Assembly: GCF_945859825.1 (NCBI RefSeq)
Contig: NZ_CAMAPC010000002.1
Location: forward strand, 310,001 to 374,000
Source of the DNA: Pseudoalteromonas holothuriae
GTDB taxonomy: Bacteria; Pseudomonadota; Gammaproteobacteria; Enterobacterales; Alteromonadaceae
DNA: 64,000 nucleotides
Direction of reading: 5' to 3'
Part shown: piece after piece, positions 1 through 64,000 of the stretch
Layout: every line of letters begins with the position of its first letter
How positions within the stretch are numbered: position 1 is the stretch's first letter
Position numbers and translations under genes: made by a program
The notes under the pieces: model-generated
What the model saw: the letters and a program-made list of their open reading frames with translations, nothing else
Database searches by the model: none
Told to the model about the DNA's origin: nothing

Positions 1-415
1 CCCATCGAGGTTTACTTGGGACTAATGAATCCCACATAAACCTAACTTTTATTCTTACTTCATTGAGAATATCATCAGCATAAAACAGTCCAACTCCCTC
101 ATTAAAGCTACCCACAACTGAAACATCTAATGTGTCTGGAAATCGACTATCCAGCCACCAAATTGACCAGGAATTGGTTTCCGCGTTAAAAGAGCGAAGT
201 GTAACGGCTCTATATGACGCATCTGGGAATTCAAGATATACATCTTCTAAATTACCAAAGCCACCAAGCGTCTTTATTGTCGATGATCTTCCCTTGAATT
301 CAGTCCACTCATTACTGCCATTGAGTATTTCTTTCAATCTTCGATGAGTTACTGTCCAATCACCTATTATAAAGTCAAAGTCTTTTGGTGCGTTTGCTTC
401 TAGCTCTGTTTGCAT
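1..415 (-). CDS. DUF1579-like protein, 3' part cut off by window edge
   Basis: This is an open minus-strand reading frame with 138 complete codons from an ATG at 413-415; it runs off the left edge, so the C-terminus is missing. An SD-like AGGG lies just upstream of the ATG. The protein begins MQTELEANAPKDFDF, followed by GDWTVTHRRLKE (about residues 19-30) and later WSIWWLDSRFP. The pattern of an early FDF-x-x-G-x-W and later paired Trp residues resembles the DUF1579 group of small lipocalin-like cytoplasmic proteins of unknown function. The family assignment is tentative. A LexA-like box lies about 50 bases upstream. The plus-strand frame over the same bases has no coding character. Confidence 0.7.
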   Translation of the reverse strand, partial: MQTELEANAPKDFDFIIGDWTVTHRRLKEILNGSNEWTEFKGRSSTIKTLGGFGNLEDVYLEFPDASYRAVTLRSFNAETNSWSIWWLDSRFPDTLDVSVVGSFNEGVGLFYADDILNEVRIKVRFMWDSLVPSKPRW

Positions 416-465
416 AATTTCCCTATGAATTAGTTGAATAATTTTTCAGGGAATTATATATACAA

Positions 466-481
466 CTGTGTTTATGTACAG
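466..481. promoter_or_regulatory. LexA-like box
   Basis: The sequence CTGTGTTTATGTACAG fits the gammaproteobacterial LexA consensus CTGT-N8-ACAG. It sits about 50 bases upstream of the minus-strand DUF1579-like gene, next to a TATAAT-like hexamer on that strand. About one such match is expected by chance in a window of this size, so SOS control is only a hypothesis. Confidence 0.4.
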
Positions 482-960
482 TTCCTTGCTGCGTATAATA
501 AAGTTCCAAAAGCATCGGCGGGCACTTAGGCACATATTGAAATGATGTTGAAGAACTTGCAGCATAGATACAGTATTAGGACTTTTAAGTTTGAGTGAAT
601 GTCCACGTTAGAGGTAATTCTCATGATAAACTGAGGCGACAACTGTCCTGACACAGGGAGATACTGCTCTTTTATATTAACGACTTGTACTATGGCAGAT
701 AAACCGCTTTACGAATACAAGTAATAAGCTGAACCATACCAAGGACTCTGCAATATGTGGGTCTCTTGTCATAAACCCTTTTAGGTTATTTCATGATTTA
801 AACTTCTTGAAAAAACTAAAGGGGGTCAAATCACTTGTTTTATGATTAATTATTGCGTATGGGCCTCTTAAAAAGAAAAGCGAACGTTTTATCGATAGTA
901 TCATTTTTGCTAATGGCCTTGGGCTTAGCAATTGCTTGTCATAATTTCGTCACTGTGTCG

Positions 961-977
961 TCACGATAGTATCGTGA
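961..977. promoter_or_regulatory. Palindrome, possible operator
   Basis: TCACGATA-G-TATCGTGA is a perfect 8-bp inverted repeat around one base, 93 bases upstream of the secreted EEP-family gene. A related TATCGATAGTATCA lies about 65 bases further upstream. No known regulator motif is recognised. Confidence 0.35.
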
Positions 978-1070
978 TTTCGTCATTGTTTGTTTTCTAA
1001 AAGGTAATAATCAGTCCGTATCTTGTGCGACTTGTTAATTTTAGTCGTTCACCAAGAAGTAGACGTACAA

Positions 1071-2837
1071 ATGAAAAAGCCTCTTTCAACCTGTTTTGCC
1101 ACAGCACTCGCTTTGGTAGGATTTAACCACTTTATACCAGCGCAAGCACAGCCATTAATTTATGATACCGAAGTAAAAGTTGTTACTGCCAATTTATGGC
1201 ATGACTTAAGTATAAAAGCGCATTATTACCAAATAGGTGTTGCTGAGTTTAAGCATTTAGATGCCGATATTATCTTTACGCAAGAAGCCGATGGGGCCAA
1301 TGCGAGGTTGGCAAAAGATCTAGATATGAACTTATGGCAAGGTGATCACTCTACAAGCTCGTTGGGTATTTTATCAAAATTTCCGATTAAGCGAGTACTA
1401 GAAGGTGATGTGAACGGCAGTCATATAGGTGCCATTTTAGATGTTAATGGCAGAAATGTTGCTGTTTGGTCAAACCACTGGAATTACACGCAATATGTTT
1501 CTTATGATGCACGCGGTGGCAACGGCAGTACTTGGCAAGCAAGAAAGCACTGTAATGCCGTTAGTGATAGGAGTCAGTTGGATGAGCTTAATGACCAGTC
1601 ACAGCGCCCAGCACAAGCAGCTAGTTTATTGGCCGCTTTGACGCCATACATAGCAAGTGGCATGCCGGTGATAATGGGTGGAGATACCAACGAGCCAAGC
1701 GGTTTAGATTGGACGCCTGCGACAGCAAATATGTTTGATCACAATGGTACTGTTTATGACTATAAATCTCATCGAATAATACGTGAAGGTGGCTTAACCG
1801 ATAGTTATCGTGAACTTTTCCCTAACCCAGTTACTCACCCTGGGGCATCATGGCCATTTAGACAAGAAGACAGTTGGACTCATAGTGTTTCTTATACTAA
1901 AGAGTGTGGTAGAGCGCTGGATGACAGAGATCGAATCGATTTTATTTATTATAATAAAGACACTCAAGGTGTAGGGTTAAAAAGTGCAGCGTTTGTAGGG
2001 CCTCGTTTTAGTACTTATTTTAAAGGGCCCGATGGTCAAGATAATCATTATAATTGGCAGGATCCACATGTTGGAAGATTGGTAAACAACGTCACTCAAA
2101 CACCAGAGTACGAAATTTATGACTTTCCTTCTGATCACTTGTGGTACCAAAGCACTTTTGTGATTAAAACTCCATCTAATCAGAGTTCGGCTGACTCACT
2201 AGATCGAAATGTGCAGTTTGACGGTGTTGCATTAAAGGCTGAGGGTAAAGATTTACAAGTTAGGTTTACTTTAACAAATACCCAATACTTTGGGGCCGAC
2301 ACCGATTACTACGTTAATGTGTCTACTGATAGTGCGAGCCCGTCAGATAGCAGCGGTGGCCGTGTTTTAGTTGATAGTACACAGGTAAATAAAACGTTCT
2401 CACTTACTATTGCAAATAGCTTCTTAGTGAATAATTTTGAGCAAAAACAAATTCAACTGCGTTTATTTCATAAAAACGGCGCCTCACCTAGGGTTGATGC
2501 GGTATACGAATTGAGTTGGTCAGATGTGAGTGCTGTGCTTGATTTAGGCAATAATACTGCAACTGCAATTAAGACCTCGAAAAGTATTTACACAGAAAGC
2601 GAAAGTATTATTGCAAACTTCACTCATGCACCGGGTAATCCTCAAGATTGGCTTGGTATTTATTACAAGGGTAACCCAAGTGATGGCTCTGTATACTCTA
2701 TTGATTGGCAATATATTAATGGCGAAACCTCAGGGAGTCGTACCTTTGTAGGGCTTGCAGCTGGCGAGTATTTATTAAGAGTGTTCGAGAACAACGGTTA
2801 TACATTGCTAGCCGAAACTAGCTTTTCAGTGCAGTGA
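1071..2837 (+). CDS. Secreted endonuclease/exonuclease/phosphatase family protein
   Basis: 588 residues. The start at 1071 is chosen because it opens a clean signal peptide (MKKPLSTCF... to about AQAQ at residue 27); the frame is also open further upstream from a TTG. The EEP fold motifs are in order: TANLW (39-43), QEADG (71-75), SNHWNYT (134-140), GGDTNEPS (203-210), DRIDFIYY (287-294) and SDH (354-356), which supply the metal and catalytic residues (N41, E72, H136, D205, N207, D290, D355, H356). The last 80 residues or so (YTESESI...GNPQDWLGIYY) look like a beta-sandwich domain often appended to exported phosphatases. The likely role is a periplasmic or extracellular nuclease or phosphodiesterase; the substrate cannot be read from sequence. 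It is monocistronic. Confidence 0.85.
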   Translation: MKKPLSTCFATALALVGFNHFIPAQAQPLIYDTEVKVVTANLWHDLSIKAHYYQIGVAEFKHLDADIIFTQEADGANARLAKDLDMNLWQGDHSTSSLGILSKFPIKRVLEGDVNGSHIGAILDVNGRNVAVWSNHWNYTQYVSYDARGGNGSTWQARKHCNAVSDRSQLDELNDQSQRPAQAASLLAALTPYIASGMPVIMGGDTNEPSGLDWTPATANMFDHNGTVYDYKSHRIIREGGLTDSYRELFPNPVTHPGASWPFRQEDSWTHSVSYTKECGRALDDRDRIDFIYYNKDTQGVGLKSAAFVGPRFSTYFKGPDGQDNHYNWQDPHVGRLVNNVTQTPEYEIYDFPSDHLWYQSTFVIKTPSNQSSADSLDRNVQFDGVALKAEGKDLQVRFTLTNTQYFGADTDYYVNVSTDSASPSDSSGGRVLVDSTQVNKTFSLTIANSFLVNNFEQKQIQLRLFHKNGASPRVDAVYELSWSDVSAVLDLGNNTATAIKTSKSIYTESESIIANFTHAPGNPQDWLGIYYKGNPSDGSVYSIDWQYINGETSGSRTFVGLAAGEYLLRVFENNGYTLLAETSFSVQ

Positions 2838-3056
2838 TCCATCTTTAACTGATTTTTCATTATAAGTTGGTGAGTTAACGTAATGTTGGCTCACTTTCTC
2901 TTGTTTAAAGCCTCGTTATTTTTAGTCTAAAACTTCGTCACTTTGAAGGGCTATTGACTGTGTGGTGTACTCTAGCCAATGGTTATGGTACTTTTTGCAG
3001 TATTATTTAATGCTTTGCTGATAAGCTCAGCAGAACCAATTAGAAAACTCTATTTT

Positions 3057-3659
3057 ATGCAATTATCACCTAGTTTAACCGCACTTATTGAAGCGTTGCG
3101 CTGCTTGCCGGGCATTGGCCCAAAATCGGCGCAAAGAATTGCTTTTCACCTACTAGAACGAGACCGCGATGGCGGTACCCAGTTAGGTAATTGTTTGACC
3201 AAAGCGATGCAAACAATCGGTCATTGTGAGTCATGTAGAACGTTCTCAGAAAGTGCGCAGTGCGATATATGCCAAAGTATTAAACGCCAAGATAGCCGTT
3301 TGCTCTGTATAGTTGAGTCTCCAACTGATGTGTTGGCGATAGAACAAACCGGTCAATATCAAGGACTATATTTTGTTTTGATGGGGCATTTGTCTCCTAT
3401 TGATGGTATTGGGCCAAAAGAGATTGGCTTGGATGTTTTGGAGCAAAAGCTATCACTGGGTAATATTGATGAAGTGATCTTGGCGACCAACCCTACAGTT
3501 GAAGGAGAGGCTACAGCGCACTTTATAAATGAGCTATGTCAAAAGTATCAGGCACAAGCGTCACGTATTGCTCATGGTATGCCAGTAGGCGGAGAGCTTG
3601 ATTTAGTTGATGGAATGACACTGATGCATGCGTTTTCTGGTCGTCGTAATTTAGATTAA
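3057..3659 (+). CDS. recR: Recombination mediator RecR
   Basis: 200 residues, the usual RecR length, starting at the ATG at 3057 ([27 protein letters not shown]). An earlier in-frame start would add 26 hydrophobic residues not found in the family. RecR with RecF and RecO loads RecA at gaps. It shows the N-terminal helix-hairpin-helix ([14 protein letters not shown], 17-30), a Cys4 zinc finger (C57, C60, C69, C72), a Toprim domain ([15 protein letters not shown] onward) and the C-terminal [12 protein letters not shown] and [16 protein letters not shown] motifs. In most relatives it follows dnaX and ybaB; here a secreted nuclease precedes it and no clear Shine-Dalgarno is visible. Confidence 0.95.
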
Positions 3660-3734
3660 TAGCTATGTTGATTGGCGTTTGATGTCACTTTTGGTATTGA
3701 ACGCTTAACTTCTTAAATTAATTTTTATAAGTCC

Positions 3735-3762
3735 CTTGAAGTTAAAAAACTCTCCCCCATAT
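3735..3762 (+). promoter_or_regulatory. Sigma-32 heat-shock promoter of htpG
   Basis: CTTGAAG, 13 bases, then CCCCATAT: close to the RpoH consensus CTTGAAA-N(11-16)-CCCCATNT. It ends 47 bases before the htpG start codon, so the leader would be about 40 nt. Confidence 0.9.
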
Positions 3763-3809
3763 CCCTTGGTATATCAATTGTGCATTACTTGGTTATATCG
3801 GAGAGAACA

Positions 3810-5723
3810 ATGACCGCAGCTCAAAAAGAAACATTAGGCTTTCAAACAGAAGTCAAACAATTACTAAACCTAATGATCCATTCTTTGTATTCAAACAAAG
3901 AGATCTTTTTACGTGAACTGGTGTCAAATGCATCTGACGCAGCAGACAAATTACGTTTTTTAGCCTTATCAAACGGCGATTTATATAACGGTGACGCAGA
4001 CCTTCGTGTTCGCGTAAGCATCGATAAAGACGCCAACACCATTACTATTTCTGACAATGGTATTGGTATGACACGCGATGAAGTGATTAGTGCACTCGGT
4101 ACTATCGCAAAATCTGGCACAGCAGAGTTTTTTCAAAACCTAACAGGTGACCAAGCGCAAGATTCGCAACTAATTGGTCAGTTTGGTGTTGGTTTCTATT
4201 CTGCATTTATTGTGGCAGATGCAGTGACTGTAACGACTCGCAAAGCAGGTGAAGAAACTGCGGTTGAATGGCACTCAAAAGGTGAAGGCGATTACACTAT
4301 TGCTGAAGTTAGCAAAGACAGTCGTGGTACAGATATTGTGCTGCACCTTCGTGAAGACGAAAAAGAGTTTTTAGATGACTTTAGACTACGCGGTATTGTT
4401 ACTAAGTATTCAGACCATATTTCTATTCCTGTAGAAATGTATAAAGAGCCTGTACCAGAGTCAGAAGGTCCTGAAGGTGAAAAAATTGAAGCAGTACCTG
4501 GTGAGTGGGAAGCAATTAACCGTGCTACAGCGCTGTGGACTCGCGATAAGTCTGAAATCAGTGAAGAAGAGTATAAAGAGTTTTACAAGCATGTAGGCCA
4601 TGATTGGGAAGAGCCATTAACATGGGCACATAACAAAGTAGAAGGTAAAACTGAGTATACAAGTTTACTTTATATTCCTAAAAAAGCACCGTTTGATATG
4701 TTTAACCGCGAACGTCAGAGCGGCCTAAAACTATATGTACAGCGTGTATTTATTATGGATGACGCTGAGCAGTTTATGCCAAGTTACTTACGTTTTGTTA
4801 AGGGCTTATTAGATTCAAACGACCTTCCATTAAACGTATCGCGTGAAATATTACAAGATAATAAGATCACACAGGCAATTCGTAAGGGTTGTACGTCACG
4901 TGTGCTGAAAATGCTTGAGCGTATGGGTAAGAACAAAGCTGAAGAGTATCAAACATTCTGGAATGAATTTGGTCAAGTGATCAAAGAAGGTCCAGCAGAA
5001 GATGCAACTAACAAAGAAACTATTGCTAAATTATTACGCTTTAGTTCAACACATACCGATGAAACGACTCAGAATGTATCACTTGAGCAATATATTGAGC
5101 GTATGAAAGAAGGCCAAGATAAAATTTACTATGTGGTTGCAGATAGCTTTGAAGCGGCTAAAAGTTCTCCACACCTTGAGATCTTCCGTAAAAAAGGCAT
5201 CGAAGTACTGTTACTTGCTGACCGTGTAGATGAATGGATGATGAGCCACTTAACTGAGTTTGCTGAAAAGCAATTCCAGTCAATTACTCGTGGTGATTTA
5301 GACTTAGGCGACTTAGATGATGAAGAAGCTAAAAAAGCACAAGAAGAAAGCGAAAAAGAAGTAGAAGGTTTAGTTGAACGTGTTAAAACAGTACTTGCGG
5401 ATAAAGTAAAAGAAGTGCGTTTTACTCACCGCTTAACTGACTCACCAGCTTGTGTTGTTGCTGATGAGCATGATATGAGTTCTCAAATGCAAAAATTAAT
5501 GGAGTCAGTGGGCCAAGCTGTTCCAGATTCAAAGCCTGTATTTGAGCTAAACCCTGAGCACCAATTGGTTAAGCATCTAAATGTAGAGCAAGACGAAGAT
5601 AAATTTGCTCAGTGGTCTGAAGTTTTGTTAGACCAAGCATTACTCGCTGAACGTGGTAGTCTAAAAGATCCAGCTGGATTTGTGACGCGTTTGAATAAAT
5701 TAATGCTTGATTTAAGTAAATAA
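3810..5723 (+). CDS. htpG: Molecular chaperone HtpG (Hsp90)
   Basis: 637 residues. The ATG at 3810 has a good ribosome site (GGAGAG) and gives the usual [19 protein letters not shown] start; an in-frame GTG ten codons upstream is not favoured. HtpG is the bacterial Hsp90, a dimeric ATP-dependent cytoplasmic chaperone. GHKL ATPase motifs are present: [10 protein letters not shown] (N box), DNGIGM (G1), GTIAKSGT and [11 protein letters not shown] (G2), followed by the middle domain (NVSREILQ) and C-terminal dimerisation domain. Transcription is from the sigma-32 promoter just upstream and ends at a hairpin after the stop codon. Confidence 0.97.
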
Positions 5724-5744
5724 GCATTAGCAAAAGTATTGAAA

Positions 5745-5766
5745 GGGGCTAAGTAGCCCCTTTTTT
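5745..5766 (+). terminator. Rho-independent terminator of htpG
   Basis: GGGGCT-AAGT-AGCCCC followed by TTTTTT, beginning 21 bases after the htpG stop. Confidence 0.9.
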
Positions 5767-5812
5767 GTGCCTAATTTAATATTAAACTCAGCAATTAGTA
5801 TAAGTCGCTTGA

Positions 5813-6523
<711 letters not shown>

Positions 6524-6532
6524 CAAATAGCC

Positions 6533-6565
6533 AATAAGTATGTGCATTGTTTGCACATGCTTATT
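6533..6565. terminator. Strong hairpin after adk, no U-tract
   Basis: A 14-bp stem with one G-U pair (AATAAGTATGTGCA, loop TTGTT, TGCACATGCTTATT) starts ten bases after the adk stop. No run of T follows on either strand, so it may be a processing or stability hairpin rather than a true intrinsic terminator. Confidence 0.55.
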
Positions 6566-6895
6566 GTTAATATCCTCACTATAAACTTATCATAAAAACT
6601 ATTTACAGGTTTTTTCAATTAGCTGAAATTTTTATAAAGTTAAAAATAATAACGAGTAGAGTATTTAAGCGTTCATGCTTTATCTGAGCGTATTTAAAAA
6701 TACTTCTACTTAGCAAGTTTATAGCAGTGAGGTTTCAACTTAGTGGTTGTGACAAAGACTGTTTTTGTGATGGCTTTACGACATCTATATTTTTCCTTGC
6801 AATAGCCATAAAACAAACTTGTAAATATTGATGTTTAGCAAGTAATAACAAATATGCCCGCAAAGGCGAGCATTGCATGTTAGTTTATATTGAGT
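6566..6895. other. Intergenic region, 330 bases, between convergent adk and tpx
   Basis: AT-rich and without a coding frame. An imperfect hairpin (ATGCCCGC, loop, GCGAGCAT; about 6854-6874) near the tpx stop may terminate tpx on the minus strand. I see nothing else. Confidence 0.5.
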
Positions 6896-7477
6896 TTAGA
6901 GTGCTTTCAGATTGGTAATTACATTATCGTAGTTAGGCTCGGTTGCTAAGTCTTCAACGAGTTGTTTATAAACAATTTGGTGCTCTTTATTTAGTATAAA
7001 TACGGCGCGGCTTAGCAGACCCATATCTTTAATATACAAACCATAGTTTTTCCCAAAATCATGCCATACGGAATCAGATAAGGTCTGAACTTTATCAATG
7101 TTTTGTGCTTGGCAGAAGCGCTTTTGGGCAAAAGGCAGATCTGCACTTATTGTGAGCATCACCACATCTTTGTATTCGCCTGCTACCTTCTCGTTAAAGT
7201 GTTTTGTTTGTAAACTGCAAATACCGGTATCTAAGCTTGGCACAACACTGATCAAAACCGCTTTTCCAGAAAAGCTATCAAGTGTAACTGGGACAAATGA
7301 GTCATCAACTACTTTAAAGTTAGGTGCTTTTTGCCCAACTTCGACACCATTGCCTAGTAAGGTAACATGCTTGCCATTTGCACTCACCTTAGCATTATCA
7401 ATTTGGTTTTCACCTAAATCTATAGCAAACAATGGGGTAGAGATTAAAGTGAGCGCAAAAATTACTGCTTTATTCAT
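6896..7477 (-). CDS. tpx: Thiol peroxidase with signal peptide
   Basis: 193 residues; the ATG is preceded by AGGA. Tpx is an atypical two-Cys peroxiredoxin that reduces lipid and alkyl hydroperoxides. The peroxidatic Cys is in PSLDTGICSLQTKHFNEK (C87) and the resolving Cys in DLPFAQKRFC (C122). The N-terminus MNKAVIFALTLISTPLFA is a clear signal peptide, which the cytosolic E. coli enzyme lacks, so this form is predicted to act in the periplasm. The family assignment is secure; the location is inferred. The promoter must lie in the 221 bases shared with the divergent response-regulator gene. Confidence 0.93.
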   Translation of the reverse strand: MNKAVIFALTLISTPLFAIDLGENQIDNAKVSANGKHVTLLGNGVEVGQKAPNFKVVDDSFVPVTLDSFSGKAVLISVVPSLDTGICSLQTKHFNEKVAGEYKDVVMLTISADLPFAQKRFCQAQNIDKVQTLSDSVWHDFGKNYGLYIKDMGLLSRAVFILNKEHQIVYKQLVEDLATEPNYDNVITNLKAL

Positions 7478-7698
7478 AATCTGAGTCCTAAGTCAATTAT
7501 CGTAATCTATAAGAGTGTATTATACTGTTAATTGTGAACCAAGCTTATGGTAGGAATTACGTTGTAAATCAATGATGAATTTATTAACATGAGCTGCTAA
7601 AACAAGCGATATTTTATTATCGTAACCTAAAAACAACAAATGCAACCATTGCATAACATCTCATTGGTGGAATGGTTTGTCAATGTAAGAGAGCTTTT

Positions 7699-8703
7699 AT
7701 GTCAACATTGGTTTTAATATGTGATGACTCGAAATTAGCGCGCCGACAATTAGCGCGTTCGTTGCCCAATGATTGGGATATAAAAGTGGAGTTTGCTGAG
7801 CACGGTATTGATTGCCTAGAAAAAATTAAACAATTCTCACCTGAAATCCTCTTTCTCGACCTCAATATGCCGCAAATGGATGGTTACGGTGTTTTAGAGG
7901 CTATTAGAGATCAAGATTTGAATGTACTCACCGTGGTCGTATCTGGAGACATTCAGCCTAATGCACATCAGCGAGTTATCGAGCTGGGTGCGATAGATTT
8001 TATTCGTAAACCATGCGATGCGAATAAATTGATTGAGATTATTGAGCACCATGGCATTCGCGATAGGTCAATCAGAGAAAGCCTAGTTCATAAACTGGGT
8101 GAGCAACTTGAGCCGGAAATCCGAGACATCTACCAAGAGTTAACAAATGTGGCGATGGGGCAAGCCGGCGATCTATTGGCGCGATTGCTAAATGTGTTTG
8201 TAGAACTACCTATTCCTAATGTTAATGTTTTGGAAGTGAGTGAATTACATATGGCCTTGCAAGCGATTGATGCAAGTGCCAGTACATCAGGTGTATGCCA
8301 AGGATTTATTGGCGGTGGAGTGTCAGGTGAGGCGCTATTGTTGCTTAATGATTCTAGCTTTAAAGAAGTTGCGTCATTAATGAATTACCATGGTGAATTA
8401 ACTGATAAAGTAGAACTTGAATTGCTAATGGATATTAGTAACATCTTGATTGGTGCTATTTTAACTGGTCTGTCGAAGCAGCTTGATATGCCTTTTAGCC
8501 AAGGGCATCCTGTGGTTTTGGGTCAACACTGTGATGTGTCAGACTTAGTGAAAGCAAACAAAAACAGGTGGAAGCGTACATTGGCAATAGAAATAAGCTA
8601 TGGTATTGAAAACCACAACATTAATTGTGACTTAATGCTTTTGTTTACGGAAGACTCTTTAAAAACATTAAAATACAAAGTTGCTTACCTTTTAGAAGAT
8701 TAA
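7699..8703 (+). CDS. Response regulator: REC domain fused to CheC/CheX-like domain
   Basis: 334 residues from the ATG at 7699 (MSTLVLICDDSKLARRQL). A receiver domain occupies about 1-120: acidic pair D9-D10, phospho-acceptor D54 in LFLDLNMPQMDGYG, and Lys in DFIRKPCDANK near 101. The C-terminal part (about 140-334) resembles the CheC/CheX phosphatase fold (VELELLMDISNILIGAILTGLSKQL), a group that dephosphorylates CheY in chemotaxis. No DNA-binding domain is present. The next gene starts 4 bases later and encodes a PAS-GGDEF protein, so the two probably form one signalling unit in which phosphorylation state is tied to cyclic-di-GMP production. The partner kinase is not in the window. Confidence 0.85.
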   Translation: MSTLVLICDDSKLARRQLARSLPNDWDIKVEFAEHGIDCLEKIKQFSPEILFLDLNMPQMDGYGVLEAIRDQDLNVLTVVVSGDIQPNAHQRVIELGAIDFIRKPCDANKLIEIIEHHGIRDRSIRESLVHKLGEQLEPEIRDIYQELTNVAMGQAGDLLARLLNVFVELPIPNVNVLEVSELHMALQAIDASASTSGVCQGFIGGGVSGEALLLLNDSSFKEVASLMNYHGELTDKVELELLMDISNILIGAILTGLSKQLDMPFSQGHPVVLGQHCDVSDLVKANKNRWKRTLAIEISYGIENHNINCDLMLLFTEDSLKTLKYKVAYLLED

Positions 8704-8707
8704 AACT

Positions 8708-9679
8708 ATGCCCTCTGCTGATTTTGAAATGAATGAAATACACTGGTTAATGGATATGTTCAATACCGTTGATGTTGGTTTAGTGGTGTTGGATAGACAG
8801 TATCGAGTGTGTGTGTGGAATGGTTTTATGGAAAATCATTCAGGGTTATTACCCAGTGCAGTAAAAGATAAAGATATTTTTGATATTTTTCCTAGTATTG
8901 ATGAGCAGTGGTTCCGTTCTAAAACTGAGTCGGTGTTTGTATTAAAAAACCGCTCTTTTACTATATGGGAGCAACAACCTTATATTTTTCGCTTTAAAAA
9001 TTACCGGCCGATAACTGGTAAAGCGGATTATATGTACCAAAACTCGACCATTATTCCTTTGTCTACGTTAACCGGTGAAGTAGGGCATATTTGTATTATC
9101 ATTTACGATGTAACTGATGAGGCGATGAATAAAGTCGAACTAGAGAAAGTAAACCAAGAGCTTGAGCGAATTAGTCGTACAGATAGTTTAACGCAGCTTT
9201 CTAACCGAGGCTATTGGGAGGCTGGATTGCGCAACGAGTTCATGCGCCTTAAGCGCAGTAAAGGTTCTAGCTCTCTGTTAATGTTCGATATTGATCATTT
9301 TAAGCGTGTTAATGATGAGTATGGTCACAGTGGTGGAGATGAAGCGATTAGACACATATCGGATCTGCTGAAGAAAACATTGCGTGAAACAGATACAGCA
9401 GGTCGATATGGAGGAGAAGAGTTTGCTGTTACTTTAGTTGATACTGATGCTGAAGGAGCAATGATATTTGCTGAGCGATTGCGTAGCCTAATTGAAAAGT
9501 CTTCTATTTATTATGATGAACAAAAAATAAACATTACAGTAAGCGTGGGGTTTGCGACCTATAGTGATGACTTTAGTAAACATGAGCAATGGATTGAAGC
9601 GGCAGATATGGCTTTGTATCACTCTAAAGAGAACGGGCGAAATCAAGTTACGCAATTTACGTCAGAGTTGAAAAAATAG
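8708..9679 (+). CDS. PAS domain diguanylate cyclase
   Basis: 323 residues, starting 4 bases after the previous gene and probably translationally coupled. An N-terminal PAS domain (about 10-140) is followed by a short coiled coil (MNKVELEKVNQELERISRTD) and a GGDEF domain (about 157-320). The active-site motif is GGEEF (235-239), an intact signature for cyclic-di-GMP synthesis from two GTP. An inhibitory I-site RETD lies five residues upstream (226-229). No membrane segment is present, so it is cytoplasmic. The neighbouring receiver-CheC-like protein is the likely input. Confidence 0.9.
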   Translation: MPSADFEMNEIHWLMDMFNTVDVGLVVLDRQYRVCVWNGFMENHSGLLPSAVKDKDIFDIFPSIDEQWFRSKTESVFVLKNRSFTIWEQQPYIFRFKNYRPITGKADYMYQNSTIIPLSTLTGEVGHICIIIYDVTDEAMNKVELEKVNQELERISRTDSLTQLSNRGYWEAGLRNEFMRLKRSKGSSSLLMFDIDHFKRVNDEYGHSGGDEAIRHISDLLKKTLRETDTAGRYGGEEFAVTLVDTDAEGAMIFAERLRSLIEKSSIYYDEQKINITVSVGFATYSDDFSKHEQWIEAADMALYHSKENGRNQVTQFTSELKK

Positions 9680-9722
9680 CCTAGCAAAGTGGAAAACCAA
9701 AACTATTTATTTGAATGACGTT

Positions 9723-9756
9723 GTGGCACTGGCTTACATAGTGCCACTAATTTTTT
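9723..9756 (+). terminator. Terminator after the diguanylate cyclase gene
   Basis: GTGGCACT, 9-base loop, AGTGCCAC, then TAATTTTTT on the plus strand. The T-run overlaps the stop codon of the convergent spoVR gene. Confidence 0.8.
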
Positions 9757-11260
9757 AATCATCACCACCTTCAACTGGGCATTGTGCAATAATTTGTTTT
9801 TTACCCTCTTCATCTACTTGTTCAAGTCTGACATTAAAACCCCAAAGTCGGTATAGGTGCTTTAAAACTTCACTTTTAGACTCAGCCAATGGAATGCCAT
9901 TATGTGGGACATACCTCAATGTGAGAGAGCGGTCACCTCTAACATCGACATCGTACACCTGAATATTTGGCTCGTTGTTACTCAGATTGTACTGAGCCGA
10001 TAAAGAAGATCTTACTTTTTGATAGCCTTCATCATTATGTATTGCGCCAACTTCCAGGTGTGGATTCTTATGGTCATCAATAATGGTAAATAATTTAAAC
10101 TCACGAATTAACTTAGGGGATAAAAACTGGCTGATAAAACTTTCATCCTTAAAGTTCTCCATGGCAAAATGTAGTGTATCTAACCAATTGCTTCCAGCAA
10201 ACTCAGGAAACCATGCAGTGTCTTCTTCAGTTGGGTTTTCACAAATTCGTCTAATATCAACCATCATGTTAAAGCCCAGTGCATATGGGTTTATGCCAGA
10301 GTAGAACTTGCTATTGTATGGCGGTTGATAAACTACATTGGTATGGCTTTGCAGAAACTCTATCATGAATGCATCTGATATTTTCCCCTCATCGTATAGG
10401 TGATTCAAAATAGTGTAATGCCAGAATGTAGCCCAACCTTCATTCATTACTTGTGTTTGGCGTTGTGGGTAGAAGTATTGCGAAATTTTTCTAACAATAC
10501 GAATGATTTCACGTTGCCAAGAATCCAATAAAGGTGCATTCTTTTCGATAAAATACAGAATGTTTTCTTGAGGCTCGCTAGGGAAGTGAACCTTCTTCAT
10601 ACGCTCTTCCTGAGGGTTAACTGGAATGGTACGCCATAGTTCGTTAACTTGTGATTGTAGGTAGTCTTCCCGCTCTTTTTGCCTTTTTTGCTCTTCATAC
10701 ATTGAAATTTGTTGTGGTCGTTTGTAGCGGTCAACGCCATAATTCATCAATGCATGGCATGAATCTAGAAGATTTTCAACTTCGTCAATACCATATTTTT
10801 CCTCACATTGAGCAATATAGTTTTTGGCAAATACTAAGTAATCAATAATGGATGAAGCATCGGTCCAAGTTTTAAATAAATAGTTACCTTTAAAAAATGA
10901 ATTGTGGCCATAACATGCATGCGCCATTACTAACGCCTGCATCGGTAAAGTATTCTCTTCCATCAAATAAGCGATACAGGGATTTGAGTTAATGACAATC
11001 TCATAAGCCAAACCCATTTGTCCACGTTTATAATTTTGCTCTGTTGAAATAAACTTTTTGCCATAAGACCAATGACTGTAACCTATTGGCATACCAACAC
11101 TGGAATATGCATCCATCATTTGTTCGGCGGTTATCACCTCGATTTGATTTGGGTATGTGTCTAATCTGTAATGCTCTGCAACCCGGGCAATCTCTGTTTG
11201 GTACTCTGTGAGCAAGTCAAATGTCCAATCAGGCCCATCATTCATTGGGTTATAACTCAT
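9755..11260 (-). CDS. SpoVR family protein (YcgB type)
   Basis: 501 residues, last gene of a three-gene minus-strand operon with a PrkA kinase and a DUF444 protein. SpoVR proteins were named for a Bacillus spore-cortex gene, but in Gram-negatives (E. coli YcgB) they accompany YeaG and YeaH and are linked to stationary-phase and nitrogen stress; the biochemical function is unknown. Family features are the conserved N-terminal PDWTFDLLTEYQTEIARVAEHY, the His-rich ALVMAHACYGHNSFFKGN, and MNEGWATFWHYTILNHLYDEG. The C-terminus is acidic (VEGGDD). It begins 18 bases after the DUF444 stop. Confidence 0.93.
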   Translation of the reverse strand: MSYNPMNDGPDWTFDLLTEYQTEIARVAEHYRLDTYPNQIEVITAEQMMDAYSSVGMPIGYSHWSYGKKFISTEQNYKRGQMGLAYEIVINSNPCIAYLMEENTLPMQALVMAHACYGHNSFFKGNYLFKTWTDASSIIDYLVFAKNYIAQCEEKYGIDEVENLLDSCHALMNYGVDRYKRPQQISMYEEQKRQKEREDYLQSQVNELWRTIPVNPQEERMKKVHFPSEPQENILYFIEKNAPLLDSWQREIIRIVRKISQYFYPQRQTQVMNEGWATFWHYTILNHLYDEGKISDAFMIEFLQSHTNVVYQPPYNSKFYSGINPYALGFNMMVDIRRICENPTEEDTAWFPEFAGSNWLDTLHFAMENFKDESFISQFLSPKLIREFKLFTIIDDHKNPHLEVGAIHNDEGYQKVRSSLSAQYNLSNNEPNIQVYDVDVRGDRSLTLRYVPHNGIPLAESKSEVLKHLYRLWGFNVRLEQVDEEGKKQIIAQCPVEGGDD

Positions 11261-11278
11261 AAGCTCCCTCCAATGTGG

Positions 11279-12562
11279 CTAAGCTGCGCCTTGTTGTTGA
11301 CGGTTTTTCTTAAACAGTTCTCTAAAGATTGGATAAATATCTTCAACGGAACGGATATGTTGCATAGCAAAATTATCATGTGTGCTCGCGATTGCTTGAT
11401 ATTCTCGCCATAGGCTTTGATGTGCACGCGTTGTGATCTCGATATAAGCATAATACCTAACAGCTTTAAGCAGTTTATTTGTCATAATCTCAGTGCAGTG
11501 CGGTGAGTCATCAGCCCAGTTATCCCCATCAGATGCCTGTGCTGCGTATATGTTCCAATCGCCTTGCGAATATCGCTTTTTAACTATTTCATCCATCAGC
11601 TTAAGTGCACTAGATACAATGGTGCCTCCGGTTTCTTGCGAATAAAAGAACTCTTGCTCATCTACCTCTTTAGCTTGTGTATGATGCCTGATGTACACAA
11701 CCTCAATATCTTTATAAGTTCGAGTAAGGAATTGATATAACAAAATGTAAAAACGTTTTGCCATATCTTTAGTCGCTTGGTCCATTGAACCCGATACGTC
11801 CATTAAACAAAACATCACTGCTTTGCTCGTTGGGTGTGGTCTCTTTTCATAATTTCTAAAGCGAAGATCATAGTTATCAATAAATGGCACCGCAGCAATT
11901 TTTTGCTTAAGTTCAGCAATTTCAGTTTCAAGCTCGGTAATTTTTTGTTGAGGAGGAACAGGCTCTTTTAGCAATGTAGCCAGTTCTTCTTGCGCTTGTG
12001 TTAATCTTCTTCGCTTACTCGCTGACATAGCAACTCTGCGAGCTAAAGAACCTCTTAAAGAGCGAACGATGTCTAAATTGCTAGGCATACCGTCATTACA
12101 GAACCCTGCTCGATGCGTTTTCATTTGTACGAGTTTATCAAGTTGACTTTGTTGCAAGTTCGGAAGTTCTAAATCTTCAAATAGTAGATCCAGATACTCG
12201 TCTTTTGAAATAGAAAATACAAAGTCGTCTTCGCCTTCACCTTGATTGCTAGCATCGCCAGGTCCAGACCCTCCACCTTGGCCAGCAGGAGGGCGTTGTA
12301 TTTTATCACCAGTACTAAATTGGTCATTGCCTGGGTGGATCATATCCCTATCACCCCCTTTACCTTGATGAAAAGTCGGTTCACTGATATCACGCTGCGG
12401 AATAGAAATACTCTCTCCGCTACTAGTATCAGTGACACTACGCTTGTTAATAGCGTCTGACACCGCTTCTTTTATTTGCTTTTTATAGCGCCTAATGAAG
12501 CGTTGTCGATTCAAGGTACTCTTATTTTTACCGTTCAGGCGACGGTCTATAAAATGCGCCAT
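11279..12562 (-). CDS. yeaH: YeaH-like DUF444 protein with VWA domain
   Basis: 427 residues. The N-terminal half is basic and then Gly/Ser-rich ([12 protein letters not shown]...[19 protein letters not shown]). The C-terminal half is a von Willebrand A-like domain with MIDAS motif DVSGSM near residue 260 ([19 protein letters not shown]). It is the middle gene of prkA-yeaH-spoVR, starting 27 bases after prkA ends and followed 18 bases later by spoVR. In E. coli YeaH is co-expressed with the kinase YeaG under stress; the exact role is not established. The intact MIDAS suggests metal-dependent protein binding. Confidence 0.93.
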
Positions 12563-12589
12563 AAATCACCCTCTCAGTTTCTAATCGTG

Positions 12590-14512
12590 CTACTGTGATT
12601 TCCTAACTCTTAGATACCATTCAGAGAGTAACCGTACTTGTTTTTGCGTATACCCTTTTTCAACCATACGATTCACAAAGTCCTCATGCTTTTTCTGATC
12701 TTCAGCAGAGGTTTTTGCATTGAATGAAATAACAGGTAGCAGCTCTTCAGTGTTAGAGAACATTTTCTTTTCAATAACGGTACGCAATTTTTCATAGCTG
12801 GTCCAAACTGGGTTTTGGCCATTGTGATGTGCTCTTGCGCGAAGTACAAAATTAACGATTTCATTACGGAAATCTTTAGGGTTTGAAATACCTGCGGGTT
12901 TTTCAATCTTTTCAAGCTCTGCATTTAATGCGGCCCTGTCGAATAACTGGCCGGTATCAGGGTCTCTATATTCTTGATCTTGTATCCAGAAGTCGGCGTA
13001 GGTGACATAACGGTCAAAAATATTTTGACCGTACTCTGAATAAGACTCAAGATAGGCAGTTTGCAGTTCTTTACCTATAAACTCTACATACTGAGGAATT
13101 AAGTAACCTTTAAGGTGGCTTAGATAACGCTCTTGTATTTCTGCATTAAATTGTTCGCGTTCAATTTGTTGCTCAAGCACATAAAATAAGTGAACTGGGT
13201 TAGCAGCCACTTCTGCATGATCGAAGTTAAAGACGCGGGAAAGGATTTTAAAAGCAAACCGTGTCGAAAGGCCCGTCATACCCTCATCTACTCCAGCATA
13301 ATCTCGATACTCTTGATACGATTTAGCTTTAGGGTCGGTGTCTTTTAAGCTCTCTCCATCATACACTCGCATTTTTGAATAAATGCTTGAATTATCTGGC
13401 TCTTTAATGCGTGATAGTGAGACAAACTTAGCCAATGTTTCGAGTGTGCCAGGCGCACATGGCGCAGAAGCAAGTTCACTGTTCTCTATTAGTTTGTCGT
13501 AAATTTTCACTTCTTCAGAAACGCGTAAACAGTAAGGTACTTTGACAATATAAACACGGTCTAAAAATGCTTCGTTATTTTTGTTGTTTTTAAATGTTTG
13601 CCATTCGGATTCATTTGAGTGAGCCAAGATCATACCGTTAAACGGTAATGCAGAAATCCCCTCTGTACCGTTATAGTTTCCTTCTTGGGTTGCAGTCAGC
13701 AGCGGGTGTAGCACCTTAATAGGGGCTTTGAACATTTCTACAAACTCCATAAGCCCCTGATTTGCTAAGCATAATGCACCTGAGTAAGAGTAAGCGTCTG
13801 GGTCGTTTTGGGCGTAATGTTCAAGCTTTCTTATATCAACTTTACCAACCAAAGCCGAAATGTCTTGGTTATTTTCGTCTCCAGGCTCTGTTTTAGCGAT
13901 GGCAACTTGGTCTAAAATTGATGGGAAGCGTTTTACCACTTTAAATTTACTAACATCACCATTGAATTCATGTAATCTTTTTGACGCCCACGGAGAAATA
14001 ACAGTTTTTAAATAACGCGGTTTTATACCATATTCTTTTTCTAGTAATTCAGCATCTTCAATAGGGTTAAATAATGAGAGGGGATGGTCATTAACAGGAG
14101 AGCCTTTAATGGCGTATATGGGTACTTGCTGCATTAAATATTTCAGTTTTTCAGCAATTGACGATTTACCGCCGCCAACAGGACCTAATAAATAAAGTAC
14201 CTGTTTACATTCTTCAAGTCCTTGCGCAGCATGTTTTAAATACGACACAATTTGCTCAATTGCATCTTCCATTCCGTAAAATTCATTAAAAGCGGGGTAA
14301 CGTGCAATTACCCTGTTTGAAAAAAGCCTGCTTAGGCGAGCATCGCTCGCAGTATCTATCATTTGTGGTTCGCCAATTGCCATCAATAAGCGTTCAGGAG
14401 CACTCGCGTAGGCCGATTTATCTTTTTTACAGATCTCAAGAAACTCGGCGATACTGTACTCTTCTTCTTGTGCTGCTTCATATCTGGCTTGGTAGTGTTC
14501 AAATATCGTCAT
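12590..14512 (-). CDS. yeaG: PrkA family serine protein kinase (YeaG)
   Basis: 640 residues, first gene of the operon, with a strong ribosome site (GGAGG) upstream of the ATG at 14512. PrkA proteins combine an N-terminal AAA+ domain with a C-terminal kinase-like domain; E. coli YeaG phosphorylates proteins during sustained stress. The sequence shows Walker A LGPVGGGKSS (109-118), the upstream YGMEDAIEQIVSY segment, and the conserved NGMILAHSNESEW and RVYIVKVPYCLRVSEEVKIY blocks. The length matches YeaG (about 644). No obvious sigma-S or sigma-54 promoter could be assigned in the 140-base upstream region. Confidence 0.93.
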   Translation of the reverse strand: MTIFEHYQARYEAAQEEEYSIAEFLEICKKDKSAYASAPERLLMAIGEPQMIDTASDARLSRLFSNRVIARYPAFNEFYGMEDAIEQIVSYLKHAAQGLEECKQVLYLLGPVGGGKSSIAEKLKYLMQQVPIYAIKGSPVNDHPLSLFNPIEDAELLEKEYGIKPRYLKTVISPWASKRLHEFNGDVSKFKVVKRFPSILDQVAIAKTEPGDENNQDISALVGKVDIRKLEHYAQNDPDAYSYSGALCLANQGLMEFVEMFKAPIKVLHPLLTATQEGNYNGTEGISALPFNGMILAHSNESEWQTFKNNKNNEAFLDRVYIVKVPYCLRVSEEVKIYDKLIENSELASAPCAPGTLETLAKFVSLSRIKEPDNSSIYSKMRVYDGESLKDTDPKAKSYQEYRDYAGVDEGMTGLSTRFAFKILSRVFNFDHAEVAANPVHLFYVLEQQIEREQFNAEIQERYLSHLKGYLIPQYVEFIGKELQTAYLESYSEYGQNIFDRYVTYADFWIQDQEYRDPDTGQLFDRAALNAELEKIEKPAGISNPKDFRNEIVNFVLRARAHHNGQNPVWTSYEKLRTVIEKKMFSNTEELLPVISFNAKTSAEDQKKHEDFVNRMVEKGYTQKQVRLLSEWYLRVRKSQ

Positions 14513-14651
14513 AACGACCTCCAGTAACCTGCTTACTCAAAAAGCTGATTTGTCTACAAAGAAAAAAGGTTACTTTAAGCTTAGTCTTGATATTAGTAAT
14601 TTGCCTAAAAATTCTAAAATTTTAATGCATTAGGAGAAAAGAGGGAGGTAA

Positions 14652-14677
14652 TAAAAAAGGCACTGACAGTGCCTTTT
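14652..14677 (-). terminator. Terminator of sodB
   Basis: Read on the minus strand: AAAAGGCACT-GTC-AGTGCCTTTT followed by more T. It lies about 40 bases beyond the sodB stop and insulates the prkA operon. Confidence 0.9.
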
Positions 14678-14714
14678 ATTGCAATAATATTATCGCGTAA
14701 TGACGGGGGTTTTA

Positions 14715-15296
14715 TTAAGCAATGTTGCTATTTGCGAATTCCCAGTTAACTAATGCCCAGAAACCTGTTAGGTAATTAGGGCGAACGTTGCGATAGTCGA
14801 TATAGTAAGCATGCTCCCAAAGGTCAACAGTGATAATTGGGGTAACACCTGAGTCAGTAAGCGGTGTAGCTGCATTTGACGTATTTACGATATCTAAAGA
14901 GCCATCTGCAAGTTGTACTAACCATGTCCAGCTAGAACCGAAGTTATTTACTGCTTTATCATTGAATGCTTCTTGGAATGCAGCGAATGAGCCCCATTTT
15001 GCGTTAATAAGCTCAGCAACCTTACCTGTAGGTTCACCACCACCGTTTGGTGATAGGCTATGCCAGTAGAATGTGTGGTTCCAGATTTGAGCAGCGTTAT
15101 TGAAAACACCCCCTTCTGAACTACATACAACTTCTTCTAAAGTTTTGTTAGCAAGTTCAGTGCCTTCGACTAAACCGTTAAGCTTTACAACATAAGTGTT
15201 GTGGTGCTTACCATGGTGAAACTCTAAAGTTTCGCGTGAAATGTGAGGCTCAAGTGCATCGATTGCATAAGGTAGTGACGGTAGTTCAAATGCCAT
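14715..15296 (-). CDS. sodB: Superoxide dismutase, iron type
   Basis: 193 residues. The start at 15296 ([22 protein letters not shown]) follows GGAG; a longer in-frame start is rejected. Metal ligands are H27 ([10 protein letters not shown]), H74 (WNHTFYW), D158 and H162 (DLWEHAYY). Gln in [10 protein letters not shown] (residue 70) and the AAxxWNHTFYW block are typical of the Fe enzyme rather than the Mn enzyme. It converts superoxide to oxygen and peroxide in the cytoplasm. It is divergent from grxD; the 240-base shared region contains a probable IscR site and a second palindrome, so iron-sulfur status may influence it. Confidence 0.96.
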
Positions 15297-15380
15297 TTTA
15301 ATCTCCATTTTGTTGTGTGAATGCCAAATATAAGTATCAAACACTATGCACTTAAACAGTGCTGTTCTATACGAGTTGGC

Positions 15381-15399
15381 ATTATAGTGATACTATAAT
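15381..15399. promoter_or_regulatory. Palindrome in the sodB-grxD promoter region
   Basis: ATTATAGT-GAT-ACTATAAT is a perfect 8-bp inverted repeat with a 3-base spacer, separated by one base from the IscR-like site. It contains -10-like hexamers (TATAGT) on both strands, so it may be a promoter element, an operator or both. Confidence 0.45.
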
Positions 15400-15400
15400 T

Positions 15401-15419
15401 CTTGAGTATTTTACTCAAG
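15401..15419. promoter_or_regulatory. Probable IscR type 1 binding site
   Basis: CTTGAGTA-TTT-TACTCAAG is a perfect palindrome. Aligned to the published E. coli type 1 IscR consensus (ATASYYGACTRWWWYAGTCRRSTAT), the surrounding 25 bases match at 21 positions. grxD, which lies 118 bases downstream, encodes an iron-sulfur glutaredoxin, a sensible IscR target. Confidence 0.65.
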
Positions 15420-15537
15420 TTTTGGCAAACAGCAATGGCGTTGCCTTAATACTAATCGTAAATATGGTCTTAATGGTGATATTTCAAGCATACTTTGCTA
15501 TCACGGACCAAATGCTATCGTCACTTTGAGGTTAAAG

Positions 15538-15885
15538 ATGGAAACCATTGATAAAATTAAACAGCAAATTTCTGAAAACCCGATTCTTTTATATATGAAA
15601 GGCTCTCCTAAATTGCCTAACTGTGGTTTTTCATCGCAAGCATCACAAGCTTTGATGTCATGTGGTGAGCAATTTGCGTACGTTGATATTTTACTTAATC
15701 CTGATATCCGCGCAGAGTTACCACATTATGCTAATTGGCCAACATTTCCACAGCTGTGGGTTGAAGGTGAGTTAATAGGTGGCTGTGATATTATTATTGA
15801 AATGTTTCAGCGAGGTGAATTACAACCATTAATTCAAGAAGCCGCTGCAAAATATAAAACTGAAGAGGCAGATTCGCCTGAATAA
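15538..15885 (+). CDS. grxD: Monothiol glutaredoxin Grx4
   Basis: 115 residues, the family's usual size. The start at 15538 (METIDKIKQQISENPILLYMKG) has GAGG upstream; a TTG four codons earlier is not needed. The single-Cys active site is CGFS (29-32), which with glutathione binds a bridging 2Fe-2S cluster shared between two monomers. Other conserved parts are WPTFPQLWVEGELIGGCDI. Grx4 proteins deliver Fe-S clusters and partner BolA. It is divergent from sodB and followed by a terminator. Confidence 0.96.
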   Translation: METIDKIKQQISENPILLYMKGSPKLPNCGFSSQASQALMSCGEQFAYVDILLNPDIRAELPHYANWPTFPQLWVEGELIGGCDIIIEMFQRGELQPLIQEAAAKYKTEEADSPE

Positions 15886-15916
15886 CGTATAAATTTGTCG
15901 TAAATTTAAGTTATGT

Positions 15917-15945
15917 AGCCCAACCGTGTGTTGGGCTTTTTTTTA
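15917..15945 (+). terminator. Terminator of grxD
   Basis: AGCCCAAC, 5-base loop, GTTGGGCT, then eight T. Confidence 0.92.
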
Positions 15946-16193
15946 CTTTATTTAAAAGACGAACCTCACTCTAACTTCCTAGTTGACGCTTGCGTAAGCC
16001 ATTATGTGATTGGGTTGGCATAAAATACTTTATTTTATCCTGCCAATAATAAAGTCGGCTGAATAATATGCACGTACCTACCTCAAAATAACACTATTCC
16101 ATATCGTCCTTTTGAATTTTTATTCAAAATGCGCCTTCCTTACGTTTACGTAAACTGTAATCTGTAGGTTGTGTGATTAACTTTTCATTTAAA

Positions 16194-16211
16194 AATGACA
16201 CTGGTGTCATG
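16194..16211. promoter_or_regulatory. NagR-like inverted repeat
   Basis: AATGACA-CTGG-TGTCATG has the same half-sites and spacing as the two nag operators in this window (AATGACA-N4-TGTCAT) but a TG instead of the CG central step preferred by LacI-family regulators. It could be a weak NagR site or a site for another regulator. Confidence 0.4.
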
Positions 16212-16299
16212 TTGGTTTTTTGGTTCTTTTGTATTGGTTTTTTCGGCTGGGTTTAATTTTGGATTAACTTGTCATACCATTGAGAAATATTCATGTTCA

Positions 16300-16313
16300 T
16301 GAATATGTATTCA
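16300..16313. promoter_or_regulatory. ArgR-like box
   Basis: TGAAT-ATGT-ATTCA fits the core of the ARG box (TGAATWWWWATTCA) with one deviation in the spacer. ArgR is known to act on gltBD in Pseudomonas aeruginosa, so the position 100 bases before gltB is sensible. A second half-site ATTCA is at 16289-16293. Confidence 0.5.
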
Positions 16314-16415
16314 TAATTGTGTTGACTCGGATTTAAAACATCGCTAATTTTGACTATCTGCCAAAAATCTCGTTTGAAGTGAAACCAACGGCAGTTGTAG
16401 CAAGGGGAGGGGTCC

Positions 16416-22294
<5,879 letters not shown>

Positions 22295-22330
22295 TTGATA
22301 CGATTTCAAACTAAGTAGTAAGACCATCGG

Positions 22331-22352
22331 GCCCGCACTAGCGGGCTTTTTT
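22331..22352 (+). terminator. Terminator of gltBD
   Basis: GCCCGC-ACTA-GCGGGC followed by six T. Confidence 0.93.
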
Positions 22353-22390
22353 ATATCAATATATTTGCTGTATAATTTTAGCTTATTACC

Positions 22391-22671
22391 TAGGGCGTGT
22401 TTACCTTTGCTGTTTGTTTTTTCCTCAGAGAGTTGGTTATTTAGGCAGACAGAGGCTGCTTCGCAGCGGCTTCATAGTATAGTTATTTTATGTAAGTTAA
22501 CCGATAGCACTGAATAAATCGTCAACTCGTGTGGCTCACAGAGTTCAACCAAAGGCTTCCAGTACTTTGTCATTCGCAACTGACATAAACCATTATGCTG
22601 CATTGCTTATTTCGCGTACTGAAAGCCTTTGATTAGAACAAAATTCATACCTTAAAGATAAACACGCCCTA
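22391..22671. mobile_element. MITE-like repeat, 281 bases
   Basis: The two ends are 18-base inverted repeats with one mismatch (TAGGGCGTGTTTACCTTT at 22391-22408; its complement at 22654-22671), including a TA on each outer side that looks like a target duplication. A nested inverted repeat flanks the centre of the right half (CCAAAGGCTTCCAGTAC near 22549 and GTACTGAAAGCCTTTG near 22617). It has no coding frame. The structure fits a miniature element mobilised by an IS5- or IS630-type transposase elsewhere. A related left end occurs at 62200. Confidence 0.7.
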
Positions 22672-22710
22672 ATGAGTTAATCTCTTTCGGTCAAAGTTTA
22701 AGGAATAAAA

Positions 22711-23127
22711 ATGGTTCGAGTTGGTGTTGCTGTTATTATTGTACGAGACGGTAAGTTTCTGCTTGGGGAGCGAATGGGGGCACATGGGTCAGGTACTTGG
22801 GCAACTCCTGGGGGTCATCTGGAAGTGGGTGAAACAATTGAACAATGTGCTCAGCGAGAAGTTAGCGAAGAAACGGGACTGGTCATAAAAAAAACAGTAA
22901 AGCTGGGGTTTACTAATGATATATTTGAAGGAGAAAACAAGCACTATGTGACCCTATTTATGCTTGCCTACTCGGATTTTGGTATCGCAGAAGTAAAAGA
23001 GCCAAATAAATGCACACAATGGCAATGGTGTGCGTTAGATAACTTACCGAGCCCATTATTTTTATCTCTAAAACACTTTTTGGCTGATAATTATGAACAG
23101 CTGAGCGAATGTATCAACAAGCTTTAA
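22711..23127 (+). CDS. Nudix hydrolase (NUDT15/MTH2-like)
   Basis: 138 residues, ribosome site AAGGA. A complete Nudix box GX5EX7REUXEEXGU lies at about 35-57 (GGHLEVGETIEQCAQREVSEE). The N-terminal MVRVGVAVIIVRDGKFLLGERMGAHGSGTWATPGG resembles the NUDT15/MTH2 group that hydrolyses nucleoside triphosphates, possibly oxidised ones. The substrate is uncertain. It is a single gene between the MITE and the convergent recN. Confidence 0.88.
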   Translation: MVRVGVAVIIVRDGKFLLGERMGAHGSGTWATPGGHLEVGETIEQCAQREVSEETGLVIKKTVKLGFTNDIFEGENKHYVTLFMLAYSDFGIAEVKEPNKCTQWQWCALDNLPSPLFLSLKHFLADNYEQLSECINKL

Positions 23128-23182
23128 CCGTGGCAAAAGTAAATTGTTACCAACACTTTGATTTGTCTCGTGTTATCAAAGT

Positions 23183-24856
23183 TTAAGCACTTTGCACAGT
23201 GAGCAGCTCTAGCGCACTGGCTTTTGTTGTTTCACTTATCTTATCACCGCCAATAAGACGCGCTATTTCTGCTATTCGCATATCATGCTGAAGTGGCTTC
23301 ATTGTGGTGAATGTTTCACCACCGTTTACTGTTTTTGTAACAAAAAATTGCTGATGTCCACTGCAGGCTACCTGTGGTAAGTGGGTTACACAAATAACTT
23401 GAGTAGATTGACCCAGTTGCCTAAGTAGCTTGCCAACTTGTGATGCTGTAGGGCCAGAAATACCGACATCGACTTCATCAAAAATTAGCGTTGGCGTTGT
23501 AACGCGTTGTGCAATGATCACTTGAATTGCCAAACTTATACGCGAAAGCTCTCCCCCCGAAGCTACTTTACCGAGCGGTTGTAGTGGTTGACCTGGGTTG
23601 GTGGTGACTAAAAACTCAATATCATCAAACCCTTTTGCTGTGGGTTTTTGTTGGCTTTTTTGTGTTAGCTCGATAGCAAACCGGCCATTTTCCATAGATA
23701 GTGACGACATACTTTTACTGATAAGTTCATTGAGCTGCTTAGCAGCCGTTAGTCTGCTGTCACTGAGTCCTTTAGCTGCAATATTATAGGCATGAATGGC
23801 ATCTGCAATTTCTTGTTCAAGGGCATCTAGACGTTGAAAATCGGAACTTATTTCATTTAATTCTTGCTTTAATTTTTGATGAAAAGTATAAATTTCATTA
23901 GGTTTTATTGCGTGCTTACGAGATAAATCCATTGCTTTTGACAGGCGCTCTTCAAGCTCCTGTAAGCGCATGGGATTTTGGTCAATATTTTCACTGTAAT
24001 TGCGCACTTCTCGACATGCTTCTTCAATTTGTACTGCGGCTTCTTCTAGCATTTGCGCTATTGAACTTAATTGATTGTCATAACCTGCTAATTCACTGAA
24101 CTGTTGCGCACTTTGCTGCAATTGGCTAAGTACGGTTTGATCATCCTCATAAAGGTAAGCAAGTTCTCTTTGGCAGGTTTCTATAATAGTTTGGCTATGA
24201 CTAAGTCGGCTATGTTCAGCCTCAATATTTGAAAATTCACAGTCTTCTAGCGCAAATTCATCTAACTCTGCTACCTGATATTCTAGCAACTGCTGTTTTG
24301 CGACTTGTGTCTGTTGTTGTTTTTGTAGTTCACTGTATTCGCGTTGTAATTTATTAAAATAGCTATATTGCGTACTTACAGCGCTTAGCAGTGAGTGGTG
24401 GCCCGCGTAAGCATCCAGTAGATGTAACTGGTGTTCTGGCTTTAACAATAACTGGTGAGCGTGTTGACCATGAATAGAAATCAAATATTGGCCCAAGTCT
24501 TTTAGTTGTCCTGCGGTAACAGCAATACCATTAATATAGCTTTTGCTGCGTCCACTTTTACTGATCACACGGCGTAAAATACAATCTTGCTCTTCATTGT
24601 TGAGCATATGTTCTTTTAGAAATTGTTTTGCGACGGGTAATTTTGAAATATCGAAATGAGCGCTAATTTGGGCTTTGTCTGTACCAGGGCGAATGGCTGC
24701 AGGGTCTGCGCGCTCGCCAAGGCATAGTGACAAAGCATCAATGGCAATTGATTTACCAGCACCAGTTTCACCAGTAATGGCCGTCATGCCAGCTTGCCAC
24801 TCAATATTTAAGGCATTAACGATTGCAAAATTTTTAATTTCTAAGTTGATAAGCAT
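23183..24856 (-). CDS. recN: DNA repair protein RecN
   Basis: 557 residues, an SMC-like ATPase for double-strand break repair. Walker A is GETGAGKS (29-36), followed by SLCLGERADP; a long coiled-coil region fills the centre (about 150-370); the ABC signature is ASGGELSRISLAIQ and Walker B TLIFDEVDVGISG. The start MLINLEIKNFAIV is the canonical N-terminus. Two LexA boxes lie immediately upstream, one ending only two bases from the start codon, so this gene is almost certainly SOS-induced, as in E. coli. Confidence 0.97.
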   Translation of the reverse strand: MLINLEIKNFAIVNALNIEWQAGMTAITGETGAGKSIAIDALSLCLGERADPAAIRPGTDKAQISAHFDISKLPVAKQFLKEHMLNNEEQDCILRRVISKSGRSKSYINGIAVTAGQLKDLGQYLISIHGQHAHQLLLKPEHQLHLLDAYAGHHSLLSAVSTQYSYFNKLQREYSELQKQQQTQVAKQQLLEYQVAELDEFALEDCEFSNIEAEHSRLSHSQTIIETCQRELAYLYEDDQTVLSQLQQSAQQFSELAGYDNQLSSIAQMLEEAAVQIEEACREVRNYSENIDQNPMRLQELEERLSKAMDLSRKHAIKPNEIYTFHQKLKQELNEISSDFQRLDALEQEIADAIHAYNIAAKGLSDSRLTAAKQLNELISKSMSSLSMENGRFAIELTQKSQQKPTAKGFDDIEFLVTTNPGQPLQPLGKVASGGELSRISLAIQVIIAQRVTTPTLIFDEVDVGISGPTASQVGKLLRQLGQSTQVICVTHLPQVACSGHQQFFVTKTVNGGETFTTMKPLQHDMRIAEIARLIGGDKISETTKASALELLTVQSA

Positions 24857-24857
24857 A

Positions 24858-24873
24858 CTGTGTATCCAAACAG
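24858..24873. promoter_or_regulatory. LexA box 1 of recN
   Basis: CTGTGTATCCAAACAG (CTGT-N8-ACAG), abutting the recN start codon. Confidence 0.85.
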
Positions 24874-24881
24874 TGGTTATA

Positions 24882-24897
24882 CTGTTAATTTATACAG
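24882..24897. promoter_or_regulatory. LexA box 2 of recN
   Basis: CTGTTAATTTATACAG inside TACTGT-N8-ACAGTA, a near-ideal LexA operator, 24 bases centre to centre from box 1. Confidence 0.92.
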
Positions 24898-24946
24898 TAC
24901 GCATTGAAAATGCAACTTGAATTTGAGATATGCATAATTTAAAAGT

Positions 24947-25552
24947 TTAACTAGTTGTGAGTCTTTCTTTTGCAGCTGTCATTTGTTGCTCTATGTTGTT
25001 TGTCTTATCGTTTAAGTCAGCATCATTGTCCTGATTGTTTTTCTCTTCTTGCGCTTCATTTTCTTGCAAAATAGCGTCAGGCACATCTGGGGTTTTAATT
25101 AAAGTGATAAGAGCAGGCAGTATCTCATAGTAAAAACCTTTATTGTAAGCGATGCCAGAAGAGGGTAGCTCTGCAACAAAGTACTGTAACTGTTCTGCAA
25201 GTAGTTCTTTATTTCCTGTAATATGAGCTTTACCTAACTCAGTGCCAACTGCCCGTGTAAATTGCTCACTGATTAATTCAAGTTGGCTTAGGTTTTCTTC
25301 TGTATGAGGCTGAACAACAAAAAAGTTACTAACAATTGAATTAATTTTAGGCGCATATTTGGGACGTAATATCTTAGCATCTACATACTCAGCAGTTTTG
25401 AACTTAAAGTGATCGGTGATTTCTTTTAAGCGGTCATTAAATACTTTCTTTTTTGCTTCTCGTGCTTTTTTTCGATTATTTTCTATCACTAAGTACACTC
25501 CAAGTAGTGTGATTAGCAGTAGCAAAGTGACAAAAACAATATAATTGATCAT
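24947..25552 (-). CDS. Unknown single-pass membrane protein
   Basis: 201 residues, not recognised. One N-terminal membrane segment (INYIVFVTLLLLITLLGVYLV, about 2-22) is followed by a basic stretch (ENNRKKAREAKKKVF), so the C-terminal part is expected in the cytoplasm. The middle is helical; the tail (about 160-201) is low-complexity, rich in Asp, Asn, Gln and Glu. It lies between nadK (62 bases) and recN on the same strand, with a separate LexA-controlled promoter for recN downstream. No function is proposed. Confidence 0.75.
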   Translation of the reverse strand: MINYIVFVTLLLLITLLGVYLVIENNRKKAREAKKKVFNDRLKEITDHFKFKTAEYVDAKILRPKYAPKINSIVSNFFVVQPHTEENLSQLELISEQFTRAVGTELGKAHITGNKELLAEQLQYFVAELPSSGIAYNKGFYYEILPALITLIKTPDVPDAILQENEAQEEKNNQDNDADLNDKTNNIEQQMTAAKERLTTS

Positions 25553-25614
25553 AACAACGAAAATTTCCTAAATTAGAAAAATAATTTTGTCTATTCTGCG
25601 GTATATAAGGTGCA

Positions 25615-26499
25615 TTAGTAAAGCCTACTGCCCCAATTTAATTTTTGTCTAAGTACATTGTAATAGGAGTATGATTTTGGGTGAATTAATCGCAATTTTT
25701 TATTTGCTTTTTTTATCACCACTTCGTCACCCGGAAGCAGAGCCAAAACTACATGGCTGTCACAACTTACTTGCAAACTATCGGTGTTTTCTAAACTAAG
25801 TTTTAGTCTAATCTCGTTATTTGCATCGACAACTAAGGGTCGACTAGATAGCGTGTGTGGAAACATCGGCACGAGTGACATTGCGTTAAGTTGTGGTGTA
25901 AGTATGGGGCCACCACCGGAGAGTGAATATGCGGTAGAACCTGTGGGTGTTGATACAATTAATCCATCAGAACGTTGAGAAAAGACAAATTCATCGTTAA
26001 TGAAGGCTTCAAATTCTATCATATGAGCCACTTTATCCGCGTGAAGTACTGCTTCGTTAACTGCTAAATTGGCACTTTTAAGTTCGGCATGTCGATATAC
26101 TTCTACTTCTAATAAAAATCGCGATTCAGCAATAAACTCACCACGTAACACTTCTTCTAGGCTTGCTTCAAAACCTTCAGGGTCTAGGTCGGTTAAAAAC
26201 CCTAAATTGCCCCGGTTCACACCAATGACAGCAACATCAAAGCGAGCGAGCACTCTAGCCGCACCTAACATATTACCATCTCCGCCAACGACGATAGCTA
26301 AGTCACATTGGTTACCTAATTCAACGAGTTCTGTTAGTGAATTGTTATCAACATTTGATATTTGCGCGCCCACGCGTTGTTCTACTAAAACAGTATAACC
26401 AAGTGCTTGCAAAAAGGTGTATAAGCGTTGTAAGGTCAACGCCGCGCCTTCATGGTTAGGCTTTCCAATGAGGCCTATGGTTTTGAAGGGAGTCGTCAT
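25615..26499 (-). CDS. nadK: NAD kinase
   Basis: 294 residues; AAGGAA precedes the ATG at 26499. It phosphorylates NAD to NADP using ATP. The GGDGN motif (72-76, in [19 protein letters not shown]), the NE/D motif (LAVNEAVLH), and the Gly-rich [22 protein letters not shown] are all present. The length equals E. coli NadK (292). It is divergent from the HrcA-like gene, an arrangement (nadK beside grpE and recN) also seen in enterobacteria. Confidence 0.97.
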
Positions 26500-26548
26500 G
26501 TCGAGTTCCTTGATAATTATAAAGCAAGACTAACTTAAAAAGTCGGTA

Positions 26549-26579
26549 CTTGAAACTGACAAATGATGTCACCACATAA
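26549..26579 (+). promoter_or_regulatory. Sigma-32-like promoter of the HrcA-like gene
   Basis: CTTGAAA (perfect -35), 16 bases, CCACATAA (6 of 8 bases of CCCCATNT). The expected transcription start, about 7 bases downstream, coincides with the ATG at 26585, and no Shine-Dalgarno is present; a leaderless message is implied. Confidence 0.6.
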
Positions 26580-26584
26580 ATAAT

Positions 26585-27529
26585 ATGAATATAACAGCAC
26601 GCGACCAACAAATCTTCTCAGCGGTAATGAGTTTATACTGTAATGGTGAAGGGCACCCTGTGGCTTCTAGCAAAATAGCCAAGCAAAAAGGTATGGCTGT
26701 ATGCTCAGCAACTGTGCGTAATGCAATGGCTCGACTAGAAAAGTTTGGGTTATTGTATTCACCACATACATCTGCTGGTAGGGTGCCGACTGATTCTGGA
26801 CTTAAATACTGGCTGGATGAGTATTTTTCGTTGGCAGAAATTGCGAACTACTGGCAGCCACAGCAAAATCAATTGATAGAGTTTGCTCACAGTATTAGTC
26901 AGCAATTTAATGTTTGTTGTTGTGTTGGTTTACCGCAGGCAAGCTCACAGCTAGTGTTTAGAGTAGAAGTGTTAGCTTTTGATAGTAGCTCTTGGTTGGT
27001 GTTACTCATTGATAAAGCAGGACAGTCTCAAAACATATGTATTAATAAACCCAAAGATGACAGCGACCAGCATCGTTATTTATTTGCTGCATGGATGAAC
27101 ACGGTATTTAGTCAACAAATGTTAATTGAGGGGTTACACCGCATGAGAGCTATGGCTCACAGTGCGCCTGAGAGCTGTCGTGATCAATTGGCACAGTGGA
27201 CGCGTGAGTTACACCATCAATTAGGTACAGACAACAGCATTGTTGTGGGTGAACGCTTTTTATACCAAAGTTTGGATATAGATTCTGGGCTAAATATAGG
27301 AGTTTCATTTTTACATCAAGTAGAGGATAAACTTGCGTTTAAAAATGGTGTGTCGGTTTTATTGGGTATTGAATTGAGTACGCTAAATGTGAAACAGTCG
27401 ATTGTTCTGAGTGTTCCTTACTTTCAAAATGGTGAATATCAAAGCCGCTTTTGTGTTATTTGCCCTACAAATGCGCCAATAGAAGCAATCATTACACAAT
27501 TTTCTCAAATCACGCCAATAGGGGCTTGA
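26585..27529 (+). CDS. Divergent HrcA-like heat-shock repressor
   Basis: 314 residues, somewhat shorter than typical HrcA (about 340-350). The N-terminal winged helix is recognisable: HPVASSKIAKQKGMAVCSATVRNAMARLEKFGLLYSPHTSAGRVPTDSGLKYW matches the HrcA pattern PVGSKTL...SSATIRN.M..LE..G.L..PHTSAGR.PT. (residues about 25-80). The C-terminal part is poorly conserved and Cys-containing (FNVCCCVGLPQ). HrcA represses chaperone genes through CIRCE; no CIRCE (TTAGCACTC-N9-GAGTGCTAA) was seen in this window. It is followed by grpE and has its own sigma-32-like promoter. No ribosome site precedes the start. Confidence 0.8.
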   Translation: MNITARDQQIFSAVMSLYCNGEGHPVASSKIAKQKGMAVCSATVRNAMARLEKFGLLYSPHTSAGRVPTDSGLKYWLDEYFSLAEIANYWQPQQNQLIEFAHSISQQFNVCCCVGLPQASSQLVFRVEVLAFDSSSWLVLLIDKAGQSQNICINKPKDDSDQHRYLFAAWMNTVFSQQMLIEGLHRMRAMAHSAPESCRDQLAQWTRELHHQLGTDNSIVVGERFLYQSLDIDSGLNIGVSFLHQVEDKLAFKNGVSVLLGIELSTLNVKQSIVLSVPYFQNGEYQSRFCVICPTNAPIEAIITQFSQITPIGA

Positions 27530-27552
27530 ATCTCAAATTTCAATCCCCATAA
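27525..27552 (+). promoter_or_regulatory. Sigma-32 promoter of grpE
   Basis: CTTGAAT, 13 bases, CCCCATAA. The -35 overlaps the stop codon of the HrcA-like gene. The expected start gives a leader of about 28 nt with SD CGGAG. Confidence 0.88.
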
Positions 27553-27586
27553 TTAGCCACAGTTGTAAAGAATCGGAGAAATTTAC

Positions 27587-28183
27587 ATGTCTGAGCAAAC
27601 TAATGCCCCTGAACATGAACAAGAAGCTGCTGAGCAAGTAGAGCAAGCAGTGGAAACACCAGAAGTAAACCAAGAAGAAGCGCAAGCACAGTTTAGCCCT
27701 GAAGAAGAAATAGCTGGTTTATATGCAGAGTTAGAAGCTGCGAAGCAAACTATTAAAGATCAACAAGATGGTGTTGTACGTGCTGCAGCCGATGTTGAAA
27801 ATATACGCCGAAGAGCTGCTCAAGATGTAGAAAAAGCACATAAGTTTGCACTAGAAAAATTTGCTAATGAGCTTTTACCAGTGATTGATAACCTTGAACG
27901 TGCGATTGAGTTTTCTGATAGAGAAAATGAAACCCTTAAGCCGGTGCTTGAAGGGATTGATATGACGGTTAAAAGCTTCTCTGATGCAGTTGCTAAGTTT
28001 GGTGTTGAGACTGTTAATCCAAAAGGTGAAGCATTTAACCCCGAATTGCACCAAGCAATGTCTATTCAGCCGAGCAACGATGTATCGCCAAATACCGTAC
28101 TTGCAGTGATGCAAAAAGGCTACACATTGAATGGTCGCTTGTTGCGTCCAGCAATGGTGATGGTATCTAAAGAAGCGGAATAA
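27587..28183 (+). CDS. grpE: Nucleotide exchange factor GrpE
   Basis: 198 residues, as in E. coli (197). GrpE releases ADP from DnaK. An acidic, Glu/Gln-rich N-terminus ([19 protein letters not shown]) leads into the long coiled coil ([41 protein letters not shown]), then the family signature [12 protein letters not shown]...[23 protein letters not shown]. It has a dedicated sigma-32 promoter and ends at a bidirectional hairpin. dnaK and dnaJ are not in the window. Confidence 0.97.
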
Positions 28184-28202
28184 TGCACTGCATTTAGGTT
28201 AT

Positions 28203-28230
28203 AAAAAGCCGATATTATTCGGCTTTTTTT
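28203..28230. terminator. Bidirectional terminator between grpE and the MFS gene
   Basis: AAAAAGCCGA-TATTAT-TCGGCTTTTTTT. It overlaps the last codons of the convergent transporter gene. Confidence 0.88.
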
Positions 28231-29405
28231 ATGCGTGACTTTTGTATTAATTGGTAACTGCAGCATAGTAAAACGGCACTGAGCATTAGTGCTGAAAAAG
28301 GCAGTGCGTTTGTCGGTTCAAGCAGTGCTAATATAGGCCCGACTAAGGCACCACTGCCAAAACGTAGTGTGCCGATAACTGCTGTCGCTGTGCCTGTATG
28401 CTCTTCAAAAGCGATTAAGATAAGTGCGTCAGCATTACTGGCAATGATCCCTAAGCTCATCATCAATGGCGCGACAGTACTTGCAAATACCCATATATTT
28501 GTAGGTAGCATACTTTCTATAATTAGCGTTGTACCTGTAATTAATCCAATGGCTAAACCTATATTGAGCATTTGTCTTGACCCAAGTTTTGGCACTAAGC
28601 GGGTATTAAGAAAGTTACCAAACATCAGCGCCATAACATTTAATGCGAATAAAATGCCAAATAATTGCTCTGATACAGAGAAGTAATCAAGATAGACAAA
28701 AGGGACTGAAGTTAAAAAGCAAAAAAATGCAAACGAAGCTGCCATGGAAGTAAGTATATCCATGCGGCAATGTTTATTTGATAGTACTTGACGGTAGTTC
28801 TTTAAAAAAAATGCCATGGATATTTTGCTGGTATTAAATCTTGGTACATCGATATTGCTATACAAACAGCATGCAAGTACCACAAAAGCGTATGCTGCAA
28901 GCACCCAAAATATGGCACTCCAATGCCACATCAGCATCAAGGCTGCACCGATACTAGGTGCCAGTAAAGGGGCAAGCATCATGATCATCGTAACGTATGA
29001 CATGCCTTTAGCGGTATCTTTTTGATAGTAATAACGAATAATTCCAGGAACAACAACGCTTGCTGCTGCCCCGGTAAAAGCTTGTACGATACGTAAAAAG
29101 TTGAAGAGCTCAATATTTGTGGTTACAGCCAGCAGTACTGAACTAATAGCAAACCCAAATAGCCCAAAGCGAGCTAAGTGAGTACGAGAAAATCGATCTG
29201 CAAGCGGGCCAAAAATTAACATCCCTAAAGCATAACCTGCTAGGTAACTACTTAAGGAGATTTGCACCTGCTCAAGCGAGGTATTTAAATCCTGAGCAAT
29301 TGCGACCATGGCTGGTAAATATAAATCGATAGCTAAGGGCGTGAGGGCCACGATACTGGCTAATAGCGGTAAAAATAATTTACCAAGTGGGTGAGAGTGT
29401 TGCAC
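28215..29405 (-). CDS. Bcr/CflA family multidrug efflux transporter (MFS)
   Basis: 396 residues with twelve predicted membrane segments. The hallmark N-terminus is PLAIDLYLPAMVAIAQDLNTSLEQVQISLSSYLAGYALGMLIFGPLADRF, with the MFS motif GPLADRFSR between helices 2 and 3 and the motif-C-like FTGAAASVVVPGIIRYYY. These inner-membrane proton antiporters export drugs such as bicyclomycin and chloramphenicol, and sometimes cysteine peptides; the substrate here is unknown. It is a single gene, convergent with grpE and divergent from the M48 lipoprotein gene. Confidence 0.92.
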   Translation of the reverse strand: MQHSHPLGKLFLPLLASIVALTPLAIDLYLPAMVAIAQDLNTSLEQVQISLSSYLAGYALGMLIFGPLADRFSRTHLARFGLFGFAISSVLLAVTTNIELFNFLRIVQAFTGAAASVVVPGIIRYYYQKDTAKGMSYVTMIMMLAPLLAPSIGAALMLMWHWSAIFWVLAAYAFVVLACCLYSNIDVPRFNTSKISMAFFLKNYRQVLSNKHCRMDILTSMAASFAFFCFLTSVPFVYLDYFSVSEQLFGILFALNVMALMFGNFLNTRLVPKLGSRQMLNIGLAIGLITGTTLIIESMLPTNIWVFASTVAPLMMSLGIIASNADALILIAFEEHTGTATAVIGTLRFGSGALVGPILALLEPTNALPFSALMLSAVLLCCSYQLIQKSRIKKAE

Positions 29406-29575
29406 AAGTTTCCAAAATTGTAGCTTTTCTATATTGTACCAATATCTAACAAAATAAGCTTACGTTAATAGGTAAATTGCAAATATTTAAGCTTAATTAC
29501 TATATTACTATATTTGAGTCAAAGCTAAGATGTTTTACACTAGTGATACGCTTAATGTTATTGGGAATTAACTGC

Positions 29576-30370
29576 ATGAAAAAAATATTAACAGCCTTGG
29601 CAATCACACTTGTGCTGACTGGGTGTAAAACATCTCCGACAGGGCGAACACAAATTACCCTCTATTCAGAACAGAAAATGGATGAAATGGGTGTGGCGAG
29701 TTTTGCACAGATGAAAGAACAGCAAGCTATTGAAGCTGACAAAGCGATCAATAGTTATGTGAGATGCATTGCTGATAACCTAATTGCACAACTTCCAACA
29801 GAATATGCAAATCAACAATGGGAAGTCGTCGTGTTTGAAGATGACAGTGCCAATGCTTTTGCATTACCTGGTGGAAAAATAGGGGTACATACTGGATTGT
29901 TAGAGGTTGCTAAAAACCAACATCAACTAGCAGCTGTTATGGGTCATGAAGTCGGGCATGTAATTGCTCAACATGCAAATGAACGTGTATCGCAAAATAG
30001 TTTGCTGCAGTTTGGTTTGCAAGCAAGCAATGTTGCGCTGCAAATGGGTGATATTCAATATAGAGATGCAATAATGCAAGGTTTAGGTGTGGGCGCACAA
30101 TTTGGTGTTGCTTTACCATTTAGCCGTTCACATGAAAGTGAAGCAGACATAATAGGTTTAGAGTTGATGGCAAAAGCGGGGTTTGAACCTCAAGGCTCAG
30201 TGGAACTTTGGCAAAATATGGCGGCTGTATCTGGTGAGCGTCCACCTGAATTTATGTCTACGCACCCTGCACCGCAAAGTCGGATTGCCAATTTAAAAAA
30301 TGGTATGATTAGCGCAAATGAGCTTAAACAACTTGCATGGCAGGCAGGATATAAGCCACAGTGTAAATAG
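29576..30370 (+). CDS. M48 family metallopeptidase lipoprotein
   Basis: 264 residues from the ATG at 29576, chosen because it opens a lipoprotein signal (MKKILTALAITLVLTGC, lipobox LTGC, lipidated C17). The zinc site HEVGH is in MGHEVGHVIAQHANERVS and the third ligand in SEADIIGLELMAKAGF; STHPAPQSRIANL is a further M48 signature. It resembles LoiP/YggG and the catalytic core of BepA, outer-membrane quality-control proteases. Residue +2 after Cys is not Asp, consistent with outer-membrane sorting. It stands alone. Confidence 0.92.
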   Translation: MKKILTALAITLVLTGCKTSPTGRTQITLYSEQKMDEMGVASFAQMKEQQAIEADKAINSYVRCIADNLIAQLPTEYANQQWEVVVFEDDSANAFALPGGKIGVHTGLLEVAKNQHQLAAVMGHEVGHVIAQHANERVSQNSLLQFGLQASNVALQMGDIQYRDAIMQGLGVGAQFGVALPFSRSHESEADIIGLELMAKAGFEPQGSVELWQNMAAVSGERPPEFMSTHPAPQSRIANLKNGMISANELKQLAWQAGYKPQCK

Positions 30371-30387
30371 CGAAAGTGCCCATATTT

Positions 30388-30419
30388 AATGTGTATGCAT
30401 TACCTTGTGCATACGCATT
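30388..30419. terminator. Hairpin after the M48 gene, no U-tract
   Basis: AATGTGTATGCA, loop TTACCTTG, TGCATACGCATT: a 12-bp stem with one G-U pair, 17 bases after the stop. No T-run follows. Confidence 0.5.
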
Positions 30420-30474
30420 ATGCAAGCGATGCTATATTAGGTTTGTGAAAAATATAAGCAGTGCTTTGGTAAGT

Positions 30475-30488
30475 TTGATCTGGCTCAA
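30475..30488. promoter_or_regulatory. FNR-like box
   Basis: TTGAT-CTGG-CTCAA matches the FNR/EtrA consensus TTGAT-N4-ATCAA at 9 of 10 positions. It lies 166 bases before the oxygenase gene, ahead of nested stem-loops (30506-30540 and 30558-30595). Confidence 0.4.
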
Positions 30489-30653
30489 AATAGTGCGCAA
30501 CTAACGCCCGAAGAGGACAAAAGTCCTTATCTGAAAGGGCTTATTTAACTATGCTCGCCAGCTATCTACAGAGTTAAAGCACTATGATAGGCTGGTTTAG
30601 ATACCGATTGCTTATTTATGAGTGAACTCAAGCAATAATCAAGTGGAATCATT

Positions 30654-31496
30654 ATGCAACAATTACCTACAGTCGATTACCGTGCGCCAGACGCAGCGGA
30701 ACAGTTTGTCGAATCTTTACGAAATACTGGTTTTGGTGTTTTGAAAAACCATCCCATCCCACAGCAATTAGTTGAGTCTATCTACGAAAACTGGCAAGTG
30801 TTTTTTAATTCTGAGCAAAAACATCAGTTTTTGTTCGATAAAGAAACACAAGATGGGTATTTTCCACCTGATGTCTCTGAAGTTGCTAAAGGGTTCACAA
30901 TAAAAGATATTAAAGAATACTTCCATGTATATCCTAAAGGACGTGTACCAGCTCAATTAGAAGCACAAATCCGTGAATATTATCGGTTAGCTAATGAATT
31001 TGCAGCTGAATTATTAAGCTGGGTGCAAGCACAGGCACCTAAAGATGTAAGTGCTAAATTCTCAATTGACCTCAAAGATATGATCGCAAACTCAGAACAA
31101 ACTCTATTGCGTATTTTGCATTACCCACCAGTGACAGGTGATGAAGAGCCTGGTGCTATTCGTGCGGCTGCACATGGTGATATTAATTTACTTACGGTAT
31201 TACCTGCGGCTAATGAACCTGGCTTGCAGGTACAAACAAAAGAAGGCGGCTGGTTAGATGTGCCATGTGATTTTGGTTCTTTGATTATTAATATTGGAGA
31301 TATGTTGCAAGAGGCATCTGGGGGTTACTTTCCATCCACCATTCACCGAGTGATTAACCCAACAGGTAAGGCATCAACTAAATCTCGAATATCATTACCT
31401 TTGTTTTTACACCCTCGTCCAGACGTAGTTCTATCGGAGCGTTATACCGCAGATAGCTACTTACAAGAAAGACTGGCAGAGTTAGGGGTTAAATAA
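30654..31496 (+). CDS. 2-oxoglutarate/Fe(II)-dependent oxygenase (isopenicillin N synthase-like)
   Basis: 280 residues. The iron triad is HGD (H174, D176) and H231 (STIHRVINP); the 2-oxoglutarate anchor is R245-x-S247 in KSRISLPLF. The N-terminal region (VDYRAPDAAEQFVESLRNTGFGVLKNHPI) is the DIOX_N domain. Members hydroxylate or desaturate diverse small molecules; the substrate is unknown. It is monocistronic with GGA as ribosome site and a terminator directly after the stop. An FNR-like box upstream would suit an oxygen-using enzyme but is unproven. Confidence 0.9.
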   Translation: MQQLPTVDYRAPDAAEQFVESLRNTGFGVLKNHPIPQQLVESIYENWQVFFNSEQKHQFLFDKETQDGYFPPDVSEVAKGFTIKDIKEYFHVYPKGRVPAQLEAQIREYYRLANEFAAELLSWVQAQAPKDVSAKFSIDLKDMIANSEQTLLRILHYPPVTGDEEPGAIRAAAHGDINLLTVLPAANEPGLQVQTKEGGWLDVPCDFGSLIINIGDMLQEASGGYFPSTIHRVINPTGKASTKSRISLPLFLHPRPDVVLSERYTADSYLQERLAELGVK

Positions 31497-31500
31497 AAAG

Positions 31501-31522
31501 AGCGGCTACGCCGCTTTTTTTA
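31501..31522 (+). terminator. Terminator of the oxygenase gene
   Basis: AGCGGC-TAC-GCCGCT followed by TTTTTT. Confidence 0.92.
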
Positions 31523-31664
31523 TTTATAATTCATATTGTTACTATCACTTCTTGCATTTTTAAACTGCCTCTATATAAATACAAAAAGTAAATTTACGCT
31601 GACAATTTAAAAATTCTATGCAATATTAGAATTTTTCATTGTCGAGCAAAATTGGCAAAAAATT

Positions 31665-31682
31665 AATGACAACGCTGTCATT
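31665..31682. promoter_or_regulatory. NagR operator of nagK-nagA
   Basis: AATGACAACGCTGTCATT, an 18-bp near-perfect palindrome matching the known Alteromonadales NagR (LacI family) site. It is 85-102 bases before the nagK start. Confidence 0.88.
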
Positions 31683-31766
31683 TTGTGTGTAACATTAATT
31701 CAACACGACTGAATGCTCAGCAATAATTATAAAATTGAGCCAACCCCAATCGATAGAGGTCGCTAC

Positions 31767-32678
31767 ATGATGGCTAAACAGGTACAACAAGACCAGTTAT
31801 ATATAGGTATAGACGGCGGAGGAACCAAATGCCGTGCTACTATCTTCTCAAAGCAACACGGTGTGTTAGGCACTGGGTTGGGAGGTCCAGCAAATCCACT
31901 TCATGGTCTTGAACGTACGTTAGAGTCAATCATGGTATCTACACAGCTGGCTTTGCAAGATGCTGGTTTACGAGTAGAACAAGTGCATGAATTAAATGCC
32001 GGAATGGGACTTGCTGGCGTAAACCTACCAGCACTTTATGACAAAATCGTGCAATGGGACCACCCATTTCAACAAATGTATTTAACTACCGATTTACACA
32101 CCGCCTGCATCGGTGCACATGAAGGGCAAGATGGAGCTGTAATTATAACTGGGACGGGCTCTTGTGGTTTTTCTATCGTTGATGGTCAATCTGTAAACTA
32201 TGGAGGCCATGGTTTTGCACAAGGTGATATTGGCAGTGGTGCTTGGATGGGCTTAGAAGCTGTAAAAGCCGCATTACTTGATTTAGATGAACTAGGCCCA
32301 GCTACAAAAATGAGCGCAATATTTAAATCTCATTTTAATACGCTTACAGCAATGGGAATTGCTGAGCATATGGCAGGTCAACCGTCTAGCGTTTATGCAA
32401 AGTTAGCTCGTTTTGTATTTGATGCAGCTGAACACCAAGACGAAGTTGCTTTGTCGATTGTTACGAAAGGTGCTGATTATATCAGCCACTTAGCAAAGAG
32501 GTTACTTGAAAATAATCCACCCCGCTTGTCGATGATAGGTGGATTAGCTGAACCATTAAATAAATGGCTAGACCCTGAAATTGCAAAGCATGTAGAGTTA
32601 CCCAAACAACCACCTGAAATGGGTGCCATCTATTTTGCTATTCGTAATGTTGAACAAACCCTTGGAAAGGTAAATTAA
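31767..32678 (+). CDS. nagK: N-acetylglucosamine kinase (BadF/BadG ATPase family)
   Basis: 303 residues. The ATG at 31767 has AGAGGT seven bases upstream; an in-frame start 18 codons earlier lacks support. The protein belongs to the ASKHA fold: phosphate-1 loop YIGIDGGGTKCRATI (12-26), phosphate-2 GAVIITGTGSCGFSI, and GGHGFAQGDIGSGAWMG. It phosphorylates imported GlcNAc to GlcNAc-6-P in the cytoplasm, the route used by Shewanella and relatives that import free GlcNAc rather than using a PTS. Its stop overlaps the nagA start by one base (TAATG), so the two are coupled. Confidence 0.92.
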   Translation: MMAKQVQQDQLYIGIDGGGTKCRATIFSKQHGVLGTGLGGPANPLHGLERTLESIMVSTQLALQDAGLRVEQVHELNAGMGLAGVNLPALYDKIVQWDHPFQQMYLTTDLHTACIGAHEGQDGAVIITGTGSCGFSIVDGQSVNYGGHGFAQGDIGSGAWMGLEAVKAALLDLDELGPATKMSAIFKSHFNTLTAMGIAEHMAGQPSSVYAKLARFVFDAAEHQDEVALSIVTKGADYISHLAKRLLENNPPRLSMIGGLAEPLNKWLDPEIAKHVELPKQPPEMGAIYFAIRNVEQTLGKVN

Positions 32679-33802
32679 TGACTAGGCAACTATATAGAGC
32701 AAAAAAATTATTTGATGGCTATCGTTTCAAGGAAAATAGCACTTTTTCAATAGCGCAAGGTCAAATTAGTTTTGACACAAGTGGCGAGAGCGGTTCAGTT
32801 GAGGAACTTAATGGTTTAGTCGTACCTGGTTTTATTGATGTACAAGTCAATGGTGGTGGAGGCGCATTTTTTAATGCAGAACAAAGCATAAATTGCCTTG
32901 AAAAAATGGTCCGAGCACATGGACAGTTTGGCTCTACTGTTTTGATGCCAACCCTTATTACTGACAAAGTAGAAGTGATGGCTGCAGCAGCTGATTGTGT
33001 GGCACAAGCGTTAGCGCAAAATCAAATTGGCATTGTGGGCATTCATTTTGAAGGACCGCATTTATCTCATCCTAAAAAGGGGACTCATAGTGAGCATTAT
33101 ATTCGCCCTATATCAGAAGAAGAGTTTGCAATCTATGCTCGTCAAGATTTAGGAATAAAAATGGTCACTCTTGCACCAGAAACAGTACCAATTGAAGATA
33201 TTGAGCGTTTAGTTAAATTAGGCGTAAAGGTATGTATTGGTCATTCAAATGCCGATTTTGATACAAGTATAAGAGCCTTGCAAGCAGGGGTAGATGGGTT
33301 CACACATTTATTTAATGCTATGTCTGCATTTACCTCTCGTGAGCCAGGGGTTGTAGGCGCAGCTCTTTGGGATGACAACAGTTGGTGTGGTTTAATTGTT
33401 GACGGGCACCATGTGCATAGTACATCAGCAAAGCTTGCTATTCGAACTAAACAACGTGGCAAGATGATGCTAGTAACCGATGCGATGCCTCCGGTTGGCA
33501 CTGATGATATGGAGTTTGACTTTTTTGATGGGCGTAAAGTTATACGAACTGGCGATAGATTAAACTCAACAACGGGTGAGTTAGCAGGGAGTGTACTAGA
33601 TATGGCAAGTGCGGTACGTAATACTGTGAATGATCTTGACGTGTCGCTTGCCGAAAGTTTGCGTATGGCCTCTTTATATCCTGCGCACTATTTGAATTTG
33701 ACACGAAAGGGGCATTTAACAGAAGGCGCAGATGCTGATTTTGTTGTGTTAGATGATAACTATTATGCGAAATCAACCTATATTGCAGGCCAGAAACTTT
33801 AA
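32678..33802 (+). CDS. nagA: N-acetylglucosamine-6-phosphate deacetylase
   Basis: 374 residues, amidohydrolase superfamily. It removes acetate from GlcNAc-6-P to give GlcN-6-P. Visible metal and substrate residues are VPGFIDVQVNGGGG (N-terminal strand), HFEGPH, VCIGHSNA, and DGFTHLFNAMSAF, with catalytic Asp in LVTDAMPP. It is translationally coupled to nagK. A strong terminator after the gene separates it from nagX, though read-through is possible because nagX starts only 58 bases on. Confidence 0.95.
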   Translation: MTRQLYRAKKLFDGYRFKENSTFSIAQGQISFDTSGESGSVEELNGLVVPGFIDVQVNGGGGAFFNAEQSINCLEKMVRAHGQFGSTVLMPTLITDKVEVMAAAADCVAQALAQNQIGIVGIHFEGPHLSHPKKGTHSEHYIRPISEEEFAIYARQDLGIKMVTLAPETVPIEDIERLVKLGVKVCIGHSNADFDTSIRALQAGVDGFTHLFNAMSAFTSREPGVVGAALWDDNSWCGLIVDGHHVHSTSAKLAIRTKQRGKMMLVTDAMPPVGTDDMEFDFFDGRKVIRTGDRLNSTTGELAGSVLDMASAVRNTVNDLDVSLAESLRMASLYPAHYLNLTRKGHLTEGADADFVVLDDNYYAKSTYIAGQKL

Positions 33803-33820
33803 TTTTTCCCTGAATAAAAA

Positions 33821-33848
33821 CCCCGTTGCAGTATAACGGGGCTTTTTT
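33821..33848 (+). terminator. Terminator between nagA and nagX
   Basis: CCCCGTT, 7-base loop, AACGGGG, C, then seven T. It ends 13 bases before the nagX start codon. Confidence 0.88.
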
Positions 33849-33860
33849 TATGAGGTTTTA

Positions 33861-34994
33861 ATGACGACAAAAACAATAAGAAAACGCCTAGCTTCTCTTG
33901 ATGCATTACGCGGCATGGATATGTTTTGGATTTTAGGAGGACAGTCAATTTTTGCCGCTTTATTCGTATTGACAGGTTGGCAAGGGTGGCTGTTATTTGA
34001 AGCGCATACAGTACATAGCCCATGGCATGGTTTCACATTTTATGACTTAATTTTCCCGTTGTTTATTTTCCTTTCAGGCGTTGCGATGGGACTTGCGCCA
34101 AAACGAATAGATCATTTACCTTTTTCACAGCGACAGCCTTATTATCAAAAAGCGTTAAAAAGATTATTGCTATTGTGTTTGTTGGGTATTTTATATAACC
34201 ACGGATGGGGTACTGGTATACCTGCTGCGCTTGGAGAAGTACGATATACAAGCGTATTAGGGCGGATTGCGATTGCATGGTTTTTTTGCGCTTTGCTTGT
34301 TTGGCACACCAGCGCGCGCACTCAGGCTTTTGTGGCTATAGGAGTTTTATTGTTTTATTGGTTGTTATTGTGCTTTATTCCTGTTCCTGGAGGTAGCGCT
34401 GGAGATTTAGCAGCCAATGGGGCAGGTAGTTGGAATGCATGGTTCGATAAGTATTTTTTGCCAGGGATAAGCTATCAAAATAAAGTGGTAGACCCAGAAG
34501 GGGTGTTGTCGAATCTACCTGCAATAGTTAATGCGCTAGCAGGTGTCTTTGTCGGGCGTTTTATTGCCCAAGCACAACAATTTGGGCAATGGCGAAGTGT
34601 TGCTGCGCTATTTAGTGCTGGTCTTGCAAGTGTATTATTTGGTTGGCTTTGGGATTTACAGTTTCCGGTTAATAAAGAGTTATGGACCAGTTCATTTGTG
34701 CTTGTTACCGTTGGCTGGAGTGCAATACTATTTGCAATTTTTTATGCGTTGGTAGATTTATTAAATACTCAGCGCTTGGTCTACCCATTTATTATTATTG
34801 GTGCAAATTCAATCATAATTTATTTGGCCTCATCGTTGGTAAATTGGGACTATATTAGCCGTAGTGTATTTGGTGGCGTGATTGCCATAGCTTCTGCTGA
34901 CTGGCAACCTATATTGAGTGTCTTTGCGTTGCTATTTGTGCAGCTTTTGGTTTTGCATTGGATGTATAAGCGCAAGATTTTTGTCAGCGTTTAA
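33861..34994 (+). CDS. nagX: NagX-like inner-membrane protein (DUF5009)
   Basis: 377 residues with about ten membrane helices. The start (MTTKTIRKRLASLDALRGMDMFWILGG) has GAGG upstream. RLASLDALRGMDM is the signature of the acyltransferase-related family that includes heparan-alpha-glucosaminide N-acetyltransferase and NagX, found in chitin-using marine bacteria beside nag genes. The role is thought to be transport or acetyl transfer of GlcNAc; it is not biochemically fixed. It lies between nagA and nagB. No NagR site of its own is visible; it may depend on read-through from nagA. Confidence 0.88.
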   Translation: MTTKTIRKRLASLDALRGMDMFWILGGQSIFAALFVLTGWQGWLLFEAHTVHSPWHGFTFYDLIFPLFIFLSGVAMGLAPKRIDHLPFSQRQPYYQKALKRLLLLCLLGILYNHGWGTGIPAALGEVRYTSVLGRIAIAWFFCALLVWHTSARTQAFVAIGVLLFYWLLLCFIPVPGGSAGDLAANGAGSWNAWFDKYFLPGISYQNKVVDPEGVLSNLPAIVNALAGVFVGRFIAQAQQFGQWRSVAALFSAGLASVLFGWLWDLQFPVNKELWTSSFVLVTVGWSAILFAIFYALVDLLNTQRLVYPFIIIGANSIIIYLASSLVNWDYISRSVFGGVIAIASADWQPILSVFALLFVQLLVLHWMYKRKIFVSV

Positions 34995-35022
34995 TAACGT
35001 AGCTGAAATAAATTTAAACTAG

Positions 35023-35049
35023 CAAAGCCCTCTGTTCACGGGGGCTTTG
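35023..35049 (+). terminator. Hairpin after nagX
   Basis: CAAAGCCC, 10-base loop, GGGGCTTTG; no strong T-run, so termination is probably weak. Confidence 0.6.
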
Positions 35050-35118
35050 TAGATCTTGGAGTTAAAATAGAGAAAATTTCCTTCACTTTTACTTTACAAA
35101 ACATTTTATTCTGATAAT

Positions 35119-35136
35119 AATGACAGCGTTGTCATA
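35119..35136. promoter_or_regulatory. NagR operator of nagB
   Basis: AATGACAGCGTTGTCATA, central GCGT, matching the nagK operator. It overlaps a possible -35 (TTGTCA, 35129-35134) with a -10-like TACAGT 16 bases downstream. Confidence 0.85.
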
Positions 35137-35173
35137 ATGGTAATGCCTAATACAGTGTATCCCAATTAGGTTT

Positions 35174-35230
35174 GATCTGACCTTACTTTGATTGCACGCG
35201 AAGTAAGGCTCAGATCCCATTTTTCTTTGT
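35174..35230 (+). promoter_or_regulatory. Terminator-like hairpin in the nagB leader
   Basis: GATCTGA-CCTTACTT, 12-base loop, AAGTAAGG-C-TCAGATC: a 15-bp stem with one bulge, followed by CCCATTTTTCTTT. It lies between the NagR-overlapping promoter and the nagB start at 35252, so transcripts may stop here before nagB unless anti-termination occurs, or a short RNA is made. Confidence 0.6.
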
Positions 35231-35251
35231 ACTCAACATTGAGCCTATACT

Positions 35252-36055
35252 ATGCAAATTGTTATTTTAAATGATGCCGCTGAAGTCGCAGCCTATGGCG
35301 CAGAAATATTTTCAACACAGTTAAAACGCAAAGCTGAGTCAGTACTAGGTTTGGCAACAGGCTCCACACCAGTTGCATTATATCAAGAGCTTATCCGCCT
35401 TAACCGTGATGGAGAGTTAAGTTTTGCCAGTGCTAAAACATTTAACTTAGATGAATACCTTGGGCTTGAAGGTGAGCATCCACAAAGTTATCGTTATTTT
35501 ATGAATGAACAATTGTTTAATCATATTGATATTGATATGGACAATACGCATGTGCCGCCAGGAGATGCGAAAAACCCAGTCACAGCATGTCAAGATTATG
35601 AAGCTCGTATGGTGGCAGCGGGTGGCGTTGATATACAGTTGCTAGGTATTGGTCGTAATGGCCACATCGGGTTTAATGAACCTTCATCAGGCCTCACATC
35701 TCGTACTCGCGTTAAAACATTAACCAAAGAAACCATTGAAGATAATGCGCGCTTTTTTGAAGAAGGTGAATATCAACCACACCTATCAATTACGATGGGT
35801 ATTGGTACTATTTTAGATGCAAAAAAAGTGGTATTACTTGCAACGGGTGAAAATAAAGCAGATGCTATTCAAGCAATGGTTGAAGGGCCAATAACAGCCT
35901 CTTGTCCAGCCTCAGCATTACAGTTACATAAAGATGCAGTGGTAGTTATTGATCTTAAAGCTGCAAATAAGCTTAAGGATATAGAATTTTATCAACATAT
36001 TGAAGCTGAGAACCAAAAACTTCAAGATTACCTCGCGTCTCTTGCCTCGTTGTAG
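35252..36055 (+). CDS. nagB: Glucosamine-6-phosphate deaminase
   Basis: 267 residues, the classical hexameric NagB type (E. coli 266), not the SIS-domain NagB-II used by Shewanella. It converts GlcN-6-P to fructose-6-P and ammonium. Motifs: [25 protein letters not shown] (catalytic Asp), [15 protein letters not shown] (catalytic His). It is transcribed alone behind a NagR operator and a leader hairpin, and ended by a terminator. Confidence 0.96.
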
Positions 36056-36077
36056 TGTGGAGTTACACTATAACTTT

Positions 36078-36100
36078 AAGCCCGAAAGGGCTTTTTTTTT
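36078..36100 (+). terminator. Terminator of nagB
   Basis: AAGCCC-GAAA-GGGCTT with a following T-run; GAAA tetraloop. Confidence 0.92.
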
Positions 36101-36214
36101 GCTTTCTTAATTGTTTCTCATAAGAGATTGAAAATGTGGTATGTAGCGTAAATAGTTTAGGTTTTTGCTGGTGTATGATAGCTTTATACAAACATTTTCA
36201 ACAGGGATAAGGCT

Positions 36215-37129
36215 TTGTTACATTACACGCATATGCACCTAAATCGCGCATCTAATGAACGCAAAGATCAGCAGTGGATAACACGTCAAATTAACACCAA
36301 TAGTCGATGGTTGCTCATAGATAAAGATAGAAACTTAGTGAATTCTGCCGTTGGTGAATTACAGTTACTTAGCCTTGAGGATATGAGTGAGTTTGATAAA
36401 AAAAACGCTATATTTTTGGGTTTTGATGAGCATTTCAGTTACTTCGCTTTAGATGTATCAAGTAGCGCAAGTACTCCAGTTTTGCTTAAAAATTCGGAGT
36501 TGGAGTTCGTTGATATGCGCCGTATTGGTATGCAACTGAACTTGAATATGGCGTCGGTAGGCGTGCTTGCTAGGGGATTGTGTTATTGGCATAAAACTCA
36601 TCGCTTTTGTGGTCGCTGTGGTTATATCAATGAAAGTATAGAGGCTGGACATGCAAGGCGTTGTCAAAATGAGCAATGCCAACATATGACTTTTCCACGT
36701 ACCGACCCTGCCGTGATTATGCTAATCACACATATTTTTGAAGATGGTATAGAGCGCTGTTTAATGGGGCGTCAAGCTAGTTGGCCTGAAGGGGTTTATT
36801 CTACTCTGGCAGGCTTTGTTGACCCTGGAGAAACGCTTGAACAAGCTGTTATACGAGAAGTGAAAGAAGAAGCTAACATTGATGTTGATGACGTTAAATA
36901 CATAGCCTCACAGCCATGGCCATTCCCATCATCACTCATGTTGGGCTTTATCGGTAGATCTATCTCTACAGAAATAAAAATTGACCAAGATGATTTAGAA
37001 GATGCGCAATGGTTCTCTCGTGAGCAGTTGAACACCTTTGGGCAGTGGGGTGACTCAGCGTCAGGCTATAAGCTCACTCGTCCAGATTCTATTTCTCGCC
37101 ATTTAGTCGAGTATTGGCGTGCGCAATAA
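36215..37129 (+). CDS. nudC: NAD(H) pyrophosphatase NudC
   Basis: 304 residues from a TTG at 36215 with AGGG eight bases upstream; an ATG six codons later (36233) has no ribosome site. NudC hydrolyses NADH and removes NAD caps from RNA. It has a Cys4 zinc ribbon (C132, C135, C150, C155), a complete Nudix box (GFVDPGETLEQAVIREVKEEA, about 200-221) and the NADH signature SQPWPFPSS (232-240). metC begins 10 bases after its stop; the two are probably co-transcribed. Confidence 0.93.
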   Translation: MLHYTHMHLNRASNERKDQQWITRQINTNSRWLLIDKDRNLVNSAVGELQLLSLEDMSEFDKKNAIFLGFDEHFSYFALDVSSSASTPVLLKNSELEFVDMRRIGMQLNLNMASVGVLARGLCYWHKTHRFCGRCGYINESIEAGHARRCQNEQCQHMTFPRTDPAVIMLITHIFEDGIERCLMGRQASWPEGVYSTLAGFVDPGETLEQAVIREVKEEANIDVDDVKYIASQPWPFPSSLMLGFIGRSISTEIKIDQDDLEDAQWFSREQLNTFGQWGDSASGYKLTRPDSISRHLVEYWRAQ

Positions 37130-37139
37130 GGGTAAAAAG

Positions 37140-38309
37140 ATGAAAAAAAATACAAAATTGGTAAGTGCAGGGCGCAAAGCACAATATACTCAAGGTGTTG
37201 TTAACCCCGTTGTGCAAAGAGCATCAACAGTGGTATTTGATAGTGTTGCTGATATGCACGAGGCGATAAAAGAGCGAGGTAACCGTACGCTGTTTTATGG
37301 TCGACGTGGAACTCATACTCACTATGCGTTACAAGATGCAATTATAGAGTTAGAAAATGGCGCGGGTTGTGCACTTTACCCATGTGGTGCTGCGGCAATA
37401 AGTCAGTCATTGTTATCATTTTTGAAAACCGGTGATCACTTATTGATGGTGGATACAGCTTATGAGCCTACGCGTGATTTTTGCGATAAAATTTTAGCTG
37501 GTTTAGGTATTACAACCACATATTATGATCCTATGATTGGCGCAGGTATTGAATCACTTATTCAAGATAATACTAAAGTGCTTTTCTTGGAATCTCCTGG
37601 CTCTATTACGATGGAAGTGCAAGATGTACCTAGCTTGGTCAAGGTTGCAAAAGAGCATGGTGTGATCACAATGCTTGATAATACCTATGGCAATGGTTGG
37701 CACTATAAGCCATTGGACCATGGTGTAGATATTAGTATTCAAGCTGCCACTAAATATATTGTTGGCCATTCTGATGTCATGATGGGCGTTGCGGTTGCTA
37801 ACGAGACATATTGGCCAGAGCTTAGAGAGCACTCATATTTGTTAGGTCAATGCACATCTGCTGATGATGCTTATTTGGCGCTACGAGGTTTACGTACTAT
37901 GCCTGTGCGTTTGGCTCAACATGAGAAAGCGGCATTGCAAGTGGCAAACTGGGTAAAAGCACACCCACTGGTTGATCATGTTAGACATCCAGCTATGGAA
38001 ACCTGTCCAGGGCATGAATTCTTTAAACGCGATTTTAGCGGAAGTAATGGCTTGTTTTCGTTCGTCATGAATAAAGGCTCTCAAAAAGCAATTAATGCGT
38101 TCTTAGACGCGCTAGAGCACTTCAAAATGGGTTTTTCTTGGGGCGGCTTTGAAAGTTTGGTTACTGCAAATAAAACAATGTCAGGGTTGCGAAGCACAAC
38201 AGGCTGGCATGAGGGGCCTGTGATCCGTTTGCATATCGGTTTAGAAGATGTGGATGACTTAATAGCCGATTTAGCTCAAGCATTAAAGGTATATGAACAA
38301 AACTGTTAA
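37140..38309 (+). CDS. metC: Cystathionine beta-lyase
   Basis: 389 residues; the start at 37140 (MKKNTKLVSAGRKAQYTQGVVNP) has AGGG ahead of it, and an earlier in-frame start inside nudC is not used. It is a PLP enzyme of the Cys/Met metabolism family, cleaving cystathionine to homocysteine. The PLP lysine is in QAATKYIVGHSDVMMG (about K206); FYGRRGTHTHYALQDAI and YPCGAAAISQSLL are typical of MetC. The gene ends at a perfect 15-bp bidirectional terminator. Confidence 0.94.
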   Translation: MKKNTKLVSAGRKAQYTQGVVNPVVQRASTVVFDSVADMHEAIKERGNRTLFYGRRGTHTHYALQDAIIELENGAGCALYPCGAAAISQSLLSFLKTGDHLLMVDTAYEPTRDFCDKILAGLGITTTYYDPMIGAGIESLIQDNTKVLFLESPGSITMEVQDVPSLVKVAKEHGVITMLDNTYGNGWHYKPLDHGVDISIQAATKYIVGHSDVMMGVAVANETYWPELREHSYLLGQCTSADDAYLALRGLRTMPVRLAQHEKAALQVANWVKAHPLVDHVRHPAMETCPGHEFFKRDFSGSNGLFSFVMNKGSQKAINAFLDALEHFKMGFSWGGFESLVTANKTMSGLRSTTGWHEGPVIRLHIGLEDVDDLIADLAQALKVYEQNC

Positions 38310-38330
38310 ATACTCAAATTCAGAGAGTTA

Positions 38331-38363
38331 CACAAAAGCCCGCATTAAATGCGGGCTTTTGTG
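38331..38363. terminator. Bidirectional terminator of metC and the symporter gene
   Basis: CACAAAAGCCCGCAT-TAA-ATGCGGGCTTTTGTG, a perfect 15-bp stem flanked by A/T runs. Confidence 0.92.
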
Positions 38364-38374
38364 TATTTATAGCG

Positions 38375-39700
38375 TTATAAAGAGGTTTTTTCTTCTAATT
38401 CTTTAGCAGCGTTAGGGTCGTTAAATACCTCTACGTCAAACTCTTTTTCGGATTTTGCAACGATACACGTCACCATACAGTCACCCGTTACATTAACCGC
38501 AGTTCGGGTCATATCTAATAAGCGATCTACGCCAATTATAATAGCTATCCCCTCAACTGGCAGACCAACTTGATTTAGCACCATTGCTAACATGATCAAG
38601 CCAACTCCTGGTACACCCGCTGTGCCTACAGAGGCCAAAGTAGCGGTAAGAATAACCATTAAATAATCAGAAATGCTTAAATCTACAGCAAATACTTGTG
38701 CGATAAACACAGTTGCAACACCTTGCATGATAGCCGTACCATCCATATTAATGGTTGCGCCTAAGGGGACCGTAAATGAGGCTACAGAGTTATGAGCACC
38801 GAGTTTTTTGGTTGCGGTTTCTAGTGTTACAGGCATTGTAGCACTTGAGCTTGACGTGCTAAAAGCAAACATGCACGCATCTTTCATCTTCTTTAAAAAG
38901 GTAATGGGGTTAAGTCCGGTGAGTACTTTTAAGATAATAGAGTAGTTAATTAGCGCGTGTATAAATAATGCTGCGAGTACAACAAAAAAGTATTTAGCAA
39001 GACTCCAAATTAAACCAATTTCAATGGTAGTGAATAACTTGGCCATTAAACAAAATACGCCATAAGGTGCTAGGTTCATTAGAATAGTCACAAGCTTTAA
39101 CACCACCGCATTTAAATCATCAAATACTTTAGCGACGCGTTTACCCGGTTCACCAGATAGCGCCATCGCAATACCAAACAACAACGCAAATACAATTACC
39201 TGAAGCATATTACCACTTGCCATGGCATTGATTGGGTTAGTTGGGAACATATTGATGATAACTTGTGCTAACGTAGGTGCTTGCTGCGCATCGTAACTGG
39301 CATTGGTCGGTAACTCTTGGCCTACTCCAGGTGTAAAAATGAGTGCCAAAGAAATAGCTACAGTGATAGCAATCGCTGTCGTCATCAAATACAAAGCGAT
39401 AGACTTTCCGCCCAAACGGCCGAGCTTCTTGGGGTCACTCAAGCTGCAAGTGCCGCAAACTAAAGAAATAAAAACCAAAGGCACAACCAGCATTTTTAAG
39501 CTAGCAATGAATATTTGTCCACCAACATGAAATAGCCCATCGACCAAAAAACTTTTAACTGGAAAATCAAACAGGCCAAGTGGGATAAGATATTCTGCTT
39601 GGCCAGAAAATAGCGCTTGCAGAAATAAACCTAGTACGATCCCAGATACCATGCCGAGCATGATCCGAGTCGTTAAACTCATTTTGTTATTTTTTTGCAT
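38375..39700 (-). CDS. Sodium/proton:dicarboxylate (glutamate-type) symporter
   Basis: 441 residues from the ATG at 39700 (MQKNNKMSLTTRIMLGMVSG); a start 22 codons upstream would run through promoter repeats and is rejected, and a Met six codons inside is an alternative. This DAACS-family carrier takes up C4-dicarboxylates, glutamate or aspartate. It shows the serine-rich hairpin FSTSSSSATMP, the NMDGTA motif (GATINMDGTAIMQG), the second hairpin VGTAGVPGVG and DRLLDMTRTAVNVTGD. About eight membrane helices and two re-entrant loops are expected. The substrate is not determined by sequence. It is divergent from the Ig-like lipoprotein. Confidence 0.9.
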   Translation of the reverse strand: MQKNNKMSLTTRIMLGMVSGIVLGLFLQALFSGQAEYLIPLGLFDFPVKSFLVDGLFHVGGQIFIASLKMLVVPLVFISLVCGTCSLSDPKKLGRLGGKSIALYLMTTAIAITVAISLALIFTPGVGQELPTNASYDAQQAPTLAQVIINMFPTNPINAMASGNMLQVIVFALLFGIAMALSGEPGKRVAKVFDDLNAVVLKLVTILMNLAPYGVFCLMAKLFTTIEIGLIWSLAKYFFVVLAALFIHALINYSIILKVLTGLNPITFLKKMKDACMFAFSTSSSSATMPVTLETATKKLGAHNSVASFTVPLGATINMDGTAIMQGVATVFIAQVFAVDLSISDYLMVILTATLASVGTAGVPGVGLIMLAMVLNQVGLPVEGIAIIIGVDRLLDMTRTAVNVTGDCMVTCIVAKSEKEFDVEVFNDPNAAKELEEKTSL

Positions 39701-39782
39701 ATTATGTATGTACTGATTTACGTCAATAGATTTGCATAGCCTAACAGGCCGCTTGATTTTGGCCAAAAAAAATCGGCCAGAA

Positions 39783-39808
39783 ATAACAAAAAACTGTGAT
39801 TTTGTTAT
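39783..39808. promoter_or_regulatory. Inverted repeat in a divergent promoter
   Basis: ATAACAAAA, 8 bases, TTTTGTTAT: a perfect 9-bp inverted repeat overlapping a TATACT -10-like hexamer (39806-39811) on the plus strand. No regulator is recognised. Confidence 0.45.
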
Positions 39809-39865
39809 ACTTTCTAAGGTAGTATGAGAAAAATTTTGCTTTGAATTTGCTAGGGAGAGAGGTTA

Positions 39866-42800
39866 ATGCCTTTTATGCGCTGGTTTAGCATGTTAATGCT
39901 TGGCTTGTTACTAACTGCTTGTGGCGGTGGTGGCTCAATAGAAAAAACAACTAATAATGGAGATGGCACACCAGCTACGGAGAGTGACATTACATTAACC
40001 GTTGTAGTCGCTGATGATGGAGGTAATGCGCTCAATGAGGGTAATCCTATTAAACAAGGCGCAGCTGGAACTGTTACAGCAACATTATTGCAAGATGGTG
40101 AGCCTGTAGCTAATAAGTTGGTGCAATTTCAGCTCAATCAATCAGGGCGATTAAGTCCTGAATCAGGCGTGAGTGCAACTAATTCAGAAGGTATAGCTAC
40201 ACTCTCTATAGAAAGTGGTGAAACCAAGGGTTGGGGAGAGGTCGTTGCAAGTTATACCGTTAGTGAAGGTAGTGTTGTTACAAGTACAGCAGTATTTTAT
40301 TCACTAGGCGATGAAACAAACGCCAATGGTGATATCACATTTACTATTGCTGTAGCAGATAGTGAAGGTAACGCATTTGATGAGACTTATCCTATTGAAC
40401 AAGGGCGATCGGGCATTGCTACTGCAACACTATCACAAGATGGAAAGCCTTTAACCGACAAGTTGATACAATTCCAGTTAAATCATTCAGGTAGGTTAAG
40501 TCCTGAATCTGGGACCGGTGCAACTAACGCCCAAGGAGTTGCAACGATTACGATTGATAGCGGAGAAAATCGTGGTTGGGGTGAAGTCACCGCGTCTTAC
40601 ACTCAAAGTGAAGGCAATGTTGCTACAAGTAAAACAGTTTTTTACTCTTCTGGCGATGAAGCTGATGCAGAAGATGACAGTACTAAACTTAATATCAAGG
40701 TGTTGGCTAACTGTCCGTCAGGTTGGGAAAGTGAGCGAGATAATGTATCGCTAGATACTCTTTCATCAGCTTGTACTGAGACGAACAGGATAGATGCTAT
40801 AACTGAAGTTGATGTATTAGTGGGTGCATCCAGTACTAAGTCAGGTCAAGGCATTGCGGGCGTACTTATTAATTTAGCCGCGGACATTGGTACAATCTTG
40901 TCGGGTGAAAAAAGTGTTTCCGATAACTTTGGTTTCGCACTGTTTAAATATCGTCCGCCATTGCAAGGCGGGGCGGGTCAATTGACAGCGACATTCAACG
41001 ATGTTTCTACGAGTTTTGCATTTACCAGTGGTGCTGAAGATTTAGCGTTAACGATAGATAATGGTCTTAAAAAAGATACACAAGGTAATGATATTGCACT
41101 TGGTGCTGGCGAAACGACTTTGTTAACTGTGGAAATTAGAGATCAAAATGGCAGTTATGTAACGACGCCACTAGATGTTGCATTTTCGTCTGGGTGTGCG
41201 GAAGGCGAAAAAGCTGAGGTTGATGCTAACGCAACCAGTGTAGGTGGTATTGCTTATTCAACTTATAAAAATCTAGGGTGTGATATTGCAACTGGTGATA
41301 CGGTATCGGTGACTATTTCAAAAGGGGGCAACTCTGTTAGTGAGCAAGTTGTGATCCCTGTCTCTCCTGCTAAACCACAGTCAATAGAGTTTTTGGATGC
41401 TTCAGAAAGCTTATTGGCACTAAAAGGTACAGGTGGACCTCAACGTAAAGAGTCGTCAGAGCTTTCATTCAAACTTATTAATAGCTTAAGCGGTGGTGCG
41501 GCTAATCAACGGATAGACTTTAGGCTTCGAGCTAAGCACAGTGATGCTACTTTGGTACCAGATAGTGTCCGTACTGACTCGCAAGGCGAAGCTAAAGTGA
41601 TTGTGAGTTCAGGTAATGTGTCTTCGAGCTTTGTGGTGCAAGCTTGCTTTATACCCGCAGATCTTATTCCAACTAACAGTAATGATGAAGTCACTTGTTG
41701 GCAGGAACGCTTTGATGCATGTGATGTGATAAGTAACAAGCCTGACGGCTGCCCTGTGGGAAGTATTAAATTGGTTCCGCAAGACGAAGCTATTATGTCA
41801 GTGTCAAGCCGTTTAAGTGTAACAAGTGGCTTACCTGTTAACTCAACTATGTCGCTTTCAGTAGGTACAGTGAATACTGAAACACTCAATGTGAGCAATG
41901 TGGAAATCCCAGTACAAGTCAATGTTGCAGATAGATATGGCAACTTCGTACATGATGGTACTAAAGTGTTTATCAGTGCAGAAGGCGGTGCGGTTGGCAC
42001 CGTAGATGGCACTCAGTTTAACGCTGAACTTGAATGTGAAACTACCGATGGCCGTTGCAGCGCTACTTGGGTGAGCCAAAATATTATTCCATTTGTGACC
42101 AATAAACCATCAAGCGATCCTCGCAGCTCAATAGATTGTGAGTTACCAAATCAAGTTAATTGCTCTACCAATTACTGGGGTAATGCTGTGGATTCTTACA
42201 ATCCGAAAAAGCTTTACGCAGCAAAGCGTTCTTATTTAATTGGACAAGGTACGTCAAATCCATCGCACGAACAAATTATTAACGTAGGGAATACCCAAAT
42301 AAATGAGTCGGTATTAGAAAGCACAAGGAACTGTAACTTATATGGTGAGCAATCAGCGCCTTGTATTAATGGTATCTTAAATGCGGCCAATGATGATCAG
42401 GGTGTCCCACTTGCCGGGCGAGCCACGCTAATCGCTATTACCGATGGAGAAGAGAATTTTAATGATGTGAACGGCAATGGTTTATTCGATGAGAATGAAT
42501 TTAGCCTTGTGTACGATGTGCCAGAAGCATTTAGGGACGATAATGAAGATGGTGTTTATGGAGGAACAAACTGCTTGCCAGATAGTGTAACTAACCCTTG
42601 TTCTCCGCTTAATTCGGATGCGGGTCACTTTGAAAAACTCTGGGATGGTAATAGTGATGGCGCATTTACTGATCGAGATAGAAAATACAATGGATTGAGC
42701 TGTACGGTAGAGCAACAAGCTGCTAATCAATGTAGTAAATCAATTATTGATGTGTTCGACAGTGCTGAAATTATTATGTCAGGTAGCGTTCCTGTTTATC

Positions 42801-43237
42801 GATTTTCGGTACCTATTGGCTCTGATTTGAGTGATAACCTTAAGGTGCCAAGTGCATGCTCTGATGTGATTGTAAATGATATTACAGCTTTAGATTTAGA
42901 GCCTTCTGATACGGCGGATTACTGTGATGTAACGGGCATTGATTTTGGTAATACTACTATTGATAAAGTTGAGGTAATACTCTTTTTTAGTGATGTCAAT
43001 AATAATCCACTACCGCAGGGTACTGAAATATCAATTAGTACGGATAATGGCCTGTATTCTGGGCCGACTGATTTGACTGTGAGCCAGTCAATGGATACTA
43101 AAGCGTCCAAAATTGCGTTTATAATTGGCAGAGAAATTGAAGCCAACCAGAAAAAACAGGGGCAGATATCGATTGTATTTACGACCCCTGCGGGTGTCAT
43201 TACCACGGCTACCTTGGGTGTGGTAGATGCCGGGTAA
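39866..43237 (+). CDS. Large lipoprotein with Ig-like repeats and EF-hand-like loops
   Basis: 1123 residues; AGGGAGAGAGG precedes the ATG. Lipoprotein signal MPFMRWFSMLMLGLLLTAC with lipobox LTAC (C19) and a GGGGS linker. Two near-identical Ig-like (Big-1/invasin type) repeats occupy about 41-150 and 156-265, sharing QFQLNxSGRLSPESG and GWGEVxASYT. Further Ig-like domains with paired Cys follow. An Asp/Asn-rich section (about 860-940: DVNGNGLFDENE, DDNEDGVYGG, DGNSDGAFTDRD) resembles calcium-binding EF-hand or thrombospondin type 3 loops. It is probably outer-membrane anchored and surface-facing; the role could be adhesion or envelope structure but is not known. It ends at a strong terminator. 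Confidence 0.88.
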   Translation: MPFMRWFSMLMLGLLLTACGGGGSIEKTTNNGDGTPATESDITLTVVVADDGGNALNEGNPIKQGAAGTVTATLLQDGEPVANKLVQFQLNQSGRLSPESGVSATNSEGIATLSIESGETKGWGEVVASYTVSEGSVVTSTAVFYSLGDETNANGDITFTIAVADSEGNAFDETYPIEQGRSGIATATLSQDGKPLTDKLIQFQLNHSGRLSPESGTGATNAQGVATITIDSGENRGWGEVTASYTQSEGNVATSKTVFYSSGDEADAEDDSTKLNIKVLANCPSGWESERDNVSLDTLSSACTETNRIDAITEVDVLVGASSTKSGQGIAGVLINLAADIGTILSGEKSVSDNFGFALFKYRPPLQGGAGQLTATFNDVSTSFAFTSGAEDLALTIDNGLKKDTQGNDIALGAGETTLLTVEIRDQNGSYVTTPLDVAFSSGCAEGEKAEVDANATSVGGIAYSTYKNLGCDIATGDTVSVTISKGGNSVSEQVVIPVSPAKPQSIEFLDASESLLALKGTGGPQRKESSELSFKLINSLSGGAANQRIDFRLRAKHSDATLVPDSVRTDSQGEAKVIVSSGNVSSSFVVQACFIPADLIPTNSNDEVTCWQERFDACDVISNKPDGCPVGSIKLVPQDEAIMSVSSRLSVTSGLPVNSTMSLSVGTVNTETLNVSNVEIPVQVNVADRYGNFVHDGTKVFISAEGGAVGTVDGTQFNAELECETTDGRCSATWVSQNIIPFVTNKPSSDPRSSIDCELPNQVNCSTNYWGNAVDSYNPKKLYAAKRSYLIGQGTSNPSHEQIINVGNTQINESVLESTRNCNLYGEQSAPCINGILNAANDDQGVPLAGRATLIAITDGEENFNDVNGNGLFDENEFSLVYDVPEAFRDDNEDGVYGGTNCLPDSVTNPCSPLNSDAGHFEKLWDGNSDGAFTDRDRKYNGLSCTVEQQAANQCSKSIIDVFDSAEIIMSGSVPVYRFSVPIGSDLSDNLKVPSACSDVIVNDITALDLEPSDTADYCDVTGIDFGNTTIDKVEVILFFSDVNNNPLPQGTEISISTDNGLYSGPTDLTVSQSMDTKASKIAFIIGREIEANQKKQGQISIVFTTPAGVITTATLGVVDAG
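39986..40660 (+). repeat. Tandem duplication of a 345-base Ig-domain unit
   Basis: Two in-frame copies, about 39986-40315 and 40331-40660, with a period of 115 codons. Amino-acid identity is high in the core strand region; DNA has drifted at third positions, so the duplication is not very recent. Confidence 0.8.
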
Positions 43238-43253
43238 TAAATAAAGCATTGAA

Positions 43254-43278
43254 TGCCAACCATCAGGTTGGCATTTTT
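43254..43278 (+). terminator. Terminator of the Ig-like lipoprotein gene
   Basis: TGCCAACC-ATCA-GGTTGGCA followed by five T. Confidence 0.92.
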
Positions 43279-43483
43279 GTATTGTTTCCATTATATTGCG
43301 CAGCTTAAATTTGGCTTTGTACTTTTTGTTTAAAATAGCAACAGTAATTGTGTAATTAATCATTAAACAGCTAAAAGATTGTATTTAAAGCTTGTAACAA
43401 TAGGTGTTTGTAGATATACCTATAAATATTAGTCGCCCAAAATGGGCAGAAACTCAGACAAAATGGGTCAAAAATAGGCAGCT

Positions 43484-46123
43484 ATGGGCAAATCGCTAGT
43501 AATTGTAGAGTCTCCCGCGAAGGCAAAAACAATTAATAAATACTTAGGTAAGGACTTTGTCGTTAAGTCCAGTGTTGGGCATGTGCGTGACTTGCCGACT
43601 TCTGGTGCAGGAAAGACTAAAGGCTTGGCTACAAAAAGCCCAGCCGAAGTCAGAAAAATGTCACCTGAAGAGAAAGCCATTTATAAAAAAACCAAGGATT
43701 ACGTTAACTTAGTTGCACGTATGGGGATTGACCCAGAGAAAGGTTGGGAGCCCCATTACGAAGTACTGCCAGGCAAAGAAAAGGTTGTACAGGAACTTCA
43801 AAAGCTTGCAGAGAACGCTGACCATATCTATCTCGCAACCGATTTGGATAGAGAGGGGGAGGCAATTGCATGGCACCTTGAACAGATCATAGGTGGCGAT
43901 GAACAAAAATATAAGCGCGTTGTCTTTAACGAAATTACTAAAAATGCTATTCAACAAGCCTTTGAAGCGCCAGGTCAATTAAATACAGATATGGTGTATG
44001 CGCAGCAAACGCGTCGTTTCTTGGACCGTGTAGTTGGTTTTATGGTGTCACCTTTACTTTGGCAAAAAGTAGCACGAGGCTTGTCAGCAGGGCGTGTACA
44101 GTCGGTTGCTGTAAGGCTACTTGTTGAGCGCGAGCGAGAAATTAAAGCATTTATCCCCGAAGAGTTTTGGGATATTCATGCTGATGTTACTGCAAAAACA
44201 CAAGCAATTCGTTTAGAAGTAACCAAGTATCAAGGCAGTGCTTTTAAACCTGTTACAGAAGATCAAGCTATGGGTGCTGTAAAGGCACTTGAGCACTGTG
44301 ACTATAAAGTTGTTAAGGTTGAAGAAAAGCCAAGTAAGAGTAAACCAAGCGCACCATTTATTACTTCAACCATGCAACAAGCTGCGAGCACGCGCTTAGG
44401 GTATGGGGTGAAGAAAACCATGATGCTCGCTCAGCGGTTGTATGAAGCTGGTTATATTACCTATATGCGTACTGACTCAACGAACTTATCGAATGACGCG
44501 GTAGGCATGTGCCGAGACTATATTGGCGAGCAATTTGGTGACAAATATTTACCTGACAATCCAATAAAGTATAGCGCCAAAGAAAACGCTCAAGAAGCGC
44601 ACGAGGCAATACGTCCATCAGATGTGAATGTGTTATCTGGCCATGTTGAAGGCGTTGATGCCGATGCTAAAAAACTGTATGAACTCATTTGGCGTCAATT
44701 CGTAGCGTGTCAAATGATGCCTGCAGAATATGACTTAACAACCGTGACTGTTGGTGCTGATGATTACACTTTAAAGGCGAAAGGGCGGGTTATGCGTTTT
44801 GATGGTTGGACCAAAATTCAGCCTTCAGTTCGCAAGAAAAATGAAGAAGATCAGTCTCTTCCAGCAGTGGCTGTAGGTGATGTAATTAACTTAGTCGCAC
44901 TTGACCCGAAACAGCACTTTACCAAACCACCAGCACGTTTTAGCGAAGCAAGTTTAGTGAAAGAGCTAGAAAAACGAGGAATAGGTCGGCCATCAACATA
45001 TGCATCTATTATATCTACTATTCAAGATAGAGGATATGTACGGGTTGAAAGTCGTCGCTTTTTTGCGGAGAAGATGGGGGAGATTGTTACGGATCGTTTA
45101 GTTGAGAACTTTAACGATTTGATGAACTTCGACTTTACCGCAAAAATGGAAGACAGGTTAGATGACATCGCTGAAGGTGAGCGTGTTTGGACTCAAGTAC
45201 TTGATAAATTTTACGCTAATTTTTCAAAACAGTTAGAAGTTGCTGCTGGCGATGAAGGCGAAGGCGGCATGCGTCAAAATGTCATGGTTGAAACTGACAT
45301 TGACTGTCCGACATGTAGCCGAAAAATGGGGATTCGTACAGCTTCTACTGGCGTGTTTTTAGGGTGTACTGGTTATAACTTACCGCCTAAAGAGCGCTGT
45401 ACCACCACGATGAATTTGGTATCAGGAGATGAAGCAGTCGCCGCAGATGTTGAAGACGTTGAAACAGAAACTCTGATGCAAATGAAGCGCTGCCCAATCT
45501 GTGAAACAGCGATGGATTCTTATCTGATTGACGAAACTCGCAAGTTACATGTATGTGGTAACAACCCAGCCTGTCAAGGACATGTGGTTGAAAAAGGCAC
45601 GTTTAAGATAAAAGGCTACGACGGCCCCATTATCGAATGTGATAAATGTGGCTCTGATATGGAGTTGAAATCTGGCCGTTTCGGAAAGTATTTTGGTTGT
45701 AGTAGCGAGGAGTGTAAAAATACCCGTAAGTTACTTAAAAATGGTGAACCTGCGCCGCCAAAAGAAGACCCGGTGCATTTACCTGAACTAGAGTGTGAAA
45801 AGTCAGATGCTTATTTTGTCCTTCGTGATGGTGCATCAGGGATTTTCTTAGCTGCACATACCTTCCCTAAATCTAGAGAAACGCGTGCGCCAAAAGTGGC
45901 TGAATTGAAACGCTTTAGAGATAGGATCTCTCCTAAGTTTTATTATTTAGCCGATGCACCAGAGCAAGATGATGATGGGAACCTTGCTGTAATTCGTTAC
46001 TCAAGAAAAACCAAAAGCCAGTATGTTATGAGTGAGGTTGATGGCAAGGCAACTGGCTGGAAGGCAACTTATGATAACGGTAAGTGGGTGATAGAAACCA
46101 AAGCCACGAAAAAGAAAAAATAA
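43484..46123 (+). CDS. topA: DNA topoisomerase I
   Basis: 879 residues (E. coli 865). It relaxes negative supercoils through a transient 5'-phosphotyrosine. The Toprim domain opens the protein ([19 protein letters not shown]) with acidic DLDREGE; the active Tyr is in [11 protein letters not shown] (Y327). [13 protein letters not shown] is conserved. The C-terminal part carries three Cys4 zinc ribbons (CPTCSRKM..., CPICETAM..., CDKCGSDM...) and a basic tail (KATKKKK). Single gene with its own terminator. Confidence 0.97.
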
Positions 46124-46125
46124 TT

Positions 46126-46151
46126 AAAAAGCCGGGTTAACCCGGCTTTTT
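46126..46151. terminator. Bidirectional terminator after topA
   Basis: AAAAAGCCGGG-TTAA-CCCGGCTTTTT, serving topA and the convergent small gene. Confidence 0.93.
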
Positions 46152-46185
46152 AATGGCGTTTGAATGAAGCTGATAACCAGCTAAA

Positions 46186-46422
46186 TTACAATTTAATACT
46201 GCTAATAGCTCGATAGCCATCACTTGAAAGCTCGTCATTAACACAATTTAGTACATATTGATTTAGTTCGTTGGCTGCGACGTTATCGTCATTTGCCCAC
46301 TCTAAACACATTAGTGTAAACTCTCGGATTAATTCTTGAGGTGCAATTGTTTGTTCGTCAGCTAAGTTACTGGTGGTAACAAAAGCTAAAGCTGCGGTCA
46401 TGCCAAGAATTATGTTTTTCAT
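46186..46422 (-). CDS. Small exported protein of unknown function
   Basis: 78 residues. An SD-like AGG precedes the ATG at 46422. The first 22 residues or so (MKNIILGMTAALAFVTTSNLA) form a Sec signal peptide; the mature part is short, acidic and has two Cys (in TLMCLEWAND and YVLNCVNDELSS) that could form a disulfide in the periplasm. Not recognised. It is convergent with topA and shares its terminator, which supports its being a real gene. Confidence 0.7.
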   Translation of the reverse strand: MKNIILGMTAALAFVTTSNLADEQTIAPQELIREFTLMCLEWANDDNVAANELNQYVLNCVNDELSSDGYRAISSIKL

Positions 46423-46820
46423 TTTATTTGCCTGTAAGTTAATTAAACAACTACTTTTTAACCTAAATTTGGGGCATTGAAAAACAAAATTATTTGCTCG
46501 TCAAAAGTTGTAAAAGTTATGTATTTTTACCAGTTATGAATTAATTGAGTATCGCAGTATTATGTTGCCAAAAAGTACTAAGCATTGATAAGTTTGCTTG
46601 TGGTGTATCTAAGTATCGCGACCTGAATTTGTTATAGAGCAAAACGGGTGCAGTGTAAAATACCTTTTCTTAGGTGCTTGTTTTTACTCGTTATATGCTT
46701 AACAATAAGGGGTCTTTACGTTGAGTATCAATAGTGATTATTGGGCCAAAAAAGCGAGTTCATCACTTTGTTGAATAAGAAGAATCTTATTTAACCTTTA
46801 ATAATAGGTTTGTGTTTAAT
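46423..46820. other. Intergenic region, 398 bases, between divergent genes
   Basis: No coding frame. The only structure seen is a 7-bp inverted repeat AATAAGA-AGAA-TCTTATT (46774-46791), 30 bases before the amidotransferase start. Nothing else is recognised. Confidence 0.5.
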
Positions 46821-47585
46821 ATGTGTGAATTACTGGGCATGTCTGCGAATGTCCCAACAGATATTTGCTTTAGTTTTTCTGGACTGCTAGAGCGTGGAGG
46901 TAACACTGGGCCGCATAAAGATGGCTGGGGTATTACTTTTTATGAAGGCAAAGGTTGTAGAACGTTTAAAGACCCAGAACCAAGCTGTGAGTCTGAAATT
47001 GCTAAGTTAGTTAAAGCTTACCCAATAAAAAGCGTATCGGTTATTAGCCACATTCGCCAAGGAAACAGAGGGCGTGTGTGTTTAGAAAATACTCATCCTT
47101 TTACGCGTGAGTTATGGGGGAGAGAGATCACTTATGCACACAACGGCCAACTATCAAACTATAGCGATTTGAAGCCTGAATTTTATCGACCAGTGGGAAA
47201 TACGGACAGCGAGCTCGCGTTTTGTTGGCTATTAGATCAAATTAGGAAAAAATATCCTAAGCGCCCCTCTAATATGGCATCTGTGTTCAGATATGTAGCA
47301 AAATTAGCGAATACACTAAGATCGAAAGGGGTCTTTAACATGCTGCTTTCTGATGGCGTGTATGTACTTGCATATTGCACTAATAATTTGCACTGGATCA
47401 CGCGCAGAGCGCCGTTTGGTAAAGCAACCTTGATCGATGCAGATATGGTTGTTGATTTTCAAAAAGAGACCACTCCAAACGACGTTGTTACAGTGATTGC
47501 AACTCGTCCTTTGACCAATGATGAGCAATGGCAGAAAATGTCTGAAGGGGAGTTTGTGTTGTTCAAAATGGGTGAAAAAATTTAA
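46821..47585 (+). CDS. Class II glutamine amidotransferase, YafJ type
   Basis: 254 residues. The start must be the ATG at 46821 so that Cys2 (MCELLGMSANVPTDICFSF) becomes the N-terminal nucleophile after Met removal; an earlier in-frame start would bury it. The Ntn-hydrolase glutaminase motifs are HKDGWGITFYEG, SHIRQGNRG, ENTHPFTRE, YAHNGQLSNY and GNTDSELAFC. YafJ-like proteins are glutaminase domains without an attached synthase; the ammonia acceptor is not known. It is a single gene facing DUF3108. Confidence 0.92.
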   Translation: MCELLGMSANVPTDICFSFSGLLERGGNTGPHKDGWGITFYEGKGCRTFKDPEPSCESEIAKLVKAYPIKSVSVISHIRQGNRGRVCLENTHPFTRELWGREITYAHNGQLSNYSDLKPEFYRPVGNTDSELAFCWLLDQIRKKYPKRPSNMASVFRYVAKLANTLRSKGVFNMLLSDGVYVLAYCTNNLHWITRRAPFGKATLIDADMVVDFQKETTPNDVVTVIATRPLTNDEQWQKMSEGEFVLFKMGEKI

Positions 47586-47598
47586 TGTAGCTTGATAA

Positions 47599-47630
47599 AT
47601 GAGGTAACCAAGCATTACTGGCTACCTCAT
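47599..47630. terminator. Long hairpin between convergent genes
   Basis: ATGAGGTAACCA, loop AGCATTAC, TGGCTACCTCAT: 12-bp stem with one mismatch, extended outward by AGCTT/AAGCT. No U-tract on either strand. Confidence 0.55.
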
Positions 47631-47635
47631 AAGCT

Positions 47636-48388
47636 CTACATTGTTACTTGCTTCTCATATTTTGTTAATTGCACTTGAAACTGCTCAATGCCTTCTTTTC
47701 CCTTGTACATCTTTACAACCATGTAATCATATTCAGGGGCTAACCAAACGGTAGCTTGACGCTTATCATTATCGTACACACGTTTAATACGAATCGTCTC
47801 AACATTACCAATCGGTAAAGTGATGGTTTCTTTACCATCGACTACAAAGTCATATGTGCGCTGGTTACCCTTTTTATCAATGATAGGGTAGCTAAACTTT
47901 TGTTTACCGGCTTTTAAATCATTACGAAGTTGTACTTGATAAGTGAGTAAATCTTGCTGCTGTACTAGCCACTTAACATCCAGTGGGTATTTGTCTTGGT
48001 TTGACATAACAGCTTGGTTTTTATGATCAAAGGTGATCTTATAATCTCTATCTGGGCCCGTACCAGTGCGGATCATTGAATATTCTATTGGGCTGGGTTT
48101 AGCGTCATGTATTTTGAATAGAGACGTTTCCTCTCTCTCGTCTGAGAAAATCATCCATTCAATATCACTTTTGTATTTTAGTTGATATATATCTACGTCA
48201 ATTTGTTTGAGTTCACGATAGGCTATGCCTTGTACTGAACCTTTGCGAGAAATTTGATATTCTGCATTATACGGTGTAAGGGGGTTTGCTATAAGTGAGC
48301 AGGAAAAAATAGCGCTTAAGCCAATTAGCCAAACGCATATTTTATTATTTTGGGTAAGTTGCGCCTTGGGCTGGAAGGGGTTGGTCAT
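47636..48388 (-). CDS. Exported DUF3108 protein
   Basis: 250 residues from the ATG at 48388 (MTNPFQPKAQLTQNNKI); another Met four codons earlier is possible. The N-terminus overlaps the end of purN by 44 bases in a different frame. A signal peptide (KICVWLIGLSAIFSCSLIA, cut near 38) directs it to the periplasm. The mature part (YNAEYQISRKGSVQGIAYRELK..., WLAPEYDYMVVKMYKGKEG) matches the DUF3108 family, beta-rich and of unknown function. The gene order purM-purN-DUF3108 suggests co-transcription, although a functional link with purine synthesis is not obvious. Confidence 0.88.
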   Translation of the reverse strand: MTNPFQPKAQLTQNNKICVWLIGLSAIFSCSLIANPLTPYNAEYQISRKGSVQGIAYRELKQIDVDIYQLKYKSDIEWMIFSDEREETSLFKIHDAKPSPIEYSMIRTGTGPDRDYKITFDHKNQAVMSNQDKYPLDVKWLVQQQDLLTYQVQLRNDLKAGKQKFSYPIIDKKGNQRTYDFVVDGKETITLPIGNVETIRIKRVYDNDKRQATVWLAPEYDYMVVKMYKGKEGIEQFQVQLTKYEKQVTM

Positions 48389-48992
48389 CAAAAATGGCAT
48401 AATCTGCTTCCATAGTTAGTCTGTGTTCGCTGAACCACTGGACCACCAAAGGATAGATAATATGTTCTTGTTCGTGAACCCGCTGTGCCAGTGTGTCAGC
48501 AGTGTCGTCAGCTAAGATAGGTACCTTAGCTTGCAGAACTACTGGACCACCGTCTAGCTCTTCCGTTACAAAGTGTACACTAACACCATGAACGTCGTCC
48601 TTTGCATCTATTGCTCTTTGATGGGTATTCAGCCCTTGATACTTAGGCAACAAAGATGGATGAATGTTCAACATTTTCCCATTAAATTTTTGCACTAAGT
48701 CAGGACTTAGAATACGCATAAATCCAGCTAATACAACTAAATCTGGATTAAAAGAGTCAATTAAAGATGCCAATTCAACGTCATAGTCTTCACGTGTAGC
48801 AAATGTTTTGTGGCTTAAAACGCGCGTGTTTATACCAGCGTTGGCAGCGCGAGTTAAGCCATATGCATTGTCTTTGTTACTGATAACAGCAACTACCTCG
48901 CCTTTAATCTGATTACTCTGGCAAGCATTAATAATTGCTTGTAGGTTTGAACCACTTCCAGAGATCAATACAACTAAGCGAGTGTTTGACAT
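48345..48992 (-). CDS. purN: Phosphoribosylglycinamide formyltransferase
   Basis: 215 residues. It transfers a formyl group from 10-formyl-THF to GAR, step three of purine synthesis. Motifs: LVVLISGSGSNLQAII (start), LAGFMRILSP, and the active-site NIHPSLLPKYQGLNTHQRAI with N, H and, later, D in VHFVTEELDGGPVVLQ. Its ATG overlaps the purM stop by one base. E. coli PurN is 212 residues. Its end overlaps the start of DUF3108. Confidence 0.96.
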   Translation of the reverse strand: MSNTRLVVLISGSGSNLQAIINACQSNQIKGEVVAVISNKDNAYGLTRAANAGINTRVLSHKTFATREDYDVELASLIDSFNPDLVVLAGFMRILSPDLVQKFNGKMLNIHPSLLPKYQGLNTHQRAIDAKDDVHGVSVHFVTEELDGGPVVLQAKVPILADDTADTLAQRVHEQEHIIYPLVVQWFSEHRLTMEADYAIFDDQPLPAQGATYPK

Positions 48993-50044
48993 TAGGCTTT
49001 ACCACCTACAATTTCTACTTGTTCTTCACCTGCGGCTGAATCTTGAATTTCACCAATGTGCCAAGCTTGCTCACCTTGTGCAGATAAAATTTCTAAGCTT
49101 TGTGCTAATTTATCAGCAGGTACTACTAAAATCATACCAACACCACAGTTGAAGGTGCGGTACATCTCATGTGTGCTGATGTTGCCATTATCCTGTAGCC
49201 AGTTGAAAATGACTGGCCATTGCCAGCTATCGCCTTTAACCACTGCTTTTGCAGACTCAGGTAAAACGCGAGGAATATTTTCCCAAAAGCCACCACCGGT
49301 GATGTGAGATAGAGCATGCACGTCAACATGTTGCAGTAACTCTAAAATAGACTTTACGTAGATACGAGTTGGCTCTAGTAAATGCTCTCCTAAGGTTTTA
49401 CCTTCAAATTCAGAATGTGTGTCGGCACCTGATACTTCTAATACTTTACGAATTAATGAGTAGCCATTAGAGTGCGGACCACTAGATGCAAGTGCAATTA
49501 ATTGATCACCTGCTGCTACTTTAGTGCCATCTATAATTTTTGATTTTTCAACCACGCCAGTACAAAAACCAGCCATGTCATAGTCGTCGCCTTCATACAT
49601 GCCTGGCATTTCAGCCGTTTCACCACCAATGAGTGCACAACCAGACAATTCGCAGCCTTTGCCAATACCAGTTACTACATCAGCGGCAACATCTACATCT
49701 AATTTACCGGTTGCATAGTAGTCCAAGAAAAATAGGGGTTCTGCACCTTGGACAATTAAGTCGTTCACACACATAGCAACTAGGTCGATACCCACTGTGT
49801 CGTGTTTTTTCAAATCGATAGCGAGACGAAGTTTAGTGCCTACACCATCTGTGCCAGCGACGAGTACAGGCTCTTTGTAACCCGTTGGAAGTTCGCATAG
49901 TGCGCCAAAACCACCGATCCCGCCCATAACTTCTGGACGACGGGTTTTTTTCACTACGCCTTTAATGCGCTCTACCAATGCATTGCCTGCATCGATATCT
50001 ACGCCTGCGTCTTTGTAGCTAAGAGACTGTTTTTGTTCGCTCAC
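48992..50044 (-). CDS. purM: Phosphoribosylformylglycinamidine cyclo-ligase
   Basis: 350 residues (E. coli 345). It closes the imidazole ring to form AIR. Signature blocks: [64 protein letters not shown], and [17 protein letters not shown]. It is the first gene of purM-purN-DUF3108. I could not identify a PurR operator in the 306 bases upstream. Confidence 0.97.
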
Positions 50045-50350
50045 AGGTTTTCCTCAAATTGCTTTATGGGTTGCTTAGAAACGCGCGTATTTTACAACAA
50101 TTGCCCATATGGGGCTAGTTGAATTATTACTTAACCTGAACTCAAGATAATGAATATGAAAAAAGGTATAAAATCATATTATTACTGAGGCTGAGACTTT
50201 AATGCAGTTATGCCCTAAAAAAAGGGGTGGTCGCATTTCTAAGTTCAAGTTACTTGATTTGAGGTGTCGACATTATAGGGTTTGAGGCCAAAGGGCGGGT
50301 GAATGTTCCTACCCTTTAGACGTTTATAATTGAATGTAGTATGGCCTTAA
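50045..50350. other. Intergenic region, 306 bases, between purM and cmoB
   Basis: It must contain the purM promoter and the end of the cmoA-cmoB transcript. A palindrome TCAAGT-T-ACTTGA is at 50245-50257 and an imperfect hairpin with AAAGGG/CCCTTT arms near 50289-50320. No gene, no PurR box recognised. Confidence 0.5.
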
Positions 50351-51319
50351 TTACGCTTTAGCTATTAAGATCGCCCGCAGTGGTGCAGGATAACCTTCAA
50401 TAGTTTTACTCACATCATTGGGGTCTAAAAAGTCAGCTAGTGACTCAGTTTGCATCCACTGAGTACGACGTTGCTCATCCAAAGATGTACTCTCTTCATT
50501 CACTACTTTTATATCTTTAAAGCCAACGCGATCGAGCCATAGAGTTAATGCTGCAGTGCTTGGAATAAACCATACATTTCGCATTTTTGCGTAGCGATCA
50601 GTTGGTACTAGCACAGTGTTAACGTCACCTTCAATTACAAGGGTTTCTAACACTAATTCTCCACCTGGGCGTAATTGCGATTTCAGCTGGGCTAAAAAGT
50701 CGATAGGAGAGCGGCGATGATATAACACGCCCATAGAAAATACGGTATCAAACGTTTTTAACTGCGGTAGTTGTTCTACACCCAGCGGCAATAAATGCAC
50801 ATTAGAGTCGGGGTTGAAATGCTTGATTGCTTGGAATTGAGATAAAAATAAATCAGATGGGTCAATACCGACAACAAACTCAGCACCTGCGCCACGCATA
50901 CGCCATAGGTGATAGCCTGAGCCACAGCCGATATCAAGTACTGTTCTGCCATGTAGACTGCTGATGTGAGGTACTAAGCGATCCCACTTCCAATCACTGC
51001 GCCACTCAGTATCAATATCAATACCATGAATACAAAATGGGCCTTTACGCCATGGCATCATTCTTTTAAGTAGGTGTGCTAATTGCTTTTTGTGACCATC
51101 AGAGAGCTCTTCAGCTAGACCGAACTCAACTTTATCTTCAAGATTAATGTGGTCAGTATTTGATTGGGGTAAATTTTTAAGTACTTTTTCCCATTGCGGC
51201 CAATCGCCATGCTGGGCTTCATTTTGCCAGTGTGTTAACTGTGCAGGTAATGTATCCAACCAGTGACTTAATTGGCTTTTAGCTATGGCAGCATAGAAAT
51301 CTGTAAACCAAGTGTGCAT
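50351..51319 (-). CDS. cmoB: tRNA U34 carboxymethyltransferase CmoB
   Basis: 322 residues (E. coli 323); SD CGGAG. CmoB transfers the carboxymethyl group of carboxy-SAM to 5-hydroxyuridine at tRNA position 34. SAM-fold motif [15 protein letters not shown]; other conserved blocks are [41 protein letters not shown] and [19 protein letters not shown]. It begins 10 bases after cmoA, with which it forms an operon. Confidence 0.96.
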
Positions 51320-51329
51320 TTTTTCTCCG

Positions 51330-52055
51330 TTACTTAATTGCTACCATTGAGCAAAAGTTAAAACATTGGTACCAAACTTGTGTTTGGGTAAAACCAATTT
51401 CATTTAAACGTGCAAGGTGTGTGCTTAAACTATCGGGGCGCATGACGTTTTCTATGGCCGTCCGCTTTTGGCTAATTTCAAGTTCAGAATAGCCATTATG
51501 ACGCTTAAAATCATGGTGAAGATCAATAAGTAGGTTATCTTGTTGATCGCTTTCGCCTATAATTTTTTCACTCAGTAAAATCACGCCACCAGGTTTTAAT
51601 CCATTATAAATATTGGTTAATACTGCGAGGCGTTGATCTTGTGGAATAAACTGTAAGGTAAAGTTCATTGCAACAACACTTGCATCGTTAATTGTCAAAT
51701 CAGTGATGTCACCTAATTGTACGTCAACGGGTACATCTGATTTAAAGCCGCCTAAATGCATTTTACAGCGCTCAACCATCGCTTGAGAATTATCAACAGC
51801 GATGATTTGGCAGTTTTCTTTTGCGATGTTTCTACGCATGCTTAACGTTACGGCACCTAATGAGCACCCTAAGTCATACAATTTAGAGTTACTTTGCGCA
51901 AATTGACCTGCTAATTTACCCATAGTGCTCACTATGGTTGCATAACCAGGCACTGAGCGTTGGATCATATCAGGGAACACTTCAACGACATTAGCATCAA
52001 AACTAAAGTCTTTCACTCGTTGCTCTGTGGCATAAATACCGTCTTTGCCAGTCAC
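51330..52055 (-). CDS. cmoA: Carboxy-SAM synthase CmoA
   Basis: 241 residues from a GTG at 52055. CmoA makes carboxy-S-adenosylmethionine from SAM and prephenate for CmoB. Motifs: [23 protein letters not shown] at the N-terminus, [16 protein letters not shown] (SAM binding) and [15 protein letters not shown]. The operon cmoA-cmoB is standard in gammaproteobacteria. It diverges from the DUF3334 gene with 116 bases between them. Confidence 0.96.
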
Positions 52056-52171
52056 GTTTTTGTCTCTCTTGCCAAATAATCTTACTATTTTAACATTTTA
52101 TGCTGGATAGTCAGTGATAAATTCAGTAGCTTGGCTACTATTAATGATAAGAAGTAAAAAAGAGACAAATA

Positions 52172-52858
52172 ATGGCGAGAAATAAAGTGGTTAGTACCGA
52201 AGATATTTTATCAACTTTGTGTAATTCAGTGACAGAAGTGCTTTCTTCTGCAAGTGGCAATCAAATTGCGTACTCAGCAATGGTACAAAAAATAACCCGC
52301 ACTTGTATGAGACCGGATATTGGGTGTTTTGTACTGTTTGATGGTGGCTTTACAGGTCTAGTGGTAACGAATTTTACATCGCAATCAGCGATGGAGATTT
52401 ACCAAGACTATATGCGTAACATGGGTATGCCAGAAGGTGAAATTGCGACGAGTCACCTCTCAGACGATGTATCTAATGTGATGGGTGAGTTGATGAACCA
52501 AATTGTTGGCGACTTTACAAGCAAAGTACGAGAGCAATTACATACCTCTATTACACAAAACCAGCCTAAGATGATGGCAATCAACAAGCAGGTGCAAATT
52601 TCAGTTGATACCACAATGGATCGTCCACAGGCTCGTCGTGTAACTTTTACTACACAAAGTCAAAATATATTCTATCTTGAGTTAGCAATGGACAAAACTG
52701 AGTTTATTAAACTTCATGATTTTGATATTGCTGAAGCTGTTGACCCTGACACAATCATAGAAAATCAAGCTACAAAGTCAAAGCAAGATGCAAAAGCAAA
52801 AAAGCAGGCTGCTGATGATTCGGCAGATGATGATTTTATGTCGGAGTTGGGTCTTTAA
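52172..52858 (+). CDS. DUF3334 family protein, CheX-like
   Basis: 228 residues. The protein matches the DUF3334 family found in Shewanella, Vibrio and relatives (MVQKITRTCMRPDIGCFVLFDGGFTGLVVTNF, then NVMGELMNQIVGDFTSKV). The E-x2-N-x3-G pattern in GELMNQIVG is that of CheX/CheC phosphatases of the chemotaxis system, so a role in dephosphorylating a response regulator or in flagellar behaviour is plausible but untested. The tail is Lys/Asp-rich and ends DDDFMSELGL. The flippase gene starts 15 bases later. Confidence 0.85.
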   Translation: MARNKVVSTEDILSTLCNSVTEVLSSASGNQIAYSAMVQKITRTCMRPDIGCFVLFDGGFTGLVVTNFTSQSAMEIYQDYMRNMGMPEGEIATSHLSDDVSNVMGELMNQIVGDFTSKVREQLHTSITQNQPKMMAINKQVQISVDTTMDRPQARRVTFTTQSQNIFYLELAMDKTEFIKLHDFDIAEAVDPDTIIENQATKSKQDAKAKKQAADDSADDDFMSELGL

Positions 52859-52873
52859 AATAGCATAACTTTC

Positions 52874-54145
52874 GTGACCGTTTTAAAACATGTGTTTTCT
52901 TTAGCCACCTTTACAGGGCTAAATCATATAAGCAGGGTGATTATGACCCTGCTACTTGCCAAATTTATGGGCGCCGAACATTTTGGTACATTCGCTGTCT
53001 TACTGGCACTTTGTGAAGTACTCTTGCTGCCGGCAAGTATGGGTTTTGCATCATCTCTTATGCGCTTAGCACATCCGTTATACAAAAATCATCAGCATGC
53101 CTTATTACAAGGTTTAAAGCGTGTTTACCTTGGCGCTGCAGTTAGTTTTGGATTGATTTTTGTCGCCATGGTGCTTATTGGCTATAGGTTAGCCTCCCCT
53201 CAGGCGCTTGCCAACGAGCATTTAGAATACCTGCTGCTCATAGTCCCGTTAGGTGCGATAATGCAATGCCAAGCTTCGTTTTTAATTGCTGTGGATGCAA
53301 AGCGTCGTGGACTATTAACTCAGCAATCTTTGTTTGAAATTTTAACGGCAATAACGTGTGCGTTTTTATACTTTAAGCTGGGGCAACTGCATCTTGAAAT
53401 AGTTTGTCAGGCGCTCGTCGTCAGTATAAGTTGTGTTGTTGTATCGCAGTTTGTACTTATATTTCCTTTGCTTAAAAAGCACAAGCCAGCTTATCAAACT
53501 AGGCATTGGTGTAGTTCATCTTTACGGTTACTGGCAAGCGGAGCCGGGGTAGCGCTGGTGGCTAAACTAGACGTATTACTGGTTCATCATTGGCTTGGTC
53601 CCAAGGCGGTGAGTGTATTTTATCCAGCCGTGGTGATTGCAGGTTTAATGGCAATTTTGTCTAATGCGTTTGGTCTGGTTTTAAAACCCATGCTGTTAAA
53701 AGCACGAGTAGATGCTATTGAAGTTAGTCATTTGATGCGCTTATTTTGGGGGTGTAATTTTGTTTTTGCTGCTTTATTGGCGGCAGCTGCTTATCCGTTA
53801 TTGGCTTTATACAATGAGCCACAATTAGAGTCAGGACACACTTTGCTGCTTATTTTACTGCTCGCACAGCTTGTGACTCCGCTTAGAGTATGTGCAAGTA
53901 GTGCAATTAATCTAGTTGGAGAACCGTTGTATAACCTATGGGTGTTGCTATTTGCGACTACGGTAACGGTATTACTCGCTTGGTATCTGCAAAATCATTA
54001 TGGGTTGATTGGCATAGTTTGGGCATTTTGTTTTGGCTTTGTACTAGGTGCCGTAATTAGGGCTTGGCTAGTATTTAAGCAAGGGTATTTAAACTTAAGC
54101 TGCATATTTAGTTTAAGTAGTCAGTCAGTAAAAGCTCAGTTGTAA
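52874..54145 (+). CDS. Polysaccharide flippase family protein (MATE/Wzx fold)
   Basis: 423 residues from a GTG, with no strong Shine-Dalgarno; it may be translated by coupling to DUF3334, 15 bases upstream. About twelve membrane helices. The N-terminus VFSLATFTGLNHISRVIMTLLLAKFMGAEHFGTFAVLL is typical of Wzx/PST oligosaccharide flippases, which move undecaprenyl-linked saccharides across the inner membrane. No glycosyltransferase or other polysaccharide gene is nearby, so its substrate is a puzzle. Its last 21 bases overlap the convergent YgjP gene. Confidence 0.82.
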   Translation: MTVLKHVFSLATFTGLNHISRVIMTLLLAKFMGAEHFGTFAVLLALCEVLLLPASMGFASSLMRLAHPLYKNHQHALLQGLKRVYLGAAVSFGLIFVAMVLIGYRLASPQALANEHLEYLLLIVPLGAIMQCQASFLIAVDAKRRGLLTQQSLFEILTAITCAFLYFKLGQLHLEIVCQALVVSISCVVVSQFVLIFPLLKKHKPAYQTRHWCSSSLRLLASGAGVALVAKLDVLLVHHWLGPKAVSVFYPAVVIAGLMAILSNAFGLVLKPMLLKARVDAIEVSHLMRLFWGCNFVFAALLAAAAYPLLALYNEPQLESGHTLLLILLLAQLVTPLRVCASSAINLVGEPLYNLWVLLFATTVTVLLAWYLQNHYGLIGIVWAFCFGFVLGAVIRAWLVFKQGYLNLSCIFSLSSQSVKAQL

Positions 54146-54628
54146 AGCCTGTAGTACCAAAAGTAATCGTAAGTCTAACTCGAATTGGTGGTAGTTAGGC
54201 TCCATATGGCAGCAAAGCTGATAGAATGCTTTGTTATGATCCTTTTCTTTAAAGTGTGCAAGCTCATGCACAACCAGTACTTTTAAGAGCGCTTCAGGTG
54301 CATTTTTTAATTGCTCAGCAATGGCTATTTCATGCTTGGCTTTTAATTTACCACCGTGTTGATGGCTTTTAAAAGTATGCGTGCCCAATGCATTTTTCAC
54401 CAAATCCGTTTGTTTTTTGTACTTAACGCTGTTTAAGTTCGGTGCATTTTTCAGGTAGCGCTGCTTGAGCTGGTTAGTATATTCGTATAATAATTTTTCA
54501 CTTTTTAACTGGTGAGCCTCAGGGTACTTATTTTTAAAATATTGCTCAATTTGACCACTTTTAATGAGTTGTTGAACTTGAGCTTGAATATGCTCAGGAT
54601 AGTGAAGAAAATAGTGTGAAAAATCCAT
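54125..54628 (-). CDS. YgjP-like zinc metallopeptidase
   Basis: 167 residues. The family signature HELAHFKEKDHNKAFYQLCCHMEPNY (zinc site HExxH plus the distal His) identifies the YgjP/DUF45 group of cytoplasmic metallopeptidases related to SprT and WLM proteins. The N-terminal half is basic and Lys-rich. The substrate is unknown. The 3' end overlaps the end of the flippase gene by 21 bases. Confidence 0.88.
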   Translation of the reverse strand: MDFSHYFLHYPEHIQAQVQQLIKSGQIEQYFKNKYPEAHQLKSEKLLYEYTNQLKQRYLKNAPNLNSVKYKKQTDLVKNALGTHTFKSHQHGGKLKAKHEIAIAEQLKNAPEALLKVLVVHELAHFKEKDHNKAFYQLCCHMEPNYHQFELDLRLLLVLQALQLSFY

Positions 54629-54707
54629 GGTCTCATTTATGGTACGGGTATCATCATTTCATTATAATGTAATTAAATAATAAACACGATGGAACAGGGA
54701 ATTTAGG

Positions 54708-55118
54708 ATGTATCAAGCAAGTTGTCTATGTGGCAAAGTACAAATTCAAATTGATGGAGCCATAAGCGACATTATTCATTGCCATTGCTCTTTATGCCGT
54801 AAGTCTTCAGGCACCGCTTTTGCGACGAACGGTTTTGTAAATACGGATGAATTGCATATTGTTAGCGGGCAAGAGTATATAAAGTTTTTTGAGTTCAAAT
54901 TGGGCAGGAAACGTCATTTTTGCGCTCATTGTGCAAGCCCATTATTTAGTTCAAATAGTGACTTGCCGGATAAACTGCGCTTACGGTTAGGTATATTGGA
55001 CTCAAATATCAATGAGCGACCTATGTCTCATAACTTTGTTACAAGTCAAGCTAATTGGGAAGACCTTGATGCAGGTTTACCAAGGTATGAGACATTTGAG
55101 CCGTCTCGAATGAAGTGA
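54708..55118 (+). CDS. GFA family zinc protein
   Basis: 136 residues, Mss4-like fold. Zinc ligands: SCLCGKV (CxC), CHCSLCRKSSG and FCAHCASPLF. The family was named after a glutathione-dependent formaldehyde-activating enzyme, but most members, including this one, have no proven activity. Its start is at 54708, with AGGGAA about ten bases upstream. Confidence 0.88.
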   Translation: MYQASCLCGKVQIQIDGAISDIIHCHCSLCRKSSGTAFATNGFVNTDELHIVSGQEYIKFFEFKLGRKRHFCAHCASPLFSSNSDLPDKLRLRLGILDSNINERPMSHNFVTSQANWEDLDAGLPRYETFEPSRMK

Positions 55119-55131
55119 CTCTAATCGCAGG

Positions 55132-55980
55132 TCATAAAAAGCTAGTTTGTTGTGGTTGCTGCAGCGCAGGGAATAAGCCTAACTGTACCTCTGCTCGGTT
55201 GAGATCAGCGACAAACTGCTTGGCAAGTAACGGCGCATCGTAGTTATCTGCGGTATGAAAAAATACATATGGTGTTTTACCCTCATCAAGCCACAGGTTT
55301 ATTTTTTTCAGCCAAGGAGCATAAAATTGGCGATTGGCTTGTAAATCAGAGCAACCCACGTAGCGCAAAACAGGCGCATTGCCTGTTGCAATTACATGAA
55401 GTGGCACTTTGGGCTTTTTACTCTGTGCATCAATGATTGCTGGGGTAGAGGGTAGCTCACTGAACAGCGGACGGGTGTCCATCATAATACGGTTGTATTG
55501 GTGAGCCATTAAAAATTGATTAAAGCGTCGCTCGTTATCAGCTTTGTCAAAAAAGCCTAAATGCCTAATTTCTATACCTAAGGGTAACTCACTAGGTAAC
55601 CACTGACAGAAGTTTTCGATATTGTGCTGATATTCAGGTCCACAAGCTTTGGGTAATTGCAGCATTATTTGGCCTATTTTATCAAACATAGGCTCAAATA
55701 AAGTGAGCCAGCTTCTTAGTTCCTGCTGACAGTTTTGTAGCGCGAGCTCATGAGAAAATCGCTTGGGTACTTTAAAGGTGAACTTGAAGTCATCTGGTAC
55801 ATCTGAGCGCCATTTTTGTATAGAAGAGGGCTTTGGAGCGGCATAAAAGCTGGTATTACCTTCAACCGAATTAAATATTTGCGCATACTCGCTAAGCATT
55901 TGTGCGTTTTGGCAATGAGAAGAGAAAAAGCGACCTTTCCAATGTGTTGAGCTCCACTGTGGGCAGCCAAGATATAACAT
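55132..55980 (-). CDS. DUF72 (YecE) family protein
   Basis: 282 residues. TIM-barrel DUF72 protein: LYLGCPQWSSTHWKGRFFSSH, FNSVEGNTSFYAAP, FKFTFKVPKRFSHE, LPLGIEIRH and YVFFHTADNYDAPLLAKQF are the family blocks. The function is unknown. It is convergent with the GFA gene with 13 bases between them. No Shine-Dalgarno is obvious. Confidence 0.9.
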   Translation of the reverse strand: MLYLGCPQWSSTHWKGRFFSSHCQNAQMLSEYAQIFNSVEGNTSFYAAPKPSSIQKWRSDVPDDFKFTFKVPKRFSHELALQNCQQELRSWLTLFEPMFDKIGQIMLQLPKACGPEYQHNIENFCQWLPSELPLGIEIRHLGFFDKADNERRFNQFLMAHQYNRIMMDTRPLFSELPSTPAIIDAQSKKPKVPLHVIATGNAPVLRYVGCSDLQANRQFYAPWLKKINLWLDEGKTPYVFFHTADNYDAPLLAKQFVADLNRAEVQLGLFPALQQPQQTSFL

Positions 55981-56152
55981 GTGATTGCATTTACCGTGCT
56001 CTAAGATGGCAATAGTGTAATAAAGATGGCGAATTTTAGAAACTAAATCATATCTAGGATGACATTGTGAGCCGGAATTTTATATAATTGGCGATAATTT
56101 TTCATATTAATGCCAGTTACCTTGCCTTGTGTAACTGAGACACAGGAATACT

Positions 56153-57928
56153 ATGCGCTCAATATATTGCGGAAATTTAAATAAAAGCAACGTCGAACAA
56201 GAAGTAGAATTATGCGGTTGGATCAACAAACGCCGAGACCTTGGTGGTTTAATCTTTATTGACTTGCGCGACCGTGAAGGCCTAGTGCAGGTTGTATTTG
56301 ACCCTGAAGTAGAAGGGTTAATGGATACTGCAAACACATTACGCCAAGAGTTTTGTGTGCAAGTTAAAGGTATTGTACGTGCTCGCCCTGACAGCCAAGT
56401 TAACAAAGATATGGCAACGGGTGAAGTTGAAATTTTAGGTACTGCGCTAACTATTGTTAACCGCTCAGAGCCATTGCCACTTGACTTTAACCAACAAAAC
56501 TCAGAAGAGCGCCGCCTTAAATACCGTTACTTAGACCTACGTCGTTTAGAGATGAGTGATCGTATTAAATTACGTGCAAAAGCAAGTAGTTTTGTGCGCC
56601 GCTTCTTAGATAGTAATGATTTCTTAGATATTGAAACGCCAGTATTGACTAAAGCAACGCCAGAAGGTGCGCGCGACTATTTAGTGCCAAGTCGTGTACA
56701 CAAAGGTAGCTTTTACGCGCTGCCTCAGTCACCTCAGTTGTTTAAGCAATTATTAATGATGTCTGGTTTTGACCGTTATTATCAAATTGTAAAATGTTTC
56801 CGTGATGAAGACTTACGTGCAGACCGTCAACCAGAATTCACACAAATAGATATTGAAACTTCATTTATGAGCTCTGATCAGGTGCGCGCTATGACTGAGC
56901 AACTCATTTGCGAGATGTGGCAGGAGCTACTAGAGGTTGATTTAGGTCAGTTTCCTGTAATGGCTTACAGTGAAGCAATGCGTCGCTTTGGCTCAGATAA
57001 GCCAGACTTGCGTAACCCAATGGAGCTAGTAGACGTAGCTGATTTGGTCAAAGATGTTGAGTTTAAAGTATTGTCTGGCCCGGCAAATGATGAAAAAGGC
57101 CGCGTAGCTGTTCTAACTGTACCAGGTGGTGCGAAGTTATCTCGTAAGCAAATTGATGAATACACTAAATTTGTAGGTATCTACGGTGCGAAAGGTTTAG
57201 CTTGGATGAAGGTTAATGACCGTGATGCCGGCGTTGAAGGCGTACAGTCACCTATCGCTAAATTCTTAAATGAAGAAGTGATCAATGCATTGCTAGAGCG
57301 CACCAATGCACAAACTGGTGATATTATTCTATTTGGTGCTGACAAGCGTAACGTTGTTAACGAAGCCATGGGCGCACTACGTCTGAAAGTAGGCTTAGAT
57401 CTTGAACTCACTGACTTGAATAAATGGGCGCCATTGTGGGTTGTTGACTTCCCAATGTTTGAAGAAGACGATGAAGGTACGTTGCATGCGGTACATCATC
57501 CATTTACTGCACCTAAAGATATTACAGCTGCCGAGTTAGAAGCAAACCCAGCAGTGGCGATTTCTGATGCGTACGATATGGTATTAAACGGATATGAAGT
57601 AGGTGGTGGTTCGGTACGTATTCACAACAGTGAGATGCAACAAGCCGCATTCAGAATTTTGGGCATTGATGAGCAAGAGCAACAAGACAAGTTTGGCTTC
57701 TTACTCGATGCTCTAAAATATGGCACGCCACCTCATGCTGGTTTAGCATTTGGTCTAGACCGTTTAGTGATGTTGCTATGCGGAACAGATAATATTCGTG
57801 ATGTTATTGCATTCCCTAAAACAACTCAGGCGTCGTGCTTGATGACTAACGCGCCGAGCATTGCTAACCCTGATGCGCTTAAAGAGCTTGCAATAAGCGT
57901 AGAAAAGGCAAAGCTAGAGAGCGAATAA
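56153..57928 (+). CDS. aspS: Aspartyl-tRNA synthetase
   Basis: 591 residues (E. coli 590). Class II synthetase with N-terminal OB-fold anticodon domain ([46 protein letters not shown]), motif 1 ([23 protein letters not shown]), motif 2 ([20 protein letters not shown]), the bacterial GAD insertion, and motif 3 ([17 protein letters not shown]). It charges tRNA-Asp. Single gene ended by a strong hairpin. Confidence 0.98.
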
Positions 57929-57949
57929 CCATCACCTTTTTTATTAATC

Positions 57950-57976
57950 AAAAAGCGACTTAAGTCGCTTTTTTTA
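57950..57976. terminator. Terminator of aspS
   Basis: AAAAAGCGAC-TTAA-GTCGCTTTTTTT. Confidence 0.92.
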
Positions 57977-58030
57977 TACTTAAAATACAGTTAATATCAA
58001 TTCGCATAATTAAGGATGAGGGTAGAGCGA

Positions 58031-58498
58031 ATGGAGTTTATATTCTTAGCTGATAAAGTTGACGCGAAGTGGCAGTTGGCAAAATGGTATTTTGAGCAAT
58101 GGGGAGATATTATAGAAGAGGGTTCTCTTGAGTTGTTTAATCAAAAGCTTGATGATTACTTAAATCGTGATTGTATACCTTTAGTTATATTGGCTGTTGA
58201 TGCGGGTAATGTAATTGGTGCCGCACAATTAAAGTATCATGAAATGTCGATATTCCCAAAAAGAGCGCATTGGCTAGGTGGTGTGTATGTTATCCCTCCT
58301 GCTCGTGGCAAACATGTTGCGTCAGCTCTTGTTAATCAAGCCGAAAGCATTGCACATGGACTGGGTGTGAGTCAATTGTACCTACAAACAGAGGCACTAG
58401 ATGGCGGCTTATATGCGGGCCTTGGCTGGCAAGGTATTGAGAAAGTAAACTACCGAGGTGTTGATGTTTTGGTTATGTCTAAAGCACTTAATCAATAA
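58031..58498 (+). CDS. GNAT family N-acetyltransferase
   Basis: 155 residues from the ATG at 58031, which has GAGGG nine bases upstream; an ATG five codons earlier is too close to its AAGG. The acetyl-CoA binding motif is VYVIPPARGKHVASALVNQAESIAHGLG, and LYLQTEALDGGLYAGLGWQGIE is the usual C-terminal part. The substrate is unknown. Confidence 0.85.
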   Translation: MEFIFLADKVDAKWQLAKWYFEQWGDIIEEGSLELFNQKLDDYLNRDCIPLVILAVDAGNVIGAAQLKYHEMSIFPKRAHWLGGVYVIPPARGKHVASALVNQAESIAHGLGVSQLYLQTEALDGGLYAGLGWQGIEKVNYRGVDVLVMSKALNQ

Positions 58499-58620
58499 AT
58501 ACAATAGCTATTTGGTATTATGACTTTTGTTATTTACGTTCGTTTAATTAGGTTTCGTGATTAGGTCGCTGGTGGGCTATGCTTTATTGATATTATTGTG
58601 CCGATCAAGGGACATCATAA

Positions 58621-59397
58621 ATGCACTATTTCTTTTGTTTCATGTGGTTAATTACTTTAGCATTATTGAGTTATGCGCCTGCATTTGCAACAACAAGAAT
58701 TGTGATCGCCTCAGGTGAGTTTGCTGACCTTACCTCTCAAAAAGCTCCAAATGGTGGGTATATTAACCATTTGATTGTAGAAGCATTTAATACGCAGGGC
58801 ATTAATGTCAAAGTAGAGTATTTGCCCTGGAAGCGCAATTATCATTTGTCAAAATTGGGTAAGTACTCTGCATCATCTTTTTGGACTTGTTACCGTTCGC
58901 ACCAAGTTGACTTTTTGTGCAGCGAGCCAATCTACTCAGGGAATATGTATCTATATTATTTGAAAAGCCGTCCTATCGGTGACTGGAGTACATTACGTGA
59001 TTTGGAAGGGAGTGTCTTTGGTATCACTCTTGGTTACGAATATACAGAAGCGTTTTGGCAAGCAGTAGATTCTGGTGTTTTAACAGCGAATGTAGCGAGT
59101 ACTGATGAGCAAAATCTTGGAATGTTACTAAAAGGGCGTGTAGATGTGGTTGTTTCTTCACCTTATGCGATGGATTGGATGCTAAAAAATCACCCTGACA
59201 AAACACTAAGTAAACTCGTTATTCGCCACACCAAAGCATTATTTCCTTTTACCACGCATTTATTATTTCCAAAATCTTTATCTAGCAGCAAACAACTAAA
59301 GCAAAGCTTTAATAAAGGGCTCACAGAGGTTAAATTATCTGGGCAGTGGGATAAATATTGGCACGCACTACTTCGTGGAGCTTATAACCATGAGTAA
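58621..59397 (+). CDS. Periplasmic solute-binding protein, family 3-like
   Basis: 258 residues. A signal peptide (MHYFFCFMWLITLALLSYAPAFA) precedes a type 3 amino-acid-binding fold: GYINHLIVEAFNTQGINVKVEYLPWKRNYHLSKLGKY and LRDLEGSVFGITLGYEYTEAF, LLKGRVDVVVSSPYAMDWML. No ABC permease or ATPase is nearby. Such orphan proteins are common in Alteromonadales and may act in sensing rather than uptake. The ligand is unknown. Confidence 0.82.
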   Translation: MHYFFCFMWLITLALLSYAPAFATTRIVIASGEFADLTSQKAPNGGYINHLIVEAFNTQGINVKVEYLPWKRNYHLSKLGKYSASSFWTCYRSHQVDFLCSEPIYSGNMYLYYLKSRPIGDWSTLRDLEGSVFGITLGYEYTEAFWQAVDSGVLTANVASTDEQNLGMLLKGRVDVVVSSPYAMDWMLKNHPDKTLSKLVIRHTKALFPFTTHLLFPKSLSSSKQLKQSFNKGLTEVKLSGQWDKYWHALLRGAYNHE

Positions 59398-59430
59398 TGG
59401 CAGTCTTGTTTAATTGTACTTAGAGAGAGA

Positions 59431-59763
59431 ATGAAAACTATCAAGGACTTACCCGGATTAGGGGAGAAATCAGAGCAGGTGCTGCTTAGTGTTGGCATTG
59501 ATTCAATACAAGCTCTTCGCCAGCTAGGTGCCGTTCATGCTTTTATTAAAGTGAAGAAATCAAACTCGACGAAGCCAAGTATGAATCTTTTATATGCTCT
59601 AGTCGGCGCGCTTGAGGGGCACCATTGGTTATCTGTAGCTAAAACGCAAAAGGCTGAATTACTCATGCTACTCGAAGAGTACGAGGAATTTGAGCAGTTA
59701 TTTAAGACCAATGACGAGCCTTTCACACTCGAGCAGTTAATAAATAGCGCCAAGCACAAATAG
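59431..59763 (+). CDS. Stand-alone TfoX C-terminal domain protein
   Basis: 110 residues, SD AGAGAGAG. The sequence IKDLPGLGEKSEQVLLSVGIDSIQALRQLGAVHAFIKVKKS... is the TfoX_C domain (a helix-hairpin-helix-like helical domain), here without the N-terminal domain of the competence regulator TfoX/Sxy. The function is unknown. It lies just ahead of ruvCAB on the same strand with a LexA-like site between them. Confidence 0.85.
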   Translation: MKTIKDLPGLGEKSEQVLLSVGIDSIQALRQLGAVHAFIKVKKSNSTKPSMNLLYALVGALEGHHWLSVAKTQKAELLMLLEEYEEFEQLFKTNDEPFTLEQLINSAKHK

Positions 59764-59784
59764 ATCGGTATGTCGTACATGTCA

Positions 59785-59800
59785 CTGGTAATCCATACAG
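59785..59800. promoter_or_regulatory. LexA-like box before ruvCAB
   Basis: CTGG-TAATCCAT-ACAG inside CACTGG...ACAGTA, one mismatch from CTGT-N8-ACAG. The SOS-regulated E. coli ruvAB box also begins CTGG. Confidence 0.6.
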
Positions 59801-59843
59801 TATTTTGGCATTATGCACTTAAACTAATTGTAGAGTGAATGTA

Positions 59844-60365
59844 TTGGCAGTAATTTTAGGTATCGACCCAGGTTCTCGTTTTACCGGTTATGGTGTTCTT
59901 GCACACCAAGGGTCAAACTTTAACTATCTTGGTAGTGGCTGTATTAAGCTAGGGGAGCATGACTTTCCTACTCGGCTGAAAATGATTTACCAAGGTGTTA
60001 GCCAACTTATAGAACAGTTCTCACCTAATAGTTTTGCTATTGAGCAAGTATTTATGGCACATAACCCAGACTCCGCATTAAAATTAGGTCAAGCTAGAGG
60101 AGCTGCGATTGTTGCTGCTACCATGCAAGACGTACCCGTCAGTGAATATTCTGCTCGTCAAGTGAAGCAAGCTGTAGTAGGCACTGGTGGTGCACAAAAA
60201 TCTCAAGTACAAGAAATGGTGAAGCGGTTATTAAAATTGCCAGGCACACCACAGGCAGATGCAGCTGATGCTTTGGCGATAGCTATCTGTCATGCTCATT
60301 CAGAACAAAACTTAATTCGCCTTGCTGGCAGTGCAACAAAAACCGTACGACGAAGACTTAGATAG
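59844..60365 (+). CDS. ruvC: Holliday junction resolvase RuvC
   Basis: 173 residues from a TTG at 59844, giving [19 protein letters not shown], which aligns with the E. coli start [15 protein letters not shown] lies nine bases upstream. A GTG three codons earlier (59835) is the alternative. RuvC cleaves Holliday junctions as a dimer. Acidic catalytic residues: D in GIDPGS, E in [11 protein letters not shown], and the [12 protein letters not shown] pair. It is first in ruvC-ruvA-ruvB, with 8 bases to ruvA. Confidence 0.96.
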
Positions 60366-60373
60366 GAATAAAC

Positions 60374-60991
60374 ATGATTGGAAGACTCTGTGGTGTATTA
60401 TTAGAAAAACAACCACCGGAAATTTTGCTAGATGTGTCAGGGGTGGGGTACGAGGTACAAATGCCTATGACCTGCTTTTATGAGTTACCCAATGTGGGTG
60501 AGCAAGCTGCTATATATACGCATTTTGTAGTACGCGAAGATGCACAGCTCCTGTTTGGCTTCAATCATAAAAAAGAGCGTGCTTTGTTTCGTGAGCTAAT
60601 CAAAGCGAATGGTGTTGGACCTAAACTTGGGTTAGCTATTTTATCGGGTATGTCTGCAGAGCAATTTATTCAATGTGTTAACAGTGAAGATGCTACAACT
60701 TTAGTAAAAATACCCGGTGTAGGAAAGAAGACAGCAGAGCGCCTAGTACTAGAAATGAAAGATAGGTTAAAAAACTTTGCTAATGATTTACTGACGCCAT
60801 TTAGCGATGCGGCTGTTCTTGAGCCACAAAACAATCCAACTGTTGCAGATACACCCGCAGACGATGCAGTTGCTGCATTGTTAGCATTAGGCTATAAACA
60901 AGCACAAGCATTAAAATCAATAAAAGCAGTGTCGCAACCTAATATGAGCACAGAAGCGTTGATAAAAGAAGCGCTCAAATCAATGATGTAA
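60374..60991 (+). CDS. ruvA: Holliday junction DNA helicase subunit RuvA
   Basis: 205 residues. The tetramer binds four-way junctions and recruits RuvB. Domain I ([31 protein letters not shown]), two helix-hairpin-helix motifs ([17 protein letters not shown] and [19 protein letters not shown]), a flexible linker and the small RuvB-binding domain III ([22 protein letters not shown]) are all present. Middle gene of the ruv operon. Confidence 0.97.
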
Positions 60992-60997
60992 ACTACT

Positions 60998-62002
60998 ATG
61001 ATAGAAGCTGATAGACTAATAGAGCCTGAAGTACAGGGCAATGAAGATGTTGTTGATAGGGCGATTCGCCCTAAATTACTTGCAGATTATACGGGACAGC
61101 AGCATGTTAAAAAACAAATGGAAATTTTTATTGAAGCTGCGCGCAGCCGTGATGAAGCACTGGACCATTTATTGATTTTTGGTCCGCCAGGTTTGGGCAA
61201 AACAACTTTAGCTAATATTGTAGCCAATGAGCTAGGCGTTAATATTAAAACAACTTCAGGGCCAGTATTAGAAAAGGCCGGTGACTTAGCCGCTCTACTT
61301 ACCAATCTTGAACAAGGTGACGTGTTGTTTATTGATGAAATTCACCGCCTAAGCCCACAAGTCGAAGAAATATTATACCCGGCTATGGAAGACTATCAGC
61401 TTGATATAATGATAGGCGAAGGCCCTGCAGCGCGTTCAATAAAGTTAGACTTACCGCCCTTTACATTAATTGGTGCGACCACTCGAGCTGGGTCACTGAC
61501 ATCTCCGCTTAGAGACCGGTTTGGGATTGTACAACGTCTAGAGTTTTACTCTGTAACTGATTTAGCAAAAATCATTGCTCGTTCGGCATTTTACCTAGAT
61601 TTAACCACCAGCCCAGAAGGCGCAGATGAAATCGCAAAGCGCTCTCGTGGTACGCCTCGAATTGCAAACCGTTTATTGCGCCGTGTACGCGATTTTGCAC
61701 AAGTCAAAGGTGATGGCACAGTGTGTGTTGATATTGCTCAACAAGCACTAGAGATGGTTGATGTTGATAAATGTGGTTTTGATTATATGGACCGTAAATA
61801 TTTATTGGCTATCATTGAAAAGTTCACTGGAGGCCCTGTTGGTCTTGATAACCTTGCCGCAGCTATTGGTGAAGAACGTGAAACCATAGAGGATGTTATT
61901 GAACCTTTTTTAATTCAACAAGGGTTTATTCAGCGTACTCCAAGAGGGCGGATCGTTTCAAATGCAGCTTACCTACATTTTGACTTAACACCGCAAGCCT
62001 AG
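60998..62002 (+). CDS. ruvB: Holliday junction branch-migration ATPase RuvB
   Basis: 334 residues. AAA+ motor driving branch migration. Walker [20 protein letters not shown], Walker [13 protein letters not shown], sensor 1 [21 protein letters not shown], arginine finger region [19 protein letters not shown], and a C-terminal winged helix ([15 protein letters not shown]). It starts 6 bases after ruvA. The terminator hairpin overlaps its stop codon. Confidence 0.98.
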
Positions 62003-62018
62003 CCAATATCTAGGCTTT
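61996..62018 (+). terminator. Hairpin overlapping the ruvB stop
   Basis: AGCCTAG-CCAATAT-CTAGGCT-TT; the stop codon is inside the left arm. T-rich sequence follows but with interruptions, so strength is moderate. Confidence 0.6.
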
Positions 62019-62199
62019 AGACTCCGTTCTTTATTTTTTGAATAATCATTGTGCCTGTACTTTTATTAAAGCATTGATCATTTTATCGAGTTAACTGCGT
62101 TAAAAATAGTTTATGCAGAATAATTTCATACCTAAATCTCTGTCAGGTTATTAAGCCATTTACCTGTCGTAATGTCAGAACATTTATTTCATGTAATTA

Positions 62200-62355
62200 G
62201 GGGCTGTTGATCTTTGCTGTGTGTTTTTGCAGCAGTCATTCGGGTATTTTGGCAAGGCAGAACCTGCGTCGCATAGTTATTCTATGTAAGTCAGGTGATA
62301 ACGTAGAAGTTGAGTGTTACTCGCTTTCAGTGAGTGTTAAGGCTAAGCGTATAGA
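62200..62355 (+). mobile_element. Fragment related to the MITE at 22391
   Basis: GGGGCTGTTGATCTTTGCTG, preceded by TA, aligns with the left end at 22393, and the two share ATAGTTATTYTATGTAAGT about 75-85 bases in. No matching right end (complement of the left terminus) was found before the neighbouring terminator, so this copy is truncated. The right limit is approximate. Confidence 0.55.
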
Positions 62356-62377
62356 CTTGATCACGGTAATTTTAGGC

Positions 62378-62404
62378 AAAAAAAAGCCCGCTAAAAAAGC
62401 GGGC
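62378..62404 (-). terminator. Intrinsic terminator of the candidate small RNA
   Basis: Minus strand: GCCCGC-TTTTTTA-GCGGGC followed by eight T. On the plus strand no T-run follows, so it works only in the minus direction. Confidence 0.88.
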
Positions 62405-62552
62405 AAAACAACAAGTTGAAGGAAGTAATCCAGGGAGTTGATAAATGGGCTTAGGTTTTATCCTTTGCGCATCTACCAAAAGTAATACGAAAAATCAGAA
62501 ATCATATTACTAATAACTGTGCTTTGCATTGCTCATGCTGTTTGCTCAGTAC
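62378..62552 (-). ncRNA. Candidate small RNA, about 175 nt
   Basis: A complete transcription unit on the minus strand: promoter TTGATC-N17-TAATAT (62588-62560), expected start near 62552, and a strong intrinsic terminator (GCCCGC-TTTTTTA-GCGGGC-TTTTTTTT). Internal structure includes a 9-bp stem AGTAATATG/CGTATTACT around a U-rich loop (about 62475-62505) and a GATAAA/TTTATC stem. Only tiny reading frames (8 and 10 codons) without ribosome sites are inside. It does not resemble 6S RNA, Spot 42, GcvB, CsrB or tmRNA as I know them. Confidence 0.6.
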
Positions 62553-62559
62553 AGGGTGT

Positions 62560-62588
62560 ATATTAAAGTGGATTTTAAATTTGATCAA
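62560..62588 (-). promoter_or_regulatory. Sigma-70 promoter of the candidate small RNA
   Basis: Minus strand: -35 TTGATC (62588-62583), 17-base spacer, -10 TAATAT (62565-62560). Confidence 0.65.
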
Positions 62589-62746
62589 ACTAGAAAAATT
62601 TAACTTTCAAATAAAAAAAACTAATACCAAAGGTGTTTGCGTGATTTTATTTTTTGCTAAATCAAGTGTTATAAATTGTTATGACATTGTTTTAATTGAG
62701 TTTTTATTTAAAGCTTATTTTCTGTAATTATTAGTTTATTTGTTGT

Positions 62747-62765
62747 TAATTGGTATTACCAATTA
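62747..62765. promoter_or_regulatory. PdhR-type (GntR family) operator
   Basis: TAATTGGT-ATT-ACCAATTA is a perfect 8-bp inverted repeat matching the PdhR/LldR-type operator ATTGGTNNNACCAAT. It lies about 310 bases before tolQ and about 160 bases upstream of the minus-strand small-RNA promoter. Confidence 0.55.
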
Positions 62766-63072
62766 GTATTTGAGGGTTTATTCGTGATTTTTGCATAAAG
62801 ACTATGATTTATGCAGTTACTAGTAATAAATAAGCACTTATAATTGGCTTTAAAATAAGGATACTAATCCTTTTGGATTAAAATGATAGGGTGATTTCAG
62901 TGGGAGTTATGTTTTTACGCACTTTGTCGTCAAATAGCTGTAATTCATGGTAATGAGATTGTAAGCGCGGGCATGTGTGAGTAAACTAACTGAACCTTTA
63001 TAGTCGCTTATAGTCAATTGAGTGAAGTTGCAGGTAAAATAGCCAAAAAACAATCGTTAGGAGTATAATTAA

Positions 63073-63762
63073 GTGGAATCGGGACTCAATTTTATTGATC
63101 TTATTTTAAAAGCAAGTTTATTGGTACAGCTTGTGATGCTAACACTCGTTGGAATGTCGATTGCATCTTGGGCTATTATCTTTCAGCGTAAAGGTATAAT
63201 CGGTCGAGCCGTGATTGATGCAAGGGAATTTGAGAAAAAATTTTGGTCAGGAATGGACCTGAGTAAGTTGTATGGTGAATTAAGTACTAAGGTAACACAA
63301 GCGACTGGTTTAGAAGCAATGTTTATTGCAGGGTTTAAAGAATTTGCGCGTCATAAAAAGAGCAGTACCCCCTCTGCTGGTATGGTCATTGAAGGCACAC
63401 ATCGTTCAATGCGAGTTGCATTATCTCGAGAAGTAGAAAAATTAGAATCTGGTTTGTCTTTTTTAGCAACCGTTGGCTCAATTAGTCCTTACATTGGACT
63501 ATTTGGTACGGTTTGGGGGATTATGAATGCCTTCATCGCCTTAGGTGAAGTAAAACAAGCTACATTACAAATGGTTGCGCCTGGGATTGCCGAGGCTCTA
63601 ATTGCAACTGCGATGGGCTTGTTTGCCGCCATTCCAGCTGTTATTGCATATAATCGTTTTGCTAAGAATGTGGAAGTGGCTGAAACTCAGTATGTAAACT
63701 TTATGGAAGAGTTTTCTAATATTCTGCATCGTCAAGCCGCAAATACAGCAGAGGCCAAGTAA
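63073..63762 (+). CDS. tolQ: Tol-Pal system protein TolQ
   Basis: 229 residues from a GTG at 63073 with AGGAG upstream. Inner-membrane motor protein homologous to ExbB and MotA; with TolR it uses the proton gradient to energise TolA for outer-membrane constriction at division. Three membrane segments: about 15-35 ([21 protein letters not shown]), 135-160 ([25 protein letters not shown]) and 170-195 ([23 protein letters not shown]). tolR starts one base after its stop. Confidence 0.96.
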
Positions 63763-63763
63763 C

Positions 63764-64000
63764 ATGTATGTGCGAAAAAAACGTCGCCAAGTTGCAGAGA
63801 TAAATGTAGTTCCTTACATAGATGTGATGTTAGTATTGCTGATCATCTTTATGGCCACCGCGCCTTTAATCACCCATGGTGTAAAAGTTGATTTACCTCA
63901 AATGCAAGAATCTGATTTGGTTGATACCAAAGATGCCCCGCCTATTATTGCCAGTATTGACTCTCAAGGCCGCTATTATGTGAGCGTAGGCACTGACCCT
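63764..64000 (+). CDS. tolR: Tol-Pal system protein TolR, 3' part cut off by window edge
   Basis: The first 79 codons are present, starting one base after tolQ. MYVRKKRRQVAEINVVPYIDVMLVLLIIFMATAPLI contains the basic cytoplasmic start and the single membrane helix with the proton-carrying Asp (in PYIDVML), as in ExbD and E. coli TolR. The periplasmic part begins with THGVKVDLPQM. The remainder, and presumably tolA, tolB and pal, lie beyond the window. Confidence 0.95.
   Translation, partial: MYVRKKRRQVAEINVVPYIDVMLVLLIIFMATAPLITHGVKVDLPQMQESDLVDTKDAPPIIASIDSQGRYYVSVGTDP

Follow-up and report, generated by a model that had tools for sequence, protein, structure and literature searches.

A conserved small RNA gene with a predicted GcvA-type promoter in Pseudoalteromonas and related bacteria

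Introduction

GcvB is regarded as a master small RNA (sRNA) of amino-acid metabolism, and acts on genes of amino-acid uptake and synthesis through targets that are specific to species (PMC9409037). The genes gcvB and gcvA are divergent, and GcvB was found to be activated by GcvA and repressed by GcvR in the species investigated; homologues have been sought beside gcvA (PMC1557403). When glycine is in excess, GcvA of E. coli activates gcvTHP as well as gcvB (PMC3879156). Intergenic sRNAs are also described from bacteria related to the one studied here: Pf1-Pf3 of P. fuliginea and Aln1a-c of Alteromonas macleodii Te101, which are CsrB analogues. Lists of sRNAs exist for P. fuliginea (PMC11882849, PMC9927453), the primary transcriptome of A. 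macleodii Te101 holds 127 chromosomal sRNAs (PMC5864184), and a kingdom-wide prediction of 2008 gave widely conserved anonymous sRNA candidates (PMC2527527); any of these sets may include the RNA described below.

Here, we analyse a locus between ruvB and tolQ of Pseudoalteromonas holothuriae, within a window of 64 kb (the whole stretch of DNA analysed, 64,000 nucleotides). A first-pass annotation had marked it as a probable undescribed, trans-acting sRNA on the minus strand. We find an sRNA gene under what sequence comparison identifies as a GcvA-type promoter, and by the usual marks the RNA is not GcvB. The word undescribed holds in that the RNA has no Rfam family and we found no published description naming it; it may nonetheless stand as an anonymous entry in the supplementary sRNA lists of two transcriptome studies.

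Promoter, terminator and fold

The ruvB-tolQ spacer is 1,070 nt long, from the end of ruvB (62002) to the start of tolQ (63073), and the following features lie on its minus strand:

62378..62552, minus: sRNA gene of about 175 nt, from promoter and terminator positions, fold and conservation; the start near 62552 is placed from the −10 box
62378..62404, minus: Rho-independent terminator with a 7-bp G+C-rich stem and U8, from a terminator scan
62405..62439, minus: unpaired conserved segment AACUCCCUGGAUUACUUCCUUCAACUUGUUGUUUU, from an alignment of 22 species
62438..62479, minus: second hairpin, from separate minimum free energy (MFE) folds of each version and the alignment
62481..62511, minus: internal hairpin, 10 bp in the P. 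holothuriae sequence, from the MFE fold and covariation
62560..62565, minus: −10 box TAATAT, from the sequence; same position in relatives
62583..62600, minus: conserved element AATTTTTCTAGTTTGATC, its 3′ end being the −35 TTGATC; kept across the genus
62611..62625, minus: predicted GcvA operator ATTAGTTTTTTTTAT (the box), the top matrix match

The promoter read by the first-pass annotation is present, with TTGATC at 62588-62583 and TAATAT at 62565-62560 separated by a 17-nt spacer. It matches 8 of 12 consensus positions, which is below the threshold of 9 in our promoter scan and hence left it unlisted; so weak a core promoter is expected where an activator is needed. The conserved element that ends in the −35 box recurs as AATTTTTCTCGGTTGA at another genomic place in family f15, and is a possible second LysR-type contact site. 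The terminator, likewise confirmed, consists of a stem-loop (62404-62386) followed by eight T (62385-62378). Alone it is not unusual, because shuffled sequence gives 1.6 such sites per 2 kb and we count 2. The spacer holds two minus-strand reading frames of at least 30 amino acids, of 35 and 48 amino acids. Both look like chance frames. Promoter and terminator frame a structured RNA that is conserved across the genus, and at the level of genomics the proposed self-contained transcription unit stands.

The whole RNA has an MFE of −48.9 kcal/mol, compared with −32.5 ± 3.7 in 200 shuffles (z = −4.4). The internal hairpin had been described as a 9-bp stem with a U-rich loop suited to Hfq. In the MFE fold the stem has 10 bp and closes a loop of 11 nt, whose core CUGA is invariant in 22 species, but the best conserved unpaired part of the RNA is the segment before the terminator and not this loop. 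The hairpin shows compensatory change, as both sides differ in three of its eight consensus pairs. When all pairs of the consensus structure are considered in an alignment of 22 Pseudoalteromonas sequences, 99.3% of cells pair (34-49% in slid controls), and 22 cells have both sides changed (5.6 ± 3.1 in shuffles). Two other measures are less striking: four pairs show a double change (2.3 ± 0.8 in shuffles, 34 of 500 reaching this number), and further pair types number 8 against 8.9 in shuffles. The majority of pairs never vary. The apex of the second hairpin, GGAUAAAACC, is invariant in the 22 sequences, while its outer stem varies in sequence and pairs in 16 of 16 distinct versions, folded separately and counted without a control. 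In the terminator stem, the innermost pair is swapped between A-U and U-A among relatives.

Just before the terminator, 27 consecutive residues, from GGAUUAC to UUGUUGUUUU, are invariant in the 22 Pseudoalteromonas species. Segment and terminator together also show the highest conservation across 29 diverse loci. When genera are compared, it is mainly the 3′ domain that persists, the 5′ part being exchanged. The segment is the probable target-pairing region.

Conservation and distribution

A 231-nt query matches in all 99 genomes of the genus, P. holothuriae included, many of these matches covering only the 3′ part (query 165-231). At E ≤ 0.001 it matches in 117 of 196 genomes and 42 of 52 genera of the family, where some weak matches, such as L052, are of the terminator only. 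By tblastn, ruvB was found in 50 and tolQ in 53 of the 56 loci first fetched. In nine close relatives, identity to the P. holothuriae sequence is 0.87 in the RNA body and 0.83 in promoter plus box, while the flank towards ruvB has 0.18 and that towards tolQ 0.68; gaps were scored as mismatches and the P. holothuriae spacer is 107-279 nt longer than theirs, and the contrast is sharp on the ruvB side only. The check for neutral divergence gave no refutation. It is this conservation, in 99 of 99 genus genomes and in the identity of the body, that decisively supports a real conserved gene. The sequence comparisons give good support to a conserved sRNA gene that is self-contained and has no Rfam family.

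The same counts bear on whether the RNA could be a CsrA-titrating sponge like Pf1-Pf3, which are also intergenic sRNAs of Pseudoalteromonas (PMC11882849). Those RNAs carry 25, 21 and 9 GGA motifs and are present in 37.5, 45.1 and 69.9% of the genomes of the genus (PMC11882849), whereas the P. holothuriae RNA has 2 GGA motifs and its gene is in 99 of 99. With motif content and distribution both so different, a sponge is extremely improbable.

We searched named genomes for exact matches to a pattern of the 3′ segment and obtained 75 stretches. By these sequence matches, the segment occurs in Pseudoalteromonas, Alteromonas, Rheinheimera, Arsukibacterium and Alkalimonas, as well as in Aestuariibacter, Lacimicrobium, Bowmanella, Aliiglaciecola, Planctobacterium and two further records. 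From 29 family loci we also built a 3′-domain covariance model (R1), which we ran on 295 genomes of the order, whose families, like the genera of the Alteromonadaceae, are referred to by number (f5, f6, f8 and so on; g23, g24). In the window it scores the sRNA at 83.8 bits (E = 2e-14), the model being built partly from this very sequence. The 24 own-family genomes listed all give a match at E ≤ 0.1, with 23 reaching E ≤ 0.001, and no own-family genome is among the 20 listed of the 188 genomes without a match. Eleven loci that were not in the training set (L177, L179, L181-L187, L190, L191) all lie near ruvB and tolQ; the genera of L181 and L182 are represented in R1, though these loci were not used.

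Outside the family, R1 matches at E ≤ 0.001 in five f15 genomes, five f20 genomes, one f6 genome and one f25 genome, the last discarded as it lies at a gene end and has no box. The f20 copies are between ruvB and tolQ (L175, L232-L234) or next to a ybgC-like gene (L189). Around the f15 copies, ruvB and tolQ are both absent to a distance of 1.5 kb. In the three f15 loci read, with genes named by eye, L174 and L180 lie between tamB-like and prolyl-oligopeptidase-like genes, and L173 is flanked by a prolyl-oligopeptidase-like gene and a GGDEF-like gene. In f6, copies with a box are L218, which adjoins tolQ, L221 and L216; six other fetched f6 matches (L217, L219, L220, L222-L224) have none. Weak matches fetched from f21, f9 and f18 (L225-L231, L235) were also all without a box, and we took them as chance terminators.

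In total, 70 of 82 candidate loci are near tolQ. Two of the 82 are doubtful, as L052 matches by its terminator alone and L188 is a model match that lies at the end of a gene and lacks a box; L182 is a shortened copy. This proximity, together with the conservation of the tolQ side (one of its windows reaching 0.92), could indicate that the element is the regulatory region of ybgC-tolQ and the minus-strand unit a by-product. That is very unlikely, given that f15 has the whole unit, box included, elsewhere, and that no part of the spacer is as well conserved as the RNA body, which also covaries. The box might serve the ybgC-tolQ operon as well, since it also lies upstream of it.

Two further observations concern neighbouring DNA. 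The spacer of P. holothuriae (62003-63072) lacks the ybgC-like gene, named by eye, that lies between sRNA and tolQ in L192, L195 and L200; in the Alteromonas-type loci read, this gene takes the place of a highly conserved stretch upstream of tolQ (62903-63002, identity 0.78 and 0.92 in two 50-nt windows, nine relatives), which may be a leader, a promoter or some other element. Also upstream of tolQ, a 17-nt palindrome, AATTGGTATTACCAATT, with one unpaired centre base (62748-62764), resembles an operator of the PdhR/FadR family, and a 50-nt window spanning part of it (62753-62802) has 0.78 identity in the nine relatives. In addition, five f6 genomes (L217, L219, L222, L223, L224) share a similar-looking element before a terminator, with CCGCT...GCGGTA, a CTTGA..ATGT stretch and no GcvA box, which is possibly a different sRNA.

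A predicted GcvA operator

The box upstream of the promoter points to a probable regulator, GcvA, that is absent from the first-pass annotation; on sequence grounds, GcvA-type control is a new element beyond the promoter and terminator seen earlier. We derived an operator matrix from 22 gcvB boxes (13 distinct), taken from gcvB promoters of other families and including no sRNA site. Among the 127,972 positions of the two strands of the window, 62611-62625 scores highest with this matrix, at 18.25 bits. A simulated window holds on average 0.05 sites of such a score, and in simulated spacer their rate is about 1e-6 per position. From the box start to the −10 box is 60 nt, as in gcvB, where the distance is 60 or 61 nt in all 22 promoters used of 28 loci examined. 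The six gcvB loci left out of the matrix, all from f8, have no box plus −10 at that distance in the stretch examined; one of them, L059, nonetheless has a perfect palindrome.

Nearly all sRNA promoters carry DNA resembling ATTAG-N5-(C/T)TAAT about 60 nt before the −10 box, with the A/T tract in either orientation. Counting one row per genome, a box scoring at least 12 lies upstream of 76 of the 82 candidate loci, compared with 0.46% of 1,953 control segments, the threshold having been chosen after the scores were seen and the controls being outer, mostly coding parts of the same loci. The spacing to −10 is 59-61 nt in 71 of the 76. All five f15 loci carry the box, at 60 nt, despite their different neighbours. 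Among the six loci below threshold, L190 has a box (16.4, spacing 59) outside the stretch scored, and L049 and L050 have weaker palindromes. In P. holothuriae itself, the palindrome is degenerate, with 8 of 10 half-site positions. A 19-mer, ATTAGTTTTTTTTATCTGA, is identical in loci matching the Rfam GcvB family in f18 (L057, L058) and f21 (L066, L069, L071, L072), and is also found in several Pseudoalteromonas sRNA promoters, for example L011-L015 and L018.

The second-best matrix site of the window (31625-31639, 17.45 bits) is 73 nt upstream of an open reading frame that by eye resembles an N-acetylglucosamine-type kinase and is followed by a nagA-like gene. This operon looks unrelated, and the neighbourhood read shows no sign of a glycine link.

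Sites of the form T-N11-A are common to LysR-type proteins. The box could thus belong to another regulator of this type with the same motif, in which case the RNA would answer to something other than glycine; further LysR genes are likely, the GcvA query having given 32 first-look candidates in the P. holothuriae genome. The positions of the strict palindrome ATTAGWWWWWCTAAT, which we scanned for in six family genomes (five g24, which are Alteromonas-type, and one g23), argue for GcvA. It occurs once or twice in each genome. It is at the sRNA in four of the six (L192, L195, L200, L201) and upstream of gcvA in five, that is, in all five g24 genomes, where every strict palindrome outside the sRNA promoter is upstream of gcvA. 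There, it lies 38-42 nt before the gcvA start codon in four (L193, L194, L198, L199) and about 400 nt before it in one (L196). In the g23 genome, the second palindrome is elsewhere (L197) and not at gcvA. Our argument rests on these positions, because the counts alone prove nothing (10 sites over the six genomes against 7 for the reversed control, which has 0 to 3 per genome). The LysR gene downstream of the palindrome is GcvA by NCBIfam NF008352.0, at 446.6 and 449.3 bits with a cut-off of 288. Furthermore, a single gcvA was found at E ≤ 1e-90 in each of 14 genomes, and the gcvB promoters of other families contain the same site. A different LysR-type regulator is, on this evidence, unlikely.

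There are also box-like sites, matching at 8-9 of 10 half-site positions, at a distance of 31-35 nt upstream of gcvA in three of eight Pseudoalteromonas genomes, two of two f15 genomes and one of one f20 genome. None was found near the gcvA start in P. holothuriae and the four other Pseudoalteromonas genomes among the eight read. An upstream palindrome (L193, L194, L196, L198, L199) or box-like site (L207, L208, L210, L211, L213, L214) suggests that gcvA is autoregulated in the genomes concerned. The gcvA gene of P. holothuriae is on contig C1 and the sRNA on C2, so the two are not adjacent.

Relation to GcvB

No Rfam family is found in the window at its gathering threshold. The sub-threshold matches include anti-hemB (RF02837, 29.1 bits, cut-off 49.5), mmgR (RF00519, 25.8, cut-off 41) and GcvB (RF00022, 24.5, cut-off 42), among others. 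These rest largely on the terminator and a C/U-rich stretch. The likeness to anti-hemB and mmgR, for instance, is a CUCCCU segment plus terminator, such as a generic C/U-rich sRNA 3′ end would have.

The sRNA resembles GcvB in several respects: the same operator sequence, the 60-nt spacing to −10, a similar length, exposed pairing segments and a Rho-independent terminator. By the usual marks, however, we reject membership in GcvB. The promoter feature of GcvB, a GcvA operator at fixed spacing, is found at the sRNA by sequence and is common to both, but the RF00022 score is below threshold, the R1 core of GcvB, AUGUUGUGUUUGCA, which is in most RF00022 loci examined, is absent from the P. holothuriae RNA (nearest, CUUGUUGUUUU), and the gene is not beside gcvA. 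GcvB is divergent from gcvA, whereas the sRNA is between ruvB and tolQ, or elsewhere in f15. RF00022 exceeds its cut-off in 0 of 147 genomes of the Alteromonadaceae and in 25 of 119 genomes of the order (families f5, f8, f9, f10, f12, f18 and f21). Of the 30 RF00022 loci fetched, 28 adjoin gcvA and none adjoins ruvB or tolQ.

Two accounts of this pattern can be weighed. In one, an unrelated RNA does the job of GcvB in Alteromonadaceae and three further families, the GcvA operator-promoter having been kept or captured while RNA body and site were exchanged. We regard this as plausible, at slightly less than even odds. If true, an entire sRNA regulon was exchanged while the switch above it stayed conserved. 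In the other, which is possible with the odds leaning against it, the sRNA is a GcvB orthologue that left its place at gcvA and whose sequence diverged until it could no longer be recognized. Besides the shared operator and spacing and the sub-threshold RF00022 score, divergence would be consistent with the mutual exclusion of the two RNAs by family in our samples and with a 28.8-bit RF00022 match overlapped by the sRNA copy of G124. Moreover, R1, which includes the terminator, gave 17 matches, of which 16 fall on the 3′ end of GcvB (best E = 0.0034).

Against divergence are the missing AUGUUGUGUUUGCA core and the location of the RF00022 loci. A model of the 3′ domain without the terminator (R2) also finds nothing in GcvB RNAs, with 12 weak matches elsewhere, yet at E < 0.01 it finds 8 of 19 distant copies of the sRNA: five of five in f15, one of three in f6, none of five in f20 and two of six in the own family. 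As R2 thus misses 11 of 19 distant copies of the same sRNA, its silence on GcvB says little, and that the sRNA body is not alignable to GcvB without the terminator is a statement about this weak model. Because R1 matches with the terminator and R2 is insensitive, we claim neither homology nor its absence for the two RNA bodies.

Separately, the G134 genome has three neighbouring sub-threshold RF00022 matches (31-38 bits, G134:C6:1589707-1590338) about 8 kb from its sRNA copy. They may be repeats or something else.

Mode of action and targets

Our preferred reading, at a probability of roughly 0.8, is that the locus encodes a GcvA-activated, trans-acting sRNA of the Hfq type that stands in for GcvB. 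The gene, its conservation, structure, operator and spacing, and the link to gcvA were established by computation. GcvA would bind the operator of the ATTAG-N5-CTAAT type, which starts 60 nt before the −10 box as at gcvB, and would activate the weak sigma-70 promoter. The RNA is predicted to fold into variable hairpins and to expose the near-invariant segment UCCCUGGAUUACUUCCUUCAACUUGUUGUUUU before its U8 terminator, a layout typical of Hfq sRNAs, and this segment probably pairs with mRNA leaders. The sRNA would be made when glycine signals plenty and, with Hfq, would silence mRNAs through the invariant segment. In this way it would replace GcvB in Alteromonadaceae and three further families, where GcvB falls below the Rfam threshold in the samples searched.

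The sequence marks of Hfq-dependent sRNAs are present: a Rho-independent terminator, a long U tail, an exposed pairing segment and an hfq gene in the P. holothuriae genome. The invariant unpaired 3′ segment and U-rich terminator fit the earlier suggestion of a trans-acting sRNA. We infer transcription, binding of GcvA and of Hfq, and a regulon of amino-acid or peptide uptake or synthesis, as for GcvB.

Target searches in 11 Pseudoalteromonas genomes gave 73 matches for ACAACAAG + GGA + ATG (55 in the reversed control) and 32 for GTTGAAGGA + ATG (42 in the control). No conserved target was found among these searches and we propose none. Two candidates were rejected. The leader of a DcaP-type porin matched in three genomes (G007, G008, G010) and kept the site in one more (G020, L296); the site is absent from ten other genes with a readable start, L300 being at a contig end and L308 giving no start. 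A second porin leader matched in G007, G008 and G010 only. As an observation in its own right, ACAACAAG precedes the Shine-Dalgarno sequence in the leaders of DcaP-type porins (L237, L256, L296) and of a Porin_4 porin (L248) in a few close Pseudoalteromonas, where it is complementary to CUUGUUGU of the sRNA; it is not kept in the other species read.

Conclusions

A GcvA-driven sRNA located away from gcvA would explain the seeming absence of GcvB in a large marine group, and would give that group a ready-to-test regulator of amino acids and peptides. It would also be a clear case of replacement, or of extreme divergence, under a conserved promoter. This suggests that missing sRNAs can be found by searching for operators and not for the RNA sequence.
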